Positions 1-64,000 of a DNA stretch of 64,000 bases are shown in pieces. Position 1 is the stretch's first letter. Each line of letters begins with the position of its first letter. Source of the stretch: Siansivirga zeaxanthinifaciens CC-SAMT-1 (GTDB lineage: Bacteria > Bacteroidota > Bacteroidia > Flavobacteriales > Flavobacteriaceae); the NCBI RefSeq assembly GCF_000941055.1, contig NZ_CP007202.1, forward strand, positions 2,898,437 to 2,962,436, read 5' to 3'. The notes below the pieces were generated by a model. The model saw only the letters and a program-made list of their open reading frames with translations, had not been told where the DNA came from and ran no database searches. Made by a program: the position numbers and the translations under genes.

Positions 1-1136
1 CATAATTCTAGAAGTGTTGGATAAATAGATAGCATTTCGGCAGGTGTATCAATTACTTTACCTTTAGGAAGATTTGGAGCTACAAACAATAAAGGCGCTT
101 TTGTTGCAGAATCCCACAAACCGTGTTTGGCAAATGTACCTTTTTGACCCAAACGATACCCATGGTCAGACCATAAAACGATCACCGTATTTTTGGCATA
201 TTTACTGTTTTCAAGTGCTTCCATAACGCGGCCAATTTCATAATCTACATAACTAACACAAGCCAAATAAGCTTGAATGATTTTTTTCCATTCGCCAGAT
301 TCGATAGCCCATTCTGTTGAAGGCATCATAGGTAAGTTGTTGATATCTAACCCAACTTGTGGCACATCCTTTAAATCATCAGATAAATAAGGCGCCACTT
401 GAATGCTTTCCAAAGGATGCATATCAAACCATTTTTGAGGCACATAAAGTGGTACATGGGGACGAAGAAACCCTAAACCCATAAAAAATGGTTTCTCATA
501 ATCTTTATTCAAACGCTCAATGGTCCAGTTCACCGATTGATGGTCTGGCATTTGCTCGTCTCGTTCTGGAAAAGCACCCCAATCGGTACTGGTACGTCCA
601 TAATTCTTTCTATCTGAAGTGCCAAAACCATCCCAAACAAAGCGTTTTTCTGGCAGCGGACCAAAACCTTTTTCCCTGCCGCCTTCTTCATTAAAAACAC
701 CTTTTGGGGCAAAATCGTGAAATAGTTTTCCAATGCCCATGGTATGATAGCCATTATTTTTAAAATACTCTGGAAGAAATGTAATTGCTTTTGTTGCAGG
801 ATTATCTGAACGAATTTTTTCATCTGAAATCATGCCGTAAATACCCGTTGTTGAAGGTCGTAAACCTGTCATAATTGAAGCACGTGATGGTCCGCATAAT
901 GGTGCTTGACAATGGGCATTTGAAAATAACACTCCTTGAGCCGCTAACCTATCAATATTTGGTGTTTTAGTACCTGAATAATTATTTAAACAGCCTAACC
1001 ATGTATTTAAATCGTCAACAGCTATAAATAAAACATTAGGTTTATTAGACACCTCAGATTTTGATTGCCCCATAATTTTAGTGACGCTAAACATAATTAT
1101 TAAAATCAACACTAAAAACTTGTTTGTTATTTTCAT
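1..1136 (-). CDS. Sulfatase (S1 family, iduronate-2-sulfatase-like), partial at left edge
   Basis: Exported formylglycine sulfatase that would hydrolyse sulfate esters on the glycan. The frame opens at an ATG (1136-1134) with a signal peptide ending near MGQS and runs off the left edge after about 378 residues, so the C-terminus is missing. The metal-binding start of the fold is visible (KPNVLFIAVDDL, about residues 32-43). The sulfatase signature CGPSR is at residues 81-85, with Cys81 the residue converted to formylglycine. The SDHGYRLGQKG stretch carries the second set of metal ligands. The AVDDLNTWLGC and MGIGKLFHD style resembles iduronate-2-sulfatase-like S1_7 enzymes, as does the sulfatase at 7754. 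It is the last visible gene of the run that begins at 25007. The exact substrate position (Rha-3S or Xyl-2S in ulvan) cannot be read from sequence. Confidence 0.9.
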   Translation of the reverse strand, partial: MKITNKFLVLILIIMFSVTKIMGQSKSEVSNKPNVLFIAVDDLNTWLGCLNNYSGTKTPNIDRLAAQGVLFSNAHCQAPLCGPSRASIMTGLRPSTTGIYGMISDEKIRSDNPATKAITFLPEYFKNNGYHTMGIGKLFHDFAPKGVFNEEGGREKGFGPLPEKRFVWDGFGTSDRKNYGRTSTDWGAFPERDEQMPDHQSVNWTIERLNKDYEKPFFMGLGFLRPHVPLYVPQKWFDMHPLESIQVAPYLSDDLKDVPQVGLDINNLPMMPSTEWAIESGEWKKIIQAYLACVSYVDYEIGRVMEALENSKYAKNTVIVLWSDHGYRLGQKGTFAKHGLWDSATKAPLLFVAPNLPKGKVIDTPAEMLSIYPTLLEL

Positions 1137-1186
1137 CTTTAATTTGTTTTTGATATTTTTATTTTTTTCAATGAATTATGAACCTA

Positions 1187-4100
1187 TTAATCTAAACCCT
1201 TAACACTTGAAACATGTATTCTTACTGGCCCCAATAACCCTGATGGTAACAATGCACTATTTTTACTCCAATGTTTCCATGACGGCAAAGTAGTCCTCTG
1301 AGATGACCGCTCTTTATTATTTATTAACCAATCTGGCAAAGTGGATAATCTAACACCTTCAACGTCATAATCTAACGTATAATTCTCATCGCCAATTAAC
1401 CTATTTGGCCATAAATTGGTCACTTTTACTTCTAAGATATTATCCCCTTTTTTTATATAATCTGAAATGTTTGTTTTGAAAGGTGCTTTCCATAAGGTAG
1501 CTACATAATTACCGTTTACATTGACCTCAGCAATTACAGCAACGCTACCTAAATCTAATTCTATTTTATTTTCTCCTTTGAAGAATTCTTTTGGTAAATT
1601 AATAGTTTTTGTATAGCTAGCCGTCCCTGAAAAATAACGAATGTCCTCCTCGGATGCCTCCGACCAAGATTTTAAGGTTTCAAATTTTGTGTTTTTTGTT
1701 TTACCTTTAGGTGTAACAAAATTAACATCCCAAGTACCTGAAAGCTCTATTGGTCTGGGTACTTTTTTTACTACTACAGTTTTAGTTTTACCAGATGTTG
1801 TCGTGTAACTTAACTTACCATTGTAAGGTGTTACCAATTTTGGTATTCCTGAGTTTAAAAGCAATTGTGGTTTGATATTATCTTTTGAAAGCTTTAAAAT
1901 TTGACCTTTTGGCACCAAAACGGTATAAGCTTCCACATCGGTTTCATAGGTAACCCGAAGAGCAGGTTTGTGTCCTTCAATAAATTGATTATCAATTAAC
2001 TCATTATTTACTGGTATTTCAAACTGCTTGTTATCAATCTTATTTTGAATAATCTCCTTAACATCAAATAAGGGATAATATTTAGGCACACCTTTAGTTT
2101 CGGGTTTAAATTTTCCAAATACGGCTTTTAATACCTTTAGGTCCTCATTACCTGCATCAATAGTGATATGCTCGCGTTCTTCAGCATAAAGCTCGTGTAT
2201 CTCTTCTCCAATTTGATATGCCAATCTAAACTCTTTTTTATAACCCATGGCGGGGTCGCAATCGCAAAAGGCTCTTGTAATTTGAAAATCTAGTTTGCCA
2301 TCTTCAACAGCATTGGCGACTTTATCGGTTATTTCCACCAAACCCTCTTGCAAAAATGTACCATATTCTGCCTTCATAATTTTTAAGTTTGAAAGCGGTT
2401 CTGGTTTTGGATACTCTAATTCAGGTTTTACTGAAACTAAATTATTTTGGGAAGTTGATGCCTTTTGAAATACAACAAATATGGATTGTTCTGCTTCTAA
2501 ACTTAAAGGTAATGTTATAGTGCCATCGGCATTATTCTTCCAAACAGCGGGATAACTAATATAACCTGTTTCTGCGTTCCAAAATTCGGGTTGTTTACCA
2601 GAAACTCTGAAATTACAGCTTAAATTTCTACTTTGCTTTTTACCATTGGCAATAAAATAGATATCGGATTCCTCCGTTTTTCTATGAATAAAATTGATTT
2701 CATCTCCATTATTTTTTTCAATTGTAAAATCTGGTCTATTCTCATTTTGGAGATACTGACTAATTGAAATGGGTTGAATATCATTATTATCCCATAGTTT
2801 ATTGGCAATCATTTTGACTTCATCATCACAACTCGGGTAATTATTAAGACTTGGTGATTTAAAGGGTTTATTACCAATAACTCTGGCGCCTGCTTTCACT
2901 AAACTTTCAACAATTTTAAGTGTTTTGGGGGTTATCCAATCTGATTCTGGAAGCACTAAAACTTTATACTTTCCTCCTACTGGTGTGCATATTTCACCAT
3001 TTTTTACAAAAAGGTCTGAAAGTTTATTGGCACCTATCAAATCGTAATCATACCCCATTGTTTTAATTTCGGGGAATAAAAATGCGGTATTGGGCGAAGA
3101 TTCTCCAGTAAAAACCAAAACATCGGCCACATTTGTACCTTTTTGTAATAGAAATTGCGAACGGGCAATGTAATTCATGTAAGGCTTACTTTGAAACCAC
3201 CATGTATTTAATCGGTTAAAATCGGTCCCATGATAACTCAACACCAAGCCAGGAGCCACATCCCAAGGCTGATGCACGTAGGTATGAAAAATAAAACGAG
3301 TAATACCTTCTGCCCAAGCTCTATCTCCAATTGTTTTTAATTGAGCGGGGTGTTCATCCCAACCACCAATGCCTGTAAACGACTCTGCACCTACAATGGC
3401 ACTCCCGTTTAAATGAGCGATAGACGAAACGAACTTGGAAGAATCAAAAAACGGGTAACCACCGCTCCAAAATTCACACATCACTATATCGCCTGTAGCA
3501 CCAACCTGCATATTATCAAAAGGCCCCCAATACGGTTCCACTGAAAATTTCATACCGTTTTTATGGCATAATTCAGCAAAATGCGCATAATAGTTTTCTG
3601 CTATTAAATCACCTATGGTTCTTCTAAAATCCCATAAAAAACGTTCGGAAACTTCAGCACTCTCCACATAATATCCTGCTAATGTTGGTAGATAAGATGT
3701 TAAATCATAACCTCTTAAGGTTTCAAATTGAACATCAAAACCCGAGGTCCAATTGGTAGTTTCTACTTCATAACTATCAATTAAGCAGTTATTAACTGTG
3801 GTCCCAATCAAATTGCCCAGTTTATCAATAATGGGCTGCACGCCTTCTTTCCAATAGGCATCTAAGGCTTTTTTACTCATTTTATCTACCTCCAAACCTT
3901 TGGCTTCAGGTGGTGCCGGTCTATTGGTAGTTCCTATTGGTGTATGTCCTAATCTTAGTATAATCCATTCGCCTTGTGGAACGTTCCATTCTAAGCTTCC
4001 ATCTTTATTTACATTGGAAGTTAAATTTACAATACTTACCTTTTTAATAATGGCATCCTTAGATACCTCTTTATCATCAGGCAACAAATGATTTCGAATG

Positions 4101-4675
4101 CGCTCTGATAAAATTTTATAATCTAAGCCATCAATCTTGATATGTATTTTAGGTTTAGGAAAGGCTAAAACGGCAATATCTTGATAATAGTCGAACTTGG
4201 TTTTGGGTTTAGGCAATTCGCCTTTAAACATTTGATTGCCTTGTAGTTCTAAGGTACTAAACACCACGGTTTGCATCGCATGTTCCTGAGTAACCCAAGG
4301 ACCACCACTAGACGACCACCCTGCACTATTATGAAATGCTAATTCTAAACCCAATCGCTGTGCCTCTTTTGCAGAGAATTCAAATAAATCGAGCCAATCT
4401 TCACTTAAATATTTAACTGGTCCTTGAGGAAAACCTAAATGTACATTAAACAACTGTGCTTCTTGAATACCCACAGCTTTCATCGCTTCCAAATCTTTGG
4501 TAATTCCAGATTTAGATACATTTCCGCTAATCCAATGCCACCAAGTTCTTGCCTTTGCTTCGTTGGGTGGATTTTGAAATTGTTTTTCTAAGTATTGACC
4601 ATTATCATTTTGCGCATAATTAGTAGCCCAAAAAAGTGACATTATTAAGAAAAGCCGATAAGTGCGGTAATTCAT
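1187..4675 (-). CDS. GH106 alpha-L-rhamnosidase
   Basis: Large secreted exo-enzyme (1162 aa) expected to release non-reducing-end L-rhamnose. A signal peptide covers about residues 1-21 (ends NYAQ). Family hallmarks are visible: the N-terminal ARTWWHWISGNVSKSGITKD stretch near residue 43, LEAMKAVGIQEAQLFNV next to it, and HNSAGWSSSGGPWVT near residue 115, all typical of the GH106 barrel. The long C-terminal part (beyond about residue 750) is beta-rich and ends in a galactose-binding-like sandwich (LDLGSVAVIAEVNVNGNYVA, then LEVKVTNLWPNR). The length is in the usual 900-1200 aa range. The gap to the upstream GH2 gene is only 8 bases, so the two are co-transcribed. GH106 beside several GH78 enzymes suggests rhamnose in more than one linkage or context. 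The family call is firm; the linkage is not known. Confidence 0.9.
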   Translation of the reverse strand: MNYRTYRLFLIMSLFWATNYAQNDNGQYLEKQFQNPPNEAKARTWWHWISGNVSKSGITKDLEAMKAVGIQEAQLFNVHLGFPQGPVKYLSEDWLDLFEFSAKEAQRLGLELAFHNSAGWSSSGGPWVTQEHAMQTVVFSTLELQGNQMFKGELPKPKTKFDYYQDIAVLAFPKPKIHIKIDGLDYKILSERIRNHLLPDDKEVSKDAIIKKVSIVNLTSNVNKDGSLEWNVPQGEWIILRLGHTPIGTTNRPAPPEAKGLEVDKMSKKALDAYWKEGVQPIIDKLGNLIGTTVNNCLIDSYEVETTNWTSGFDVQFETLRGYDLTSYLPTLAGYYVESAEVSERFLWDFRRTIGDLIAENYYAHFAELCHKNGMKFSVEPYWGPFDNMQVGATGDIVMCEFWSGGYPFFDSSKFVSSIAHLNGSAIVGAESFTGIGGWDEHPAQLKTIGDRAWAEGITRFIFHTYVHQPWDVAPGLVLSYHGTDFNRLNTWWFQSKPYMNYIARSQFLLQKGTNVADVLVFTGESSPNTAFLFPEIKTMGYDYDLIGANKLSDLFVKNGEICTPVGGKYKVLVLPESDWITPKTLKIVESLVKAGARVIGNKPFKSPSLNNYPSCDDEVKMIANKLWDNNDIQPISISQYLQNENRPDFTIEKNNGDEINFIHRKTEESDIYFIANGKKQSRNLSCNFRVSGKQPEFWNAETGYISYPAVWKNNADGTITLPLSLEAEQSIFVVFQKASTSQNNLVSVKPELEYPKPEPLSNLKIMKAEYGTFLQEGLVEITDKVANAVEDGKLDFQITRAFCDCDPAMGYKKEFRLAYQIGEEIHELYAEEREHITIDAGNEDLKVLKAVFGKFKPETKGVPKYYPLFDVKEIIQNKIDNKQFEIPVNNELIDNQFIEGHKPALRVTYETDVEAYTVLVPKGQILKLSKDNIKPQLLLNSGIPKLVTPYNGKLSYTTTSGKTKTVVVKKVPRPIELSGTWDVNFVTPKGKTKNTKFETLKSWSEASEEDIRYFSGTASYTKTINLPKEFFKGENKIELDLGSVAVIAEVNVNGNYVATLWKAPFKTNISDYIKKGDNILEVKVTNLWPNRLIGDENYTLDYDVEGVRLSTLPDWLINNKERSSQRTTLPSWKHWSKNSALLPSGLLGPVRIHVSSVKGLD

Positions 4676-4683
4676 TGTAATAA

Positions 4684-7600
4684 TTAATCAATATACATTT
4701 CGTCAATATAAGGACCACTTTGCCCAGTTGTTTCTAGTCTTATGTTATTAGCACCTGACTTAAAATTCACAATGGTATTTACATATTGCCAGTTTTGTAT
4801 CCACCCACCAGTAGCTTCAAATTCAAAGGTTTTTATATAAATATCGTTTACAAATAACTTCATTGGGTAAGTCTTACCTTCATCATTGTGCATATACCCG
4901 AATCGGATGCTAAAATCGCCCGCTTCACCATCATTTTCTTGATAAAAAGTAATGCTACCTTCCTCATTATCAAATTTCACAAAACCAGTTCCTTTAAAAT
5001 GTTTTGCGTCTTTACTCGTTTTTGCTCCACCCTTTAAAATAGCTTCTTCTGCGGCAATATTTATGCCACGACCTTTCCAAATATCTAAGGAATGTTCATC
5101 ACCCCAAAAAAGACCTTCGCTAGTTCCAAAAGTTTCTTCCAAAGTTAAAATTAGCTTACCATTTTGTTTTACTATGGCTTTAACTGTGGAATGGTCTTTT
5201 ACTTCAAAAGGTTTTGTGTAAATCTTACCATTTTTCAAAGGATCATCACCATTAGTAGTATAAAATATTTCGAAATTTGATTTTGAAGTTTTTCCTATTA
5301 TAGCATTTTCTTGAACATCAATGGTAATTTTATTCGAAATAAATAAAGCTTTGTCTCCCAAAATAGAGGCCGTAATAACAGAAGCCTTTTTAGCGTTATC
5401 TTTTTCTCTTAAAAACAAACGTCCTTTTCCAAAAAATAACGTTCTGTAATCTGATTTGGTTCGACTTATCGGATCTATAGGATTTCCGTTTTCCATAGAT
5501 ACCTTCTCTACATCTCCAGAAATATGATAATACACTCTGTTTTCACCATAAGGATAAAGATTAGCTTTCGAATCTAAAGATTCGCTTGTAAAAATATAAC
5601 TTGACGAAAAACCGTCCTCAGCTTTTAGCTTATTGAGACTGTTTTTTAAATATTGAGGTGCTCCACTTGTTGCAATTGATACTCGTTTTACTTCTTTACC
5701 GTTTTTATAAGCTACAGCTACTAACGTACCTTCTTCATAAGGTACCATCCATTCGCATTGCATTTCGTTCCAAACGGTACCGGGTTTGTCTTTACCTAAA
5801 GATTTTCCGTTTAAAAACAACTCTACTTCATCGGTATTTGAATATACCCAAACAGGAATGACCGTTCCTTTTTCCATTCTTGGATGCGTCCAATGTGGTA
5901 ATATATGTACCATGGGTTCTTGTGTCCATTGACTTTGGTAGAAGTAATATAAATCTTTTTCAAAGCCCGCTACGTCTAGTGCCCCACCCATAAACAGGTT
6001 AAAAGGAAGTCCACCATGAACCAATCCGGCTTCGCCATAATAATCGAAACCTGTCCAACGGAAATGCCCACTATGCCAAGGCGTATCGCGCATGACTTCC
6101 CAATTTTTACGGGCTGAAATACGTACCGTTGCATTGTCATAAGAGGAGTTAAAACGTTGTTTTCTATTCTTCCATTTTTTAGGGTCTAATCCTTCGTAAA
6201 AGAAGATTTCCTTTTCGGTTAAATTAGGCAAATCATAAGTTCCTGGCAATTCGTTATCGCGCCACCAAGTGTGTGTTCTGTAGTATCCACGGGTTTGCCA
6301 AGTATGTGGTGCTTCGGTTGAAACAAAAGGTTTATCAAATTTAGCAGATTCTATGAATGATTTGGTTTCTGAACCGCCATTAATGCCTGTAATTTCCATA
6401 TCTTCGGGATTTCCTGCTCCTGAAGAAAATAATCGTGTTGGGTCTAAACTTTTACCAAATTTTACCAGTTCTGGTGCAACGGGACTGTGCGTTTCATTAC
6501 CTAAACTCCACACAAAAACACTTGGGTGGTTACGGTCTCTGGTAATCCACTCTTTCATATCTGCTTTCCACCATTGATCAAAAGCTTGTTTACCATAGTC
6601 TTGAGGTGCTTTTTTGTGCCAACCGTCAAAGATTTCATCCATAACAAGTAACCCAATTTCATCACAAATATCATAAAACATGGGAGGTGTTGGATTGTGC
6701 GACGGACGGATAGCATTGATGCCCATATCTTTTAACAATTGCAATTTCCAACGCAACATTGGTTTAGTCCATGCGCCTCCAACGGGTCCACCTTCCCAAT
6801 GTTCACAAACGCCTTTTAGCTTTACGTTGTTTCCGTTCAACCAAAAACCAGTTTCTTTTTTCCATTCAACAGTTCGAAAACCAAAGTTTGTCTTTACCTC
6901 ATCAATTACTTTTTTATTTTGAATTACTTGAGTGATTAACTGATATAAAACCGGTGTTTCTGGACTCCATAATACTGGATTATTAACCGTTAGGGTGGTA
7001 TTACTTTTATCTCCATCTATTTTTTGGATATCTGATTGAATCTTTTGACCTGTTGGTGTTACTACTGTAAACTGATATTTCAATGCATTCGATGGATTGA
7101 CATAACCAACTTTTACATTAACTTGAGCTTGATTAGACTCAATTTTTGGTGTAGTAATAAATATACCATTCGGACTGATATGGCTTTTTGAAACTTCTAT
7201 CAATTTTACAGGTGCATATATTCCGCAAGGATGATACCATCTGGCAGATGGTTCTAATCGGTTATCTACTCTAACAGCAATAGTATTTTTACCTGCTTTC
7301 AAATATTTTGAAATGTCATATCTAAAACTAATGTAACCATAAGGTCTCTTTCCTAAATGGTTTCCATTAATCCACACTTCACTATTCATATAGACCCCGT
7401 CAAAATTGATGTAAACCGTTTTTGATAGGCTAGTTTTATTTACATTAAACGTTTTACGATACCAACCAATACCCCCATCGTGGTAGCCGCCGCCTTGTCC
7501 TTGATCACCACCTTTACGAACGCCTTTTTCAAAAGACCAATCGTGTGGAACATTTAGATTTTTCCAAGAACTATCATCCAAAATTTCTTTTGAATAAGAG

Positions 7601-7749
7601 GCATCGTCGTTTAAAATAAACTTCCAATTTTTATTGACATTTGTTTCGATACGCTGAGAAAAACAGGATATAGAAATTGATAAAAAAATAATACTTTTAA
7701 TTATTATGGAATAATGACTGTTTGATTGTTTAAACATAATATAGTTCAT
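4684..7749 (-). CDS. GH2 glycosidase with C-terminal chitobiase-like and carbohydrate-binding domains
   Basis: Secreted GH2 enzyme (1021 aa; beta-galactosidase/beta-glucuronidase superfamily). Order of parts: signal peptide to about residue 32; sugar-binding jelly-roll domain about 35-190; immunoglobulin-like domain about 195-290; TIM barrel about 295-610. The acid/base Glu is in WSLGNET (E419) and the likely nucleophile is in FVSTEAPHTW (E479). A further sandwich follows, then a chitobiase-type domain (FEIFYTTNGDDPL). The C-terminus is a CBM35/CBM6-like sandwich (about 880-1021, ending GPYIDEMYID). A second in-frame ATG four codons in (MFKQS, 7737) is equally plausible, since the first ATG lies only 4 bases after the previous stop. 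In this locus it could remove galactose or a uronic acid side residue; specificity is not visible. Confidence 0.88.
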   Translation of the reverse strand: MNYIMFKQSNSHYSIIIKSIIFLSISISCFSQRIETNVNKNWKFILNDDASYSKEILDDSSWKNLNVPHDWSFEKGVRKGGDQGQGGGYHDGGIGWYRKTFNVNKTSLSKTVYINFDGVYMNSEVWINGNHLGKRPYGYISFRYDISKYLKAGKNTIAVRVDNRLEPSARWYHPCGIYAPVKLIEVSKSHISPNGIFITTPKIESNQAQVNVKVGYVNPSNALKYQFTVVTPTGQKIQSDIQKIDGDKSNTTLTVNNPVLWSPETPVLYQLITQVIQNKKVIDEVKTNFGFRTVEWKKETGFWLNGNNVKLKGVCEHWEGGPVGGAWTKPMLRWKLQLLKDMGINAIRPSHNPTPPMFYDICDEIGLLVMDEIFDGWHKKAPQDYGKQAFDQWWKADMKEWITRDRNHPSVFVWSLGNETHSPVAPELVKFGKSLDPTRLFSSGAGNPEDMEITGINGGSETKSFIESAKFDKPFVSTEAPHTWQTRGYYRTHTWWRDNELPGTYDLPNLTEKEIFFYEGLDPKKWKNRKQRFNSSYDNATVRISARKNWEVMRDTPWHSGHFRWTGFDYYGEAGLVHGGLPFNLFMGGALDVAGFEKDLYYFYQSQWTQEPMVHILPHWTHPRMEKGTVIPVWVYSNTDEVELFLNGKSLGKDKPGTVWNEMQCEWMVPYEEGTLVAVAYKNGKEVKRVSIATSGAPQYLKNSLNKLKAEDGFSSSYIFTSESLDSKANLYPYGENRVYYHISGDVEKVSMENGNPIDPISRTKSDYRTLFFGKGRLFLREKDNAKKASVITASILGDKALFISNKITIDVQENAIIGKTSKSNFEIFYTTNGDDPLKNGKIYTKPFEVKDHSTVKAIVKQNGKLILTLEETFGTSEGLFWGDEHSLDIWKGRGINIAAEEAILKGGAKTSKDAKHFKGTGFVKFDNEEGSITFYQENDGEAGDFSIRFGYMHNDEGKTYPMKLFVNDIYIKTFEFEATGGWIQNWQYVNTIVNFKSGANNIRLETTGQSGPYIDEMYID

Positions 7750-7753
7750 TTAG

Positions 7754-9211
7754 TTAATTTTTTTTTGGTTCGTCGTTTTGTGAAAAAGGTTTGGCATTTC
7801 TAGGAAACTGGGATTCTAATAATTTTTTCATATGAAGTTCTTCCCTTTTGTATACCGGATTCCCAGAAACGTTTACAAAAGACAAGAGGCTGTTTTTATG
7901 TTCATATAATTCGGATCCTAAAATTTCTTGTGTTTTAGCATCTCGCCATTCGGTGTAGCGCCATTGACCATCGGTAGCAGTACATCCCATGATGTTAGTC
8001 CCTCTAGGATATACACTTGTAGCAACAGTATCCCAAGGCATATTTGGGTTATCAATTACGGGTACGAGACTTTTTCCATCGGAAGGTGGTCCTTCCAAAC
8101 CACAAACATCTACCAAGGTTGAAAATATATCGACGTTTTCTACCAAGGCATCAGAGATAACGCCAGCCTTTCTTCCTTTATGACTGGTTTCTCTACTAAT
8201 TATTAAAGGTACACGAACATCAATTTCTACATTAGAATGTTTGCACCACGCCCCATACTCACCAATTTTATAGCTATGGTCGCTCATAAAAACAATGATG
8301 GTATTTTTGCGTAAATCTAAATCTTCTAAAGTCTTCATGACTTTTCCAACTTGAGCATCTATATAACTTACAGAAGCATGATAACCATGAATTAAGGTAC
8401 GAGTTAAATCATCATCTAAATCGCCTTCTTGAGGTATACCATAATACGCTTTTAATTCTCCCCAATTGGTTAATGCTAATCTGTACGCGCCTTGTGGTTT
8501 TTCTTTGGAAGGAATTGCAAATTTGTTTTTATCATACAAATCCCAGTATTTTTTTGGGGCATTAAAAGGCAAGTGCGGTTTGCTTAAACCTACAAACATT
8601 AAAAATTTATCATCTTTTACTTGGTGTAAGGTTTCGATTGCATTTTTAGCAACACGACCATCTTTGTAGGCTTCGTCTTCCACATCGGCATCCTCGAACG
8701 CAGGCCCTTTAACAAGTTTTCCTTCCTTTTTCAAACGGTCAATTAATGCAACATTTTCAGGTTTCAAATAATCGGTTGGATCTCTTTTGAATAAATGTGT
8801 CCAACTTTGTTCATCATCATTTCCCGCATGATATACTTTACCTATACTAATGGTTTTATATCCGTTTTCTTTAAACAATTGTGGAAGTGTCACTACATCT
8901 TTATGCACTTTTCTTAAAGGTGTAAATAGACTATATATACCCAAAGTTTCTGGTCTTAGACCCGTTAACGTACTCATTCTAGAAGGCGCACAAATAGCCT
9001 GTTGTGTGTAGGCTTTATTAAACTGAACGCCTTCGCTCGCCAGTTTATCAATGTTTGGGCTTATAGCCGTTGGACTGCCATAACAACCTAATTCTGCTCG
9101 TAAGTCGTCTACGTAAAATACGAGCACATTTGGCTGTTGTTGTGCTTGTGAAACATTTGAACTAAAAAACCCAAAGAAAGCTATAAAAAATAGACGTTCT
9201 ATTCTATTCAT
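7754..9211 (-). CDS. Sulfatase (S1 family, iduronate-2-sulfatase-like)
   Basis: Exported 485-aa sulfatase. The signal peptide ends near VSQAQ (residue 24). The fold begins at [19 protein letters not shown], the shape seen in iduronate-2-sulfatase-like (S1_7) enzymes. The maturation motif is CAPSR (Cys74). GKVYHAG and [17 protein letters not shown] hold further active-site residues. It sits 4 bases upstream of the GH2 gene start and 17 bases after the esterase gene's stop, so it is a mid-operon gene. Sulfate removal probably has to precede rhamnosidase or xylosidase action on ulvan oligomers. It requires a formylglycine-generating enzyme, which is not encoded in this window. The sulfatase call is certain; the subfamily is judged by motif style only. 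Confidence 0.93.
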
Positions 9212-9228
9212 TTAAATATATTTAAAAT

Positions 9229-10695
9229 TTATTTCTGACTCATACTTTTTACCTGAGTAGCATCCTCCCAACGATCTGTTCTAAATGACGAAGCGGGCAA
9301 TAAATTGGTATCATAAAGCGTGCCAATCACCCAATTTTTCCATGCATACCTCACGGCAACAGGCTTAGTTACATTTTTATTAAATACTTGTACACTTTTC
9401 TGATTTATAATTTTAGCTGATGCAGGATAAAAAACCTTGTCTTCACCAGCTATCTCAAAGTCTTCCAATTCATTAAAAGAAAAAAGTCCCATTTCTGCAT
9501 TTTTAAAATTTACAATGATGCTATCGTTTTTAACAACATGAGATTCGTATGTTGGAGCCACAAAATCTACGTCTTTAAACCCGTAAGTTTGATTTAGAGC
9601 GTTAAATAATAATCTATCGGCTACTTCTTTCTTCTTTGGCGGATGTATGGTTTCGAAGCTTCCCAAATCGGTTGTAATGGCAATTCCTGAATTGGGAATT
9701 AACTCTAAACATTCTAATTGGGCTTCACGCATAAAGGCTGAGTTTTGCGGGTTGGTATAGGCATCATTACCCCCATAGGCATATGGGGCTATCTGCACAT
9801 AATAAAATGGGAAATCACCCAAACCCCAGCGATTACGCCAATCTTTCACCATCACAGGCAAAAGTTGTTTGTATTTATTGGGTTCGTTTCTATTCCCCTC
9901 GCCTTGATACCACAATACACCTTTTATGTTATATGGGATTAATGGTTTTATCATAGAATTGAATAATGCTGTAGCTGTGCGATTCGGTTTTTTAATAATA
10001 TCTTCATCTGTAACAACAAACTCTTGAAATGAGTTCATAACTTCCTTACTTATCCAAGCTTCAACTGTACTCGCTCCCCAGGATGTGTGGATAATTCCAA
10101 CAGGGACACCCAAAATCTCTTGCAATTGTTGTGCAAAAAAATATCCTATGGCACTAAAACTAGCCACTGTTTCGGGAGTAGCTTGCTTCCATGATGACGG
10201 TGAACTTAAATCTTTTAAAGGCGTTTTAGAGCCAACTCTATCAACGGCAAACAATCTTAAATTTGGATTGGATGATTTAGCTATGGCCATTGTCGAGCCA
10301 AACGTTGGCTGCGCATTGTAACCCTTTAAAGGTTGAAACATATTGGATTGACCTGAACATAGCCAAACCTCGCCAAATAAAACATTGTCTAATGTAATTT
10401 GAGATGTTTTACTTCTAAAGCTTACTTTTTGGGGTTCCTTACTATTAGTGGTTTGTATATCGATACGCCAATTCCCTTTATCATCGGCTTTTAGCTTTTT
10501 ATATTCGTCTAGCCAAGAAGCTTTGATGGTAATTTCCTCGTTGACATCGGCCCAACCCCAAAGCGTAACTTGAGTGTTTCTTTGCAAGACCATATTTGAT
10601 GAAACAATGGATGGAAGCTTAATGTCTGCATGTAATAATTGGGTTGAACCAATTAACATACAACATACAATTATAAACACACTCTTTTTAAACAT
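9229..10695 (-). CDS. Carbohydrate acetylesterase (sialate O-acetylesterase-like, SGNH fold)
   Basis: Secreted SGNH-type esterase (about 488 aa) expected to remove O-acetyl groups from sugars. I start it at the ATG at 10695-10693 (MFKKSVFIIVCCMLIG), which gives a clean signal peptide and lies 5 bases after the previous stop. A longer frame from 10731 would overlap the upstream sulfatase and spoil the signal peptide. The nucleophile block is WLCSGQSNM (Ser117), the hallmark of the sialate O-acetylesterase/CE20-like group. The Asp-His end of the triad fits the LGSFETIHPPKKKEVADRL stretch. An N-terminal beta-sandwich (about 25-100) precedes the catalytic domain. Ulvan is not usually described as acetylated, so the target may be an acetylated side sugar or a companion polymer. 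Confidence 0.87.
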   Translation of the reverse strand: MFKKSVFIIVCCMLIGSTQLLHADIKLPSIVSSNMVLQRNTQVTLWGWADVNEEITIKASWLDEYKKLKADDKGNWRIDIQTTNSKEPQKVSFRSKTSQITLDNVLFGEVWLCSGQSNMFQPLKGYNAQPTFGSTMAIAKSSNPNLRLFAVDRVGSKTPLKDLSSPSSWKQATPETVASFSAIGYFFAQQLQEILGVPVGIIHTSWGASTVEAWISKEVMNSFQEFVVTDEDIIKKPNRTATALFNSMIKPLIPYNIKGVLWYQGEGNRNEPNKYKQLLPVMVKDWRNRWGLGDFPFYYVQIAPYAYGGNDAYTNPQNSAFMREAQLECLELIPNSGIAITTDLGSFETIHPPKKKEVADRLLFNALNQTYGFKDVDFVAPTYESHVVKNDSIIVNFKNAEMGLFSFNELEDFEIAGEDKVFYPASAKIINQKSVQVFNKNVTKPVAVRYAWKNWVIGTLYDTNLLPASSFRTDRWEDATQVKSMSQK

Positions 10696-10700
10696 AATTC

Positions 10701-12281
10701 TTAATCTTTTGTAATTATACTGCCCCACCAATTGTCATTGGGTTGCCAATTTTTATCCAACATTTCAACTCGAAGTTTTCCTTGACCTTTAAGAACTTGT
10801 TCCTGTTTATTTGCAATTGCTTGCTGTTCTTTAATACTATCATAGGTGGGATCTTTTTGAGGGTATTTAGCATCGACCTTACGCAACCAATTTAATAACT
10901 TGGCTGCCATTTTCTCAGTTCTTTTAAAGTGTAATTGGGCCAAGTTGTGATCTTCGTGCAGATCGTTTACCAAATTATACAATTCATTATGATTGTCCTC
11001 CCAATAATGAATAAGTTTCCAATTGCCTTCACGAATTATTGATACTGGGCGGCCTCCCTGGTTACCATAATGAGGATAATGCCAAAACAATGGACGCTTT
11101 TTAAACTTCTTACCTTTCAATACCGGTACGATACTTTTTCCATCTACATTAGCCTTTTTGGGCAATGGAATTCCTGCGAGCTCCAGTAAGGTTGGGTAAA
11201 AATCACTCCCAGCAACAGGAATGCTGCTTTTCTTGCCATTGCAATTCATCCATGGTATATCGATAATGTAAGGAATTCGAATACCGCCTTCCCATTGATG
11301 TCCCTTCCCTCCTTTTAACGGTAGGCAACTGGTAGAATAGTTATCGCCCGAAACCACACCTCCATTATCTGAAGTAAAAACGACAATCGTATTTTTATCC
11401 AGACCAGTTTCTTTTAATGTATTTAATACGTAGCCTACAGCATCATCCATGGTTTCTATCAAGCCCGCATAAACCGGATTATCCTGACGCAATCGGTAAG
11501 GTAACATATCTCCTTTAGCAAACCCATCCTTTTCAATCCCCATCTTCTCAGCTTTATCCCGATATTTCATCCATTTTTCTTTGGTAGTTTGAATCGGGGC
11601 GTGAACTGCATAAAACGAGAGATAAGCAAAAAAAGGTTTGTTCTTTGAGGTCTTAATAAAATCGGCTGTTTCTTGGGCCAAACGCATGGTTAGATTTTCT
11701 CCTTTTTTATGATTTTCGAGTTTAGGATTATTGAAAGGAGCAAAAAAGCCACCAGGTGGCGAACCTTTACTAAAACCACCTTTGTTTATATCAAAACCAT
11801 GATCTTCAGGGTAATTACCTTCATCGCCCAAATGCCATTTTCCTGCAAAAAAGGTGGTGTAACCAGCAGCCTTAAAAGCTTCGGGCATTGTAATATCTTC
11901 GGCGGCCAAATGCTGGTTATATTCGGCAGGTAACAATTTTGTGTACCTGCCTTTCTCGCGCCACTGTTCTCCGCTTGGTGCCCCAATATATTCTGTAACA
12001 CCATGATTTGCTGTAAACTGACCTGTAAGAATTGTGGCCCTGGAAGGACTACAAACTTGACAACCAGCATAACCGTTAGTAAAAACCATTCCGCTCTCGG
12101 CTATCCTATCAACATTTGGCGTTTCGTAATATGTACTGCCCATGCAACTTAAATCACTATACCCCAGATCATCTACAAGAATGAACAAGATATTTGGTTT
12201 TATTGGTCGTTCCTGACTTTTGCTCCCCAGAGCAACAAAAAAGGCTAATAAAAATGCTATACAATTAATTTTTTGTTTCAT
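10701..12281 (-). CDS. Sulfatase (S1 family, arylsulfatase A-like)
   Basis: Exported 526-aa sulfatase with a signal peptide (about residues 1-22). KPNILFILVDDLGYSDLSCMGS opens the alkaline-phosphatase-like fold. The maturation motif is CSPSR (Cys77), and AGKWHLG and TSDNGGVVSGDNYS follow at the expected spacing. The general look (YETPNVDRIAESGMVFTNGYAG, HPDHGFD-like middle) is that of the large S1_16-type group of Bacteroidota glycan sulfatases, though I cannot confirm the subfamily. It is 5 bases upstream of the esterase gene and 17 bases downstream of a GH2 gene, within the same operon. Confidence 0.93.
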   Translation of the reverse strand: MKQKINCIAFLLAFFVALGSKSQERPIKPNILFILVDDLGYSDLSCMGSTYYETPNVDRIAESGMVFTNGYAGCQVCSPSRATILTGQFTANHGVTEYIGAPSGEQWREKGRYTKLLPAEYNQHLAAEDITMPEAFKAAGYTTFFAGKWHLGDEGNYPEDHGFDINKGGFSKGSPPGGFFAPFNNPKLENHKKGENLTMRLAQETADFIKTSKNKPFFAYLSFYAVHAPIQTTKEKWMKYRDKAEKMGIEKDGFAKGDMLPYRLRQDNPVYAGLIETMDDAVGYVLNTLKETGLDKNTIVVFTSDNGGVVSGDNYSTSCLPLKGGKGHQWEGGIRIPYIIDIPWMNCNGKKSSIPVAGSDFYPTLLELAGIPLPKKANVDGKSIVPVLKGKKFKKRPLFWHYPHYGNQGGRPVSIIREGNWKLIHYWEDNHNELYNLVNDLHEDHNLAQLHFKRTEKMAAKLLNWLRKVDAKYPQKDPTYDSIKEQQAIANKQEQVLKGQGKLRVEMLDKNWQPNDNWWGSIITKD

Positions 12282-12298
12282 ATCTAATTATTTTATTT

Positions 12299-14992
12299 CT
12301 ATAATCTTTTATAAATTTCAATGGCATTTAACACAGGTTCCCCAACTATTTTTTTGAAATTAACAATCAAAGGATCTCCTAATTTCACCGATAATTCCGT
12401 TTTAATTTTTACGGCACGGTATTCACCATATTGCCCTAATAAATCGATTTTATCTATAATTTTTTTATCATTAACGGTTACGGAAAAAGTACGATTTGTA
12501 ATTTTTGATTCTTGCTTGGTTTCCTCAGTCAAGTCGTAAGGTAAATGTTTTGCTTTAGTGCCTTCTAATTCGGCAAAATGCAATGTTATTTCATATACAC
12601 CCGCTGAAACATCAAACCGATATTGGTCTATACCTACTAATTGGGTTTGATAAATAGGATCGTTAAAGGTTCCTTTAATGGTTTGTTTTGCACCATAAGG
12701 TTGTTGCATATTTTTATCTGGTCGCACATAGGGTTTCCCACCAATATGTCCCCAACTTCCTGGAGTATATGCTCTGTCGAACATCCATGCGTGGTCTATT
12801 TTATCATCGTAAAAGAAACGCCTATCGCCTACATTGATTGAGATACCACTAGCAGGGAAATTTTTTAATGATATTGGTAGCACATTTATACGGATTTCGG
12901 AAAAATCCTCTAAATAGGTACCATTTGTAGTTTTAGCAACCAGTTTATTGAGACCATTTACAAAAGGTACTTCAAAAATAGCAATTTTATCTATAACAGG
13001 CTTAACACCCAGGCTTTTGCCATTTAAAAGTAATTCAATTTCTTGTTGGTTGGAAAAAACTTGAACTGGCATTGTTGAAATCCCCAATCCTTCTTGGTCT
13101 TCAATATAAGTACGCTGTCCCCAGGTTTTAGTAGCAATAGCAACAAAAGGCTCCTTTAATAATGATGCCTGATAATAGAAAAATACATCTTTAGGTTTTC
13201 TATCTAATCCTACCAAGCCTTTATTATTAATACTTTGAACAGCATCAATACGGCCTTCAGAATTAAAATCGGCATAATTCCAAACATTCACACCCGCTAT
13301 AAAATCATTTTTGGCAAAATATTCTAAATAATATTTATGATATTCTACAGCATATTCGTGTGTAAAATCAAAACGCATCGGGTACAGCGTATGTAATCTT
13401 GGATCTACTCCAGCACCATATTCCGTAATAATCATTGGTTTTTTGATGGCTGCGTGAATTTCTTCAATTTTTTCTGGAAGTAACTCGTACGAACCACCAT
13501 ACCATCCGTTGTAAATATTCCAGCCCACAATCATAGGAATATCAGTTAATCCTGCTTTACTATAACGTTCTAAGCTATTATGGTTAGGAATCATGGTGTA
13601 TCGATACGGATCTTCAGCGCGTGTTAAATCTTCAATTTTTTGTGCTAAATCTTTAATATACTTTGTATAAATTTCATAACGCTCTTTGTTATCTGTAAAT
13701 TTTGGATGTAAAATCACCTCATTCATATAAGCCCAAATTATTAAGCTTGGATGATTGTAATTTTGACGAATCATTTCCAATTGGGCACTTAAACAGTTTT
13801 GGGCAAATGCTTCGCTTTCGGTTACTGTGTCAATAATGGGTGTTTCAACTGTAGTAATTATTCCCAAGCGATCGCACATTTCAAGAATGATGGGGTCTTG
13901 TGGGTAGTGGGCAATTCTTAAAAAATTACTACCCATGGCTTTCATTCTTAAAATATCTTCAACATGAACGTGGTCTGGTACCGCATTACTGATATCTTTA
14001 TAATCTTGATGGCGGTTAGTACCGATTAACTTTAAGTATTTCCCATTTAAAAAGAAACCTTTATCGACATCAAATGTAAACCAACGAAATCCGAGAGGAT
14101 TCGCCGATTCATCTAATTTTTGATTTGTTTTTGCATCGTAAAGTTCGCAAACTACCTTATATAAATTAGGTGTTTCTGGCGACCACAATTGCGGATTTAA
14201 AACGGGGTTTAATTCTAAATTAAATTCATTAGAAATTCCAGCTACTAATTTTAATGACGTTGTTTTTTCTTGAACAAGTTCCTCATTCGGGCTGTAAACT
14301 TTTGTTACTAATTTTACTTTTTTAGTTGAAGTATCATCATTTTTGATGTTTACTTTTAAGTTTATATCGCCGCTTTCAGCCGATACATTTGGCGTCGTAA
14401 TAAAAACACCATTAGACGCATCATCTACAATATCGAAGTGAACTTTTTCTGTTACTATTAAATTAACATCACGATATATTCCTCCAAAAAAGGTAAAATC
14501 GGCACGTAATGCAGGCCAGTCTTCGTTTTCTGAATTATCTGCTTTAACTGTTACATTAAACGTTGTAAATTCTGTTGCTTTGTCAAATTTTATAAAATCT
14601 GAAACAGGTACTACAAAACGGGTAAAACCACCAATATGTGTTCTAGCCAATGTATTGTTTATGTATACTTCAGCTGCGGTTGCTACGCCTTCAAAGAAAA
14701 GAAAAACTTCCTTTTCACTAAATGACGTTGGTATTCTTACTTCTTTAGTATACCATCCTGCCCCACGATAAAAGCCTTCTTCTTCATCTACCACATCTTC
14801 TATATTCCAAGTATGAGGAATATCGACTAATTTTGCTTTGTCTCTTTGTAAATTAAACTGATTGATTTCTTGAATAGCATTGCCTTTAATGAAATGCCAA
14901 GATTCGTTAATTGTATATTTTAATTGGGCATTTACAGTTGTATAGCCTGAAACTAGGATAATAACCAAAATTATTAGTGATTTCTTCATCAT
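12299..14992 (-). CDS. GH2 glycosidase with C-terminal malectin (CBM57-like) domain
   Basis: Secreted 897-aa GH2 enzyme. The signal peptide ends near TVNAQ (residue 23). The jelly-roll domain is about 25-180, the Ig-like domain 185-300 and the TIM barrel 305-620. The acid/base Glu is E425 in AYMNEV and the nucleophile E524 in IITEYGAG, so both catalytic residues are in place. A DUF4982-like sandwich follows. The C-terminus (about 735-897) is a malectin-type carbohydrate-binding domain, shown by INVGDRRFFYDD, YEITLHFAELEG, RTFSVTVNDKKI and GEPVLNAIEIYK. Substrate may be a beta-linked galactose or glucuronic acid. It lies in the long operon between two sulfatases, with about 40 bases to the upstream gene. 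Confidence 0.9.
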   Translation of the reverse strand: MMKKSLIILVIILVSGYTTVNAQLKYTINESWHFIKGNAIQEINQFNLQRDKAKLVDIPHTWNIEDVVDEEEGFYRGAGWYTKEVRIPTSFSEKEVFLFFEGVATAAEVYINNTLARTHIGGFTRFVVPVSDFIKFDKATEFTTFNVTVKADNSENEDWPALRADFTFFGGIYRDVNLIVTEKVHFDIVDDASNGVFITTPNVSAESGDINLKVNIKNDDTSTKKVKLVTKVYSPNEELVQEKTTSLKLVAGISNEFNLELNPVLNPQLWSPETPNLYKVVCELYDAKTNQKLDESANPLGFRWFTFDVDKGFFLNGKYLKLIGTNRHQDYKDISNAVPDHVHVEDILRMKAMGSNFLRIAHYPQDPIILEMCDRLGIITTVETPIIDTVTESEAFAQNCLSAQLEMIRQNYNHPSLIIWAYMNEVILHPKFTDNKERYEIYTKYIKDLAQKIEDLTRAEDPYRYTMIPNHNSLERYSKAGLTDIPMIVGWNIYNGWYGGSYELLPEKIEEIHAAIKKPMIITEYGAGVDPRLHTLYPMRFDFTHEYAVEYHKYYLEYFAKNDFIAGVNVWNYADFNSEGRIDAVQSINNKGLVGLDRKPKDVFFYYQASLLKEPFVAIATKTWGQRTYIEDQEGLGISTMPVQVFSNQQEIELLLNGKSLGVKPVIDKIAIFEVPFVNGLNKLVAKTTNGTYLEDFSEIRINVLPISLKNFPASGISINVGDRRFFYDDKIDHAWMFDRAYTPGSWGHIGGKPYVRPDKNMQQPYGAKQTIKGTFNDPIYQTQLVGIDQYRFDVSAGVYEITLHFAELEGTKAKHLPYDLTEETKQESKITNRTFSVTVNDKKIIDKIDLLGQYGEYRAVKIKTELSVKLGDPLIVNFKKIVGEPVLNAIEIYKRL

Positions 14993-15035
14993 TTTTTCGA
15001 ATTACTCTTTCAATTAAAAAATTTTATTAAACCTA

Positions 15036-16523
15036 TTATTTTTTTGGTGATTGCAATACGCCCTCGCCTTTTTCCCAACTCCAATAATCTACTGCATGAC
15101 GACTATTATTAATATCATATCCCCACTTATTCAAATAATAATCTCTAGACTTAAATTCATCACCTATTTTATTTAATGCCCTGTTTAGCTTCCCTTCCAA
15201 GTCTTTCCTTACATCTTCAAACTGGGCATTATCAAACAAATTATTCATTTGATAGGGATCTTTAATATCATCAAAAAATAAATTAGATCCTTCTTTAGTT
15301 TTTATATAGGTGTACTGTTTTGTTCTAATAGCCCTGAAAGGAGCATCTTTATAATTACCGGTAAAAGGTGCAACATTCATAACCAATGCCGCACGATCTG
15401 CGTTTGTATCTGGATTCTTAATCAATTTAGAAAGATTTTCACCTTCAATGGTTTTAGGAATTTCGATATTTGATAATCCCAATAAGGACGGCAGAATATC
15501 TGGCGTATTAATTGGGGCCATAACAGTAGTACCTTTATGCTTTCCAATTTCGGGATAGCTAATTAAGAAAGGTACCCTAACAGATTCGTCCCAAGCCATT
15601 TGCTTTACAAACGGTCTTACACCATGCGACCCCATCATTTCGCCATGGTCGGCAGAAAATACGATGATTGTATTATCCCATATGCCAAGTTCCTTAATTT
15701 TATTCAGCACATTTCCTATAGCTTCATCTGTAGCCGTACAATGACCATAATACCCTTGAAGCTCTTCGCGAGTTCTAACTTCCAGTTCTTTAGGTACATT
15801 GGGCCTTAACTTCAACGTTTCTTGCGGATACATATCTTTATATTTCTTGGGAGCACTATCGTGAGGATAATGTGGTGTAGCTAACGATATAAGCATTAAA
15901 AAAGGATTCTGGTCTTTTGCATGGCTGCTGATATATTCATTGGCATCTTTTACAATTGCAAACGGCGAATAGCCTTCCCAATATTTTTTTTCAGGGTCGT
16001 TATTAGCATAATAATGTTCTTTACTATAATTATGGTCGCACTCGGCTCCTTTCCAATAATCAAACCCTTGACGTCTTTCGGGCATTACATTGTTTTGCCT
16101 GCCATGACCATCCAGATGCCATTTGCCCCAATAGGCGGTACTATAACCCTCTGCCTTAAAAATTTCGGCCATACATAACTCTTCACTCGGTAAATAAATA
16201 TCATTCACGAACATACCGGTAGTAGTTGGAAAACGTCCTGTTAACAATGCGGCTCTGTGAGGTGTACATACAGGAGTAACCGACACCGCGTTTGTAAAAT
16301 TAACGGCTTCTTTGGAAAATGCATCCAAATTAGGTGTACTTACGTTAGGATCACCTGCATAACCTAAAGCGGAACCGCGCCATTGGTCTGTTAAAATAAA
16401 AACAATATTTGGCTTTTTGTATCCAACCGCATTGCTTACTTCTAATTGTTTTTTTGGTGTTTTACAACAAGTCAATAGTATGAATACCAATATTAATTGG
16501 CTTGTAACAAGTTTAATCTTCAT
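15036..16523 (-). CDS. Sulfatase (S1 family) lipoprotein with CTPHR maturation motif
   Basis: Sulfatase of 495 aa. The N-terminus ends in a lipobox (LLTCC, Cys19/20), so it is probably anchored in a membrane as a lipoprotein. The fold starts at KKPNIVFILTDQWRG. The formylglycine site is CTPHR (residues 86-90): Cys, Pro and Arg of C-x-P-x-R are kept, but the usual Ser is His. WGKWHLDGHG and SADHGEMMGSHG supply other active-site ligands. The HYPHDSAPKKYKDMYP stretch is typical of the group of Bacteroidota/planctomycete sulfatases with this variant. It lies 19 bases downstream of a GH43 gene. Confidence 0.92.
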   Translation of the reverse strand: MKIKLVTSQLILVFILLTCCKTPKKQLEVSNAVGYKKPNIVFILTDQWRGSALGYAGDPNVSTPNLDAFSKEAVNFTNAVSVTPVCTPHRAALLTGRFPTTTGMFVNDIYLPSEELCMAEIFKAEGYSTAYWGKWHLDGHGRQNNVMPERRQGFDYWKGAECDHNYSKEHYYANNDPEKKYWEGYSPFAIVKDANEYISSHAKDQNPFLMLISLATPHYPHDSAPKKYKDMYPQETLKLRPNVPKELEVRTREELQGYYGHCTATDEAIGNVLNKIKELGIWDNTIIVFSADHGEMMGSHGVRPFVKQMAWDESVRVPFLISYPEIGKHKGTTVMAPINTPDILPSLLGLSNIEIPKTIEGENLSKLIKNPDTNADRAALVMNVAPFTGNYKDAPFRAIRTKQYTYIKTKEGSNLFFDDIKDPYQMNNLFDNAQFEDVRKDLEGKLNRALNKIGDEFKSRDYYLNKWGYDINNSRHAVDYWSWEKGEGVLQSPKK

Positions 16524-16542
16524 TAATCGTCTTTAAAGTTTA

Positions 16543-17514
16543 TTATTCTACTTTTTTTACGCCTTCGTTGGTAGCATATATTTTCTTAATAGTGCCATCT
16601 TCATTATAATAGAGATATTCAATAGCAACATTTCTACTAAACTTTGAACCGCCATTCCAATTTTGCCAATGGTAGAAGAAATAATTTTGCCCTCTATAAT
16701 TAACAACTGAATGATGGTCTTGCCTTTGCTTTGGGTTGATGGCTCCTTTATATTCAAATGGTCCGTATGGATTATCTGCCATACCGTAAAACCCACCTAA
16801 ACCAGCATTGTAAGAGAAATAGTATTTACCATTTCTTTTATGCATATAACTGGCTTCAAAGAAGTTTGTGTTACCATATTCAATGGTTCTTGGTTTTTCG
16901 GCTAATTCTAAAAGGTTATCTTTTAAACGTGCTACTTTTGGTTCTCTAACACCCCAATATAAGTATGTTTTCCCATCACCATCGGTAAAAACACAAGGGT
17001 CTAGCCATTGGCCTTCAACACCTTCTATCCAACCAAGATCTTTAAATGGTCCTTCGGGTACATCACTCACAGCAACACCGCAACGCATATCATCTTTTGA
17101 ACCTTTTACAGAATGTGGATAAATTAAATAATACTTATTGTTCTTGTAAATGGCTGTTGGCGCCCACATCCAGCCAATGGCACCCCAAGAAATATCTTTA
17201 GAATGTAATACCTCGCCATGGTCTTTCCAATTAATCATATCTGTTGAAGAAAACGCATGGTAACCATCCATACTATCGTAATTCACAGCATCTTCCATGT
17301 CGTGAGATGTATACATCCATACTTTTCCGTCTTTCCAAACATGTGCCGAAGGGTCTGCTGTACGTATATGGCGAATAACTGGGTTGTTATTATGCAATTT
17401 CGTTTGCACCGTTTGCTGTTCTATTTTAATATCCTTTTTGGTGTTATTTTGACTTTTACAACTCGCAAAGAGCATCCATAAAAAGACAAAAGCTACTTTA
17501 AAATACGTTACCAT
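16543..17514 (-). CDS. GH43 glycosidase, single-domain lipoprotein (xylosidase/arabinofuranosidase type)
   Basis: Compact 323-aa five-bladed propeller enzyme. The signal ends in a lipobox (LFASC, Cys19), so it is likely periplasmic or on the outer membrane. The three GH43 catalytic acids are visible: the base Asp in RTADPSAH (D54), the pKa modulator Asp in QWLDPCVF (D172), and the acid Glu in NFFEASYM (E220). The histidine typical of the active-site floor may be in QRQDHHSVV. There is no C-terminal sandwich, unlike the other GH43 at 43537. Only 5 bases separate it from the upstream GH78. In an ulvan context, release of beta-linked xylose after desulfation is a sensible role; arabinose is an alternative. 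Confidence 0.9.
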   Translation of the reverse strand: MVTYFKVAFVFLWMLFASCKSQNNTKKDIKIEQQTVQTKLHNNNPVIRHIRTADPSAHVWKDGKVWMYTSHDMEDAVNYDSMDGYHAFSSTDMINWKDHGEVLHSKDISWGAIGWMWAPTAIYKNNKYYLIYPHSVKGSKDDMRCGVAVSDVPEGPFKDLGWIEGVEGQWLDPCVFTDGDGKTYLYWGVREPKVARLKDNLLELAEKPRTIEYGNTNFFEASYMHKRNGKYYFSYNAGLGGFYGMADNPYGPFEYKGAINPKQRQDHHSVVNYRGQNYFFYHWQNWNGGSKFSRNVAIEYLYYNEDGTIKKIYATNEGVKKVE

Positions 17515-17519
17515 TATTA

Positions 17520-20297
17520 TTAAAATTTAGATATAAATGTGTAATTTCCTGGTTGTACTAATAGCTCAAACCCATTTTCTGTTTTAACAATTAATTTTAC
17601 ATTTTCATGGTCTTTAAACGTTTCGCCATTTAATTTTAAGTCACTATTGGCCGCTGCAGGCACAATTATTTTTGCTGTTGTATTTGGAGGTACCACAACA
17701 TCTAAATTAAATTGATTGTTTTCTGTTTTCCATGAAGATGATACTTTTCCGTATGGCGTGTTATAAGTTGCATCAGCCGATTTAAGTGGGTTTCTAGGTT
17801 GTGGTGCTATTCTTATTTTTTTATACCCTGCTTCTAGTGGTGCAATACCTCCGATACGCTCGTACATCCATTCGCCTATGGCACCGTACGCATAGTGATT
17901 TAAACTATTCATATTCATCGGGTTAAAACCTTCTTCTTTGCTATAACTATTCCAGCGTTCCCAAATGGTGGTGGCACCTTGGTTAATGGAATAAAACCAT
18001 GATGGATAGGTTTCATTAAATAGTAAGGTGTACATTAAATCTATTTCACCTTTTGCATCTAACACTTCCGATAATAATGGTGTACCTAAAAAACCTGTTC
18101 TTAAATGATTATCGGCTTCTTTTATTTTTGCTAATAAATTAGTTTTAGCTTGTTCAAGTTTATGGTCTGGTAGCAAACCGAAAGCCAATGCCAATAAATA
18201 TGATGTTTGTGTTTCAGTTACATCTTTAATTTTTCCTTGTTCATCAAAAAACTTTTTATCGAAGGCTTCTGCTATTTTTTTATACAAAGCATCATACTGT
18301 TTTTGTTCTTCAATTTTACCTAAAACACCCGCTGTTTTAGCTGTAAGTTTTGCCGAATGCGCAAAAAATGCCGTTCCTATTAAAGAGTGTGATGTATCGC
18401 CTTTATTATCTCCATTAGCAGGAAGCGGTTGTAACCAATCTGCAAAACCATCCATGGATGAAATAAGATCTTTGGAAGACGTTTCATGGTATGCGACCCA
18501 ACCTTTCATAGTTTCGTAATTTTCTTCAAGAATTTTCTTATCGCCAGTTCTGTAATAAATTTTCCAAGGTATAATAACACATACATCACCCCAACCAGCA
18601 CTAACCTTGTTATTGTACAAAACATCTGGCACTACCCAAGGAATACCGCCATTATCGTATTGCGACTCTCGAACACTTTGCAACCAACTAGCCCAAAAAT
18701 TATGTACGTTGGCATTGAACATAGATGTTGGTCCAAATACTTGTGCATCACCTGTCCATCCCATACGTTCATCACGCTGTGGACAATCGGTAGGAATATC
18801 GAAGAAATTTCCACGAAGTCCCCAAACGATATTACTTTGAAGTTGATTTAACTTTTCGTGAGAAGATGTAAAGGTTCCATTTTCTTCAAAATCTGAATAC
18901 TGTACTAATCCTGTTACCCAATCTTTTGAGGGTTCTTTTGTACTATCAAATCCGCATAACTCTACATATTGAAATCCGTGAAAGGTAAATTTTGGCTTCC
19001 ACTCTATTACACCGTCTTTTGAAGCTGTATAATAATTTGTTGACTGCGCACTTCTATAATTGTCTGTATAAAAAGAACCATCTGGAGAAAGCTTTTCTGC
19101 AAATCGAATTTTTAAAGTTTGTCCTTTTTTCATGGGTACTTTTAACAAAGGAACCCCAACCATATTCTGTTGAAAATCGAAAATAACTGCGTCATCTCTT
19201 TTTATAATCTCTTTAGCAGGTAATTCTATTTTTGTTTTAACGGTATTATGACGTTTTGGCTCTAAACTAATAGAATTATCTATATCGAAAGCACTAACAG
19301 GTATCCAATTATTATCATTAAAATTATTGGTTGTCCAATTTGGCATTTCAATGTTAGCATCGTAGGTTTCACCATCGTAAATTTCTGATAATCGAATAGG
19401 GCCGTTGGTAGTGCCTTTCCAAGATTCGTCTGACATGATTATGTTTTTAGAGCCATCTTTCATTATTAACTCTAACTGGCATAAAATTTTAGGCGATTCG
19501 GTATCACTCCAAAACGATTTCATCCAACCTAAACGACCAGAATGCCATCCTGAAGCTATTTCAATTCCAATGGTATTTTGACCAGATTCTATTAAATTAG
19601 TAACATCATAGGTAATGGTTTCTATACGTTTTTTATAAGGTGTATATCCTGGAGGCATCACATCGTCACTCACGTCTTTACCATTTATAGCTACATCAAA
19701 AACGCCCTTTGCCGTGATGTATAATCTTGCTAAAGCTACCTCACTAGACAACTCGAAGCCTTTTCTTAGATATTGAGGCCTGTGAATAATGTTGTTTTGG
19801 CTTCCTAATACTTTTTCTTTTTTGGTATCTAACCCAATCCATTTCGCTTGCCAATCGCTATTTTTTAATAATCCTAACTCAAAATGATTAACATCACTCC
19901 AATTAGATTCTACATCATCTTGATTCCAATATTTTACTTGCCAATATACTTTTTGACGAGAATTCAAGTTTTTACCTGCATATGCTATAAACGTTGATTG
20001 TTCTGAAACTTGCTTTTTAGAATCCCATAAATCGGCATTGTTTGGAAGCAAATCGGGATTTGAAGCCACAACTATTTGATATGCCGATTGTTCTTTTACA
20101 TCACTTGTAACAGGTAAGTTCCAAGAAAATGTTGGTGAGGCATTATAAAACCCAATAGGATTTTTAAAACCCTCTGAAATTGTCAAATTATTAGCATTAT
20201 GTAAAAAAGGTTGTTGGTTTTTACAGCTTGTTAGGTTAATAATTACAAGACTTAATAAGACATAAAAAGCAACTGCAAAATTTGATTGTTTTGTCAT
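17520..20297 (-). CDS. GH78 alpha-L-rhamnosidase (lipoprotein), first of a tandem pair
   Basis: Exo-rhamnosidase of 925 aa. The lipobox IINLTSC (Cys25) predicts a lipoprotein. N-terminal beta-sandwich domains (about 35-430, with GATW-like FTFHGFQYVELCGF near 437) precede an (alpha/alpha)6 barrel. The GH78 signature DCPQRDERMGWTGD is at residues 504-517, with the predicted general acid Glu510. The second catalytic Glu is in GATTIWERW (Glu780). A C-terminal sandwich ends the protein. It is clearly a paralogue of the next gene (20304): long stretches such as LYITAKGVFDV and IRLxxIYDGETYDAN are shared along the whole length. The 6-base gap marks a tandem duplication in one operon. The paralogue has a plain signal peptide instead of a lipobox. 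Confidence 0.95.
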   Translation of the reverse strand: MTKQSNFAVAFYVLLSLVIINLTSCKNQQPFLHNANNLTISEGFKNPIGFYNASPTFSWNLPVTSDVKEQSAYQIVVASNPDLLPNNADLWDSKKQVSEQSTFIAYAGKNLNSRQKVYWQVKYWNQDDVESNWSDVNHFELGLLKNSDWQAKWIGLDTKKEKVLGSQNNIIHRPQYLRKGFELSSEVALARLYITAKGVFDVAINGKDVSDDVMPPGYTPYKKRIETITYDVTNLIESGQNTIGIEIASGWHSGRLGWMKSFWSDTESPKILCQLELIMKDGSKNIIMSDESWKGTTNGPIRLSEIYDGETYDANIEMPNWTTNNFNDNNWIPVSAFDIDNSISLEPKRHNTVKTKIELPAKEIIKRDDAVIFDFQQNMVGVPLLKVPMKKGQTLKIRFAEKLSPDGSFYTDNYRSAQSTNYYTASKDGVIEWKPKFTFHGFQYVELCGFDSTKEPSKDWVTGLVQYSDFEENGTFTSSHEKLNQLQSNIVWGLRGNFFDIPTDCPQRDERMGWTGDAQVFGPTSMFNANVHNFWASWLQSVRESQYDNGGIPWVVPDVLYNNKVSAGWGDVCVIIPWKIYYRTGDKKILEENYETMKGWVAYHETSSKDLISSMDGFADWLQPLPANGDNKGDTSHSLIGTAFFAHSAKLTAKTAGVLGKIEEQKQYDALYKKIAEAFDKKFFDEQGKIKDVTETQTSYLLALAFGLLPDHKLEQAKTNLLAKIKEADNHLRTGFLGTPLLSEVLDAKGEIDLMYTLLFNETYPSWFYSINQGATTIWERWNSYSKEEGFNPMNMNSLNHYAYGAIGEWMYERIGGIAPLEAGYKKIRIAPQPRNPLKSADATYNTPYGKVSSSWKTENNQFNLDVVVPPNTTAKIIVPAAANSDLKLNGETFKDHENVKLIVKTENGFELLVQPGNYTFISKF

Positions 20298-20303
20298 TTT
20301 GAT

Positions 20304-23078
20304 TTAAAGTTTCGTTTGAAAATTATAGGCACCTGGTGTTGCCAAAATTAATATTGAAGTTTGATTGTTATTAATTAGTTTTAAGTTGGAATTGTTTTTA
20401 AAGGTTTTTCCATTTACTTTTAAATCTATCTTATTACCTGATGGAATTGTTATTTCGGCAGAAGTGTTGGGGGGTACAACTACATCTAAACTAAAAAGCT
20501 TATTGTTTATTTCCCAAGATGAAGACACTTTACCGTAAGGTGAATTGGTGCTTGCTGAAGCTGACTTTAAAGGCATATTGGGCATTGGGGCAATTCTTAT
20601 TTTTTTATACCCTGGCTCCAGCGGTGCAAGACCTGCAATACGCTCGTACATCCATTGCCCCACGGCTCCATAGGCATAATGGTTTAAACTATTCATGCTT
20701 CCAGGATTATAGCCTTCGGTTTTGCTATAACTATCCCAACGCTCCCACATGGTTGTGGCTCCTTGATTTATGGAGTAAAACCAAGAAGGGTAAGTTTCTT
20801 TAAAAAGAATTTCATACATTAAATTTATTTCACCCATATCATCTAAGACCTTAGGTAAAATTGGGGTTCCTAAAAAACCTGTTCGTAAATGGTAATCGGC
20901 CATTTTTATTTCTTCTAATAAATGCTTTTGGGCTTTTTGTTTAGTCTCTTCTTTTAACAAATTAAAGTATATGGCTAATAGGTAGCCTGTTTGTGTGCCC
21001 AATTCATTTTTAATAGCACCATTGGCATCAAAAAATTCGCGTTCAAAAGCAGTGGCAACGTTTTCATATAATTGCTTATAAGTTGTGGCGTCGTCTGGTT
21101 TATTTAAGAGTGCAGCAATTTTAGAAATTAAATGGGCACAATGTGCAAAATAAGCGGTACCAATTAGTTCTTTTGATGTATCGCCTTTTTGTCCATCTTT
21201 CCCTGAGATTAAAGGAAAAGGTTGCAACCAATCACCAAAAGAATTCATATGAGAAATGTAATCTTTTGCTTGTGTTTCGTGATAAGCAACCCATTTTTTC
21301 ATCATATCATAATTTTCTTCAAGTACGGTTTTATCACCTGTTACTGTATAAATATCCCATGGTACAATAACAGCCGCATCTCCCCAACCAGAACTGGCTC
21401 TTTTATTCTGTAACACATCTGGAATAATAAAAGGCACCAACCCATCATTATGCTCAGATTGTGTTTCTCTCATACTTTGCAACCAAGCCGTCCAAAACGC
21501 ATGCGCATTTAAATTAAACATAGAGGTTGGAGAAATTACCTGTGCATCGCCTGTCCAGCCTAAACGCTCATCGCGTTGCGGACAATCGGTTGGAATATCG
21601 AAAAAATTACTTCGTAAACCCCAGGTAATATTACTTTGCAATTGGTTAAGTTTTTCGTGTGAAGATGTAAAGCTTCCATTAGTTTCAATGTTAGAATATT
21701 GTACAAGCCCTTTTACCCAATCTAGAGACGGTACCTTTGATGCATCAAACCCACTTAATTCTAAATATTGAAACCCGTGAAATGTAAATTTTGGTGACCA
21801 AGTAATTGTTTTGTCTTCTGCTGCTACATAATAATCGGTTGACAAAGCTGAACGGTAATTAGCGGTATAGAAAGAACCATCTGGAGCTAACATTTCTGAA
21901 AAACGAATTTTTAAAGTGTCGCCCTTTTTCATGGGGACATTTACCAAAGGAACACCTAACATATTTTGTTTAAAATTGTAAACCACAGAGGTATCAGTCT
22001 TTGTTAGAATTTCGACTGGATTTAGTGTTATGTTATGTGTTACAGTTTTATGTCTTTTTGGTTCTAATTTAATGGCCTCATCTAGTGCTTCAACTTGAAC
22101 ATTTTCCCATTTTTTATCATTAAAATTATTGGTTGTCCAATTGGGCATCTCTAAATTTGCATCATACGTTTCACCATCGTAAATACTTGCTAATCGTATG
22201 GGTCCGTTGGTAGTACCTCTCCAAGATTGGTCTGAAATAATGACTTGTTTAGAACCATCCTTCAATTCAATTTCAAGCTGACATAAAATTTTTGGTGAAG
22301 CAAAATTATTATACACCGAGGTACCTCGGCTTATTCTACCCGCATGCCAACCTGTTGCCAATTCTACGGCTAAGGTATTTTGTCCAGATTCTATAAATTT
22401 GGTTACATCGTAAGTTAAGGTTTCAATGCGCTTGTTATACGGTGTCCAACCCGGAGGCATCACATCGTCACTTACGTTTTCACCATTTAAATGCACATCA
22501 AAAACGCCTTTTGCAGTGATATAAAGTCGTGCAGAAACCACCTCCGAAGACAATTCAAATCCCTTTCTTAAATATTGTGGTCTGTGCATTAAAAATTTAC
22601 GCACGCCTTTAATACTGTCTTTGGCGGTATCTAAGCCAACCCATTGCGCTTCCCAATCGCTATTTTTTAGCAAGCCTAATTCGAATGAATTGATTTCACT
22701 GTATGCTGAAACTTCATCATCTTGATTCCAGTAACGCACCTGCCAATAAACCTTTTGACGAGAATTTAACTTGGTGCCACCATAGTTTATCCATACCGAT
22801 TGATTACTTAATTGCTTTTTTGAATTCCATAAATCTGGATTGTTTGGAAGTAATTTTGGGTTTGAAGCTACCACGATTTGATATGCTGATTGACTTTTTA
22901 CAGTTTTAGAAATGGGTAATTTCCAAGAAAACGTAGGTTGGTCATTATAAAACCCAATGGGGTTTTTAAACCCTTCTGAAACCACTAATTCTTTAGGATT
23001 TAATAGTTGTTGCGCACTGCTTGAAAGTGTTACTAAAAAAACGAATGCAATAAGAATTGAAAGCGGTTTAAATATCAT
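20304..23078 (-). CDS. GH78 alpha-L-rhamnosidase (soluble), second of a tandem pair
   Basis: Exo-rhamnosidase of 924 aa, collinear with and strongly similar to the neighbour at 17520. The N-terminus (MIFKPLSILIAFVFLVTLSSSAQQ) is an ordinary signal peptide without a lipobox, so the pair is probably split between free periplasmic and membrane-anchored forms. The GH78 motif DCPQRDERLGWTGD and the later GATTMWERW carry the catalytic acids. One local difference is in the N-terminal sugar-binding region, RISRGTSVYNNFASP here against RLGWMKSFWSDTESP in the paralogue, which may alter specificity. It is preceded by the alpha/alpha-toroid lipoprotein gene with a 21-base gap. Confidence 0.95.
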   Translation of the reverse strand: MIFKPLSILIAFVFLVTLSSSAQQLLNPKELVVSEGFKNPIGFYNDQPTFSWKLPISKTVKSQSAYQIVVASNPKLLPNNPDLWNSKKQLSNQSVWINYGGTKLNSRQKVYWQVRYWNQDDEVSAYSEINSFELGLLKNSDWEAQWVGLDTAKDSIKGVRKFLMHRPQYLRKGFELSSEVVSARLYITAKGVFDVHLNGENVSDDVMPPGWTPYNKRIETLTYDVTKFIESGQNTLAVELATGWHAGRISRGTSVYNNFASPKILCQLEIELKDGSKQVIISDQSWRGTTNGPIRLASIYDGETYDANLEMPNWTTNNFNDKKWENVQVEALDEAIKLEPKRHKTVTHNITLNPVEILTKTDTSVVYNFKQNMLGVPLVNVPMKKGDTLKIRFSEMLAPDGSFYTANYRSALSTDYYVAAEDKTITWSPKFTFHGFQYLELSGFDASKVPSLDWVKGLVQYSNIETNGSFTSSHEKLNQLQSNITWGLRSNFFDIPTDCPQRDERLGWTGDAQVISPTSMFNLNAHAFWTAWLQSMRETQSEHNDGLVPFIIPDVLQNKRASSGWGDAAVIVPWDIYTVTGDKTVLEENYDMMKKWVAYHETQAKDYISHMNSFGDWLQPFPLISGKDGQKGDTSKELIGTAYFAHCAHLISKIAALLNKPDDATTYKQLYENVATAFEREFFDANGAIKNELGTQTGYLLAIYFNLLKEETKQKAQKHLLEEIKMADYHLRTGFLGTPILPKVLDDMGEINLMYEILFKETYPSWFYSINQGATTMWERWDSYSKTEGYNPGSMNSLNHYAYGAVGQWMYERIAGLAPLEPGYKKIRIAPMPNMPLKSASASTNSPYGKVSSSWEINNKLFSLDVVVPPNTSAEITIPSGNKIDLKVNGKTFKNNSNLKLINNNQTSILILATPGAYNFQTKL

Positions 23079-23099
23079 TTTTTTTTTGAATATTTTTTT

Positions 23100-25007
23100 T
23101 TAGATAACTTGAATGGAACATACAACCTCTTTTATGCCTTCTGGAAAAGCCACCATAATTGGTACTACTTCCATCCCCGGAACCTGATTGAATATGCGCT
23201 CTTTCTCAGATTTTTTAATTGCTAAAGGCACATTGGATTCCAAAACCACTATTCCTTCTTTTTTATGAATTTCAATTTTAGTATCTGAAACTTTTACTAC
23301 TTTTTCACCTGTTGGCGAAATAATAGGCAACACTAAAGTATCGCCGTTTGCATCTGAAGCTGTTCTTAATGCTTTTATGGTTGTTTTTTCTTTATTAAAT
23401 GCATAATTAAGTGTAAATGCACCATCTAAATTTAATGTTGCTTTATCTCTATCTGTAAGTATTGTATTGACAGAAAAATTGATTTTTCCATTGGAGTCTG
23501 TCACCGAAACTTTTGCTTTTAAATCTTGTATATTGGTATACCAAACATTATTAACAATACGTTCTACACGAGGTGTTAAACAAAACTCTTCACCTGGCTG
23601 TGGTTGCTGATTGTATGGTTCTACTTCCATATATTCCACCATACTTGCTGTAAATAATGGTCCCACTTTTTCGTGCCATAATACCGCTAACGAACCGCCC
23701 GTAGCTGCAACTGAATATTTTTTCTTCCAAACTTGGTCATAACTAGACACGGTACTTCGCCATGGACCTCTAGCACCTAACCAAACATCGAGTTCTGGAA
23801 AATGTTTTACCCCATCATTCGCTTTTCTTGGAATAGGAGTTTTCTTGTTTACATTTTTTAATTTTTTAGAATTGTCTAATACAAACGCGACATTTTTAGC
23901 ATGCGCAAACGTATGATGCATACAAGGTTTTTCTCCATAAGATTCGTAATGTAACCCACCTGCCAATAAACCGTTTACTGTACATCGTTGTAATAATTCG
24001 GTACTTAAAATTGCTGCCGTACCAAAAGCAGGGTTTCTATCGGCTAATAAGGTAAAGGCTGGCTGGCAACCATCGGTCGTTCTGCTTCCCCAATAGGTCC
24101 ATTTGTTTTGGCGCGTACCAAAACTATTATCCCAAGCGCCATCTGGTAACATAAATTCTAAATGGCCATTTAAAGACTCTGTAAGTAATTGTATTAACTT
24201 TTCATCTTTTTTATGCACGGCATATTGTACAACAGCATTTAAAGACTCCTCGACATTATAGCCTATATCAATTGGAAGTAAACCTTTTTCGCTTTTTTCA
24301 TCATCGGGATGATCTTCACCATAAAGTAATTTATTAGGCTCGGTTAAATATTTAGGAATTAAAAGTGCTAACTCATCACTTCTTTTTATATATTTTTCTT
24401 CATTAAAATAGTCACCTAAAAATGACAGCGCATAAATGGCGGTAAACCGGTAATTGATATGGCTGAAATGGTCATCATATTTTAAATAAACGTATTCGAT
24501 AGCTCGTTTTAAACGCGCCTCCCATTTTTGCTTCATTTCATTTGTGAATAAATGCCCGTGATGATGCAGGGCTTCACCTAAAGCAATAGACCCAAAAACA
24601 GTTGTTCCATTCCAGGATTTAGGGTCCAACATATTAGTCCAACTACCATCTGGTAAATCAACGTTTACCGACCAGTCCATTAATTTTATGGCAGCTTCGA
24701 GATATTTTTGGTTGCCTGTTTTATCGGCCATATACATTAATGGATAAACAGCATCGGAACAACGCCCATGAATATCCTCGCAGGCATGACAATATAGTGC
24801 ACCGTGAGTTACTGGATTATTTAGATCGTTAATTTGATCGCGTACCATGGCATCACACCACGTGGTTAATAACTTAAATGATAACGCATCAAAGTCACTA
24901 GACAATATTAATTCTCTTTGTTTTTGACTACCTCCACAAGCATATACAGGCAATAGTAAACTAGCGCTACCTAACGCCGTTAAATGCATAAATGAACGTC
25001 TTTTCAT
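23100..25007 (-). CDS. Lipoprotein with predicted alpha/alpha-toroid plus beta-sandwich; candidate uronic-acid lyase/dehydratase
   Basis: Unassigned 635-aa exported protein. The N-terminus has twin arginines (KRRSF) and a lipobox (PVYAC, Cys24), so it may use Tat and then be lipidated. Residues about 35-400 are helix-rich with a toroid look (YPLMYMADKTGNQKYLEAAIKLMDW, then ALSFLGDYFNEEKYIKRSDELA). They include conserved-looking acid/base candidates: HACEDIHGRC near 73, TYWGSRTTDGCQPA near 304 and CMHHTFAHAKN near 366. Residues about 430-635 are a beta-sandwich. This two-part plan is that of toroid polysaccharide lyases (heparinase II/III, PL8-like) and of uronic-acid-acting enzymes. The known Formosa ulvan locus has a PL40 lyase and an oligosaccharide dehydratase whose sequences I cannot compare here. 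It is first gene of the long left-hand operon, after its own upstream element (25075-25092). Confidence 0.55.
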   Translation of the reverse strand: MKRRSFMHLTALGSASLLLPVYACGGSQKQRELILSSDFDALSFKLLTTWCDAMVRDQINDLNNPVTHGALYCHACEDIHGRCSDAVYPLMYMADKTGNQKYLEAAIKLMDWSVNVDLPDGSWTNMLDPKSWNGTTVFGSIALGEALHHHGHLFTNEMKQKWEARLKRAIEYVYLKYDDHFSHINYRFTAIYALSFLGDYFNEEKYIKRSDELALLIPKYLTEPNKLLYGEDHPDDEKSEKGLLPIDIGYNVEESLNAVVQYAVHKKDEKLIQLLTESLNGHLEFMLPDGAWDNSFGTRQNKWTYWGSRTTDGCQPAFTLLADRNPAFGTAAILSTELLQRCTVNGLLAGGLHYESYGEKPCMHHTFAHAKNVAFVLDNSKKLKNVNKKTPIPRKANDGVKHFPELDVWLGARGPWRSTVSSYDQVWKKKYSVAATGGSLAVLWHEKVGPLFTASMVEYMEVEPYNQQPQPGEEFCLTPRVERIVNNVWYTNIQDLKAKVSVTDSNGKINFSVNTILTDRDKATLNLDGAFTLNYAFNKEKTTIKALRTASDANGDTLVLPIISPTGEKVVKVSDTKIEIHKKEGIVVLESNVPLAIKKSEKERIFNQVPGMEVVPIMVAFPEGIKEVVCSIQVI

Positions 25008-25074
25008 ATTTTAATAAAATTATTTTTTTTGTTTGTGCTATAAAAAATAAAGATATGCTTGTAACATTAAAATT

Positions 25075-25092
25075 CTATCCTGCTCTAGTTGG
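25075..25092 (-). promoter_or_regulatory. Shared upstream element (copy before the 25007 operon)
   Basis: Plus-strand CTATCCTGCTCTAGTTGG, read on the minus strand as a variant of TACAAWACAGGATAG. It lies 67 bases before the 25007 start codon and just upstream of the terminator that closes the PL24-like gene, so it marks a new transcription unit. The CAGGATAG core is exact; the other half is diverged. Its function as promoter or operator is inferred from recurrence and position. Confidence 0.5.
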
Positions 25093-25146
25093 GTTTAAAA
25101 ATATAGTATTATTGAAATCTCTTAAATTATTAAAATCTAATGAAAT

Positions 25147-25179
25147 AAAAAAACCTGCGAAGCTATCTTCACAGGTTTT
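25147..25179 (-). terminator. Rho-independent terminator after the PL24-like gene
   Basis: On the minus strand an 8-bp arm (AAAACCTG), one mismatched pair, a 4-bp inner stem (GAAG/CTTC) and an ATAG loop form a hairpin (25150-25157 with 25172-25179, inner 25159-25162 with 25167-25170). A T-rich run follows. It starts 26 bases after the stop at 25205. It separates the PL24-like gene from the operon starting at 25007. Confidence 0.8.
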
Positions 25180-25204
25180 ATAAAAAACACTTAATTTTAA
25201 TACT

Positions 25205-27663
25205 CTATCTTACAACAAATTTTGTGTTGTAAGATTGACTATCACTGGTTACTTTTACAAGATACATTCCTGACTTAAATCGTCCATCATTTTCTATCAG
25301 TATTTTACCGTTGTTAAGGGTATTTCTATAAATTATTTTACCTAACATGTCGCTAATTAAAATACTAGCTTTTTGCGCATTATTTAATGCTATAGTAAAA
25401 CTTTTACCCACTGGATTTGGGAATACTTTTAAAGATACTTTTTCAAATGTTCTTTCATCAATACTTAAGGTAGTAGATTCTACAATCCATTTAGACCTAT
25501 CATCTGAATTTAAAACGTGTTCTATAATGCCGTTAACATTGTGATATATATAATTAGATCCATTTCGTGTTTGGAATTGATATGTACCATCTGAACTGTT
25601 ATAAATCACGGTGAATTGTTTGTCAACATCTGAATTTGGGGCAGAAAAACCCGTATTTATAATATCGTTTGCTGGAGTACCAGCTGCTCTTAAAACACCT
25701 CTATCCGATCGTTTGCTTTCAATATTATAATAGGCTCCAACTTTCACAAATTCCCATTCTTTATCACTAGGTACAACATCAATGCCATTATCACTCTCCA
25801 ATACATCTGAACCTACGGAATGAAGATATTTGCCCGTAACGAAATTCTTGATACGATACTTAGCTCCTGTTAAATCGGTTGGATCGAAAACTTGAAAATT
25901 AACTGTGATTTCTGGAGAAGAAACACTAGCATTACTAGCGTTGTAAGCTATCGCCTGAACGCTATAATTACCAGGCGCACTCGGCGTCCAATCTAATGAA
26001 TATAGTGGAGCTGTATCTTCGCCATAAAGAATACCATTTACTTTAAACTCTACTTTAGAAATACTACCGTTTTCATCGACCGCATTTGCAGAAAGCGGAA
26101 CTGTATCTCCAACATTATAAACACCTCCATTACTGGGCGAGGTAAGAGAAACTCTAAAAGGATCCTGAACAATGCCCAAATCGATTACTTGAAGGTAAAG
26201 GGGTTGCGCATTTCCGGTTAACTTTTGCATCAAATAGTAATACAATTTACCATTTGCTATGTAAATTTGACCATGATCAAAAACTTTACCAGAGGTAGCC
26301 TCATAAATTCTTGTAAAATTGTTGGTACCGCCTTGGGCTTTTTCAACATAAACACGACCTGCAGAAGTTAAACCGATGATAAAAATATCATTACCAGAAG
26401 TGTAAATTTCATCGGCACCCGAAAATGCTTCTGAGGTAGTAAAATTAGTAGCTCCGGCGGGTTTGTATGTATGTAAATTTTTAGTTACACTAAATTGATT
26501 ATCTCTAACCCTACTAATTATGTGAACATCACCCTGTTCGGTAACGGTCCAATCAAAACCACTAACAATACTAATGGAATTTGCATTGGTACCTTGAACA
26601 TAATCACCTGGTTCCATTACTTTTATAAAATCTGCATCGTATAATGGTAAGGAAAAACTTTGCCCTTGGTGGTTTTTCCAACCTGTGAATCCGTTTTGAT
26701 CATCAGAATACGCATAATAAACTCCATTTTGGTATTGATATTTATCGCTATTATTGGAAGATCTTCTTTGAAAACCAATACGCATTTTTCCGTTTACATA
26801 TTTAATATCACCGTAAAGTCCCCAATTATAAGTTATCCCTGGTTGATTCTTGGCATTTAATACATTGAAGTGTGTAAAACTAGACCAGGTCGAAGTATTG
26901 GCATTGTATTTAGAAAATTTATATGCACCATTATTATTCCCTCCTTCACGCATGTACATAAATAAATCTCCAGAATCATTTAAGAAAAATTTAGGGTATG
27001 TAAGCGCCGAAAAATTATTGTAATCTACACCGCCATTGAGGCTTAAATGCTTGTAACCTCCGTTTGAATTTTGCACAAACTTATCTAAGGTAAAGTCTGC
27101 ATCAGGAAGTGCTGCAGCATTTGCTATGGAATAGGAATATCTAAAATAATCATTACTTAAACTACCATCTGAAGGTCTTGTATTGCTGTAAGAATGCATA
27201 TCGTACAATAAATGAATGGTACCATTTAAAGGGCTTACACCTACTGCTATAGTATTGTGAGACTCTCCAATCCAATATCTGTTTTGATAGCCGGTGTGAC
27301 GATGCGGAAACTCGATAGTTGCCAAGGTACCTGTAATAGTATTATAACGCGTTAGCATCACGTGTCTATCGTCTTTGCCTCCACGATACCACGTTATAAA
27401 AACATATCGTTATACGTTTTTATACAATCGCCATGGGCAGAAATATTTCTACCAAAAAAATAGTCGTAAGGAGCTGAATCTCCTGTATTACTAGCGCTTC
27501 CAGAAACCTTATTACCATCAAAATGTAAACCAAAGTCGGTAATTTTTATTTCGCTTTCTAGAACAACCTGAGCCGATGCGATAGAATAAAAAAGAATAGA
27601 TACATATAGCCAAGAAAATTTAAATACATGGTTATATATACTTTGAAAATAATTATTTTTCAT
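25205..27663 (-). pseudogene. PL24-type ulvan lyase, type IX-secreted, split by a one-base frameshift
   Basis: Together the two frames encode one protein of about 818 aa. The first 89 residues (27663-27394) hold a signal peptide (ends SIASAQ) and the start of a lyase domain (YDYFFGRNISAHGDC). The rest continues in another frame from TWYRGGKDDRHVMLTRY. The family motif RHTGYQNRYWIGESHNTIAVG is present, with the His of SHNT a likely catalytic residue of the beta-propeller ulvan lyases (BNR_4 superfamily; PL24). After the propeller come an Ig-like domain (GGVYNVGDTVPLSANAVDE), a ricin-like trefoil (YRIKNFVTGKYLHSV) and a type IX sorting tail (VSLKVFPNPVGKSF to the end). The break is in an A5 run (27398-27402); one more base restores the frame as MFFITWYRGG. 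If real, the two pieces would not give a working propeller. It has its own upstream element and terminator. Confidence 0.85.
27398..27402 (-). other. Frameshift site in the PL24-like gene
   Basis: Five A on the plus strand (five T in the mRNA sense). With five, the frame reads NDMFL and stops at 27396-27394. With six it would read NDMFFITWYRGG and join the downstream frame exactly at conserved residues. A single lost base, by mutation or homopolymer read error, explains the split. I see no slippery heptamer or downstream structure that argues for programmed frameshifting. Confidence 0.85.
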
Positions 27664-27701
27664 TTTTTTAATTATAAAAATCTTAAATAAGAATATAACC
27701 T

Positions 27702-27718
27702 CTGTCCTGTTCTGTATG
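27702..27718 (-). promoter_or_regulatory. Shared upstream element (copy before the PL24-like gene)
   Basis: Plus-strand CTGTCCTGTTCTGTATG; on the minus strand CATACAGAACAGGACAG, close to the SusC copy (TTACAAAACAGGATAG). It ends 38 bases before the start codon at 27663, the shortest spacing of the set. Confidence 0.6.
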
Positions 27719-27840
27719 CTTTAAACTATTTATTGATTAATAAAAAAATATTTTTGATTTGAGTGATTAAGATACATTTGAAAATAAATTTATTAATTAA
27801 CAAATATTGATACGAAAAAAATATCCCCAATCTTTTAAAT

Positions 27841-29154
27841 TTAGTTATAGTTTCTAGGTTCTCTTTTTCTGGCTTTATTAGCTAATCGATTATTTTTAAA
27901 TTTTTCCTTAACAGGATTCCAATGTAAAGTTTCGTTTAGTTCGTATGCAATATTAGCTATATTACATATACTGGCTGATCTATGGCCAGTTTCAACATCA
28001 CAAATTGGAGATTTTCTAGATTTTATAGCAGAAATCCAATTTTGGTAATGATTTCCTTTATCTTTAAATATAGATTCTAAATCTTCATTTGTGTAAGAAA
28101 GTATGCTTGTTGGATTGGTTTCTAAATATGATCTACTAACATCCATGGTTCCAAATTCTCCTATAAAACGTACACCCCAACCACGACCAAAATCTTCATG
28201 TACCATTTCTACACCATTTTCATAGTACATTTTCAAACCTCTCAGGGCTTTTGGATCTTTAGGGGGTATGTAAGTTATTGGACCTGTAGTATCCATATCT
28301 AAACACCATTGGGCAATATCAAACATATGCGCTCCCCAATCTGAAAGTATCCCTCCTGCGGTTTCTTTATAATCTCGCCAATTAGGATATGCTTTTACAA
28401 TTTCAGGAGCAACCTGTGTATTATACGGCAATAATGGTGCTGGCCCACACCACAAATTCCAATCTAAGCCAAAGGGTATTGATTCCTGCGGTAAATCGTA
28501 AGGTTTTGCTGGATCTCCAACATTTACAATCACTTTTATAATTTTTCCTAATTGTCCACTTCTTACAATATCTTTAGCTTTCACAAAACGTTTCCAAGAA
28601 CGTTGCATACTTCCTACCTGAAGTACAGTTTTATTCTTTTTAACCGCATTAACCATGGCCCTTCCTTCATAAATTGTATTGGTCATTGGTTTTTCGCAAT
28701 ACACATCTTTACCAGCATTCATAGCATCAATAGATTGTATGCCATGCCAATGATCTGGTGTAGCAATGACAACAGCATCAACATCGTTTCTTGCTAAAAG
28801 ATCTTGATAATTGGTATAGGTATTTATACCATTATAATTAGCTGTATTTCTTTTTTCAGCATAATAACCCTGCACAACATTTTTAAACCAGTCTTGTTTA
28901 GACTTCCAAACTTCTGCACCAGCAATAATTTGAACATCTGTATTTGAAATAAAAAGATTGGCCAAAATACCTCCTTGCTTACCTAAACCTATAAAACCTA
29001 AATTAATTTTATCACTAGGCGCTATAAATCCCTGACCTAATACATAACGTGGGATTATACTAATTCCACCCAAAACAAGAGATGATTTTTTTATAAAATT
29101 TCTTCTTGATACGGCTGTAATATTTTTATTTTTTTGGGTATTTAGTTTAGTCAT
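27841..29154 (-). CDS. Gfo/Idh/MocA family oxidoreductase with Tat signal
   Basis: NAD(P)-dependent sugar oxidoreductase of 437 aa, probably exported by Tat already folded with cofactor. A twin-arginine motif SRRNFIKKS is at residues 16-24, followed by a hydrophobic stretch. The Rossmann motif is GFIGLGKQGG (53-62) and the family's CEKPMT block is at 153-158. The ATPDHWHG and SDWGAHMFDIAQWCLD stretches line the active site in relatives. Exported members oxidise sugar hydroxyls to keto groups, and some are GH109 glycosidases or 3-keto-glycoside pathway enzymes. A DUF1080 (3-keto-disaccharide-hydrolase type) protein lies at 33058, which supports the latter. It is the last gene of the block that starts at 32968, 22 bases after rhaM. 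Confidence 0.88.
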   Translation of the reverse strand: MTKLNTQKNKNITAVSRRNFIKKSSLVLGGISIIPRYVLGQGFIAPSDKINLGFIGLGKQGGILANLFISNTDVQIIAGAEVWKSKQDWFKNVVQGYYAEKRNTANYNGINTYTNYQDLLARNDVDAVVIATPDHWHGIQSIDAMNAGKDVYCEKPMTNTIYEGRAMVNAVKKNKTVLQVGSMQRSWKRFVKAKDIVRSGQLGKIIKVIVNVGDPAKPYDLPQESIPFGLDWNLWCGPAPLLPYNTQVAPEIVKAYPNWRDYKETAGGILSDWGAHMFDIAQWCLDMDTTGPITYIPPKDPKALRGLKMYYENGVEMVHEDFGRGWGVRFIGEFGTMDVSRSYLETNPTSILSYTNEDLESIFKDKGNHYQNWISAIKSRKSPICDVETGHRSASICNIANIAYELNETLHWNPVKEKFKNNRLANKARKREPRNYN

Positions 29155-29176
29155 GGCTATTATTTAATTATAATCA

Positions 29177-29491
29177 TTATGGCATATAAAACAATTCTTG
29201 TAATGGTATTGAAACTGGCGAATTATCTTGGTTTACTTCCATAATATCTGCCATAAAATCCCACCATTTTTTTACAATAGGGTTTTGGGCTAAATCTTGA
29301 GATCCCCCTTCACCAGAAACTTTTTGAAATGCAAACAGCGTGTTAGTTTCTTCATCTAAAAAAATAGAATACTCACTTACGCCATTATCTTTTAACAGTT
29401 GTTTTAGTTCTGGCCATATCTCATTATGACGTTTGGTATAGGCATCTTTTTGCCCTTCATTCAATTTCATTTTAAAAGCAAGTCTTTTCAT
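29177..29491 (-). CDS. rhaM: L-rhamnose mutarotase
   Basis: Small cytoplasmic enzyme (104 aa, same length as E. coli RhaM) that interconverts alpha- and beta-L-rhamnopyranose for rhamnose catabolism. It has no signal peptide. The catalytic His is in RHNEIWPEL (His22), with Tyr18 just before it. Tyr41 and the Trp pair in KKWWDFMADIM (76-77) match sugar-binding positions of the family. It is placed 5 bases after the GH3 gene stop and before the oxidoreductase, and complements rhaT at 61274. Isomerase, kinase and aldolase genes for rhamnose are not in this window. Confidence 0.95.
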   Translation of the reverse strand: MKRLAFKMKLNEGQKDAYTKRHNEIWPELKQLLKDNGVSEYSIFLDEETNTLFAFQKVSGEGGSQDLAQNPIVKKWWDFMADIMEVNQDNSPVSIPLQELFYMP

Positions 29492-29496
29492 TTTAA

Positions 29497-31686
29497 TTAT
29501 TTAACATTTACATTTATTGTTTTAATGGTAGCTCCTAGAGTTTCACTTCTTTTACTGGGAGATGCATTGCCTACAATTATTTCGGCAAGTCCTTTGTGTT
29601 TTTTATTTTTCCCTTTTTTATCAATGTAATTAAAGAAATTAGCATCTATCAAAAAGTTCATTTTTACCGACTCATTAGGCTCTAAGTTTACACGTTTAAA
29701 GTTTTTTAAAGAACATAATGGCACACCCTCTGTGTTACCTTTTAAAGAGACGTATAATTGAATTACTTCCTCTATTTTAAAGTTTCCAGAGTTTGTTAGT
29801 GTAGCCTCTACCAATTGTGATTCATTTTTCTGAATTGTTTTTGAATTGATAGTTAGACTATCGATTTTAATGTTGGAATACGTAAGTCCAAATCCGAAAG
29901 GATATTGAGGTTCTTGCAACATATACTTATAGGTTCTGCCCTTCATGGAATAATCGTTGTAAGGGGGTAATTGTTTAATGTTTTTAGGAAAAGTAATAGG
30001 TAATTTTCCTGAAGGCGAAATATCGCCAAAAATAACATCGGCTATGGCATTACCACCTTGCTCGCCAGGATACCAGGCATAAATTAGAGCATCTACCAAC
30101 TCGCTTACCTCGGTTAAATCTAGGGGGCAACCTGCAAAAACAACTCCAATTAATGGTTTGTTATGTTTACCGCGCATTTTTCTTAAATAAGCCATTTGAT
30201 TTTCTGGTAAGGCCATAGATATATTATCGCCTTTATCTATAGAACCTATGGCTTCATTCTCTTCACCTTCCATCACAATTGTTAAACCCAACCCTATTAT
30301 TGTAGCATCAGATTTGCTTGCTAAATAGCTAAAATCATCTCCATTGTTATTATTAGTATGATTTATTAAGGTACCTGCTCTATATTGCACCGAAGTTATG
30401 GGCGAAACTTTCCCCATAACACCTTCAAGTAGTGTCACAAGGTTATCATTGAGGCCATAATAATTTCCAATTAGCGTTCTAATATCGCCCACCAATGGAC
30501 CGCTTAAATATAATTGCTTAATGTCTTTTTTTAGTGGTAACACACCATTGTTTTTTAATAGTACAATCGATTTTTGAGCCACCTTTCTAGCTAAGTCTAT
30601 ATTTTCCTTAGAATGAATTTCTTCTAAGCCTATTGTAGCATATGGATTATCTTCAAACGAATCAAACATGCCGAGTTTAAATCTCGTTTTTAAAAGTGGT
30701 CTCAATGCATTGTTTAAATCTTCTTCAGTTACTAATCCTTTCTCATAGGCATCTCCTAATTTTTTATAAGTATTACCACAATTAAGATTCGTACCGCTTT
30801 TTAATGCTAGTGCGGCAGATTCTTCGGGAGAATTGGTCAAACCATGGCGTTGGTGAAAATTTTTTAGGGCTCCACAATCACTTACAATATGTCCCTGAAA
30901 TCCCCAATCGCCTCGTAATATGCTTTGTAATAATGTTGGACTTCCGCAACATGCTTCATTATTGGTTCGATTATAAGCACACATTACAGCTTCAACACCT
31001 ACATCGATACAGGCCTTAAAAGCTGGTAAATAGGTTTCATATAAATCTTGTTGATTAACTATGGCATTAAATTGATGACGTTCTGCTTCTGGGCCGCTAT
31101 GTACAGCAAAATGTTTCGCGCAAGCGGCTGTTTTTAAATATTTTGGATTATCACCTTGCATACCTTTTATAAAAGATGCACCAATTTGACCCGATAAAAA
31201 AGGGTCTTCTCCATATGTTTCTTGGCCGCGTCCCCAACGTGGGTCTCTAAATATATTTACATTAGGACTCCAAAAGGTTAATCCCATATATCTAATAAAA
31301 TCGCCGTTATTTTTAATTAAATAATTGTTAACCGCACGTGCTTCGTCTGAAATGGTACTTCCTACTTCTTGAATTAAATTACGATCAAACGTTGCTGCCA
31401 TTCCTATAGCTTGTGGAAAAATAGTTGCTTTTGCCGAACGTGCTAAACCATGCAAGGCTTCGTTCCACCAATCGTAAGCCTTTATATTGTAACGATTAAT
31501 TTCATCGCTGGCGTTTAATAATTGACTCACTTTCTCGTCAAAAGTTAAACATCCAATTAAAAGTTCTACCCGCTCATTGTAACTTAATTGAGAATTCAAC
31601 CATGGCTTTGTATCGCAATTTGATTGTGATTGACTCCAACCTACAAATTGAAAGGCTACAAAAAACACCAAACAATATTTATTCAT
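29497..31686 (-). CDS. GH3 glycosidase (beta-xylosidase/beta-glucosidase type)
   Basis: Secreted GH3 enzyme of about 729 aa. I start it at ATG 31686-31684 (MNKYCLVFFVAFQFVGWSQS), which gives a signal peptide. A longer frame to 31758 overlaps the upstream lyase gene and lacks one. The N-terminal barrel has the nucleophile in HIVSDCGA (Asp270), and KHFAVHSGPEAERH carries sugar-contact residues. The alpha/beta sandwich domain (about 370-570) has GLGLTIVMEGEENEAIGS, and a fibronectin-III-like domain closes the protein. The SDCGA and YDWWNEALHGLAR style resembles the beta-xylosidase/arabinosidase branch. Xylose removal from ulvan oligomers is a fitting role. It is second gene of the 32968 block. 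Confidence 0.92.
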   Translation of the reverse strand: MNKYCLVFFVAFQFVGWSQSQSNCDTKPWLNSQLSYNERVELLIGCLTFDEKVSQLLNASDEINRYNIKAYDWWNEALHGLARSAKATIFPQAIGMAATFDRNLIQEVGSTISDEARAVNNYLIKNNGDFIRYMGLTFWSPNVNIFRDPRWGRGQETYGEDPFLSGQIGASFIKGMQGDNPKYLKTAACAKHFAVHSGPEAERHQFNAIVNQQDLYETYLPAFKACIDVGVEAVMCAYNRTNNEACCGSPTLLQSILRGDWGFQGHIVSDCGALKNFHQRHGLTNSPEESAALALKSGTNLNCGNTYKKLGDAYEKGLVTEEDLNNALRPLLKTRFKLGMFDSFEDNPYATIGLEEIHSKENIDLARKVAQKSIVLLKNNGVLPLKKDIKQLYLSGPLVGDIRTLIGNYYGLNDNLVTLLEGVMGKVSPITSVQYRAGTLINHTNNNNGDDFSYLASKSDATIIGLGLTIVMEGEENEAIGSIDKGDNISMALPENQMAYLRKMRGKHNKPLIGVVFAGCPLDLTEVSELVDALIYAWYPGEQGGNAIADVIFGDISPSGKLPITFPKNIKQLPPYNDYSMKGRTYKYMLQEPQYPFGFGLTYSNIKIDSLTINSKTIQKNESQLVEATLTNSGNFKIEEVIQLYVSLKGNTEGVPLCSLKNFKRVNLEPNESVKMNFLIDANFFNYIDKKGKNKKHKGLAEIIVGNASPSKRSETLGATIKTINVNVK

Positions 31687-31705
31687 AATTTTTATATTTT
31701 TTATT

Positions 31706-32968
31706 TTATTGGTATTCACATGGATAAAGTAATGAGGTTGTACTTGTATTCTTAGCATTGCTTAATTTACAAAATTCTGGTATTTCAAAGATACTTCCGG
31801 CAAAGGTGAATAAGTTATTAAGTGATGTTTTAGCTTTTTCAAAATCACCTATTTGTTGATAATCCCATTTTTTATCTTCCAGTACATACGGTTTTAAAAA
31901 TTGAAACGCCATTTGAATACTTGCACCATTATGAGCTTGATAATTCCACAAATCAACATTAAGTTTTTCACCAAAATAGGCTAGCTGTGTAAATCCTTTT
32001 AAATTCATTGTACTGTAAGATAAAGCTTTTGTTCTGGCTAATTCATGTGGTTGTTTACCGTCCTTTTCTATTTGCGTGGTAATTCGTTTATCTTTAACCT
32101 CTTCTAAAACCAGTTTTGCCTCATCGATCCTATTTAAAAACATAAGAATACTTACTACTTGCACATCGTAGTAAACAGCATGATTGTTTTTGGTATTTTT
32201 CTCAAAAAGTCCGTTTTCGCTAGTTTGAAGCCAATATAAGTAGGCGCTAAACCAATCTCGTAAGGCTGTACTTGTATTAATATCCATTGCACCGTTTAAC
32301 TCTAGAATTTCAATAGCTGTTATTATATTGGTTAATCCTGCAAATTCAATAATTCCAATACCTCTACCTGTATTCAATCCAGGAATTCCTTGAGCAAAAT
32401 TAAGGTTCGGATTCATTTTAGTTTCCTCATTTAAGAACCAGACTTTTAGTAACTCGAGACACTTTTTGGCATATTTTTGTTTGTCTGAAAAAAAATACGC
32501 TAAAGCGAGGTTAAAGGTGTTTTTAAACATGTCGCTTTTTACCGCTTCGTCTGTGGTATTTTTTCTGGTAAGTGGATTAATTTCACCATCCCTTCTTATC
32601 CAAGGCAAACCATCTGGCTTACTAGGATCTGGCCACCAATAAGGGCCAATTGACAAATAATCATGTTTATTTCCACTTGGAGGAGTTTGTGTTTTTTGAA
32701 CCACCGAAAAAACACCTTCTCTTTGTGCTTTATTTGCACTTTTTATTAAAGCTTTATATAAACCCGAAAATTGAGGTGTATGTATCTTTTCTTTTACCTT
32801 GCTTATTTTGCTATAATTATAAACCGTTAAATTAGTTTTTAGCGTATCATTTATTTTATATGGTTTAGCAATATTTTGAAATGGCGTTGTAGTTTTTTCT
32901 ATACTGTTTATTTCAACATTACCAACCAACAAAATTAATGACGTTATTTTAAGGATATTTAATATCAT
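31706..32968 (-). CDS. Alginate_lyase-superfamily enzyme, PL38-like (glucuronan-type lyase)
   Basis: Exported 420-aa alpha/alpha-barrel protein. A hydrophobic leader covers about residues 1-17. Superfamily blocks are clear: DYLSIGPYWWPDP near 103, DGEINPLT near 127, KNNHAVYYDVQ at 260-270 (candidate Asn/His/Tyr catalytic centre), and HELARTKALSYSTMNL near 306. This layout is that of the PF05426 group that includes PL5 alginate lyases and PL38 beta-1,4-glucuronan lyases. With glucuronic acid in ulvan, a uronate lyase acting on GlcA-containing oligomers is more likely than an alginate lyase, since no other alginate gene is present. It is first gene of its block, with a weak copy of the shared element upstream. 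Confidence 0.8.
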   Translation of the reverse strand: MILNILKITSLILLVGNVEINSIEKTTTPFQNIAKPYKINDTLKTNLTVYNYSKISKVKEKIHTPQFSGLYKALIKSANKAQREGVFSVVQKTQTPPSGNKHDYLSIGPYWWPDPSKPDGLPWIRRDGEINPLTRKNTTDEAVKSDMFKNTFNLALAYFFSDKQKYAKKCLELLKVWFLNEETKMNPNLNFAQGIPGLNTGRGIGIIEFAGLTNIITAIEILELNGAMDINTSTALRDWFSAYLYWLQTSENGLFEKNTKNNHAVYYDVQVVSILMFLNRIDEAKLVLEEVKDKRITTQIEKDGKQPHELARTKALSYSTMNLKGFTQLAYFGEKLNVDLWNYQAHNGASIQMAFQFLKPYVLEDKKWDYQQIGDFEKAKTSLNNLFTFAGSIFEIPEFCKLSNAKNTSTTSLLYPCEYQ

Positions 32969-33020
32969 AATTAATTTTATAATTTAATGAAATTATAATT
33001 ACTAAACTAAAAGTTAAAAT

Positions 33021-33037
33021 ATAGACAGGTTTGTAAC
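33021..33037 (-). promoter_or_regulatory. Possible shared upstream element (weak copy before the PL38-like gene)
   Basis: Minus strand reads GTTACAAACCTGTCTAT. The TTACAAA half matches the SusC copy, but the ACAGGATAG half is poorly kept (about 12 of 17 positions overall). Spacing to the start codon (52 bases) fits the set. Confidence 0.3.
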
Positions 33038-33057
33038 GTTTGGTTTAAAAACAGTTT

Positions 33058-33828
33058 CTAAAGTAGTTTTAGTTTAATATTTCTATATTCAACTTTCATG
33101 GGTGGTCCAACATGCACTTGCACTCCTATATACCCTTTTAATGATCTATTTATTGTATCGGCATCTGTAACTTCACTCATTAAAGTTCCGTTTATATAAT
33201 GCTGTAATTTATTACCATTAATTATTAAATGAACCTGATTCCAATCATTATTTTTAATTTTAGCCTTTAATGAATGAGGTGCTCCTAATGATTCTATTTC
33301 ATCTCTGATTAGCCAACAATTATTTTTAATATTAGCCCTTAAATTACCTGTTGAATCAGGGTTATTTTGGGGATTTATTAGCACTTTTTCTCCACGATAA
33401 GCTAAAGTAGTTCTTTTTTTCTCTTCATAATTCTGTCCGGTATAGCGTTGTTTTCCATCAATATCACATTGATAACCTCGAAGTGCATAAGGAATGGTAT
33501 CTAATAGCTCACTTCTGTAATTGACTCCACTATTGCCAGCTTCTGAAATTCGATATTCCAATTTAAGTTCGAAATTTTCAGGCTGTCCACCTTGCCAAAT
33601 AATAAAAGAGTTCTTTTTAAGCAGTGTTTCGGGTGTAACGATTCCAACCAAATTACCATTTTCAACATGCCAATAACCAGGATCGCCTTTCCAGTTTTTT
33701 AAGGTTTTACCATCAAATATACTTATAAAATCTCTATCTGTTTTTTGAATTTTATGTTCTTGTTTATTTACATGACATGACAATAAAAAACAAAAACTTA
33801 TTAAACAAATTAGTGTATTGTACCTCAT
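33058..33828 (-). CDS. DUF1080 lipoprotein (3-keto-disaccharide hydrolase-like)
   Basis: Lipoprotein of 256 aa (lipobox LLSC, Cys18) made of one concanavalin-like beta-sandwich. Domain hallmarks: FISIFDGKTLKNWKG at the start, YWHVENGNLVG, NFELKLEYRISEAGNSGVNYRSE, ALRGYQCDIDG, and the closing YIGVQVHVGPPMKVEYRNIKL. DUF1080 (PF06439) proteins have been linked to hydrolysis of 3-keto glycosides made by Gfo/Idh/MocA oxidoreductases in Bacteroides; one such oxidoreductase is at 27841. It is the last gene of the nine-gene run from 48904, 48 bases after the previous gene. It may alternatively be a simple glycan-binding module. Confidence 0.82.
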   Translation of the reverse strand: MRYNTLICLISFCFLLSCHVNKQEHKIQKTDRDFISIFDGKTLKNWKGDPGYWHVENGNLVGIVTPETLLKKNSFIIWQGGQPENFELKLEYRISEAGNSGVNYRSELLDTIPYALRGYQCDIDGKQRYTGQNYEEKKRTTLAYRGEKVLINPQNNPDSTGNLRANIKNNCWLIRDEIESLGAPHSLKAKIKNNDWNQVHLIINGNKLQHYINGTLMSEVTDADTINRSLKGYIGVQVHVGPPMKVEYRNIKLKLL

Positions 33829-33876
33829 TCTATTTTATAAATTCATTTATAAACTACAATAGTAAAAAACAATTGC

Positions 33877-34728
33877 CTATTTTGGATTACTACTTACATA
33901 ATCAACCAAAAATGATTTTACAGTCTCAACGCTTCCTGCATTTAAACCGGTAGTTACATTAGCGCCTGTAATCCAATACAAAACCATACCAGCATCGGAA
34001 CAATCCCAATAACCTTTTTGAAACTTAACCACATCATCTATTTCGGCCATTTTACCCATTACCCAAATCCACTGTATACGATCATCGGAATGGTTCATGG
34101 CCCAGTCCCATTCTGTTTTCTTGACTTTTAAATTAATGTTCTGATCTGGGATGCGTACTTCTTCAACACCAAAATCTAGAATGTCTTGCCACTTGTAAAA
34201 ATCGCCTGCATTATCGTTAGCCGGATGATGCGTAATTACCTTTACATATTTGAGTTTTTCTTTTTTTGAAGCTTTTAAAGCAAAGCCAATAATATCGGGT
34301 TCTCCTGCCTCTACAATCCAGAGAGGATCTTGCTCTGTGGATGCGTTTATGGCTTTTACCAAATCTTTAATGGTCTGGTCTGTTTGCCATTTAGCATCTA
34401 AAAACGTAATATGCTCAAAACCGCCCCAACGTCTGGCCGTACCATCGCAAGCGGTTTGCATCATGGCATGACGCTCTTTCTCGGCCGCTTCAGAAATTCT
34501 ATGAAGTACCACTAAATCGCAACTATGTGAATAATGTACTAAACGATTTTCTAGACCCGCTGCACGTAATAATGCTAAAGAAACAGCGGTGCCACCTAAA
34601 TCATCTGGGTCTGGTGAATTACCATCGGCCACAACAGCGATTCGTCCTGCTGGTGGATTTATCACTTGAGCAAATGCAAACGAAATACTAAAAAGAATAC
34701 TAACTACAGGTATTATTGATTTATTCAT
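33877..34728 (-). CDS. Secreted nucleoside-hydrolase-like protein of unknown substrate
   Basis: I choose the ATG at 34728-34726 (MNKSIIPVVSILFSISFAFAQ), which gives a typical signal peptide and 283 aa; the longer frame reaches into the upstream gene. Residues 30-46 (IAVVADGNSPDPDDLGG) carry Asp35, Asp40, Asp42 and Asp43, arranged like the calcium-binding Asp cluster at the N-terminus of nucleoside hydrolases and the related Sde182/DUF1593 group. Further conserved-looking pieces are EAGEPDIIGFAL and KVITHHPAND. An exported member inside a glycan locus could be a ribosidase-like or novel glycosidase. It lies between a carbohydrate-binding protein and the DUF1080 gene. The fold assignment is by motif only. 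Confidence 0.6.
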   Translation of the reverse strand: MNKSIIPVVSILFSISFAFAQVINPPAGRIAVVADGNSPDPDDLGGTAVSLALLRAAGLENRLVHYSHSCDLVVLHRISEAAEKERHAMMQTACDGTARRWGGFEHITFLDAKWQTDQTIKDLVKAINASTEQDPLWIVEAGEPDIIGFALKASKKEKLKYVKVITHHPANDNAGDFYKWQDILDFGVEEVRIPDQNINLKVKKTEWDWAMNHSDDRIQWIWVMGKMAEIDDVVKFQKGYWDCSDAGMVLYWITGANVTTGLNAGSVETVKSFLVDYVSSNPK

Positions 34729-34753
34729 GTTTAAAATTTTAATTATTAAGTAA

Positions 34754-36010
34754 TTATTTCGCTGAAAATGAAGATGGTGCATCTTGAACTTCCTTTCCTT
34801 TTCCAGCTGGAGCAAAAATAACTCCTGCCCAACGTCCTCTGGTATGTTCTTTACCATCTGCACTACCAATTTTTGCTGTTACGGTTATGGTATCCCCTTT
34901 TTTAATATCTATATTTTCCCATAAAGCATTAAAATTATAACCTTCCTCAAAAAGATGGACTGATAATGGTGGTTGATAACTACCAATTTCCTTATTATTA
35001 ATAATTAGTGTATAAGCAGAGCTGCCATCATTTTCTCCAACCCCAACGAAAATGATATCATATCTTCCACTTTCAAATTTAAAGGTAGTACTTGTACTTG
35101 CTTCTTCGCTCACTTTGGGATTTATAGCTAACCAATTTTTACCTTCTTTATAAAATTTAGTGTTGCTTACTGGAAAATCTTGGGCGGGTATTACCCTATT
35201 TTGTGATGTGAATGTTGCCACATTTTTAAAATAAGTTTCATTTGTTGTTGGTGATGCAACTTTTGAAAATGGAGCTGGTAAAACACCTTCTGAAATTAAT
35301 AAATCTGGACCTTCTTGCTTCGGAAAATAATTTTTATTAGTTGTTAAAATAAACTTATCGAATTCGAAACCGTCTTCGCGCATACTAAATTGAATGTCGT
35401 GAATACCTGGTTTTTCTATATCTAAATAAATTTGATGCGGTACACCACAATGAAATTCTTTGGTTCGTTGTTTGCTAGTCCATGTCCAGCGCATTTTTCC
35501 ATCGCACCATTGCATGCGTTGCCCACTTTCAGGCCAAGTCCCATTAAAACCAACATGCAATCCATTATCTTCACTACCCGTAGAAAATGCTCTTACCCAA
35601 ACATAATAACGTCCGGGGGTATTTATTTTTACTTTATAATGAACAACAGCCATGAGTCCTGGCTCGTTTGTAAAATTTTCACCTTGACTTATTTTATCTG
35701 CATGGGTTACACGCTCATCTGGTAAAATTTCAATATATGCGTTGTTACTGGCACCAAAACAATGTTGCTCATCTTCATCACGTCCAACACGAGGAACTTC
35801 ATCTTTTGATGTTCTAAACCATGATCTTATTTCAGATTTACTTTGGGCATAAAAATGTTCAGCTTCAACAGCCAAAAGTCCTTCTTTTTCTTCAAATACA
35901 AGTTCTTCACTAACAATAGGCGCATTAAATTTTGTTGCTTGTCCTTGTACTACCTGTCCAAAAATAGCAAGCAATAGGGTTGTCCTTAAAATTTGACTAA
36001 CTTTATACAT
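34754..36010 (-). CDS. Secreted carbohydrate-binding-like protein with two beta-sandwich regions
   Basis: About 418 aa from ATG 36010 (MYKVSQILRTT), with an upstream in-frame ATG at 36019. The signal peptide ends near VVQGQ. The first module (about 40-230) opens with LVFEEKEGLLAVEAEHF and contains GRYYVWVRAFSTGSEDNGLH and FEFDKFILTTNKNY. This is the plan of CBM6/35-like modules and of the GH115 C-terminal module. A second sandwich (about 280-405) has GRYDIIFVGVGENDGSSAYT and GRWAGVIFAPAGKG. There are no obvious catalytic motifs. The protein at 55851 opens with the same type of module (FEEQNGLLTIEMESG), so the two may share a ligand. A surface glycan-binding role is likely but unproven. Confidence 0.65.
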   Translation of the reverse strand: MYKVSQILRTTLLLAIFGQVVQGQATKFNAPIVSEELVFEEKEGLLAVEAEHFYAQSKSEIRSWFRTSKDEVPRVGRDEDEQHCFGASNNAYIEILPDERVTHADKISQGENFTNEPGLMAVVHYKVKINTPGRYYVWVRAFSTGSEDNGLHVGFNGTWPESGQRMQWCDGKMRWTWTSKQRTKEFHCGVPHQIYLDIEKPGIHDIQFSMREDGFEFDKFILTTNKNYFPKQEGPDLLISEGVLPAPFSKVASPTTNETYFKNVATFTSQNRVIPAQDFPVSNTKFYKEGKNWLAINPKVSEEASTSTTFKFESGRYDIIFVGVGENDGSSAYTLIINNKEIGSYQPPLSVHLFEEGYNFNALWENIDIKKGDTITVTAKIGSADGKEHTRGRWAGVIFAPAGKGKEVQDAPSSFSAK

Positions 36011-36029
36011 TATAATCATTTTAATAACA

Positions 36030-36057
36030 TTTTAAGTATGTTTTCGCATACTTAAAA
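36030..36057 (-). other. Perfect intergenic hairpin inside the operon
   Basis: An 11-bp perfect inverted repeat (TTTTAAGTATG / CATACTTAAAA) around a 6-base loop, in the 55-65 bases between the sulfatase stop (36075) and the next start. On the minus strand it ends in AAAA rather than a T-run, so it is a poor terminator. It may be an mRNA stability or processing hairpin that sets relative expression of the genes on either side. Confidence 0.5.
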
Positions 36058-36074
36058 CATCGTAGTTTATTATT

Positions 36075-37823
36075 TTATCGCTTATAATTCTTTAATAAAA
36101 TTTCTTCTGTTTTACTAGATTTAAAGCCAATACGATGTGCCTTAACAAGTATTTCTGATGTTTCAGAGAGCGATAAAGGCTGTTTATAAATACTCCAGGT
36201 TTTTGGATAGGTACCATCGCTGTTCTTAATTTTATATCCAATAGATGCCCCTTCGGTTTCACACGTTATGATTAACGTATCTTGTGCATATTGAATTTTA
36301 GGAGTTGTTGTTACGGGTTGGTTTTCATTACCATTCCATAGTTGTTTAATAAGTTCTCTTTCTGGTAAGTTTGGTGCATCATTAATATCTTGTAACCACC
36401 TATCCATTTCTGTACTTAATTCTAGTAATTTTTGGCTATATATCGGATTATCGGCTAGATTATTAAGCTCGTGTGGATCTGCAAGACAATCAAATAATTC
36501 TTCTGCGGGTTTGGTATCTCTAAACCATTGCTTTTGAATATCATTTAATTTTCCTTCGTCACGTAAACGTAACAATTCCTTCATGGTAGGAATCTGCTCT
36601 CGATAGCTAAGTGGCAGGTAATAGCCTTGTTCTGGTTTGTAATTTCTAATATACTTAAACTGCTTGTCACGAACTGCTCTAATAACATCGGTTACTTCGT
36701 CGAATCGGTCGGCAGCAGCGTGAATGTACTGCCGTTCGTTTTTAGATTTATATTTACCCAAAAAGGCCTGACCTTGCATGTATGGTAGCGGTTCTTTACC
36801 CGTTAATGAAAGTAAGGTAGGAGCAAAATCTACAAAACTAATTAACTGGTTGTCTTTAGTTCCTGCATTCATTTTTTTTGGAAACCGAATAATCATGGGT
36901 GTATTTAATCCCGAGTCGTAAATTAAACGTTTACCTCTTGGAAGTGGTCCACCATGATCGCCATAAAAGAAAATGATGGTATTTTCTAATAAACCATCGT
37001 TTTCTAGTTGTTTTAGAACCGCTCCTACTTGTTTATCCATTTCAGCAATATTATTATATAGCTTCCACATATCTCTTCTTACCACATCATTATCTGGTAA
37101 ATAGGGCGGAATTTTAAACTTGGTATCTTTTGGTAAATGTACAGGCGTTTCGGCCTCGGTCATATTTCCCGATTTCCATTTGTAAATAGTATCACCTGCT
37201 TTATAATGTCTGTTTTCAATATGCCTAAAACCATAGGGTTCAAATAATCCAGATTCGTGGGTGTTTGTAAAATTGAAAACAGCATAGAATGGTTGGTTAT
37301 CCTTTCTATTTCTCCAATGAGCATAGGGACTACTTTCATCCCAAGCGGTTTCGGGTGCCTTAAATTGATAATCTTCTTTGTAGTTATTGGTGCAATAATA
37401 ACCATTGGTTCGAAGTAATTCGCTTATCATTTTTACATCAGACGGAGGAACTGCTTCATAAGCCGGTAAGCCTGTTACTTCGGTATAAGAATTAACGCGC
37501 ATATGATTAGCTCCAATACTTGTTGGATACATACCCGTTGCAATAGCAGCTCTACTTGGTGCACAAACCCCCGAGGTTGAATATACATTTGGATAAATAA
37601 CCCCTTCATTCGCCAAACGGCTTAAATTTGGTGTTTGAACTGTTAAATCGCCAAAAGGCGGAATATAGGCGCCCATATCTTCGGTTACTAACCATAAAAT
37701 ATTTGGTTTTTGAGGTAGTAGTTCTTCTAACGAATTTTCACTGTCTTTCTTTGTTTCAACCAATTTATTTTGGCAACTTAAAAAAATTGAACAAATTATG
37801 AGTATTGATAAAATTCTAGACAT
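36075..37823 (-). CDS. Sulfatase (S1 family) lipoprotein with C-terminal chitobiase-like domain
   Basis: Sulfatase of 582 aa. The lipobox FLSC (Cys17) predicts a lipoprotein. KPNILWLVTEDMGAY begins the catalytic fold, the maturation motif is CAPSR (Cys87), and FYGDHGGPLPRGKR holds later ligands. The C-terminal 85 residues form a small chitobiase/Fn3-associated-type domain (ASIGYKIKNSDGTYPKTW), unusual for the other sulfatases here but also seen in the GH2 at 4684. It lies 26 bases after the unassigned 882-aa enzyme gene. Confidence 0.92.
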   Translation of the reverse strand: MSRILSILIICSIFLSCQNKLVETKKDSENSLEELLPQKPNILWLVTEDMGAYIPPFGDLTVQTPNLSRLANEGVIYPNVYSTSGVCAPSRAAIATGMYPTSIGANHMRVNSYTEVTGLPAYEAVPPSDVKMISELLRTNGYYCTNNYKEDYQFKAPETAWDESSPYAHWRNRKDNQPFYAVFNFTNTHESGLFEPYGFRHIENRHYKAGDTIYKWKSGNMTEAETPVHLPKDTKFKIPPYLPDNDVVRRDMWKLYNNIAEMDKQVGAVLKQLENDGLLENTIIFFYGDHGGPLPRGKRLIYDSGLNTPMIIRFPKKMNAGTKDNQLISFVDFAPTLLSLTGKEPLPYMQGQAFLGKYKSKNERQYIHAAADRFDEVTDVIRAVRDKQFKYIRNYKPEQGYYLPLSYREQIPTMKELLRLRDEGKLNDIQKQWFRDTKPAEELFDCLADPHELNNLADNPIYSQKLLELSTEMDRWLQDINDAPNLPERELIKQLWNGNENQPVTTTPKIQYAQDTLIITCETEGASIGYKIKNSDGTYPKTWSIYKQPLSLSETSEILVKAHRIGFKSSKTEEILLKNYKR

Positions 37824-37849
37824 AATATTATTTATTATTTTATTTCCTT

Positions 37850-40498
37850 CTAATGCGTTTTCGCTAATTTTACGACGAAATAAGGCGCTAAATTCTCCTC
37901 ATTTAGTATTCCTGGATGCATGACTACATGTCCATTTTTAGAAATGGTAGTAAAATAAACAAGTAAATCATATTGTGGGTTTAAATATTTAGCTGGAATA
38001 TTGGCGGAATAATTATTCCCATTCCACAACATTGGTTGTTCAATAAATTTGCCGGCAGTCATATCTGCTATTCTAAAATGTACCTTTGGGGATTGTTCAT
38101 TTTCTAAGACAATGCCTGTTAACAAGCTTACCTTCAAGTCGTTGTTTGGATCAAAAAACTCAGGAATGATTGCTTTAAATTTGTTAGAAACAAACGAATA
38201 ATCTTCATTTAACTGTTGAGTAAAACTTAAAATTGGGTTATTTTTTTGTTTACCAATAATATCTTTTAATTTTATTATATCCTTATCAATTTCAGTCAAT
38301 CTATCTTTCCAAGTACCATTGTCGTGCAAGAACATTGGTCTAGTATGATAAATTAATTGGGTTAAATCAACAATATTTTGCCAATTTTTTCTGGCGGTTT
38401 TCATTTTTTCTAAACACGATAACAAATAGCCACTATTTTTAGTTTCTTGAAAAAATACAAAATCGGTTGATGCTTTTATTTTATTTGAATGATAGGCTGC
38501 TAAGGCTGCAGTAATTTTTAAATCTAATTCGTTTGTACGGTACTCTTTTTTAAAAAATTCAGGAATATCAGTTAATTTTACTTTACTCAAAGCTTTTAAA
38601 GTTTCTTTTGAATTTTTTTCAAAAAGATTGGCTAATTGTACCGGATTTATTTTTGGTTTAATTTCTTTGTTTAATACATCTTTTACATATTCTTCGATGC
38701 AGTAAAATAACCCAGGATCGCCAGGTTCTGTAGATTGATAGGTTCTCCCTTTTGAAACATAAAACGAATTCGCATTATTTTCACTAAAAAGAGCGCCGCC
38801 ACTTTCAATTTCAGCCCAATTATAATTTGCTGGATGATATGTTAAATGCGAAGAAGTAATAAGAGGTAAAACTTTTCCAGCGTGGCTATAAGCATCTAAA
38901 ACCGCTTGGTAAGAATGCCCATAATGTTCTTTAAATGCTCTTTTCCAAACCTGGTCACTACAGTTTTTTGAATATCCTAGCCTACCAAAAAGTAGATACC
39001 AAGACCAATATCGTTCGTCTTCCCACTTAAAATACTCATTGGATTTATCTTGAAATAAGTTCCATGAATTTTCTTTTCTTGTTAAGGGTGGTGTTACTTG
39101 AAAACCTTTACTACCACCAAAACTAGTTGTATAAGAAAAACGCTTTACATAATCTGGATCTGCCCAAGTAAACATTCTAATAGTTCCTAACCCCCATAAT
39201 CTATAAATAAAATCAAAATCTCTTGAATTATTTAAAAAATCTGCATAACCATAACGCTGGCGCTTATCTATATTATCTAACATAGCTAATTCGCTCTTTC
39301 TCATTTCGGTTGGATGGTAAGGTAATCCTACACCTTCCCAAGAATATTTGCTAGTAACGCTTAAATTAATTCCGTTTTCTAAAACCCATTCGCGCATTTT
39401 AACAGTTAACCCTTTTGCTCTAATATCTAAAAAGAGTTTGCCTTTTTGTTCTATATTACTATCGCCAATTGCTTTAATAATTTCTTTCCAAAAATTTTCT
39501 GCAGTTTCTCCAAAGCCACCAATACCCGATTCGTAGTTAACTCTAAGTTGAATACCATCAATTTCAGGAACTTTTTTTAGAAGTTCCTTCATTCCATTAG
39601 AACAATAACTTGTAAATGCTTCGGTGTTGTTTGGAAGCCCATCAATTAACTCATGGCTCATTCCGTGGCCCCAAATTCCAAACACAAATTCGAGTCCGTA
39701 ACTATGACATATATCGCCAATTCGTCTAAGTTGGATTAAATATTCAGTTGGTGTTTTTTTGTAATTATTTTTAAGCTTTATTTCTTCAAAACCAGGAACT
39801 TGAAAAAGATATGGATAAACAGGAATCATAAAATCTTCGTTTTTTCCATCGTTGTAACCTGTAATTAACGTTAGTCTATTAAATCGGTTAATTGCCAATT
39901 GACTAATATAGTATTGCCAGTATTCTTCAGAAAAAAACCAAGAATCATCGCGCTCATCTGTAATAAATTTATCAACGCCACGAACCTTATTATCTGGAAA
40001 TTCTACTGTATTTTTTAATTGGGTTAAAGCAATTAGTCCTTTATCTTTAATTTGTTCGGCCAATTCACTTAGAGCATAAAAAAGTCCTTTGGAATCGGTA
40101 CCTCCAATAATAAGAGCTAAGCCCTTGTTTGGAGTTTCTTTCCATTGATAAAATACACCCTCTGATTTATTATTGATAATTTCTGGATTATCGGAGACTA
40201 ATCTTCTAACAACCGTATTCTCTAATGTCCCTACAATTAAATTTACTTTTCGACTGCTCTGTGTCCAGTGTTGAATTGTAGTTATTGTACCTCCAGCGGC
40301 TTTTATTGATTTATATAGTTTTTTTTTACCTTGTTCTATTGTGGTTTTATTATTACTAAAAAAAACTGTTTTATCAATTATTGTAATTGCATTATTAAAA
40401 ATAAGTTCATCTTTATTTAAGTTCTGTCCACTTATTCTTAAAGTAGATGTTACTAGGCTTAGTAGTAGAAAAAAATAAAGATGAACTTGATATTTCAT
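37850..40498 (-). CDS. Unassigned large secreted enzyme with GH20/GH67/GH115-type N-terminal domain
   Basis: Exported 882-aa protein (signal peptide to about residue 24). Residues about 30-160 look like the small alpha/beta domain that precedes the barrel in GH20, GH67, GH84 and GH115 (VNLIVGTLENTVVRRLV, then LALIIGGTDSKGLFYALSELA). Residues about 170-560 look like a TIM barrel (QLAINRFNRLTLITGYNDG, YGLEFVFGIWGHGMSHE, IDGIQLRVNYESGIGGFGE, GINLSVTSKYSWEGVGLPYH). Acid candidates are the Glu in NYESG and in YSWEG. The rest is helical, ending in a beta-sandwich (PKVHFRIADMTAGKFIEQ). I do not recognise a numbered family. An alpha- or beta-uronidase on ulvan oligomers is one hypothesis. It lies between an atypical GH2 and a sulfatase in the nine-gene run. 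Confidence 0.6.
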   Translation of the reverse strand: MKYQVHLYFFLLLSLVTSTLRISGQNLNKDELIFNNAITIIDKTVFFSNNKTTIEQGKKKLYKSIKAAGGTITTIQHWTQSSRKVNLIVGTLENTVVRRLVSDNPEIINNKSEGVFYQWKETPNKGLALIIGGTDSKGLFYALSELAEQIKDKGLIALTQLKNTVEFPDNKVRGVDKFITDERDDSWFFSEEYWQYYISQLAINRFNRLTLITGYNDGKNEDFMIPVYPYLFQVPGFEEIKLKNNYKKTPTEYLIQLRRIGDICHSYGLEFVFGIWGHGMSHELIDGLPNNTEAFTSYCSNGMKELLKKVPEIDGIQLRVNYESGIGGFGETAENFWKEIIKAIGDSNIEQKGKLFLDIRAKGLTVKMREWVLENGINLSVTSKYSWEGVGLPYHPTEMRKSELAMLDNIDKRQRYGYADFLNNSRDFDFIYRLWGLGTIRMFTWADPDYVKRFSYTTSFGGSKGFQVTPPLTRKENSWNLFQDKSNEYFKWEDERYWSWYLLFGRLGYSKNCSDQVWKRAFKEHYGHSYQAVLDAYSHAGKVLPLITSSHLTYHPANYNWAEIESGGALFSENNANSFYVSKGRTYQSTEPGDPGLFYCIEEYVKDVLNKEIKPKINPVQLANLFEKNSKETLKALSKVKLTDIPEFFKKEYRTNELDLKITAALAAYHSNKIKASTDFVFFQETKNSGYLLSCLEKMKTARKNWQNIVDLTQLIYHTRPMFLHDNGTWKDRLTEIDKDIIKLKDIIGKQKNNPILSFTQQLNEDYSFVSNKFKAIIPEFFDPNNDLKVSLLTGIVLENEQSPKVHFRIADMTAGKFIEQPMLWNGNNYSANIPAKYLNPQYDLLVYFTTISKNGHVVMHPGILNEENLAPYFVVKLAKTH

Positions 40499-40516
40499 AT
40501 TATTAAAATGAACTAA

Positions 40517-43492
40517 TTATTTCTTTTTCGCCATCACGACATACATCCTAGCGTCTTTTGGGGTTTCTCCATCACTATTTCCGGACATTACAACGCTTTC
40601 TCCTGCTTTTACTTCAAGTTTGAAAATAGACATGGTAACATCACCTAATTTAAAATCATCTCCGGTATCTTCATACTCTTCTAGTAAGAATTTTGGTCTA
40701 GGTACGCGATCGTCGTGACCAACATAAAGTATCATGTCGTCTCCAGCTATAAATTGAAGTAAATCTCTAGCCCAATAACGACTATCAGAATTTGGCATTC
40801 GAACGTATTCACAACCATTTAAATATTTTGGAATTACGGTGTAGTTATATGGAAGGTCTGTATACGCCTTTTTGCCCCAAAACACATTGGTTCTTAATAC
40901 CGCGGGCGAATCTCCGGTATAACTAAACTTCTTAAAGAGTAAACTTTTATTACTTACACCTACCTCGCCTAATGGAATTTTAGGAGTATGAGCTGGCAAA
41001 GGCTCTTCTTTAGCTACAACGTTATAAACTTGCGGCATTTCTGAAGTTAGACCATTTTTAAATTTTACTTTTTTAGATGCAATTTCTAAAGTTGCAGCTT
41101 TTAAACCATCGCGTTTTGCAGTGATTTTAACTTTCCCTGATTTTAACAATGAACGAATTGCAACGCGGTTTATACCACATTCTGTATCTAAATAAAGGTT
41201 ATTAGTAGTGTTTTCTTTACCACTATTATAACCACCACGCCAAATACCTGCACCCGAAAACGTAAAATCAATACGCCCCTTATCTAATGGGCATCTATTG
41301 CCATCTTTATCTACTACTTCTACATCGATAAGTGCAATATCGGAACCATCGGCTAACCAGCCTTGAGGTCCTGTAATGGGTGTTAACTTTATAGCAAAAG
41401 GTTCGCCAATTGTTTTTTTAGTTTGCGAGGTTCTTAAAACATCGTCAATATAAGCTTCTGCTCTTATTTCACCCGATTTCCAAGCTACCTTATCAAATTT
41501 ATATACATATCCATTATCTGGTATAGAGTCGATGCCTATTAACTCATTATTTACAAAAAGTTTTACTGCTGCACAATTGGAAATAACGTAAATAGGTTTT
41601 GTGGTTTCTTTATCATAATTCCAGTGTCCAACAATATGAACTTGTGGTTCTAGTCGCCACATAGATTTTAAAGCATAAAAGGCTTCTTTTGGTAAACGAA
41701 CGCCATCTACTTCACCACCGGCTCTTGTTACTTCGGTAGGACATCTTCCTCCATGTGGTCCATCGGAAAATATCCAATTGGCTCCACCACTATGGTAAGG
41801 CTTTTTTCCCATTTTATTCCACCAATGATCGGCTTGTTTTACAGCAAATTCTTCGGAGGCAAATTTATAAGTATTACGATCAAAATTAGGGTGATTAAAG
41901 AAATTATCGTCTCTAGAGAATTCATCCCACACACGTCGAGGTGATTCATCTCTACAATATTCACTTTCTATAATTGGTAAGTTTGGATATTCTCCTTCCC
42001 ATCCTTCGGTTCCAATTTCAATGCTGATATAATTTTCGGAAACCGCTGCATTATCGGCACGTCTATTTCCCATGAGGCGTTTTCCGTTGGGATCGAAGGT
42101 ATTTATGATATCTAATATCTGTTCATAATGTGCTGCACTTTCTGCCCAATTGCCACCTTCCCAAATAAAAATAGATGGATTGTTACGGTAGTAAACTATC
42201 ATATCGCGAAATGCTGCAATACGAATGTCCCAGGTTTCGCCTTCGTCTTCAGATTCTCCTGCTACTCCTGGCATTAAAGTTACGAAACCGTATTTATTCC
42301 CCATAGCAATCTCAGCTGGTGATCCGGCACAATGCCCCCATCTAATAAAATTACCGCCAGCTTCATCCATTAATTGATAAGTGAAATCGCGCAACCAGTC
42401 TGGCAATGCAGCTCCTAATCCTGCCCAACTATTAGTTGGTTTTTGTCCCCAACCATGTAATTTTGCATACTCGCCATTAATATGGAATCCGGTGTCTTTA
42501 TTAAACTCAAAACTTCTAATCCCTAAAGGGGTTTCGTAAGTATCTAAAACCTTATTGTTTTCCTTTACAGAAGTAACTACCTTATACATATAAGGATTTC
42601 TAGTATACCAAAGTTTTGGGTTTTCAATTGCTAATTGGGCATCAAAAATTAATTTTTGGTTTCCTTCTATAACATGATTATTAGAAACTTTTTTAACTAT
42701 TTTTCCCGATGCATCGACAACATGGTTTTCAATAACTATATTTTTTTTATTGTTGTATTCGTTAAATATTTCAGTTTTTACAGTTATATCGGCATGATTT
42801 TTACTAATATTTTCTGCATATAAATAGGTACCTACTGTTTTTAAATTATCATATAACGGTAGGGTAATGTGTAAGGGGTCTACTGCATGTAAAAATACAT
42901 TTCGATAAATGCCGCCATGTACAGGATGCCAGTGTTCGTGATTCCAAACCAATGGGAAATTATCTCTAAAATCATCACCCCTATCGTTATTTACTTTAAC
43001 AGCAATAACATTTTCTTCATTATATTTTAAATACGGTGTTAAATCATATCCGAAAGGAATAAATCCGGTTTGATTTTTACCTAGATATTTACCATTTATA
43101 TAAACATCTGCTATTTGACGAACCGACTCAAACTCTATATAAATTTTCTTCCCTTTGTCTGATTTTGGAAGTTTAAAATGTTTTCTGTACCAAACGGTAC
43201 CACGCCACTGTTCTGACTCGCCATAGTGACCTCCGGGACTAAAATTATCAAAAGTATCGACATCGTTAAATGTATGTGGACAACTTACATTAGACCAGGA
43301 TGCATCATTAAAGTTAATAGCCTCTGCATTGGCGGGGTTTTCTCTTATAAATTTCCAATCTAGATTGAAGTTATATTTTGACCTATTACCTTGAGTTAAA
43401 TCTTTTTCAAGTTCTTGTGCTACTAAATTACTAGCAAAAAAACATAATAAAATAAAGGTTGCTACTATATTGTAAAATTTTAATTTACTCAT
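40517..43492 (-). CDS. GH2-family protein with atypical acid/base motif
   Basis: Secreted 991-aa GH2-type protein: signal peptide to about residue 26, jelly-roll 38-205, Ig-like 210-325, barrel 330-600, then DUF4982-like and invasin/Ig-like sandwiches. The first domains are standard. At the usual acid/base block, however, where relatives have W-S-x-G-N-E, this protein reads PSIFIWEGGNWAES, so the Glu position after Asn448 is Trp449. Glu445 is three residues earlier. A nucleophile-like Glu is present in PIIESEYCRD (Glu511). Either the acid is supplied differently or it is a separate GH2 branch with altered chemistry or substrate. It lies between a GH43 and the 882-aa enzyme. Confidence 0.85.
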   Translation of the reverse strand: MSKLKFYNIVATFILLCFFASNLVAQELEKDLTQGNRSKYNFNLDWKFIRENPANAEAINFNDASWSNVSCPHTFNDVDTFDNFSPGGHYGESEQWRGTVWYRKHFKLPKSDKGKKIYIEFESVRQIADVYINGKYLGKNQTGFIPFGYDLTPYLKYNEENVIAVKVNNDRGDDFRDNFPLVWNHEHWHPVHGGIYRNVFLHAVDPLHITLPLYDNLKTVGTYLYAENISKNHADITVKTEIFNEYNNKKNIVIENHVVDASGKIVKKVSNNHVIEGNQKLIFDAQLAIENPKLWYTRNPYMYKVVTSVKENNKVLDTYETPLGIRSFEFNKDTGFHINGEYAKLHGWGQKPTNSWAGLGAALPDWLRDFTYQLMDEAGGNFIRWGHCAGSPAEIAMGNKYGFVTLMPGVAGESEDEGETWDIRIAAFRDMIVYYRNNPSIFIWEGGNWAESAAHYEQILDIINTFDPNGKRLMGNRRADNAAVSENYISIEIGTEGWEGEYPNLPIIESEYCRDESPRRVWDEFSRDDNFFNHPNFDRNTYKFASEEFAVKQADHWWNKMGKKPYHSGGANWIFSDGPHGGRCPTEVTRAGGEVDGVRLPKEAFYALKSMWRLEPQVHIVGHWNYDKETTKPIYVISNCAAVKLFVNNELIGIDSIPDNGYVYKFDKVAWKSGEIRAEAYIDDVLRTSQTKKTIGEPFAIKLTPITGPQGWLADGSDIALIDVEVVDKDGNRCPLDKGRIDFTFSGAGIWRGGYNSGKENTTNNLYLDTECGINRVAIRSLLKSGKVKITAKRDGLKAATLEIASKKVKFKNGLTSEMPQVYNVVAKEEPLPAHTPKIPLGEVGVSNKSLLFKKFSYTGDSPAVLRTNVFWGKKAYTDLPYNYTVIPKYLNGCEYVRMPNSDSRYWARDLLQFIAGDDMILYVGHDDRVPRPKFLLEEYEDTGDDFKLGDVTMSIFKLEVKAGESVVMSGNSDGETPKDARMYVVMAKKK

Positions 43493-43536
43493 TTCATTAA
43501 TATATCTTTATTGTTTAAAAATTTTGTGCAAAGTTC

Positions 43537-45306
43537 TTATTTTGCTTTAGGTCCATCATAATCGTAGGTAAACCAATCGACATCGATATAACCAGCATCT
43601 TCTTTTTCATTCCATGAAAAGAAACCTAATCGGTCTCCTGTCCATTTACCAAAAGCAATTACAAAAACTGGACCAAATCGTTTAAATGTTTTGCCATCTA
43701 AGCTATATTCATAATTGGCTTGATTGCTTGAATTTGATGTTCTTACATATAAATCGTTTCCTGTTATTTCTGGACCTTCTGTTTTAACACCCATAGGATC
43801 CATATAAAACAATTTTTTCTTGCCATCTTCACTCACATTTACGCCTAATAAATTAAAAGATCCTCCATATCTAACAAATCCGGCTAATTGATGTGGTTGC
43901 ATTCCTGAAAGATCAAATTTAGCTACCGCTGTACCAGTGGTAATCCCCATGATACGCTGACTTAAGGTATTGCAAGCTCTCCAAAAGTCGGAATCTGACC
44001 CATCATTATTAGTCCATTGATTTATGTTTGGCCCATAGCCTTTTTCGTTTGGTAAAACCTTACTTGCTTTTAAACGTAACCACCCTGTTCTCTCGGTTAA
44101 AGACCAATGCGTATTTCTTGGATTATGGTTCCATTCCCATTGTGATCCTAATTTTGTATTAGAAAAATCATCATCGGTACTTGGTGCTGCAATAGGATAC
44201 CCATTTATTGGTTTTTTATATTGTTTTACGGGTTCACCAATACCATCATTATCTTCATCAACACCTATTATTGGCCATCCATCTACCCAGGTTACAGGTT
44301 CTAAACATTGCGGCCTGCCTTGAAACGGAATATCATCATTTTGAATTAATTGATGCATATACCACCAAGATTTATCGGGTGCTTGCATTAACGCACCTTG
44401 GCTACAACTGCGATTATTAAAGGCTGTTCCTTTTTCTAAAACAGTACGCACTTCATATGGCCCATAAATATCATTGGTTTTTGACCTTAATACAATTTGC
44501 TTTCTGTCGTTTTTTGGATTTTTAACACCTGGTAATGTTGAGTTATCTCCCATCGTCCATTGCGCCAAAAAGATATACCATTTACCTTCAATCTTATAGA
44601 TTTTAGCGGCTTCGGCTCCCATTCCTGTATAGACTAACTTCCCTTTACCAAGAATTTTTGTGCCATCCCAACTCATTTCATAAATTCTGTTCTCATTACC
44701 TTCAATGGTGTTCTCAGGACTTTTTTGTTTGCCCGCAGTATTTATAATAATATATGCTTTATGTGTTTCTTCATCCCATATAACTCCTGGATCATCTAAA
44801 ACTTCCGACTTAGGAAGCATCATTATGGGCTTACTCCATGGCCCCGCAATATCCTTTGCGGTACTAACCATTAAACCATGTTGGTAATCTATTTGATAAC
44901 AATACCATGTACCTTCATGATACGCCAAATCTCCAGCCCAAACTCCAAAAGAGTAGCCATTCATTCTATCCCAATTATATTCTGGGGCCCAAGACAAACT
45001 TTCAAACACGTGTCCAACATTGGTCCAGTTTACCATATCTTTAGATTTCAAAATAGGCATACCAGGAGACATGTGTTGTTTAGATGTAATCATATAATAG
45101 GTGTCTCCTACTTGTTCAATATCTGAATCTGGATAGTCGGCATTTAATATCGGATTGATGTAAGTGCCATCCCCTTGATCTCCCCAGCTTCCTGTCTTAG
45201 CTTGAGCAAGTTCATTATTATTACTAGATCTTTCTTTTTTTTGTTCTGTTTTACATCCAAAACAAATGACTATTATGAGTAGAAAAAACGATTTTAAAAA
45301 ATTCAT
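43537..45306 (-). CDS. GH43 glycosidase with C-terminal beta-sandwich (lipoprotein)
   Basis: Lipoprotein (lipobox CFGC, Cys18) of 589 aa. The five-bladed propeller spans about residues 45-350: base Asp in ADYPDSDIEQVGDTYYM (Asp60), modulator Asp in LDDPGVIWDEETHKAYI, and acid Glu in GMGAEAAKIYKIEGKWYI. A GH43_C2-like sandwich (about 385-585; WSLTERTGWLRLKA and GDRLGFFSWNEKEDAGYIDVDWFTYDY) follows, as in exo-xylosidases and arabinofuranosidases of the GH43_12-like type. It lies 33 bases after a GH3 gene. In ulvan, xylose is the expected target. Confidence 0.92.
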   Translation of the reverse strand: MNFLKSFFLLIIVICFGCKTEQKKERSSNNNELAQAKTGSWGDQGDGTYINPILNADYPDSDIEQVGDTYYMITSKQHMSPGMPILKSKDMVNWTNVGHVFESLSWAPEYNWDRMNGYSFGVWAGDLAYHEGTWYCYQIDYQHGLMVSTAKDIAGPWSKPIMMLPKSEVLDDPGVIWDEETHKAYIIINTAGKQKSPENTIEGNENRIYEMSWDGTKILGKGKLVYTGMGAEAAKIYKIEGKWYIFLAQWTMGDNSTLPGVKNPKNDRKQIVLRSKTNDIYGPYEVRTVLEKGTAFNNRSCSQGALMQAPDKSWWYMHQLIQNDDIPFQGRPQCLEPVTWVDGWPIIGVDEDNDGIGEPVKQYKKPINGYPIAAPSTDDDFSNTKLGSQWEWNHNPRNTHWSLTERTGWLRLKASKVLPNEKGYGPNINQWTNNDGSDSDFWRACNTLSQRIMGITTGTAVAKFDLSGMQPHQLAGFVRYGGSFNLLGVNVSEDGKKKLFYMDPMGVKTEGPEITGNDLYVRTSNSSNQANYEYSLDGKTFKRFGPVFVIAFGKWTGDRLGFFSWNEKEDAGYIDVDWFTYDYDGPKAK

Positions 45307-45339
45307 GCTTAGTTTTTTATTATTGCGATTAAAATGTAA

Positions 45340-47496
45340 TTATTGCACCCTTAACGTTACTTTTTGTAAATCTTTTTCGAGAGATGAAGCCCCTATTGAT
45401 ATGGTAAACGTACCTGGTTCAACTATTTTTTTCATGTTTTGATTTAATATATTAAGTTCGTCGAAACCCAATTTAAATGAAACCGTTTTAGTTTCACCTG
45501 GTTTTAAATTTATACGTTTAAACCCTTTAAGCATCTTTAAATAACGTCCTACAGAAGCAAAATCGTCGCGAACATACATTTGTACAACTTCATCGCCAAC
45601 ACGAGTTCCTATATTTGTAACTTCAACAGAAACTGTAGTTGAACCATCTGCATTTATTATAGACTTATCTAATTTAGGCGTGCTATATTTAAACGTTGTA
45701 TAGCTTAATCCGAAACCAAAAGGAAATAATGGCGATTTATCACTAGAAGCATACTGCCCTTTGCCAGAACCTATAAAATCTGGACGTTCGAGATAGGTAA
45801 CTGGAATTTGACCAACCGAACGCGGAAAGGATACGGTTAACTTACCTCCAGGATTCACATCACCAAAAATGGCATCGGCAATAGCATCACCAGAATGCAT
45901 ACCTAAATACCAAGTTTCTAAGATAGATGGTATATTTTCAGCAATGTAATTTATCGATAAAGGACGACCATTAATAAGCACTACAATAATTGGTTTTCCT
46001 GTTTTGTGAATTGCTTCTACCAATTCATTTTGAACACCCATTAAATTCAAATCGTCGCGATCGACTCCTTCTCCGCCTGTTCTTCTCGAACCACCTACAA
46101 CAAGGACCACAGCATCCGATTTTTTTGCGGCTTCAATAGCGTCTGAAATTCCTGCTTTAGAATCGCCTATTAAATCACACCCTTTTGCATAATTAATAGT
46201 AATCTTTCCTTTTGTTTTATTTTTAATACCCTCTAAAGCCGAAACATAATAAGGTGGTAAACCCGAATACCCACCCAACAAAGCATAAGTGCCTTTAGCA
46301 GGTTTTTCTTCATGGGCATTAGGTCCAATAACCGCTAATGACTTAATTTTATTAATATCAAGCGGTAACAAATTGTTATCGTTTTTTAATAAAATAATTG
46401 CTTTTTTAGCCATTTCGTAAGCATAAGCCTGATGCTCTTTTTTACTAACAATGGTATCTGTTTTTACTTCCTTTTGCTTTGAACCGAAAAGTCCTAATTT
46501 ATATTTTGCTGTTAAAATTCTTGAAGTTGCTAAATCTACGTATTTTACTAAATCTGGGTTTTTAGAAAGTGTATCTTTTAAAACATTTGAATGATAGGCG
46601 TATAAATGAAGTGGTTTTCCTAAAACCAAATCCATATCTACCCCTGCTTTTAAAGCAAGTATAGCCGCCTCTGCTCGTGTCTCGGGAATAAAATGCATGG
46701 TTTGTAATCTTCCAACGTCGTTATTATCGGATACAATAAAACCATCAAACCCTAATTCGCCACGTAATATATCGTTAAGCAACCAAGTGTTCATATGACA
46801 AGGCACTCCGTTAAAATCTTGATGCCCAGGCATAATACAAGCTACTTTTGCTTCTTTTACTGCCGCTTCAAAAGGCGGTAAAAACACTTCTCTTAAACGA
46901 CGTTCAGACATATCGCTAAATCCACCATTAATACCACGTCGATTTTCTGGATAGCCCACAAAGTGTTTCGCTGTGGTTATTATGTGATTTTTGTCTAATC
47001 GCTCGTTGCCCATGCCTTGCATTCCTTGAATAAAAGCGACACCCATGCGCGAAACAAGATAAGGATCTTCACCATACGATTCTTCTACACGACCATAACG
47101 TGCATCGCCCGAAATAACATCTAAATTAGGCGAATAACAGTGGGTTATATTTAGTGCTCGAGCTTCTAAAGCAGTTTGAGATGCCATTTTTTTAATCAAT
47201 TCAGGATCCCAAGTAGAACCACAAGCAATGGCCTGAGGATAAACGGTAACACCATCGTACCATAAACCATGTAACCCTTCTCCAAATTTCATGAATGGAA
47301 TGCCTAAGCGAACGTTAGCAGGTGCATCTTGTGACATTTCTGCTATTTTTTCATCCAAAGTCATCTGACTTAAAAGGTTTTCTACATTCTTTTTAATTTG
47401 AGTGTCACTTAATTGATTTGATTGTGCACATACTTTTTGAGAATTACAAACAAAGAATGTAATTACAAAAAAAACAACTATGTTTAACTTTTTCAT
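45340..47496 (-). CDS. GH3 glycosidase (beta-glucosidase/beta-xylosidase type)
   Basis: Secreted GH3 enzyme of 718 aa (signal peptide ends VCAQ). The barrel has KHFVGYPENRRGIN and the nucleophile in FIVSDNNDVGR (Asp257). The alpha/beta sandwich carries VVVGGSRRTGGEGVDRDDL with the expected acid region. A fibronectin-III-like domain (VGDEVVQMYVRDDFASVGRY) closes it. The overall style differs from the GH3 at 29497 (FGEGLHGLWYDGVTVYPQ here against WWNEALHGLARSAKATIFPQ), so the two are not recent duplicates and likely cleave different residues. The 10-base gap to GH5 indicates co-transcription. Confidence 0.93.
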   Translation of the reverse strand: MKKLNIVVFFVITFFVCNSQKVCAQSNQLSDTQIKKNVENLLSQMTLDEKIAEMSQDAPANVRLGIPFMKFGEGLHGLWYDGVTVYPQAIACGSTWDPELIKKMASQTALEARALNITHCYSPNLDVISGDARYGRVEESYGEDPYLVSRMGVAFIQGMQGMGNERLDKNHIITTAKHFVGYPENRRGINGGFSDMSERRLREVFLPPFEAAVKEAKVACIMPGHQDFNGVPCHMNTWLLNDILRGELGFDGFIVSDNNDVGRLQTMHFIPETRAEAAILALKAGVDMDLVLGKPLHLYAYHSNVLKDTLSKNPDLVKYVDLATSRILTAKYKLGLFGSKQKEVKTDTIVSKKEHQAYAYEMAKKAIILLKNDNNLLPLDINKIKSLAVIGPNAHEEKPAKGTYALLGGYSGLPPYYVSALEGIKNKTKGKITINYAKGCDLIGDSKAGISDAIEAAKKSDAVVLVVGGSRRTGGEGVDRDDLNLMGVQNELVEAIHKTGKPIIVVLINGRPLSINYIAENIPSILETWYLGMHSGDAIADAIFGDVNPGGKLTVSFPRSVGQIPVTYLERPDFIGSGKGQYASSDKSPLFPFGFGLSYTTFKYSTPKLDKSIINADGSTTVSVEVTNIGTRVGDEVVQMYVRDDFASVGRYLKMLKGFKRINLKPGETKTVSFKLGFDELNILNQNMKKIVEPGTFTISIGASSLEKDLQKVTLRVQ

Positions 47497-47506
47497 TTAG
47501 TTTAGA

Positions 47507-48904
47507 TTATTTGTTAAAATTTCTTAAGCCAGGAACAATTTTAATTGTATTTATTTGATTGTCTTTTGGCCACTTTAACACTATTAATTTTTGAGCTTGT
47601 GCATCCCAAATTATATTGTTTGCATTAAAATAATCTGGAGATTTGAATGTTTCTAAGCCGACATTTTTTAAAGGATTGTAGAACACAACAAGGTCTTCAT
47701 TAATAATTACAGAAAATCCATCTGGATAATGTCTATTAGCTCCAACAAATATTTTAGATAACCCTTTGCTATTAGCGCTTTTTATTTTTAGGTTAAGTGT
47801 TCTAGTGGCATGGTTAAATAAAAACGACTCAATATCTCCTGCTATGGTTTGAGGAAATGGTCTTGCAATAACATCTGTAATATATTTACGCTCTACGGTG
47901 CCAACATCGGTGCTATCACTAAAAATGGACCAAGTTGATGGTCCACCAGGAAGAAAATGCTGCATGGTCCTATTTCCTAAAAACCAAGCTTTTATAGACC
48001 CAACCCCCATACGATCGAATACCTCGGCAGTTCTAATGTAAAGTTCTCTATATTTTAATTGTCCAAGGTTTCCTTCTATTAAAGTATCGGTTGTTGCAAA
48101 GGTAGGAAACCCCCATTCCCCAATTAAAATGGGAGCGTTTAGCATATCTGATTCATTATCAAATCGATCCATCACAGGCTTAATAAAGTCTATTTTATTC
48201 TGATAAATATGCGGTGCGAAAATGACATTTTTTCTATTGATTGGCGCTGTAATTTCAGCATATTGATTGTTATCAATACCTTCGCCTTTATTCATAAAAA
48301 TAGACTGAATTAGTATTTTTTTATTTGGATTAATTTTTTGACTTTCATCAATAATTTGCTGATATAATGGAATTAGATATTTTTTTGTTAAGTCTGAATA
48401 AGTAATATCCATAGTTAACTTTCTGGGTTCATTCACAACATCATAACCCAAAACAGAAGATTCTTTGGAATATCGATTCCAAATAACCTGCCAAGCATCT
48501 ATATAGGTGGCATACTCGCCTTTTTTATTTAGCCAAAATTCTTCCCAAATAAATTTATCTACACCATAAACGGTCATTTTAAATACCGTATTCATACCGG
48601 CATTTTTACCCAATGTAACTAAAGAATCTAACTTAACAAGGTAATTTGGTTCGAGTTTGCCTCCAGGAAAATTACTTAACTTACCTAGTTCTAAACGTAT
48701 TACTTGGGTATTAGCCCCCATGCGAACCATACGCATATAATCGTCACTATTAAAAAACACTTCTCCTTTGCCGTCGTTGGTATTAACTACAAATCCTCTG
48801 GGAATAATATGTCTGCCTGAATCATCTCTCAATCCATGTTTAATTTGAGATTGAGCAACAATACTAATAAGTAAAAAACAAAAAATAGTGACTTTAAAAT
48901 GCAT
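47507..48904 (-). CDS. GH5-family glycosidase
   Basis: Secreted clan GH-A enzyme, 465 aa from ATG 48904 (MHFKVTIFCFLLISIVAQSQ), with a good signal peptide. An in-frame start at 48934 exists, but the chosen start puts the shared upstream element 53 bases away, as in other blocks. The acid/base Glu is in YDVVNEPR (Glu159) and the nucleophile in LIGEWGFP (Glu263). IPRGFVVNTNDGKG opens the barrel, and a C-terminal GH5_C-like sandwich follows from about 365. The style recalls the endoglycoceramidase-like GH5 branch, but the substrate here is presumably an oligosaccharide of the target polymer. It is first gene of the nine-gene run ending at 33058. Confidence 0.87.
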   Translation of the reverse strand: MHFKVTIFCFLLISIVAQSQIKHGLRDDSGRHIIPRGFVVNTNDGKGEVFFNSDDYMRMVRMGANTQVIRLELGKLSNFPGGKLEPNYLVKLDSLVTLGKNAGMNTVFKMTVYGVDKFIWEEFWLNKKGEYATYIDAWQVIWNRYSKESSVLGYDVVNEPRKLTMDITYSDLTKKYLIPLYQQIIDESQKINPNKKILIQSIFMNKGEGIDNNQYAEITAPINRKNVIFAPHIYQNKIDFIKPVMDRFDNESDMLNAPILIGEWGFPTFATTDTLIEGNLGQLKYRELYIRTAEVFDRMGVGSIKAWFLGNRTMQHFLPGGPSTWSIFSDSTDVGTVERKYITDVIARPFPQTIAGDIESFLFNHATRTLNLKIKSANSKGLSKIFVGANRHYPDGFSVIINEDLVVFYNPLKNVGLETFKSPDYFNANNIIWDAQAQKLIVLKWPKDNQINTIKIVPGLRNFNK

Positions 48905-48957
48905 AAAAAAGTTTAGTTTAAAAATAAAGGGCAATTTAAAACATGATTATTTATTAT

Positions 48958-48973
48958 GTATCCTGTATTGTAC
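48958..48973 (-). promoter_or_regulatory. Shared upstream element (copy before GH5 operon)
   Basis: Plus-strand GTATCCTGTATTGTAC, the same 15 bases as in the 61254 copy except the last. Minus strand reads GTACAATACAGGATAC. It lies 53 bases before the chosen GH5 start and just upstream of the nine-gene run. Confidence 0.65.
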
Positions 48974-49010
48974 TGATTTACCATAATAATATCAATTTAT
49001 AACGATTTAC

Positions 49011-49046
49011 AAAAAAAAGACCGAAATATAATTATTCCGGTCTTTT
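49011..49046 (-). terminator. Rho-independent terminator after SusD
   Basis: Nine-bp stem (49015-49023 with 49038-49046; minus-strand AAAAGACCG ... CGGTCTTTT) with a 14-base loop, followed on the minus strand by a T-run. It starts 21 bases after the SusD stop. The A-tract on the other side would let it act in both directions, but there is no plus-strand gene to end. Confidence 0.85.
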
Positions 49047-49067
49047 CAAAACTAAATTAAAAACTTA

Positions 49068-50669
49068 TTAATTTCGGTATCCATTATTTGTTGGATCTGA
49101 CTCCAATAATTTAGGGTTTAATTGCAACTCAGATAATGGTACTGGTAATAATATATGATGAGGTCTAATATTTTCATTAGGTTTCCAAAAACGGTATTCA
49201 AGATTTTGAACTACATCTAATAAAATACCCCATCTAATTAAATCATATCTTCTGTGAGCTTCACCAGCCAACTCCCACTTCCGTTCATCATAAATAGCTT
49301 GTCTGAATTGTGCTTGTGTTAAACCTTTGATAGCCTCAGCTTCTCCAACTGTTGCATAAGCACGTTCTCTTATTTCTTTAATATATTCATAAGCCGTAGT
49401 TGGATTACCACCAGGACGCTCATTCTCACACTCAGCAGCCATCAAAGCAACATCAGCTAGACGAAATACCATTCTATTATCGGAGTGATTAAAACGTGGA
49501 GAAGAATCTAATTTTAAATTCATAAATTTTGGCATGTACGGAAATGCTAGCTCAAAACCTAAATAGCTATCTAAAACATTTAGTGGTCTTCTCAAATCGT
49601 TTAATGGAAACTTAGCCGCAAAATCTTTAGAGGCTATTTGTAAGCCTGTGCCATTAAAGGCTTCTCCCCTAGCTGTTAATGCAGCCGATAATGCAGCTCT
49701 TTGGGATGTGTTTTTAGGTTCGTCTCGTAAACGAGGATTAAACATACTCGGTCTCCAGTTACCATTTCCCCAAGCAGGGTTTAAGGTGCCTCCTGCTACA
49801 TCTACTAGCCCTTCCTCGTACTGGCTACGAATATCCTTGGCAAAATCTAAAGACCAAATAATTTCTGAGTTATACTCATTATCTGGATTAAAAACATCTG
49901 CATATGAGGAAAGAATTTTGTGATTAGAATTATTTATAATTTCTAAACATTTATCCAAACCAAGTTGCCATTTTTTTTCTTGCATGTAAATTTTTGCAAT
50001 TACAATTGAAGCGACCCATTTTGAAGCTCTTCCTCTTTGAGCTTCTGGATAAAAAGACTTCAATTTACTTTCGGCAAACTCTAAGTCGTCCAAAACACCT
50101 TCTAAAATGGTTTCTTTTGGTGTTCTGCCCAGAGTTCTAATTTGATTAATATTAATATTTTCAGTGTAATACGGTGCATCTCCCCATAAATTGGTAATAT
50201 GCCAATAAGCTAAACCCCTTAGAAGTCTAGCTTCTGCTATAATATCTGTTTGTGCACTTTGAGAAATTGCAGCATTACCATCTACTCTATCAACAATAAT
50301 ATTACAATTTAAAATTATTTTATAAAAGTCTTTCCAGGTATCACCTACACTCATTCTTTGAACAGATTCATCAGCTACGGCCTCGTTCATTGTATAATTT
50401 CCTATAGCTTCAACGAAATTTGCTACCCGATTAGGCTCAATAATATCAGCTCCGTTATCGTAAAAATGATCTAAACCTACTTGTCCATATATAGAATTAT
50501 TTTTATAAATAGCGTAAACGCCAGTAATGGCTTGTCTTGCATCTGATTCTGTTGCAAAGAAATTTTCAGGTGCGATAATATCTCTAGGGTCTTCTTCTAG
50601 AAATGAATCACAATTGTAAAATGAGCTAAGTGCAAGTAATATAAATATATATTTATTTATTGTTTTCAT
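49068..50669 (-). CDS. SusD/RagB-family surface glycan-binding lipoprotein
   Basis: Outer-membrane lipoprotein of 533 aa that captures oligosaccharides and forms the lid of the SusC transporter. Lipobox FYNC (Cys20), followed by the family start DSFLEEDPRDIIAPENFF. TPR-like helices (AEARLLRGLAYWHITNLWGD, YEYIKEIRERAY) and the typical end QAIYDERKWELAGEAHRRYDLIRWG are present. The last block (HILLPVPLSELQLNP) is also diagnostic. It lies 10 bases downstream of susC and is closed by the 49011 terminator, so the pair is its own transcription unit in the middle of the locus. Confidence 0.97.
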   Translation of the reverse strand: MKTINKYIFILLALSSFYNCDSFLEEDPRDIIAPENFFATESDARQAITGVYAIYKNNSIYGQVGLDHFYDNGADIIEPNRVANFVEAIGNYTMNEAVADESVQRMSVGDTWKDFYKIILNCNIIVDRVDGNAAISQSAQTDIIAEARLLRGLAYWHITNLWGDAPYYTENININQIRTLGRTPKETILEGVLDDLEFAESKLKSFYPEAQRGRASKWVASIVIAKIYMQEKKWQLGLDKCLEIINNSNHKILSSYADVFNPDNEYNSEIIWSLDFAKDIRSQYEEGLVDVAGGTLNPAWGNGNWRPSMFNPRLRDEPKNTSQRAALSAALTARGEAFNGTGLQIASKDFAAKFPLNDLRRPLNVLDSYLGFELAFPYMPKFMNLKLDSSPRFNHSDNRMVFRLADVALMAAECENERPGGNPTTAYEYIKEIRERAYATVGEAEAIKGLTQAQFRQAIYDERKWELAGEAHRRYDLIRWGILLDVVQNLEYRFWKPNENIRPHHILLPVPLSELQLNPKLLESDPTNNGYRN

Positions 50670-50679
50670 ATTAATTTGA

Positions 50680-53600
50680 TTAAAAAGTTACATTTAGTCC
50701 TATGCTAATAACCTTTGCATTTGGATACTCTCCGTTTGAAAATCCTTGAGCAATATTTCCTAATCCAGTATTTCCATAACGACTTGTTTCAGGATCGATT
50801 AACCTAAAATCTGATAATAACAATAGGTTTGTTCCTGAAGCATAAATGGACATTGCTTTAACACCTTCCCATCCAATTTTATCTACTGGAAGGTTATAAG
50901 TTAATTTCACATTCTTTAAACGTAAGTGCGTACCATCTTCAACATCCTCAGAAGTAGGAGGAATACCTGTTACTCCATCGGAACCTGCTCTAGGTATATT
51001 AGATAATGGATTATCTGGTGTCCAACGATCGGCTATCTCAGCATACTTTGGATTTTCACCGCGGGTCCAAAAATTACCTCTAGTTCTTAAATTATAAACT
51101 TCATTACCAACGGTACCTTGAATGTATACGTTTAAATCAAAATTTTTATAACGAAAGTTATTTTCAAAACCATAAATTAAATCTGGAAATGGATTACCTA
51201 ATACCACATAATCTTCGTTAGATATGATGTTGTCTGCTTGATCTGGGATACCGTCATTGTTAGTATCAACTGTTAATTGGTTTTCAAATCTTGGTCCACC
51301 AACTACTTGAGAACCTGGCAACAAACCAGAAGCATCAATTTCTGCTTGACTCTTCCAAGTACCTAAGTAATTGGCTCCAGTAAATACAGGGACTGTTTCG
51401 CCTACTATAAGACGTAGATTACCAGCACCTACAATTTGATCTACTACCAAATCTATGAAATCTTTACCTCCAAGATCTAGTATTTTGTTCTTGTTTGAAG
51501 AAAGGGTTAATGTAGACCCCCAAGTAAAGTGATTATTTCTAATGTTGGTTGTGTTAATTAAAAACTCCCAACCTTTATTTTCAAGCGACCCTACGTTTTG
51601 TAGCTGTGTTTGAAAACCTGTTTGCCTAGGAATTGATACATCTAACAGTAAATCATTTGTTTTCTTACGATAGTAATTAAACTCTGTAAATATTCTACCA
51701 TTAAAAAGCGAAGCTTCTAGAGCTATATCATAAGATGACGTTGTTTCCCATTGTAAATCTGGGTTTGCGGGTCTTCCCAAAGTTAAACCCGGTAATTCTA
51801 CCCCATTATAAGATGTATTAGCTTCCTCATAAATAGGCAAGGTACTATAAGGTAAAATAGCCTGATTTCCTGATTTACCATAACTTGCTCTTAACTTTAA
51901 ATCACTAAATACGCTTTGGTTTTGCATAAATGGTTCTTCAGAAATTTTCCAAGCACCTGCTACGGATGGGAAAAATGCATATTTATTACCAGGTGCAAAT
52001 TTCGAGCTACCATCGCTTCTTCCTACTAAAGTTAATAAATATTTGTCTTTATAGCTATAATTAAGCCTTCCAAAAAAGGATACAATTTGTTCGCTTACAA
52101 AGCTACTTCTTACAACATTTCTAGTTGGATCAGTTCCTAGATTTAGGTTATTAAACTGTGTTGCATCGGTAGTAAAACCAAATGATTGCGCTAGAACAGA
52201 CTCACTAGAACTCTTTTGAAAAGATGCACCTCCAAGCATAGTTAAATTATGGTTTTCTCCTAATTTTGTGCTGTATTGAATCGTGTTTTCATTGTTCCAG
52301 TTTAAGCTTGCAACTGAAGAAATTCTTGCATTTCCAGTCTCGCCCACAACCGTTAGATCTGGTCTTTGGCTAGAAGTAAACTCGTTTCTCTTGCTATTAT
52401 CAATCTCAGGATTAAAAGTAGAACGAATAATTAAATTTTTAATGGGACTGTATTCTAGATACATCGTTCCCAAGAAATTAGTACCAATTGTTTCATCAGT
52501 ATCCAATTGAGCTGTTGCTAATGGATTGTTAAAAGGCGCCCCAATGACATCATTGAATCCATTGAAAGATCCATCATCATTATAAATAGGTTGCGTTGGC
52601 AAAATATTTAATAATCCGCCATAAGCTACAACACCATTGTCTTGCTTTATTCTGGAGTAATTAACTCTGAATCCTGCTTTTAATTTATCACTTAATTTAA
52701 AATCAACATTTGATCTGAAAATATATTTTTCAATTCCAGAATTCTTTATTAATCCGTCTTGATGGAAGAAATTCAAAGAGTTATAATAATTTACATTACC
52801 ATTTTCAGAAGAACCAGCAATAGATAAATCGGCATTATAAATTGGTGATGGATCTAGCAATAAATCAAAATAATCATTATCTGGGTAATCAGATGGATTC
52901 CCAGGAAATGGTTCTGCAACGCCTCTAAAACGAGCATCCTCGTTAGTATAGGCAATTTGTTCTGCTTGAGATAGAAAGGCAGGCCTTTCTGGAACCAATT
53001 GAGTACTTGTATAAATACCCACATTTACTTGGGGTTTACCCCCACCAATATTCGCTCCATTTTTTGTAGTTACCAAAATAACACCATTAGCCCCCCTAGA
53101 TCCATAAATAGCTATAGAAGATGCATCTTTTAAAATCTCAACCGATTTAATATCATTGGCGTTCAGATTATTCAAATTAAAATTAGTGCCTACAATAATT
53201 CCATCGACAACCCAAAGCGGTTGGTTATTTCCAGTAATAGAGTTTCCTCCTCTTACCCTAATAGATGTTCCCGCACCAGGAGCTCCACTTGTTTGAGTAA
53301 CTTGAACACCTGCTGCTCTACCTTGTAAAGCTTGATCTACTCTTGCAACGGGGAGGCTAGCTATATCTTCTGAACTTATTGATGATACAGCCCCTGTTAA
53401 ATCAGATTTACGTTGGGTACCATATCCAATAACTACAACTTCGTCCAATTTGTTGTCGGCAACTAAATTCACGTTAATAGTTTTTTGGTTACCTACTAAA
53501 ACGCTTTGAGTTGCGTAACCAACATACGAAAACACTAATGTGCTTTGTGGACTAGCTTCAAGGATATAATTCCCATCAAAATCGGTACTCGTTCCTTTTG

Positions 53601-53763
53601 TCATACCCTTAATTAAAACTGTAGCCCCCGGTAATGGTTGTCCATCTGCTGTAACAGTTCCAGAAATTGTTTGTGAATTAATCACTATAAAACTGGATAG
53701 TGCAAAGAATAAACACAACCAAGATTTTTTAAATCTTGGAAATGAATTTAATTTTAGTTTCAT
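50680..53763 (-). CDS. SusC/RagA-family TonB-dependent outer-membrane transporter
   Basis: TonB-linked importer of 1027 aa. The signal peptide ends near INSQ. A carboxypeptidase-regulatory-like domain (TISGTVTADGQPLPGATVLIKG, about 32-110) is followed by the TonB-box-like DEVVVIGYG, the plug with GRAAGVQVTQTSGAPGAG and the SusC hallmark VEILKDASSIAIYGSRGANG, and a 22-strand barrel ending in a strand-like IGLNVTF. Import of oligosaccharides into the periplasm is the expected role. It is the only SusC in the window, which implies that one polymer type is taken up. Upstream is the shared element at 53819-53835. Confidence 0.97.
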   Translation of the reverse strand: MKLKLNSFPRFKKSWLCLFFALSSFIVINSQTISGTVTADGQPLPGATVLIKGMTKGTSTDFDGNYILEASPQSTLVFSYVGYATQSVLVGNQKTINVNLVADNKLDEVVVIGYGTQRKSDLTGAVSSISSEDIASLPVARVDQALQGRAAGVQVTQTSGAPGAGTSIRVRGGNSITGNNQPLWVVDGIIVGTNFNLNNLNANDIKSVEILKDASSIAIYGSRGANGVILVTTKNGANIGGGKPQVNVGIYTSTQLVPERPAFLSQAEQIAYTNEDARFRGVAEPFPGNPSDYPDNDYFDLLLDPSPIYNADLSIAGSSENGNVNYYNSLNFFHQDGLIKNSGIEKYIFRSNVDFKLSDKLKAGFRVNYSRIKQDNGVVAYGGLLNILPTQPIYNDDGSFNGFNDVIGAPFNNPLATAQLDTDETIGTNFLGTMYLEYSPIKNLIIRSTFNPEIDNSKRNEFTSSQRPDLTVVGETGNARISSVASLNWNNENTIQYSTKLGENHNLTMLGGASFQKSSSESVLAQSFGFTTDATQFNNLNLGTDPTRNVVRSSFVSEQIVSFFGRLNYSYKDKYLLTLVGRSDGSSKFAPGNKYAFFPSVAGAWKISEEPFMQNQSVFSDLKLRASYGKSGNQAILPYSTLPIYEEANTSYNGVELPGLTLGRPANPDLQWETTSSYDIALEASLFNGRIFTEFNYYRKKTNDLLLDVSIPRQTGFQTQLQNVGSLENKGWEFLINTTNIRNNHFTWGSTLTLSSNKNKILDLGGKDFIDLVVDQIVGAGNLRLIVGETVPVFTGANYLGTWKSQAEIDASGLLPGSQVVGGPRFENQLTVDTNNDGIPDQADNIISNEDYVVLGNPFPDLIYGFENNFRYKNFDLNVYIQGTVGNEVYNLRTRGNFWTRGENPKYAEIADRWTPDNPLSNIPRAGSDGVTGIPPTSEDVEDGTHLRLKNVKLTYNLPVDKIGWEGVKAMSIYASGTNLLLLSDFRLIDPETSRYGNTGLGNIAQGFSNGEYPNAKVISIGLNVTF

Positions 53764-54060
53764 ATTTATTTAGTTAATTGGTTTATTAAGCTAAATTTAT
53801 ATAGACTCGATATGTACTCTATCCTGTTTTGTAAGGGTGAAAAAATAAAATGATTAAATTTTTAGCATTTTATTTTAATATAATCGAATAAAAGTGTTAA
53901 TAAATAAGCGATATAAGAATTTTTATATTAAAAAATTACAAATGACATTTTTAACTTAAAAACAAGAATATTATTTAGTAAAAATGTAAACCAGTTTAAT
54001 AAACTAAACAATTAATCAGGTGTTTTAGGTTAATAATTAACTAAATAAATTTGAATAATA
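53764..54060. other. Intergenic region before SusC
   Basis: The longest gap in the window (297 bases), very AT-rich. It contains the shared element at 53819-53835. Apart from a weak AT-only palindrome (54029-54041) I see no gene, terminator or RNA here. Confidence 0.6.
53819..53835 (-). promoter_or_regulatory. Shared upstream element (copy before SusC)
   Basis: Plus-strand CTATCCTGTTTTGTAAG; minus strand CTTACAAAACAGGATAG. It ends 55 bases before the SusC start codon. Confidence 0.65.
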
Positions 54061-55719
54061 TTACTGAGGAATTAATTCTATTAACTTAACACTATGTGGT
54101 TCTAATTCTACTTTCAGGGTAAGATTTCCGTCCTTTTTGTTAACAGTAACATTGCTTGCTGTTTTAGACAGTTTAGCCAGATTTTCATACTTAGCCATAT
54201 TAGCATTTAATACATTTTCCCAACCGGTATTAAAACGATCGGAAATGCGATTAGCATAAATACGACCATTACTTATCTCACTTATTCCAGCATTACGAAG
54301 GTCTTTATATAACTCGTGCATCATGATGCTATTATTCTTATCAACAGTCCATTCGTTCATGCTCCACTTAGTGCCACTTGCAATTAAGCCGCCTTCTAAC
54401 CTTGGGTAAATCGTATTTTTATTTGTACTTGTTCTACTTGGATTATGATTGTACACCAATAAATAAAAAGCATTATTTTTTTCAACAGGTATTACACCAG
54501 CATATCCTGAAAGATTATGATTTGCCTGAAGTCTATTACCACCTTCCATCATTTGAAACATTTTAGAGACATTTCGTCTTCCTTGAGGCAAGTTACTCCC
54601 TTCAATTTCTTGCCCCCAATCATAAATTTCGTTAATTTTATACTTAAATGCCATTTCGGCAATGGTTGCATACCAACTGGCACCAAGTTCTGTTGCATCG
54701 TTTAAACTAACACCTCTTTTCGCATTTTCGTCTCTTAGCATACCGAATTCGTGTATTTCAAGAGGGATATCTGCAAATTGAGAGTAGCTATCCAAACTAT
54801 TTCGATAAGGTCCAATATCGCCTGCTAGTTTTACGGTATTTTGATCTATTTTTTCGTAATAAGAAATACAAAAAAAACTCATTTTTGTACCTTTTTGTCC
54901 CGTTACATAATTGGTTCCATTAGCGCAATGGTCTATAAGTTCTGTTTTAAACTTAGCAACACCTTCGGTAAGCATATTTCCAGGCCCAATAATGGCATCT
55001 GGAATAACTTTTAAAACTTCATCAACCGTTATGTCGTAATGTTTAAAATAATCTTCTTTGGTACCACGCCAGTGGTCTGGACTATAATTAGGTTCTGTTG
55101 CTACTCTAAAGCGCCAGGTTTTAACCTCTGCCATTCCAAATTCGTTAACTAAGGTATTTAAAAAGGCGTTTATATATTGTCTCCATAAATTATAATCTAT
55201 TGGTGGCTTAGAATTTCCATAAGTGTCTACTACTTTTGGCAAACTCATCTCCCATGGCACATTATCTAAAACAATACGCGGCTTTAAACCTGTAAGCCTA
55301 AAGTTACGCATGCTTGTAAGGAGTCCGCTAAAATCAGTAATAATATTACCAGACCCATCAACGCCTTGGTAATACTCGTTTAAGTTATCGGTTCTTCCAC
55401 CAAGCATTCGCACTAAATTATAGCTCTTCACATACTCTTTAGCGTTTTCTACTTCTCCAGTTCTAAATCCTGAACTATTAAAACGTGTTTGGTTTATCAT
55501 TGGTCTTGTAGACCAAAAATTATAAAACGTTCCCACTACTGCCCCAGTGTTAATGGTTACTAGCTTAGCAGGATCTACTGGTGCTTGAGGTATTTCTGGT
55601 TCTGGTGTTTCAATTATTTCTTTTTCTACATCCTCAGACTTTGAGCAAGTGTAAAAAAGAGAAAATGCAGAAACAAACAACAAAAAGGCAACTAATTTCC
55701 TAGTTTGCGCGTAAAACAT
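54061..55719 (-). CDS. GH39-like clan GH-A glycosidase (lipoprotein)
   Basis: Lipoprotein of 552 aa (lipobox LFYTC, Cys25) with a Pro/Glu-rich spacer (about 28-50). The barrel follows; the acid/base Glu is in RVATEPNYSPDHW (Glu209) and the nucleophile in LEIHEFGML (Glu324), the layout of GH39 (xylosidase/iduronidase family). A C-terminal beta-sandwich (about 465-552, ending in EPHSVKLIELIPQ) is as in relatives. GH39 contains alpha-L-iduronidases and beta-xylosidases, so either iduronic acid or xylose of ulvan is plausible. It has its own upstream element and stands between the PL25-like block and SusCD. Confidence 0.8.
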   Translation of the reverse strand: MFYAQTRKLVAFLLFVSAFSLFYTCSKSEDVEKEIIETPEPEIPQAPVDPAKLVTINTGAVVGTFYNFWSTRPMINQTRFNSSGFRTGEVENAKEYVKSYNLVRMLGGRTDNLNEYYQGVDGSGNIITDFSGLLTSMRNFRLTGLKPRIVLDNVPWEMSLPKVVDTYGNSKPPIDYNLWRQYINAFLNTLVNEFGMAEVKTWRFRVATEPNYSPDHWRGTKEDYFKHYDITVDEVLKVIPDAIIGPGNMLTEGVAKFKTELIDHCANGTNYVTGQKGTKMSFFCISYYEKIDQNTVKLAGDIGPYRNSLDSYSQFADIPLEIHEFGMLRDENAKRGVSLNDATELGASWYATIAEMAFKYKINEIYDWGQEIEGSNLPQGRRNVSKMFQMMEGGNRLQANHNLSGYAGVIPVEKNNAFYLLVYNHNPSRTSTNKNTIYPRLEGGLIASGTKWSMNEWTVDKNNSIMMHELYKDLRNAGISEISNGRIYANRISDRFNTGWENVLNANMAKYENLAKLSKTASNVTVNKKDGNLTLKVELEPHSVKLIELIPQ

Positions 55720-55773
55720 ATGTGATTTTCTTTTTAGTTAACAATTTAAATGAAAACATCTCTTTTATATTAT

Positions 55774-55791
55774 CTATCCTTTATTGTCATG
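55774..55791 (-). promoter_or_regulatory. Shared upstream element (copy before the GH39-like gene)
   Basis: Plus-strand CTATCCTTTATTGTCATG; minus strand CATGACAATAAAGGATAG, one base different from the 61254 copy over the central part. It ends 54 bases before the start codon. Confidence 0.65.
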
Positions 55792-55850
55792 ATAAAAAAT
55801 AAATGTTGCTAATTATCAAATTCTTATTAACAAAAATTTAAAAAAGCTAT

Positions 55851-56861
55851 CTATAATTTAATGATTTTTTTTGAAAAGGTCCTTACTGAATCGCTAATTG
55901 AAATAAAATAAACACCAGTTTCTACATGACTCATATCGATAGTTTGATTGGAATTTTTACTTACAGTTTCACTTATGATTGTACCGTAAATATTTGAAAT
56001 AACCAGTTTTGAATTACTGGGTATATTAATAAGTTCTAGTTTACCATTTGTTGGGATTGGAAATACCTTTATGTCTTTAAACGATTTTGAATTGACAGAA
56101 AGGGAACTGTCGTAACACATAGATTCACTATTAGTTAAATTAAAAGCAACCGAATCAGAAACATCAACTCTTCTTAAAACCATTTTATCCATAAAAAAGA
56201 AATTTGACCTAGCATCGACAATTATAGAATAATTGCCCGCTGTATTAAAAGTTGCCCATATAAATCTAAAGGAATCTCCATCGTTAGTGTTTGTTACAAA
56301 ACCCCAGCGCTGTTCAGGAGTCGAATTTATGGGGTGTCTGTTCATAAAAGCCTTAAAATAACCATTAACACTTGAACCTAAAGGACAATCTCTATTTGGA
56401 TTCGTATTACAATTAGGTTTTGGTTCTAATGCAACAGCATCGGTAGCGTTGCCTGACTTTGTTGCATAAAAATCATCAGCATCAATACGAAGCCAAGCAT
56501 CATTGTGCTCTCCTCCAGAACTACCTGTACCAATGCGCCCTCGCCATGCAAATCTATAGGTGCCTGGATTATTAATTTTTATGTTATATGTTATTGGCGA
56601 ACCAGAAAGGGCATTGAAAGATTCTGTGCCATTCCAAAATATATAATTAATTGTTGATCCAGGTAAATTAGGGTCTGATTCACTTCCTGTTTGCCAATTT
56701 GATCCAGAAGGTAAAACACCAGATTCCATCTCAATGGTTAACAGTCCATTTTGTTCTTCGAATGGCAATACCCCATTACAAGCTGCAACTTGTGAAAACA
56801 ATGGCATTGAAATTAGTAACGTAATTAAAAATAATATAATCTTTGTTGAAAATATGTTCAT
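55851..56861 (-). CDS. Secreted carbohydrate-binding-like protein with type IX sorting tail
   Basis: I start it at the ATG 56861-56859 (MNIFSTKIILFLI; 336 aa) rather than an upstream GTG. The signal peptide ends near PLFSQ. One beta-sandwich module (about 35-240) opens with LPFEEQNGLLTIEMESG and has NPGTYRFAWRGRIGTGSSGG and FFFMDKMVLRRVDVS, similar in plan to the module at 34754. The last 75 residues are a type IX secretion/sorting tail (IKVFPIPTNGKLELINI ... TGVYFISISDSV). There are no catalytic motifs. It probably binds the polymer at the cell surface or in the medium, near the PL25-like enzyme encoded 29-48 bases upstream. Confidence 0.75.
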   Translation of the reverse strand: MNIFSTKIILFLITLLISMPLFSQVAACNGVLPFEEQNGLLTIEMESGVLPSGSNWQTGSESDPNLPGSTINYIFWNGTESFNALSGSPITYNIKINNPGTYRFAWRGRIGTGSSGGEHNDAWLRIDADDFYATKSGNATDAVALEPKPNCNTNPNRDCPLGSSVNGYFKAFMNRHPINSTPEQRWGFVTNTNDGDSFRFIWATFNTAGNYSIIVDARSNFFFMDKMVLRRVDVSDSVAFNLTNSESMCYDSSLSVNSKSFKDIKVFPIPTNGKLELINIPSNSKLVISNIYGTIISETVSKNSNQTIDMSHVETGVYFISISDSVRTFSKKIIKL

Positions 56862-56908
56862 TATTATTAAATTTTGCACTTATTTATTTTAAAATCTTTT
56901 AAGTTTCA

Positions 56909-58333
56909 TTATTTTATATCGATTGCTAAATCAACAACTTTTAATTCACTTGGTTTTCTTTTTCTTTTAGGTTCATCTTGTATCATTACAGATAAGACAC
57001 CTTCTTTTTTCCAACGGTAAATATCTGCCAACATATCATTCATAAAAGGGCCTTTAACCGCATGTGCAATATGCCAATCTTGCCATTTGTTTTTAGCTGT
57101 TGCAACAGCCACTATCAAATCTGCACCATCAGCTTTACTACTTTTGCCTTTTATAGATTTGTTGGTTGTACCACAATAAATCATAATAAGATTATCATTT
57201 TTATCGGTAAATATTTTAGGTCTGTTACCAACTGCCATGGGTAATTGCAGACGATTCCATACACCTTGTTCATTACGCCAATAATGAAAATAGCGTTGTG
57301 CAGAAATGGGGCCCCATCGTGTTGCTCCCAATCTGCTTCCTGCCGCTTCAATGGTTTCTTGTGTTGCGTGGTACATCACTACATGTACGCGCCCGTTAGA
57401 GTCTATTACTTGACCATGATCGTTCATTAAACCCCATACTCTGGGAATGGATTGCACCACAATACCCGGAGAATTAACGTTTATAATTTCATTCAATACA
57501 TTACCATCATTATTTTTCCAGGTAAATCCATGATCATCACTAAAAGCGTACATTAAATCGTGATTAGCGCCTTGGCTATTTTCGCGCCAAACAAAGGTTA
57601 CATGCAATCTTCCATTCGCATCATAATCGTATCCATTAGGATACGAACAACGCGTCTCGCTTTTTCCGAATTGATCTTCAAACATTCCTAATGCCGAATC
57701 AATTTGTCTGGTATGTTCCCATTTTCCGGTTTTGGCATTGTAGTCTACCAACATGCGATCGCCATCACCAGAACCTCTTACACGATAATTCATTTGAAGA
57801 TTCCCTTCGGGCGTTGGCCAAAATTTTGGATACGTTATTTTAATAGGTTTATTTTCCTCCAACTCATGTATAATGGGGCCAAAAGATGCGGCACTCCAAT
57901 CCATGGTTTCTGGACTGGTTGCTAAACCCTTTTTAGAAACACGATAATGCAACGAATGTACATGATGGTCGAAGGCTAAGTGAATGGTACCATCATTAGG
58001 GCAAATGCCAAATGAAACAACATTATGTGAATCGTTACTTTTAAAATCGTAGTCTAAAAATTGAATGGTTTCCCAATCACCTTTAGGAAGTTTTCTTCTT
58101 GAAATACAAACACGTCTATCTTCATTGTAATACGCCATATATTGGTATCCTTTAAATGACGCCAACGCATCTTTTTGGTAAGTTCGACCATTAATAGCGA
58201 TACCAAATTTACCATCAATGGTAAGCGCCTTGGAATCTACTGTAGAGATCCCTTTTTGCGTAATATTAACTTGTGCTTTTACAGACACCATTAATAGTAT
58301 AAAAAGGCAAGATATATAGAGTTTATTTACCAT
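56909..58333 (-). CDS. PL25-like ulvan lyase (BNR_4 beta-propeller)
   Basis: Secreted 474-aa protein (signal peptide ends VKAQ) predicted to be a seven-bladed propeller lyase that cleaves Rha3S-uronate bonds by beta-elimination. The key block NDSHNVVSFGICPNDGTIHLAFDHHVH near residue 100 parallels ESHNTIAVGV...NGTIHLLYDMH of the PL24-like protein at 25205, so the two share an ancestor and the likely catalytic His. Others: ITYPKFWPTPEGNLQMNYR, DDHGFTWKN and HGQVIDSNGRVHVVMYH near 310. The single-domain length fits PL25 (about 450-480 aa). It has no sorting tail, so it may be periplasmic. It lies 5 bases downstream of a GH78. Family placement is by motif; a non-lyase BNR_4 role is possible. Confidence 0.75.
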   Translation of the reverse strand: MVNKLYISCLFILLMVSVKAQVNITQKGISTVDSKALTIDGKFGIAINGRTYQKDALASFKGYQYMAYYNEDRRVCISRRKLPKGDWETIQFLDYDFKSNDSHNVVSFGICPNDGTIHLAFDHHVHSLHYRVSKKGLATSPETMDWSAASFGPIIHELEENKPIKITYPKFWPTPEGNLQMNYRVRGSGDGDRMLVDYNAKTGKWEHTRQIDSALGMFEDQFGKSETRCSYPNGYDYDANGRLHVTFVWRENSQGANHDLMYAFSDDHGFTWKNNDGNVLNEIINVNSPGIVVQSIPRVWGLMNDHGQVIDSNGRVHVVMYHATQETIEAAGSRLGATRWGPISAQRYFHYWRNEQGVWNRLQLPMAVGNRPKIFTDKNDNLIMIYCGTTNKSIKGKSSKADGADLIVAVATAKNKWQDWHIAHAVKGPFMNDMLADIYRWKKEGVLSVMIQDEPKRKRKPSELKVVDLAIDIK

Positions 58334-58338
58334 TTTTT

Positions 58339-61197
58339 TTATTTAACGTATTGTAATAAATACGTTCCAGAACCTATTACTAAAGTCGAATTATCCTGTA
58401 TTTCAACTTTCGTTTCTTTTTGAAAAACTTCAAGAGAAACACCATTAATCTTTAATGATTTTAATTCCTTGGGTGATAGAACAACTTGTGCTTTCGTATT
58501 AAAAGGCACTTCTAAATTCATTGAAAAATTTTCACCATTTAACTTCCAACTACTATGAATGGCACCATATGGTGTAGGTACCTTTACCGAAGTTTCAGTC
58601 ATGGTATTTGGAAATATTGGATTTACAATAAATTCCTTATACCCAACATGTTCTTTTGAAGATTTAATACCACCTAAAGTTTCATAGAAATAAGCAGCGA
58701 AACCACTATGCATGGGGTGATTTAATGAGTTTGTTGGACCTTCCATTTTCTCCCACTCAAATTGGCGTTCTGGCCATGTGGTAAAGCCTGAATTCATAAC
58801 ATAGGTCTGACTAGGAAAATCTGGAGTGGTTAATATTTGATGGGCCAAATCGGCTTTTCCATGATAAGCTAAAACGGTATAGATATATCTGTTTCCATGA
58901 ATTCCTGTAGAGTGATGACCACCTTTTACTGTTACAATATTGTATTCGAGACCATTAACCACATTACTTATTTCAGTTTCTGGAACCATGCCAAATTGAA
59001 GTGCTTGCACCGTAGCCGTTTGACTTTGGTACCATTTATGCTTTGTATTTGGAATAGCAACTAAATATGCTTTATTAAAAGCTGTTTTTAAAGCTTCTTT
59101 TTCTTGTTTCATTTTCAACTCATAATCAGCATCATTATTCATTTTAGCAAATCGCTCCATAATTCCCAAAACATCATAAAAATAGGCATTCGCTGAAATG
59201 ATGGGGTCACATTCCATGGCTTCTGGATTTAATCGTCTATCCCAAAGAGGTGGACACCAATCGCCCATGCCGTCTTGCATAATGCCGTTGGCATCTTTAA
59301 AATTGAGATAAAAATTGGTTAAATCTTTCATTTCAGGATAGTAATCTTTTACAATAGTCTCATCACCATAATACCAGTAATTATACCATGGTAAATACAT
59401 AGTTGCTACACCCCAATCAATTTTAGCGTAAGTGGATGTACGCTTACCGGGAGCTATCATGGTTGGGACTTGATATTTTATTTCTGGATTGTTATGTCCT
59501 TTTGTAGGCCGCATTTGAGTACGAATGTCTTCCATGTATTTTTTGTAGAAATCTAACATCTCGTAATTATACAGTGCATATTCGCAGAACGCATGCGCAT
59601 CACCTAACCAACCACATTTTTCGCGATGCGGACAATCTTCTGGAATACCATGAACGTTATCTACTATGGTCCATTTACTAATGCTATGCATTTTATTTAA
59701 AAGTTCATCTGATGAAGCAAAACTTCCTGTCTCTTGAATATCGGTAGCCACCAAAACCGCTTTAATCATATTCGCATCTGGTTTTCTTGAAATACCTTTA
59801 ATTTTGGCAAATCGAAACCCATGATAACTAAATTTTGGTTCCCATGATTCGGTTTCACTTCCTTTACAGATGTATTGATAAATTTGAGACATGCCATTAG
59901 CGCCACCACCAGTAGATCCCTGAAAGATATCTTTACCGTTGGTTAATAATGCTTCGGCTGTTATAACCTCTATAAGCTGTGCTTCCTTTTCCTTTACATT
60001 TAGTTTTACCCAACCTGCAATATTTTGCCCAAAATCGACAATCCATTCGCCATCGGCCCCTTTAAATACATTTTGAGGTTCTAAAATTTTGAGTTTTTTT
60101 ATGGGCGGTATTTGTTGTGTACTTATTTTAGTTACTTCTGGTGTAACAATTTTAGCATTGCCCCAAGATGCATCATTATAATTTACTGTAGTCCAATTTC
60201 CTAATTCATACCTTGCATCATAGGTGTCTCCGCCGTAAATATTATTAAATACAATAGGACCAGTAGATTCTTTCCAAGTCTCATTGGTATAAAAATCAGA
60301 CGAGCTACCATCAGTATAGTTTACCTTAATTAAACAACGTACCGTAGGCGGACCATAAGCTAAATCGTTATTTGATTCTGGGTCGTTTTTCCAAGATATG
60401 TTTTGACCATAAAAACCATTCCCCAAAATAATACCTAAAGCATTTTTGCCTTGTTGTAATTGTTTGGTAATGTTATAATTTACGTAATACGCTTGTTTAT
60501 CATAATTAGAAGGTGCGGGATCTAACACATGATCGCCAACTTTTTCACCATTTAAATAAAGCTCGTAATACCCCAAAGCACAAATATAAGCTTGAGCTTT
60601 TTCAATGGTTTTATTTATGTCTATTTCTTTTCTAAAATAACTAGCTGGGTAACCATCAACGGGAATAGGCTTGTCCATCTTAGCGGTTTTGTAATCTCTA
60701 AAACGATGCGGCGAAGTTCTACTGTCGTTATTTAAGGTAATCCATTTTGATGCGTTCCAATTTTTGGAATCCATCAAACCCATTTCAAACACCTGAATAT
60801 CAGACCAATTAGTAGCAACATCTGTGTCATCCCAAATTTTCACCTTCCAGTAGTATGTTTTGAAAGCCTCTAAAACATTTCCTTGAAATTTGACTAAAGC
60901 AGATTTATTACTAATCAATTTTGAAGAGTTCCATATATCAGCATCATTTTCGTTTAGTTTTTCTTTGGAAGATGCCACCAAAATATGGTATGCCGATTGC
61001 GATTTATTGAAGCCTTCTGCTTTTACAATCCATGAAAAAAGTGGGTTTTCACTTTCGATATTTTTTGGGTTTTCTTTTGAATTTACTAATAATCTCTGAA
61101 AAGACAATGATGCTTTATGTGCCGAAATTTGATTACATGAAAAACAAAAAAGGACAAAAAATAAGGATAGCACTAAAAAGGCTTGTTTTTTTTTCAT
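58339..61197 (-). CDS. GH78 alpha-L-rhamnosidase (lipoprotein), divergent from the tandem pair
   Basis: Exo-rhamnosidase of 952 aa with lipobox FCFSC (Cys21). Domain plan as in other GH78: N-terminal sandwich (SFQRLLVNSKENPKNIESEN), insertion with KPIPVDGYPASYFRKEIDI, Bac_rhamnosid parts, then the barrel. The signature is DCPHREKCGWLGDAHAF, in which the acid Glu is kept but the surrounding QRDERxGWTGD of the other two is changed. Near the second catalytic site the stretch is TTWPERQFEWEKM instead of GATTIWERW. It therefore belongs to a different GH78 branch and probably prefers another rhamnose context. It is first gene of its block, with a strong upstream element. Confidence 0.93.
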   Translation of the reverse strand: MKKKQAFLVLSLFFVLFCFSCNQISAHKASLSFQRLLVNSKENPKNIESENPLFSWIVKAEGFNKSQSAYHILVASSKEKLNENDADIWNSSKLISNKSALVKFQGNVLEAFKTYYWKVKIWDDTDVATNWSDIQVFEMGLMDSKNWNASKWITLNNDSRTSPHRFRDYKTAKMDKPIPVDGYPASYFRKEIDINKTIEKAQAYICALGYYELYLNGEKVGDHVLDPAPSNYDKQAYYVNYNITKQLQQGKNALGIILGNGFYGQNISWKNDPESNNDLAYGPPTVRCLIKVNYTDGSSSDFYTNETWKESTGPIVFNNIYGGDTYDARYELGNWTTVNYNDASWGNAKIVTPEVTKISTQQIPPIKKLKILEPQNVFKGADGEWIVDFGQNIAGWVKLNVKEKEAQLIEVITAEALLTNGKDIFQGSTGGGANGMSQIYQYICKGSETESWEPKFSYHGFRFAKIKGISRKPDANMIKAVLVATDIQETGSFASSDELLNKMHSISKWTIVDNVHGIPEDCPHREKCGWLGDAHAFCEYALYNYEMLDFYKKYMEDIRTQMRPTKGHNNPEIKYQVPTMIAPGKRTSTYAKIDWGVATMYLPWYNYWYYGDETIVKDYYPEMKDLTNFYLNFKDANGIMQDGMGDWCPPLWDRRLNPEAMECDPIISANAYFYDVLGIMERFAKMNNDADYELKMKQEKEALKTAFNKAYLVAIPNTKHKWYQSQTATVQALQFGMVPETEISNVVNGLEYNIVTVKGGHHSTGIHGNRYIYTVLAYHGKADLAHQILTTPDFPSQTYVMNSGFTTWPERQFEWEKMEGPTNSLNHPMHSGFAAYFYETLGGIKSSKEHVGYKEFIVNPIFPNTMTETSVKVPTPYGAIHSSWKLNGENFSMNLEVPFNTKAQVVLSPKELKSLKINGVSLEVFQKETKVEIQDNSTLVIGSGTYLLQYVK

Positions 61198-61253
61198 TTT
61201 GATTTATATCTATAAATATTAAACAATAAAATTAACAAGCTGCTTTAAAAAAA

Positions 61254-61271
61254 GTATCCTGTATTGTCATG
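61254..61271 (-). promoter_or_regulatory. Shared upstream element (copy before GH78/PL25-like block)
   Basis: Plus-strand GTATCCTGTATTGTCATG; minus strand CATGACAATACAGGATAC. It overlaps no gene: it sits in the 76-base gap between rhaT and GH78 and ends 56 bases before the GH78 start. Confidence 0.65.
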
Positions 61272-61273
61272 CA

Positions 61274-62326
61274 TTAAATAGAATTGCCAATACCAACCAA
61301 AACTACAGATAGGAGAATAACAACAATTCCTGTAGCAATGGTCCATTTAGTTTTCTTAGCAACACCTTGCCATTCTTTACGATATATCCCCCAAAGGTTA
61401 GCTGTAAGAATAATGGTCGACATGTGCAAAATCCATGAACTAGCACCATTACCTAATTTACTTTCACCCATGCCGTAGAAAAAGAATTGTAAAAACCAAA
61501 TCGTTCCCGCTAATGCTGAAAACAAAATATTATTGCGAATAGGTGTACTAGAATTTGTAAAATTTTTATATGATTTATTTTTTATGCTTAATAGGGTCGT
61601 CCAGATGAGATTGGTTGCTAAACCTCCCCAAAGAATCACAACAAAAGTAACATTATTGGCAAATAAATGATCGTAACCTGCTGCAACGGCAGCATCTGCA
61701 AGTGGTTTTCCTGCTTCTATACCAAAACTAAAAAAGGAACTTAAAATTCCAGATAGTACTGCAACTATGAGTCCTTTAATTAAATTGAATTCTGTAACAC
61801 TTTTCTTTTTTTCCTCCTCTGAAAGTTCATTTTCTTTCATAATACCAGCCTTACCGCAAACGGCAATACCAATAATACAAATCAAGACTCCCAACAATAC
61901 AATTTGTCCGCCAGAGCTCGCTAACATGTCCGAAAAAGAAGTTTTACCAACCTGAGGATTAAAATTGTAATAAATAGAAGGTACAATGGCCCCAAAAGCG
62001 GCACAAAATCCGAGAACTACTGAGTTTCCCAGGGACATACCCAAATAGCGTACTCCTAACCCATAGGATAAACCTCCAACTCCCCAAAGCAACCCCATTA
62101 AAAAAGTAAATCCTAAAATTGTGTTTGAACATGATGTAATAATTTCCATAAAACCAGGAACGGTTAAAAATGCTGCAATTGGCGGTACAATTAACCACGA
62201 CATAACGCCACCAACCATCCAATAGGTTTCCCAAGACCAGCCTTTAACTTTGTTGTAAGGCATGTAAAAACTACCGGCAGCGACACCGCCTAATGAATGA
62301 AATAGAATACCTAATATTGCTTGCAT
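61274..62326 (-). CDS. rhaT: L-rhamnose/H+ symporter
   Basis: Inner-membrane transporter of 350 aa (E. coli RhaT is 344 aa) that imports L-rhamnose with protons from the periplasm. About ten membrane helices can be traced. RhaT-type motifs are present: ILGILFHSLGGVAAGSFYMPY at the start (residues 4-24), VKGWSWETYWM, GVGGLSYGLGVRYLGMSLGN near 87-106, SFFSFGIEAGKPLAD, and WFLQFFFYGMGESKLG near 277. It has no signal peptide, as expected. It delivers the rhamnose released by the GH78/GH106 enzymes to the cytoplasm, where RhaM (29177) acts. A weaker copy of the shared element lies 60 bases upstream. Confidence 0.95.
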   Translation of the reverse strand: MQAILGILFHSLGGVAAGSFYMPYNKVKGWSWETYWMVGGVMSWLIVPPIAAFLTVPGFMEIITSCSNTILGFTFLMGLLWGVGGLSYGLGVRYLGMSLGNSVVLGFCAAFGAIVPSIYYNFNPQVGKTSFSDMLASSGGQIVLLGVLICIIGIAVCGKAGIMKENELSEEEKKKSVTEFNLIKGLIVAVLSGILSSFFSFGIEAGKPLADAAVAAGYDHLFANNVTFVVILWGGLATNLIWTTLLSIKNKSYKNFTNSSTPIRNNILFSALAGTIWFLQFFFYGMGESKLGNGASSWILHMSTIILTANLWGIYRKEWQGVAKKTKWTIATGIVVILLSVVLVGIGNSI

Positions 62327-62386
62327 AAATATATATATTTATTATTTTTTGTTAAAAAACAAATCTAGCTTCGGTGATTATTTATA

Positions 62387-62404
62387 TTACCTAGTGTTAT
62401 CATG
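62387..62404 (-). promoter_or_regulatory. Possible shared upstream element (weaker copy before rhaT)
   Basis: Minus strand CATGATAACACTAGGTAA; it agrees with the 55774 copy at about 11 of 18 positions, including CATGA and the GxTA end, and ends 60 bases before the rhaT start. It lies in a 180-base AT-rich gap in which I see no other signal. Confidence 0.35.
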
Positions 62405-62506
62405 ATTCATAAGAATCTTAGAAATCTAAAACTTTACAATTTTTAGTCAATCTTTATAAAATAATCAAAACAAGTTTTATTAAAATTGCTTTTAATTAAC
62501 TTAAAA

Positions 62507-63988
62507 CTACCAATGCTTGATGACTAAATAATCCCCTTCGTTTAATGTGTTTTTTATTGAATCTGGAATTTTTCTTCGAGGCGTATCTTCGTCTAGCCTG
62601 AAACCAGCTTTTCCTTTTCCTTTTATCAGTGGCATATTACCCGGTTGATTGTTTAAAAAGTCGCCTTGAAATGTCATCCAACTAAATAGGTCTTTGATTA
62701 ATCGCTCTTTAATCTCTTTTAATTCGGGTTTGTTTATTAGATTATTTTGTTCGAAAGGGTCGTTTTTCAAATCATACAATTCTTCAAAGGGTTCGTTTTT
62801 AAAAGCGGTAGCGCCTCTACGAATGAAAAAATCAACATTTGGTTTATTTGTTAGATTCTTTTCTACCACTTCAATGGAATTAAAATTTCGGATGTATTTG
62901 TAACGGCTATCACGAATCATTCGAGACGGAAAAACTTCAGAATTCAAAATATTTTGATTTGTCCGTACGCCATAAACGTATTTATTAATTTCAATATCCT
63001 GCCCTTTTAGAATTGGCAAGAAGCTTTTGCCATCCATATCAGCTGTGGCTTTACCACCTGCAATATCCATAAATGTGGGCAATACATCGGTATAATGTAT
63101 GAGTTGATTTGATTTGGAACCCGGTATAATTACCTTGGGCCAACGTACCACAAAAGGTACTTTCAAACCAATATCTTTTACTGTAAATTTCCCAGAAACA
63201 CCATGGTCTGCGCTATATATAATTAGGGTATTGTCTCCTAAATAGTTATCAGCAGCCGCAAGCACTTGGTCTAATTGTTTGTTATCTTCTTCAATGCTTC
63301 TGTAATACCCTGCTTTGTCTTTTATAAAAGCAGCATTGTTCTTTTTGCTTTCATTGAAAGGGTAAAACTTGATGTCATTTGCAGAAGCACCATCCACATT
63401 AAAATACTCCGAATGCGGATAATATGATGTTATGAACATACAAAATGGCTTATTGGCCGTTTTAAAATATCTTTGAATACTATCAATTGGAATATATTCT
63501 CTTGGGCCTTCGGGTCTTTCTACCGCATGCCATTCTTTGTCCCAATCAAAAACTTCATCAGGACTCACATGACTTTTTCCTGCCAAAACCACTTCATAAC
63601 CAAGTTTTCGCAGCTGCTTGGTAATACTAACGATATCGGGTTTTACTTTGGAATGATTCGCAAAACAACCGTTTTTCAAAGGATATTTCCCTGTAAATAA
63701 TTGCGATCTACTAGGGGCACATATCGCCTGACCTGTAAAGGCATTTTCGAACAAAATCCCTTCTCTAGCAATTCGATCGACTGCGGGGGTTTTAACTTTT
63801 TCGTTCCCATAACAACCATAATCATACACATCTTGATCATCAGACAAATAAAATATAATATTGGGTTTTGTGTTTTGACTCTGTGAATTTTTAACATTCG
63901 CTACTTCTTGCTTCTTTTGAGCCGAGCATGAAATCATTGTTAAAGAGATACATCCAAAGAGAAGCAGTTTCAGATTATATTTTTTCAT
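62507..63988 (-). CDS. Sulfatase (S1 family, sulfamidase-like) lipoprotein
   Basis: Sulfatase of 493 aa from ATG 63988 (MKKYNLKLLLFGC). An upstream in-frame TTG at 63994 is possible but less likely. Lipobox MISC (Cys21). KPNIIFYLSDDQDVYDYGCYGNE begins the fold, the maturation motif is CAPSR (Cys90), and YSADHGVSGKFTVKD holds later ligands. The sequence style (YDYGCYGN, LGYEVVLAGKSHVSPDE) resembles heparan N-sulfatase-like S1_8 enzymes. It is the most upstream gene visible; whether it belongs to a longer block cannot be seen. A 180-base gap and the weak shared element separate it from rhaT. Confidence 0.92.
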   Translation of the reverse strand: MKKYNLKLLLFGCISLTMISCSAQKKQEVANVKNSQSQNTKPNIIFYLSDDQDVYDYGCYGNEKVKTPAVDRIAREGILFENAFTGQAICAPSRSQLFTGKYPLKNGCFANHSKVKPDIVSITKQLRKLGYEVVLAGKSHVSPDEVFDWDKEWHAVERPEGPREYIPIDSIQRYFKTANKPFCMFITSYYPHSEYFNVDGASANDIKFYPFNESKKNNAAFIKDKAGYYRSIEEDNKQLDQVLAAADNYLGDNTLIIYSADHGVSGKFTVKDIGLKVPFVVRWPKVIIPGSKSNQLIHYTDVLPTFMDIAGGKATADMDGKSFLPILKGQDIEINKYVYGVRTNQNILNSEVFPSRMIRDSRYKYIRNFNSIEVVEKNLTNKPNVDFFIRRGATAFKNEPFEELYDLKNDPFEQNNLINKPELKEIKERLIKDLFSWMTFQGDFLNNQPGNMPLIKGKGKAGFRLDEDTPRRKIPDSIKNTLNEGDYLVIKHW

Positions 63989-64000
63989 TTTCAATAGTAT

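Follow-up and report, generated by a model that had tools for sequence, protein, structure and literature searches.

A PL37-family protein at the head of a sulfatase and rhamnosidase operon in Siansivirga zeaxanthinifaciens, with a predicted role in ulvan oligosaccharide dehydration

The gene, its operon and its neighbours

The 64-kb stretch of DNA analysed here (the window) sits within the single-contig genome (3.30 Mb) of Siansivirga zeaxanthinifaciens CC-SAMT-1, and carries on its minus strand an intact ORF, 23100-25007, which starts with ATG and encodes 635 aa. Because full-length homologues at 69-77% identity are found in Lutibacter, Flavobacterium, Flavicella and an uncultured Saprospiraceae, the sequence comparison indicates that this is a genuine gene, in agreement with a preliminary description of the window that had reported a 635-aa protein here. 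The product, which we assign below to polysaccharide lyase family PL37, comprises a Tat lipoprotein-like signal, a toroid (residues 38-385) and a C-terminal beta-sandwich (approximately residues 393-635). Its N-terminus (MKRRSFM...VYAC; residues 1-27, 24927-25007, minus strand) matches, at the level of a motif, a twin-arginine signal with RR at positions 3-4 and a lipobox-like Cys at position 24. An RR/RK-x-F motif followed by a Cys at positions 22-28 recurs in 36/36 rows of the main Bacteroidota clade in our alignment of 48 homologues (alignment A1), and TatC is encoded in the genome. With RRxF, lipobox-like Cys and genomic TatC all present at motif level, we infer a putative Tat-exported lipoprotein held in the periplasm, and the earlier Tat/lipoprotein label stands on the same footing.

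The gene heads a run of 11 same-strand ORFs that extends from 25007 to 1187, with never more than 43 bases between neighbours. The rest of the run (1187-23078, minus strand) encodes GH78, GH78, GH43, sulfatase, GH2-malectin, sulfatase, SASA esterase, sulfatase, GH2 and GH106 proteins; with two GH78 enzymes, one GH106 and three sulfatases, it bears out the earlier view of the gene as the first of an operon with rhamnosidases and sulfatases. The gene had also been credited with an upstream element of its own, which holds for a terminator-like hairpin of 13 pairs (25150-25179, minus strand) between it and the upstream PL24 gene. A scan of 401 bases gave two terminator-like sites where shuffles led us to expect 0.1, the one other than the hairpin lying inside the PL37 gene, whereas the single promoter-like site upstream of the PL37 gene compares with 2.2 expected and is thus no more than chance.

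Directly upstream lies a gene for a PL24 ulvan lyase (25205-27361, minus strand) with a beta-trefoil domain and a T9SS tail, a relative of 6byp (E 5e-143); the PL24 label for its solved relatives is taken from PMC12915356. Across 25205-27663 the reading frame of this gene is broken near 27406, with the N-terminal portion of the homologous proteins matching a different frame, which reflects either a pseudogene or an assembly error. Two adjacent ORFs at another locus (L028:442-1269 and 1288-2076) carry two parts of one sulfatase domain, and a PL24 copy elsewhere in the genome (C1:3057688) has an internal TGA; together with the PL24 break, these suggest several indels or pseudogenes in the region. 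The window further contains an 882-aa protein (37850-40498) with no Pfam match at E up to 0.001 and no PDB sequence match at E up to 0.01, which has a relative at 58% identity in L080.

Assignment to PL37 and distribution of the family

The best point of comparison is a protein of Formosa agariphila KMM 3901, P29_PDnc (CDF79930), which PMC8511951 describes as an oligosaccharide dehydratase, using CAZy family PL37 to predict such dehydratases. Eight residues were mutated in that work (D248, E254, E255, D269, D290, R300, K303 and Y306), and D248, R300 and K303 are given as essential and Y306 as dispensable; the text also has R230 for the inactive Arg, but the mutant list and a legend (Arg294, in a numbering six lower) point to R300. 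An earlier paper (PMC6168547) describes the same Formosa protein as a broad-spectrum ulvan lyase with an incomplete toroid and a beta-sandwich, and notes homologues in gut Bacteroides and Firmicutes.

We searched for the spacing of the eight mutated residues (D-x5-EE-x13-D-x20-D-x9-R-x2-K-x2-Y) and found an exact match from D247 to Y305, where D247 corresponds to P29 D248, so that the numbering of the two proteins is nearly identical. This strict signature occurs only once in the six frames of the window, inside the 23100-25007 ORF, and besides the window it is present in 29 of 32 loci, among which there are several overlaps; a looser form alone is matched by L004 and L031, two loci with a single gene between them, and L028 is without a gene that carries it. 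Seven of the eight positions are invariant in alignment A1, and the eighth is conserved at 90% or more. Given the signature spacing, its conservation and a two-domain plan as described in the papers, the protein belongs to PL37, as judged against the published residue positions and descriptions of P29_PDnc; the incomplete (alpha/alpha)6 toroid and C-terminal beta-sandwich of the family are present in our model. General searches were less informative, with no match in NCBIfam and none above the curated cut-off in Pfam, where the best was GH76 at E 0.0016. The two options raised beforehand, a local counterpart of the Formosa oligosaccharide dehydratase or a new family, are thereby separated: the protein falls in a known family by the P29_PDnc signature, and the idea of a counterpart holds at family level by the signature, the two-domain plan and the association with ulvan lyases. 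An AlgL-type protein in the window (31706-32968) was also considered as the P29 counterpart and rejected, being without the signature and having alginate lyases (3nfv, 8bdq) as its best PDB relatives. It thus carries an alginate-lyase domain (PF05426) within an ulvan cluster, and proteins of the type recur near close PL37 homologues (L006, L007, L008, L012 and L062).

The distribution of PL37 was followed in 397 Flavobacteriaceae genomes, the same set in the PL37, PL24 and PL28 searches as far as their listings show. PL37 was found in 26 genomes, PL24 in 17 and PL28 in 19, and PL37 is present in 17/17 genomes with PL24 and in 18/19 with PL28 (the exception being G260). Overall, 19 of the 20 genomes with PL24 or PL28 have PL37, compared with 7 of the 377 with neither (p 1e-25, a value that overstates independence, as the genomes are related).

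Our tree places the target in a clade of nine rows with support 100/100. PL24 immediately precedes the PL37 gene in four of the nine (the window, L009, L011 from Flavicella sediminum, and L037/L062), and a GH78-like gene lies at most four genes downstream in eight, the exception being L012. A separate clade of 14 rows (support 100/100) shares 46-49% identity with the target, and in 13 of these rows PL28 lies no more than 4 kb away (exception G002); the neighbour in L070 was confirmed as PL28 against solved structures. Low-identity PL24-like matches beside this paralogue clade can be due to C-terminal domains that the proteins have in common, and the neighbour in L031 matched PL24-type and PL42-type chains only weakly. 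P29 and the extracellular ulvan lyase are neighbouring loci in Formosa (BN863_22180 and BN863_22190; PMC6168547), the lyase P30 being named as PL28 in PMC8511951. Because these loci adjoin, P29_PDnc itself probably falls, on the basis of synteny, in the PL28-linked clade and not in that of the target. Thus, the two proteins share the mutated residues with identical spacing, the toroid and beta-sandwich, a predicted periplasmic location and an adjoining ulvan lyase gene, but the neighbour of the target is PL24 rather than PL28. What is already known is the family, and what is new is probably a member in a subclade other than the tested one; a search of open-licence papers returned no characterised member of the target's subclade.

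Other members of the family occur in different surroundings. A second PL37 protein of the same genome (G000:C1:2978568-2980487, covered by L005 and L029), 48% identical to the target and 55 kb away, belongs to a third subclade common to several relatives and lies in a sulfatase/GH88/GH59 cluster. Gut Clostridia (L018-L027) have PL37 proteins of about 565 aa that are without a signal peptide and carry Asn or Ser in place of H445; in the partly scanned stretches of L022 and L021 the neighbours resemble housekeeping genes (PNPase, PTS EIIC, DNA glycosylase, kinase, GntR regulator and pyruvate formate lyase). The PL37 gene of Bacteroides caecigallinarum (L016:6172-8085) lies with heparinase II/III, SusC/SusD and sulfatase genes, a gene content consistent with a glycosaminoglycan substrate.

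Fold, conserved cleft and comparison with other toroid enzymes

An AlphaFold model computed with alignment A1 (pLDDT 90.6, pTM 0.89) has helices at 38-378 and strands at 399-634, and this confident model agrees with the toroid plus beta-sandwich plan proposed earlier from the sequence. The top Foldseek matches are PL35 GAGase II, PL33, human dermatan sulfate epimerase 1, PL15 and PL12, with E about 1e-12 to 1e-9 and TM 0.44-0.56; they are loose, at rmsd 7-11 A for the best 20. Ranked by Z, the best VIA-align rows are single-domain cellobiose 2-epimerases (Z 23.9), which match the toroid only, and dermatan sulfate epimerase 1 has Z 20.7 with 509 residues aligned over 35-635 at rmsd 5.0. A common fold of this kind, seen here in a model, does not establish function. 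At the sequence level, phmmer against PDB sequences gave 0 matches at E up to 10, and a profile search gave 11 at the same threshold, the best six being GH76 mannanases. We rejected these mannanases as a route to the fold; their matches span some 30 residues of helical repeat (best E 0.002). Sequence searches of solved structures revealed no PL37 entry.

The conserved residues of the family gather in one region of the model. Invariant residues concentrate at the N-terminal ends of alternate toroid helices (26/104, compared with 4/104 for the remaining helices; Fisher p 1.6e-5, the limits of the zones being our own choice), forming the clusters H80/R82, W132, N185/Y186, D247/Y250/N251/E253/E254, R299/K302/Y305/R309 and C362/H364/H365, and these clusters support a conserved active-site cleft. 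All of the following lie on the minus strand. The segment 240-256 (24240-24290) holds D247 (P29 D248), Y250, N251, E253 and E254, which are invariant in 48/48 sequences. The loop 286-313 (24069-24152), identified by signature and alignment, holds R299 and K302 (P29 R300 and K303), Y305 (P29 Y306) and R309. N185-Y186 (24450-24455), likewise invariant, includes a candidate carboxylate neutraliser outside the P29 mutant set. The His-rich motif that the preliminary description had picked out as a candidate active site, CMHHTFAHAKN (residues 362-372; C362-M-H364-H365...K371 at 23892-23924), begins the last toroid helix in the model; with C362, H364, H365 and K371 identical in 48/48 homologues, it retains its place as part of the conserved cleft. 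Finally, H445 in the beta-sandwich (23673-23675) is His in 38/38 Bacteroidota rows and Asn or Ser in the 10 Bacillota rows; its occurrence in 38/48 rows overturned an idea of a mechanism with no beta-domain His.

According to Table 4 of PMC12088678, most lyases of the toroid fold use an Asn neutraliser, a Tyr and a His, and the candidates for such lyase-type residues in the target, from alignment, would be N185 and Y250 (both 48/48) and H445 (38/38 Bacteroidota rows), none of which is among the eight published P29_PDnc mutants. The target has its two-domain fold in common with PL35 GAGase II/VII, PL33 BtPL33, PL12 heparinase III and PL15, in most of which an Asn and then a Tyr lie in the toroid and a His in the beta domain (PMC12088678, PMC11848413). 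However, it has no sequence match to these families, its neutraliser-to-Tyr spacing would be 65 as against 51-63 in the lyase families listed in those two papers, and the Arg/Lys loop 299-302 is a PL37 trait that sets it apart. Heparinase-like profiles reached at most 39% hhalign probability; two runs, at 39% and 19%, place the conserved Asn on N185, although the runs are not independent, the second set lying within the first, and in neither was the catalytic Tyr aligned to Y250. Human dermatan sulfate epimerase 1 (6hzn) matches the target's fold in both domains at 9-10% identity, and would share its C5-proton chemistry but catalyses a different reaction (PMC11848413).

The preliminary description had proposed heparinase II/III, PL40 and GH154 for comparison, and each gave way to PL37. 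The heparinase II/III families PF16889 and PF07940 (PL12/PL21) had no match in the target at E up to 1 and were absent from the families listed for the 48 members at E up to 0.01. The PL40 lyase Uly1040 (PMC12915356) resembles the target in its toroid and beta-sheet plan and in its association with ulvan, but has 856 aa and, in its C-terminal domain, the catalytic residues His485 and His487 with Mn, whereas the target has 635 aa and shows H-x-H only within 148-152, in the toroid. The length and active-site layout thus differ, and the PL40 features (a C-terminal-domain His-x-His, an N-W/H motif and a length near 856 aa) are not found in the target; a test of PL40 residue spacing on the unannotated 882-aa ORF at 37850-40498 also found nothing.

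The former GH154 enzyme BcGDH (PDB 9O4U, 9NWF) is described in PMC12269599 as a glucuronate dehydratase and partner of GH88, and a uronate dehydratase reaction is also what we predict for the target. Alongside a GH154 alignment of 18 sequences (A2), we modelled a homologue (419 aa, matching 9o4u at E 2e-151), which has 12 long toroid helices as in the target, short helices being left out of the count, but is without a beta-sandwich. Ala mutants of BcGDH at E74, R78, N176, N177, W178, F181, Y229, R285, Y289 and Y354 had no detectable activity, with a poor substrate (PMC12269599). Mapped through alignment A2, these functional residues fall close to where inner helices 2, 6, 8 and 12 start and to the loop before 10. 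The PL37 invariants follow the same helix order in a register that is not identical, a comparison by helix order in two separate models. This correspondence is only suggestive, and counts as weak evidence because the active sites of toroid enzymes are generally at inner helix ends. Neither sequence nor structure searches gave a further link: PF10022 (DUF2264) had no match in the target at E up to 1 and none across the whole genome at E up to 0.001, and GH154 entries were absent among the best 50 structure-search rows listed for the target. Homology to GH154 was rejected after profile comparison, where an untrimmed hhalign probability of 53% (0/100 shuffles as high) was lost on trimming the signal peptides. 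In the untrimmed run a non-toroid oxidoreductase control (GFO) also scored 35.7; after trimming, the PL37-GH154 score was 17.8 against a mean of 16.0 and a maximum of 24.4 in 200 shuffles, and GH88 (36.7) and a pooled heparinase-like set (40.2) both scored above it. Since trimming abolished the score, the untrimmed signal came mainly from the common Tat signals.

Predicted function and competing explanations

The family signature, fold class, conserved cleft, genomic association and export motif, all seen directly, together lead us to consider it fairly probable that this is the PL37 enzyme of an ulvan locus, a periplasmic Tat lipoprotein predicted to dehydrate terminal GlcA/IdoA of ulvan oligosaccharides, a reading in which activity, substrate, location and individual residue roles are predictions. 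The sulfatases and GH78 rhamnosidases would remove terminal Rha3S and expose a saturated GlcA/IdoA at the non-reducing end, which the lipoprotein would bind in its toroid cleft. R299 (with N185) may then neutralise the carboxylate, D247, or Y250 activated by D247, would abstract the C5 proton, and K302 would protonate the leaving C4 hydroxyl. The essential nature of the Asp, Arg and Lys is taken from what PMC8511951 reports for P29_PDnc, and the other steps are our own proposal. Loss of water would give a 4,5-unsaturated uronic acid, to be removed by GH88/GH105-type enzymes encoded outside the window.

The preliminary description had stated that no GH105/GH88 is present in the window and that the fate of unsaturated ends is open. 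The first statement agrees with Pfam scans, in which PF07470 was absent from 30 of the 32 listed ORFs (55851-56879 and 61274-62326 being left out), and with the genome, whose three PF07470 matches all lie outside the window. The second is right within the window. Genome-wide there are three GH88/GH105-type genes, of which two flank the window: a GH88 protein about 12 kb past the window (C1:2974017; a relative of 3wiw, E 8e-95) and one about 20 kb before it (C1:2877480), the third being at C1:3079796. Within the operon, the GH2-malectin protein (12299-14992) has the beta-glucuronidase LacZ4 as its best NCBIfam match, at 423 bits, below the cut-off of 950, and is a possible hydrolytic alternative for terminal GlcA.

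Several points count against the dehydratase reading. The target is about 48% identical to the presumed P29 subclade, which is linked to PL28 and not PL24; in seven genomes with PL37, these searches detected neither of the two lyase families; no GH88/GH105 was found in the operon or window; and the structural matches of the model are loose in Foldseek and favour toroid-only cellobiose 2-epimerases in VIA-align. The endolytic lyase activity attributed to the Formosa protein in PMC6168547 also counts against it, and leads to the foremost competitor, a true polysaccharide lyase, endo or exo, which would carry out beta-elimination at Rha3S-(1,4)-GlcA/IdoA of ulvan or of oligosaccharides derived from it; N185 would be the neutraliser, Y250 the acid/base and H445 a partner. 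The match of both domains to lyase families in fold, the conservation of these three residues and the report that the Formosa member is endolytic on ulvan and degrades heparan sulfate and chondroitin sulfate (PMC6168547) speak for such a lyase, but PMC8511951 reports the Formosa protein as without lyase activity on seven ulvans with the His-tag at either position, and a PL24 ulvan lyase gene already adjoins the target, though its frame is broken in the assembly. We regard this explanation as unlikely.

Less likely again is a substrate other than the ulvan backbone, dehydrated or cleaved, for example a branch GlcA on Rha3S or another Rha/GlcA glycan. The different sulfatase/GH88 context of the second genomic PL37, the relatives from gut Clostridia and from a heparinase locus of Bacteroides, and the five of nine close-clade members that are without a PL24-like gene in the stretches read (where PL28 would be visible only through shared C-terminal domains) would fit such a substrate; set against this are the PL24 gene that immediately precedes the target and three of its relatives (L009, L011 and L062) and the strong genome-level association of PL37 with ulvan lyases. 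By analogy with dermatan sulfate epimerase 1, third in Foldseek and at Z 20.7 in VIA-align, the protein might instead be a C5-epimerase of GlcA/IdoA, and 9/48 members have weak matches to the C5-epimerase family PF06662. These are unspecific, as similarly weak matches occur to GH76 (13 members), GH127 (9) and GH88 (8), and the only characterised relative found makes an unsaturated product, so that an epimerase appears highly improbable.

The dehydratase reading nevertheless leaves room for a more speculative proposal, which we hold with considerable doubt, that PL37 is dual and combines a lyase triad (N185/Y250/H445) with a dehydratase set (D247/R299/K302/H364/H365), expelling either water or a sugar from C4. 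The dehydratase set would, as far as the models indicate, lie on those helices that carry the proven active site in the former GH154 dehydratases. Whether PL37 is a lyase or a dehydratase is disputed between two papers on one protein; if true, duality would bring the 2018 lyase report and the 2021 dehydratase report into agreement, and P29 D248 would activate the neighbouring Tyr (Y250; Y251 in P29 by offset) rather than act as the base. The proposed residue set is testable by point mutation, and the PL24-linked subclade offers a second enzyme for settling the dispute. Beyond the mechanism, because the association with ulvan lyases is strong in the sampled genomes, our data suggest that PL37 could serve to mark ulvan degradation among Flavobacteriaceae.
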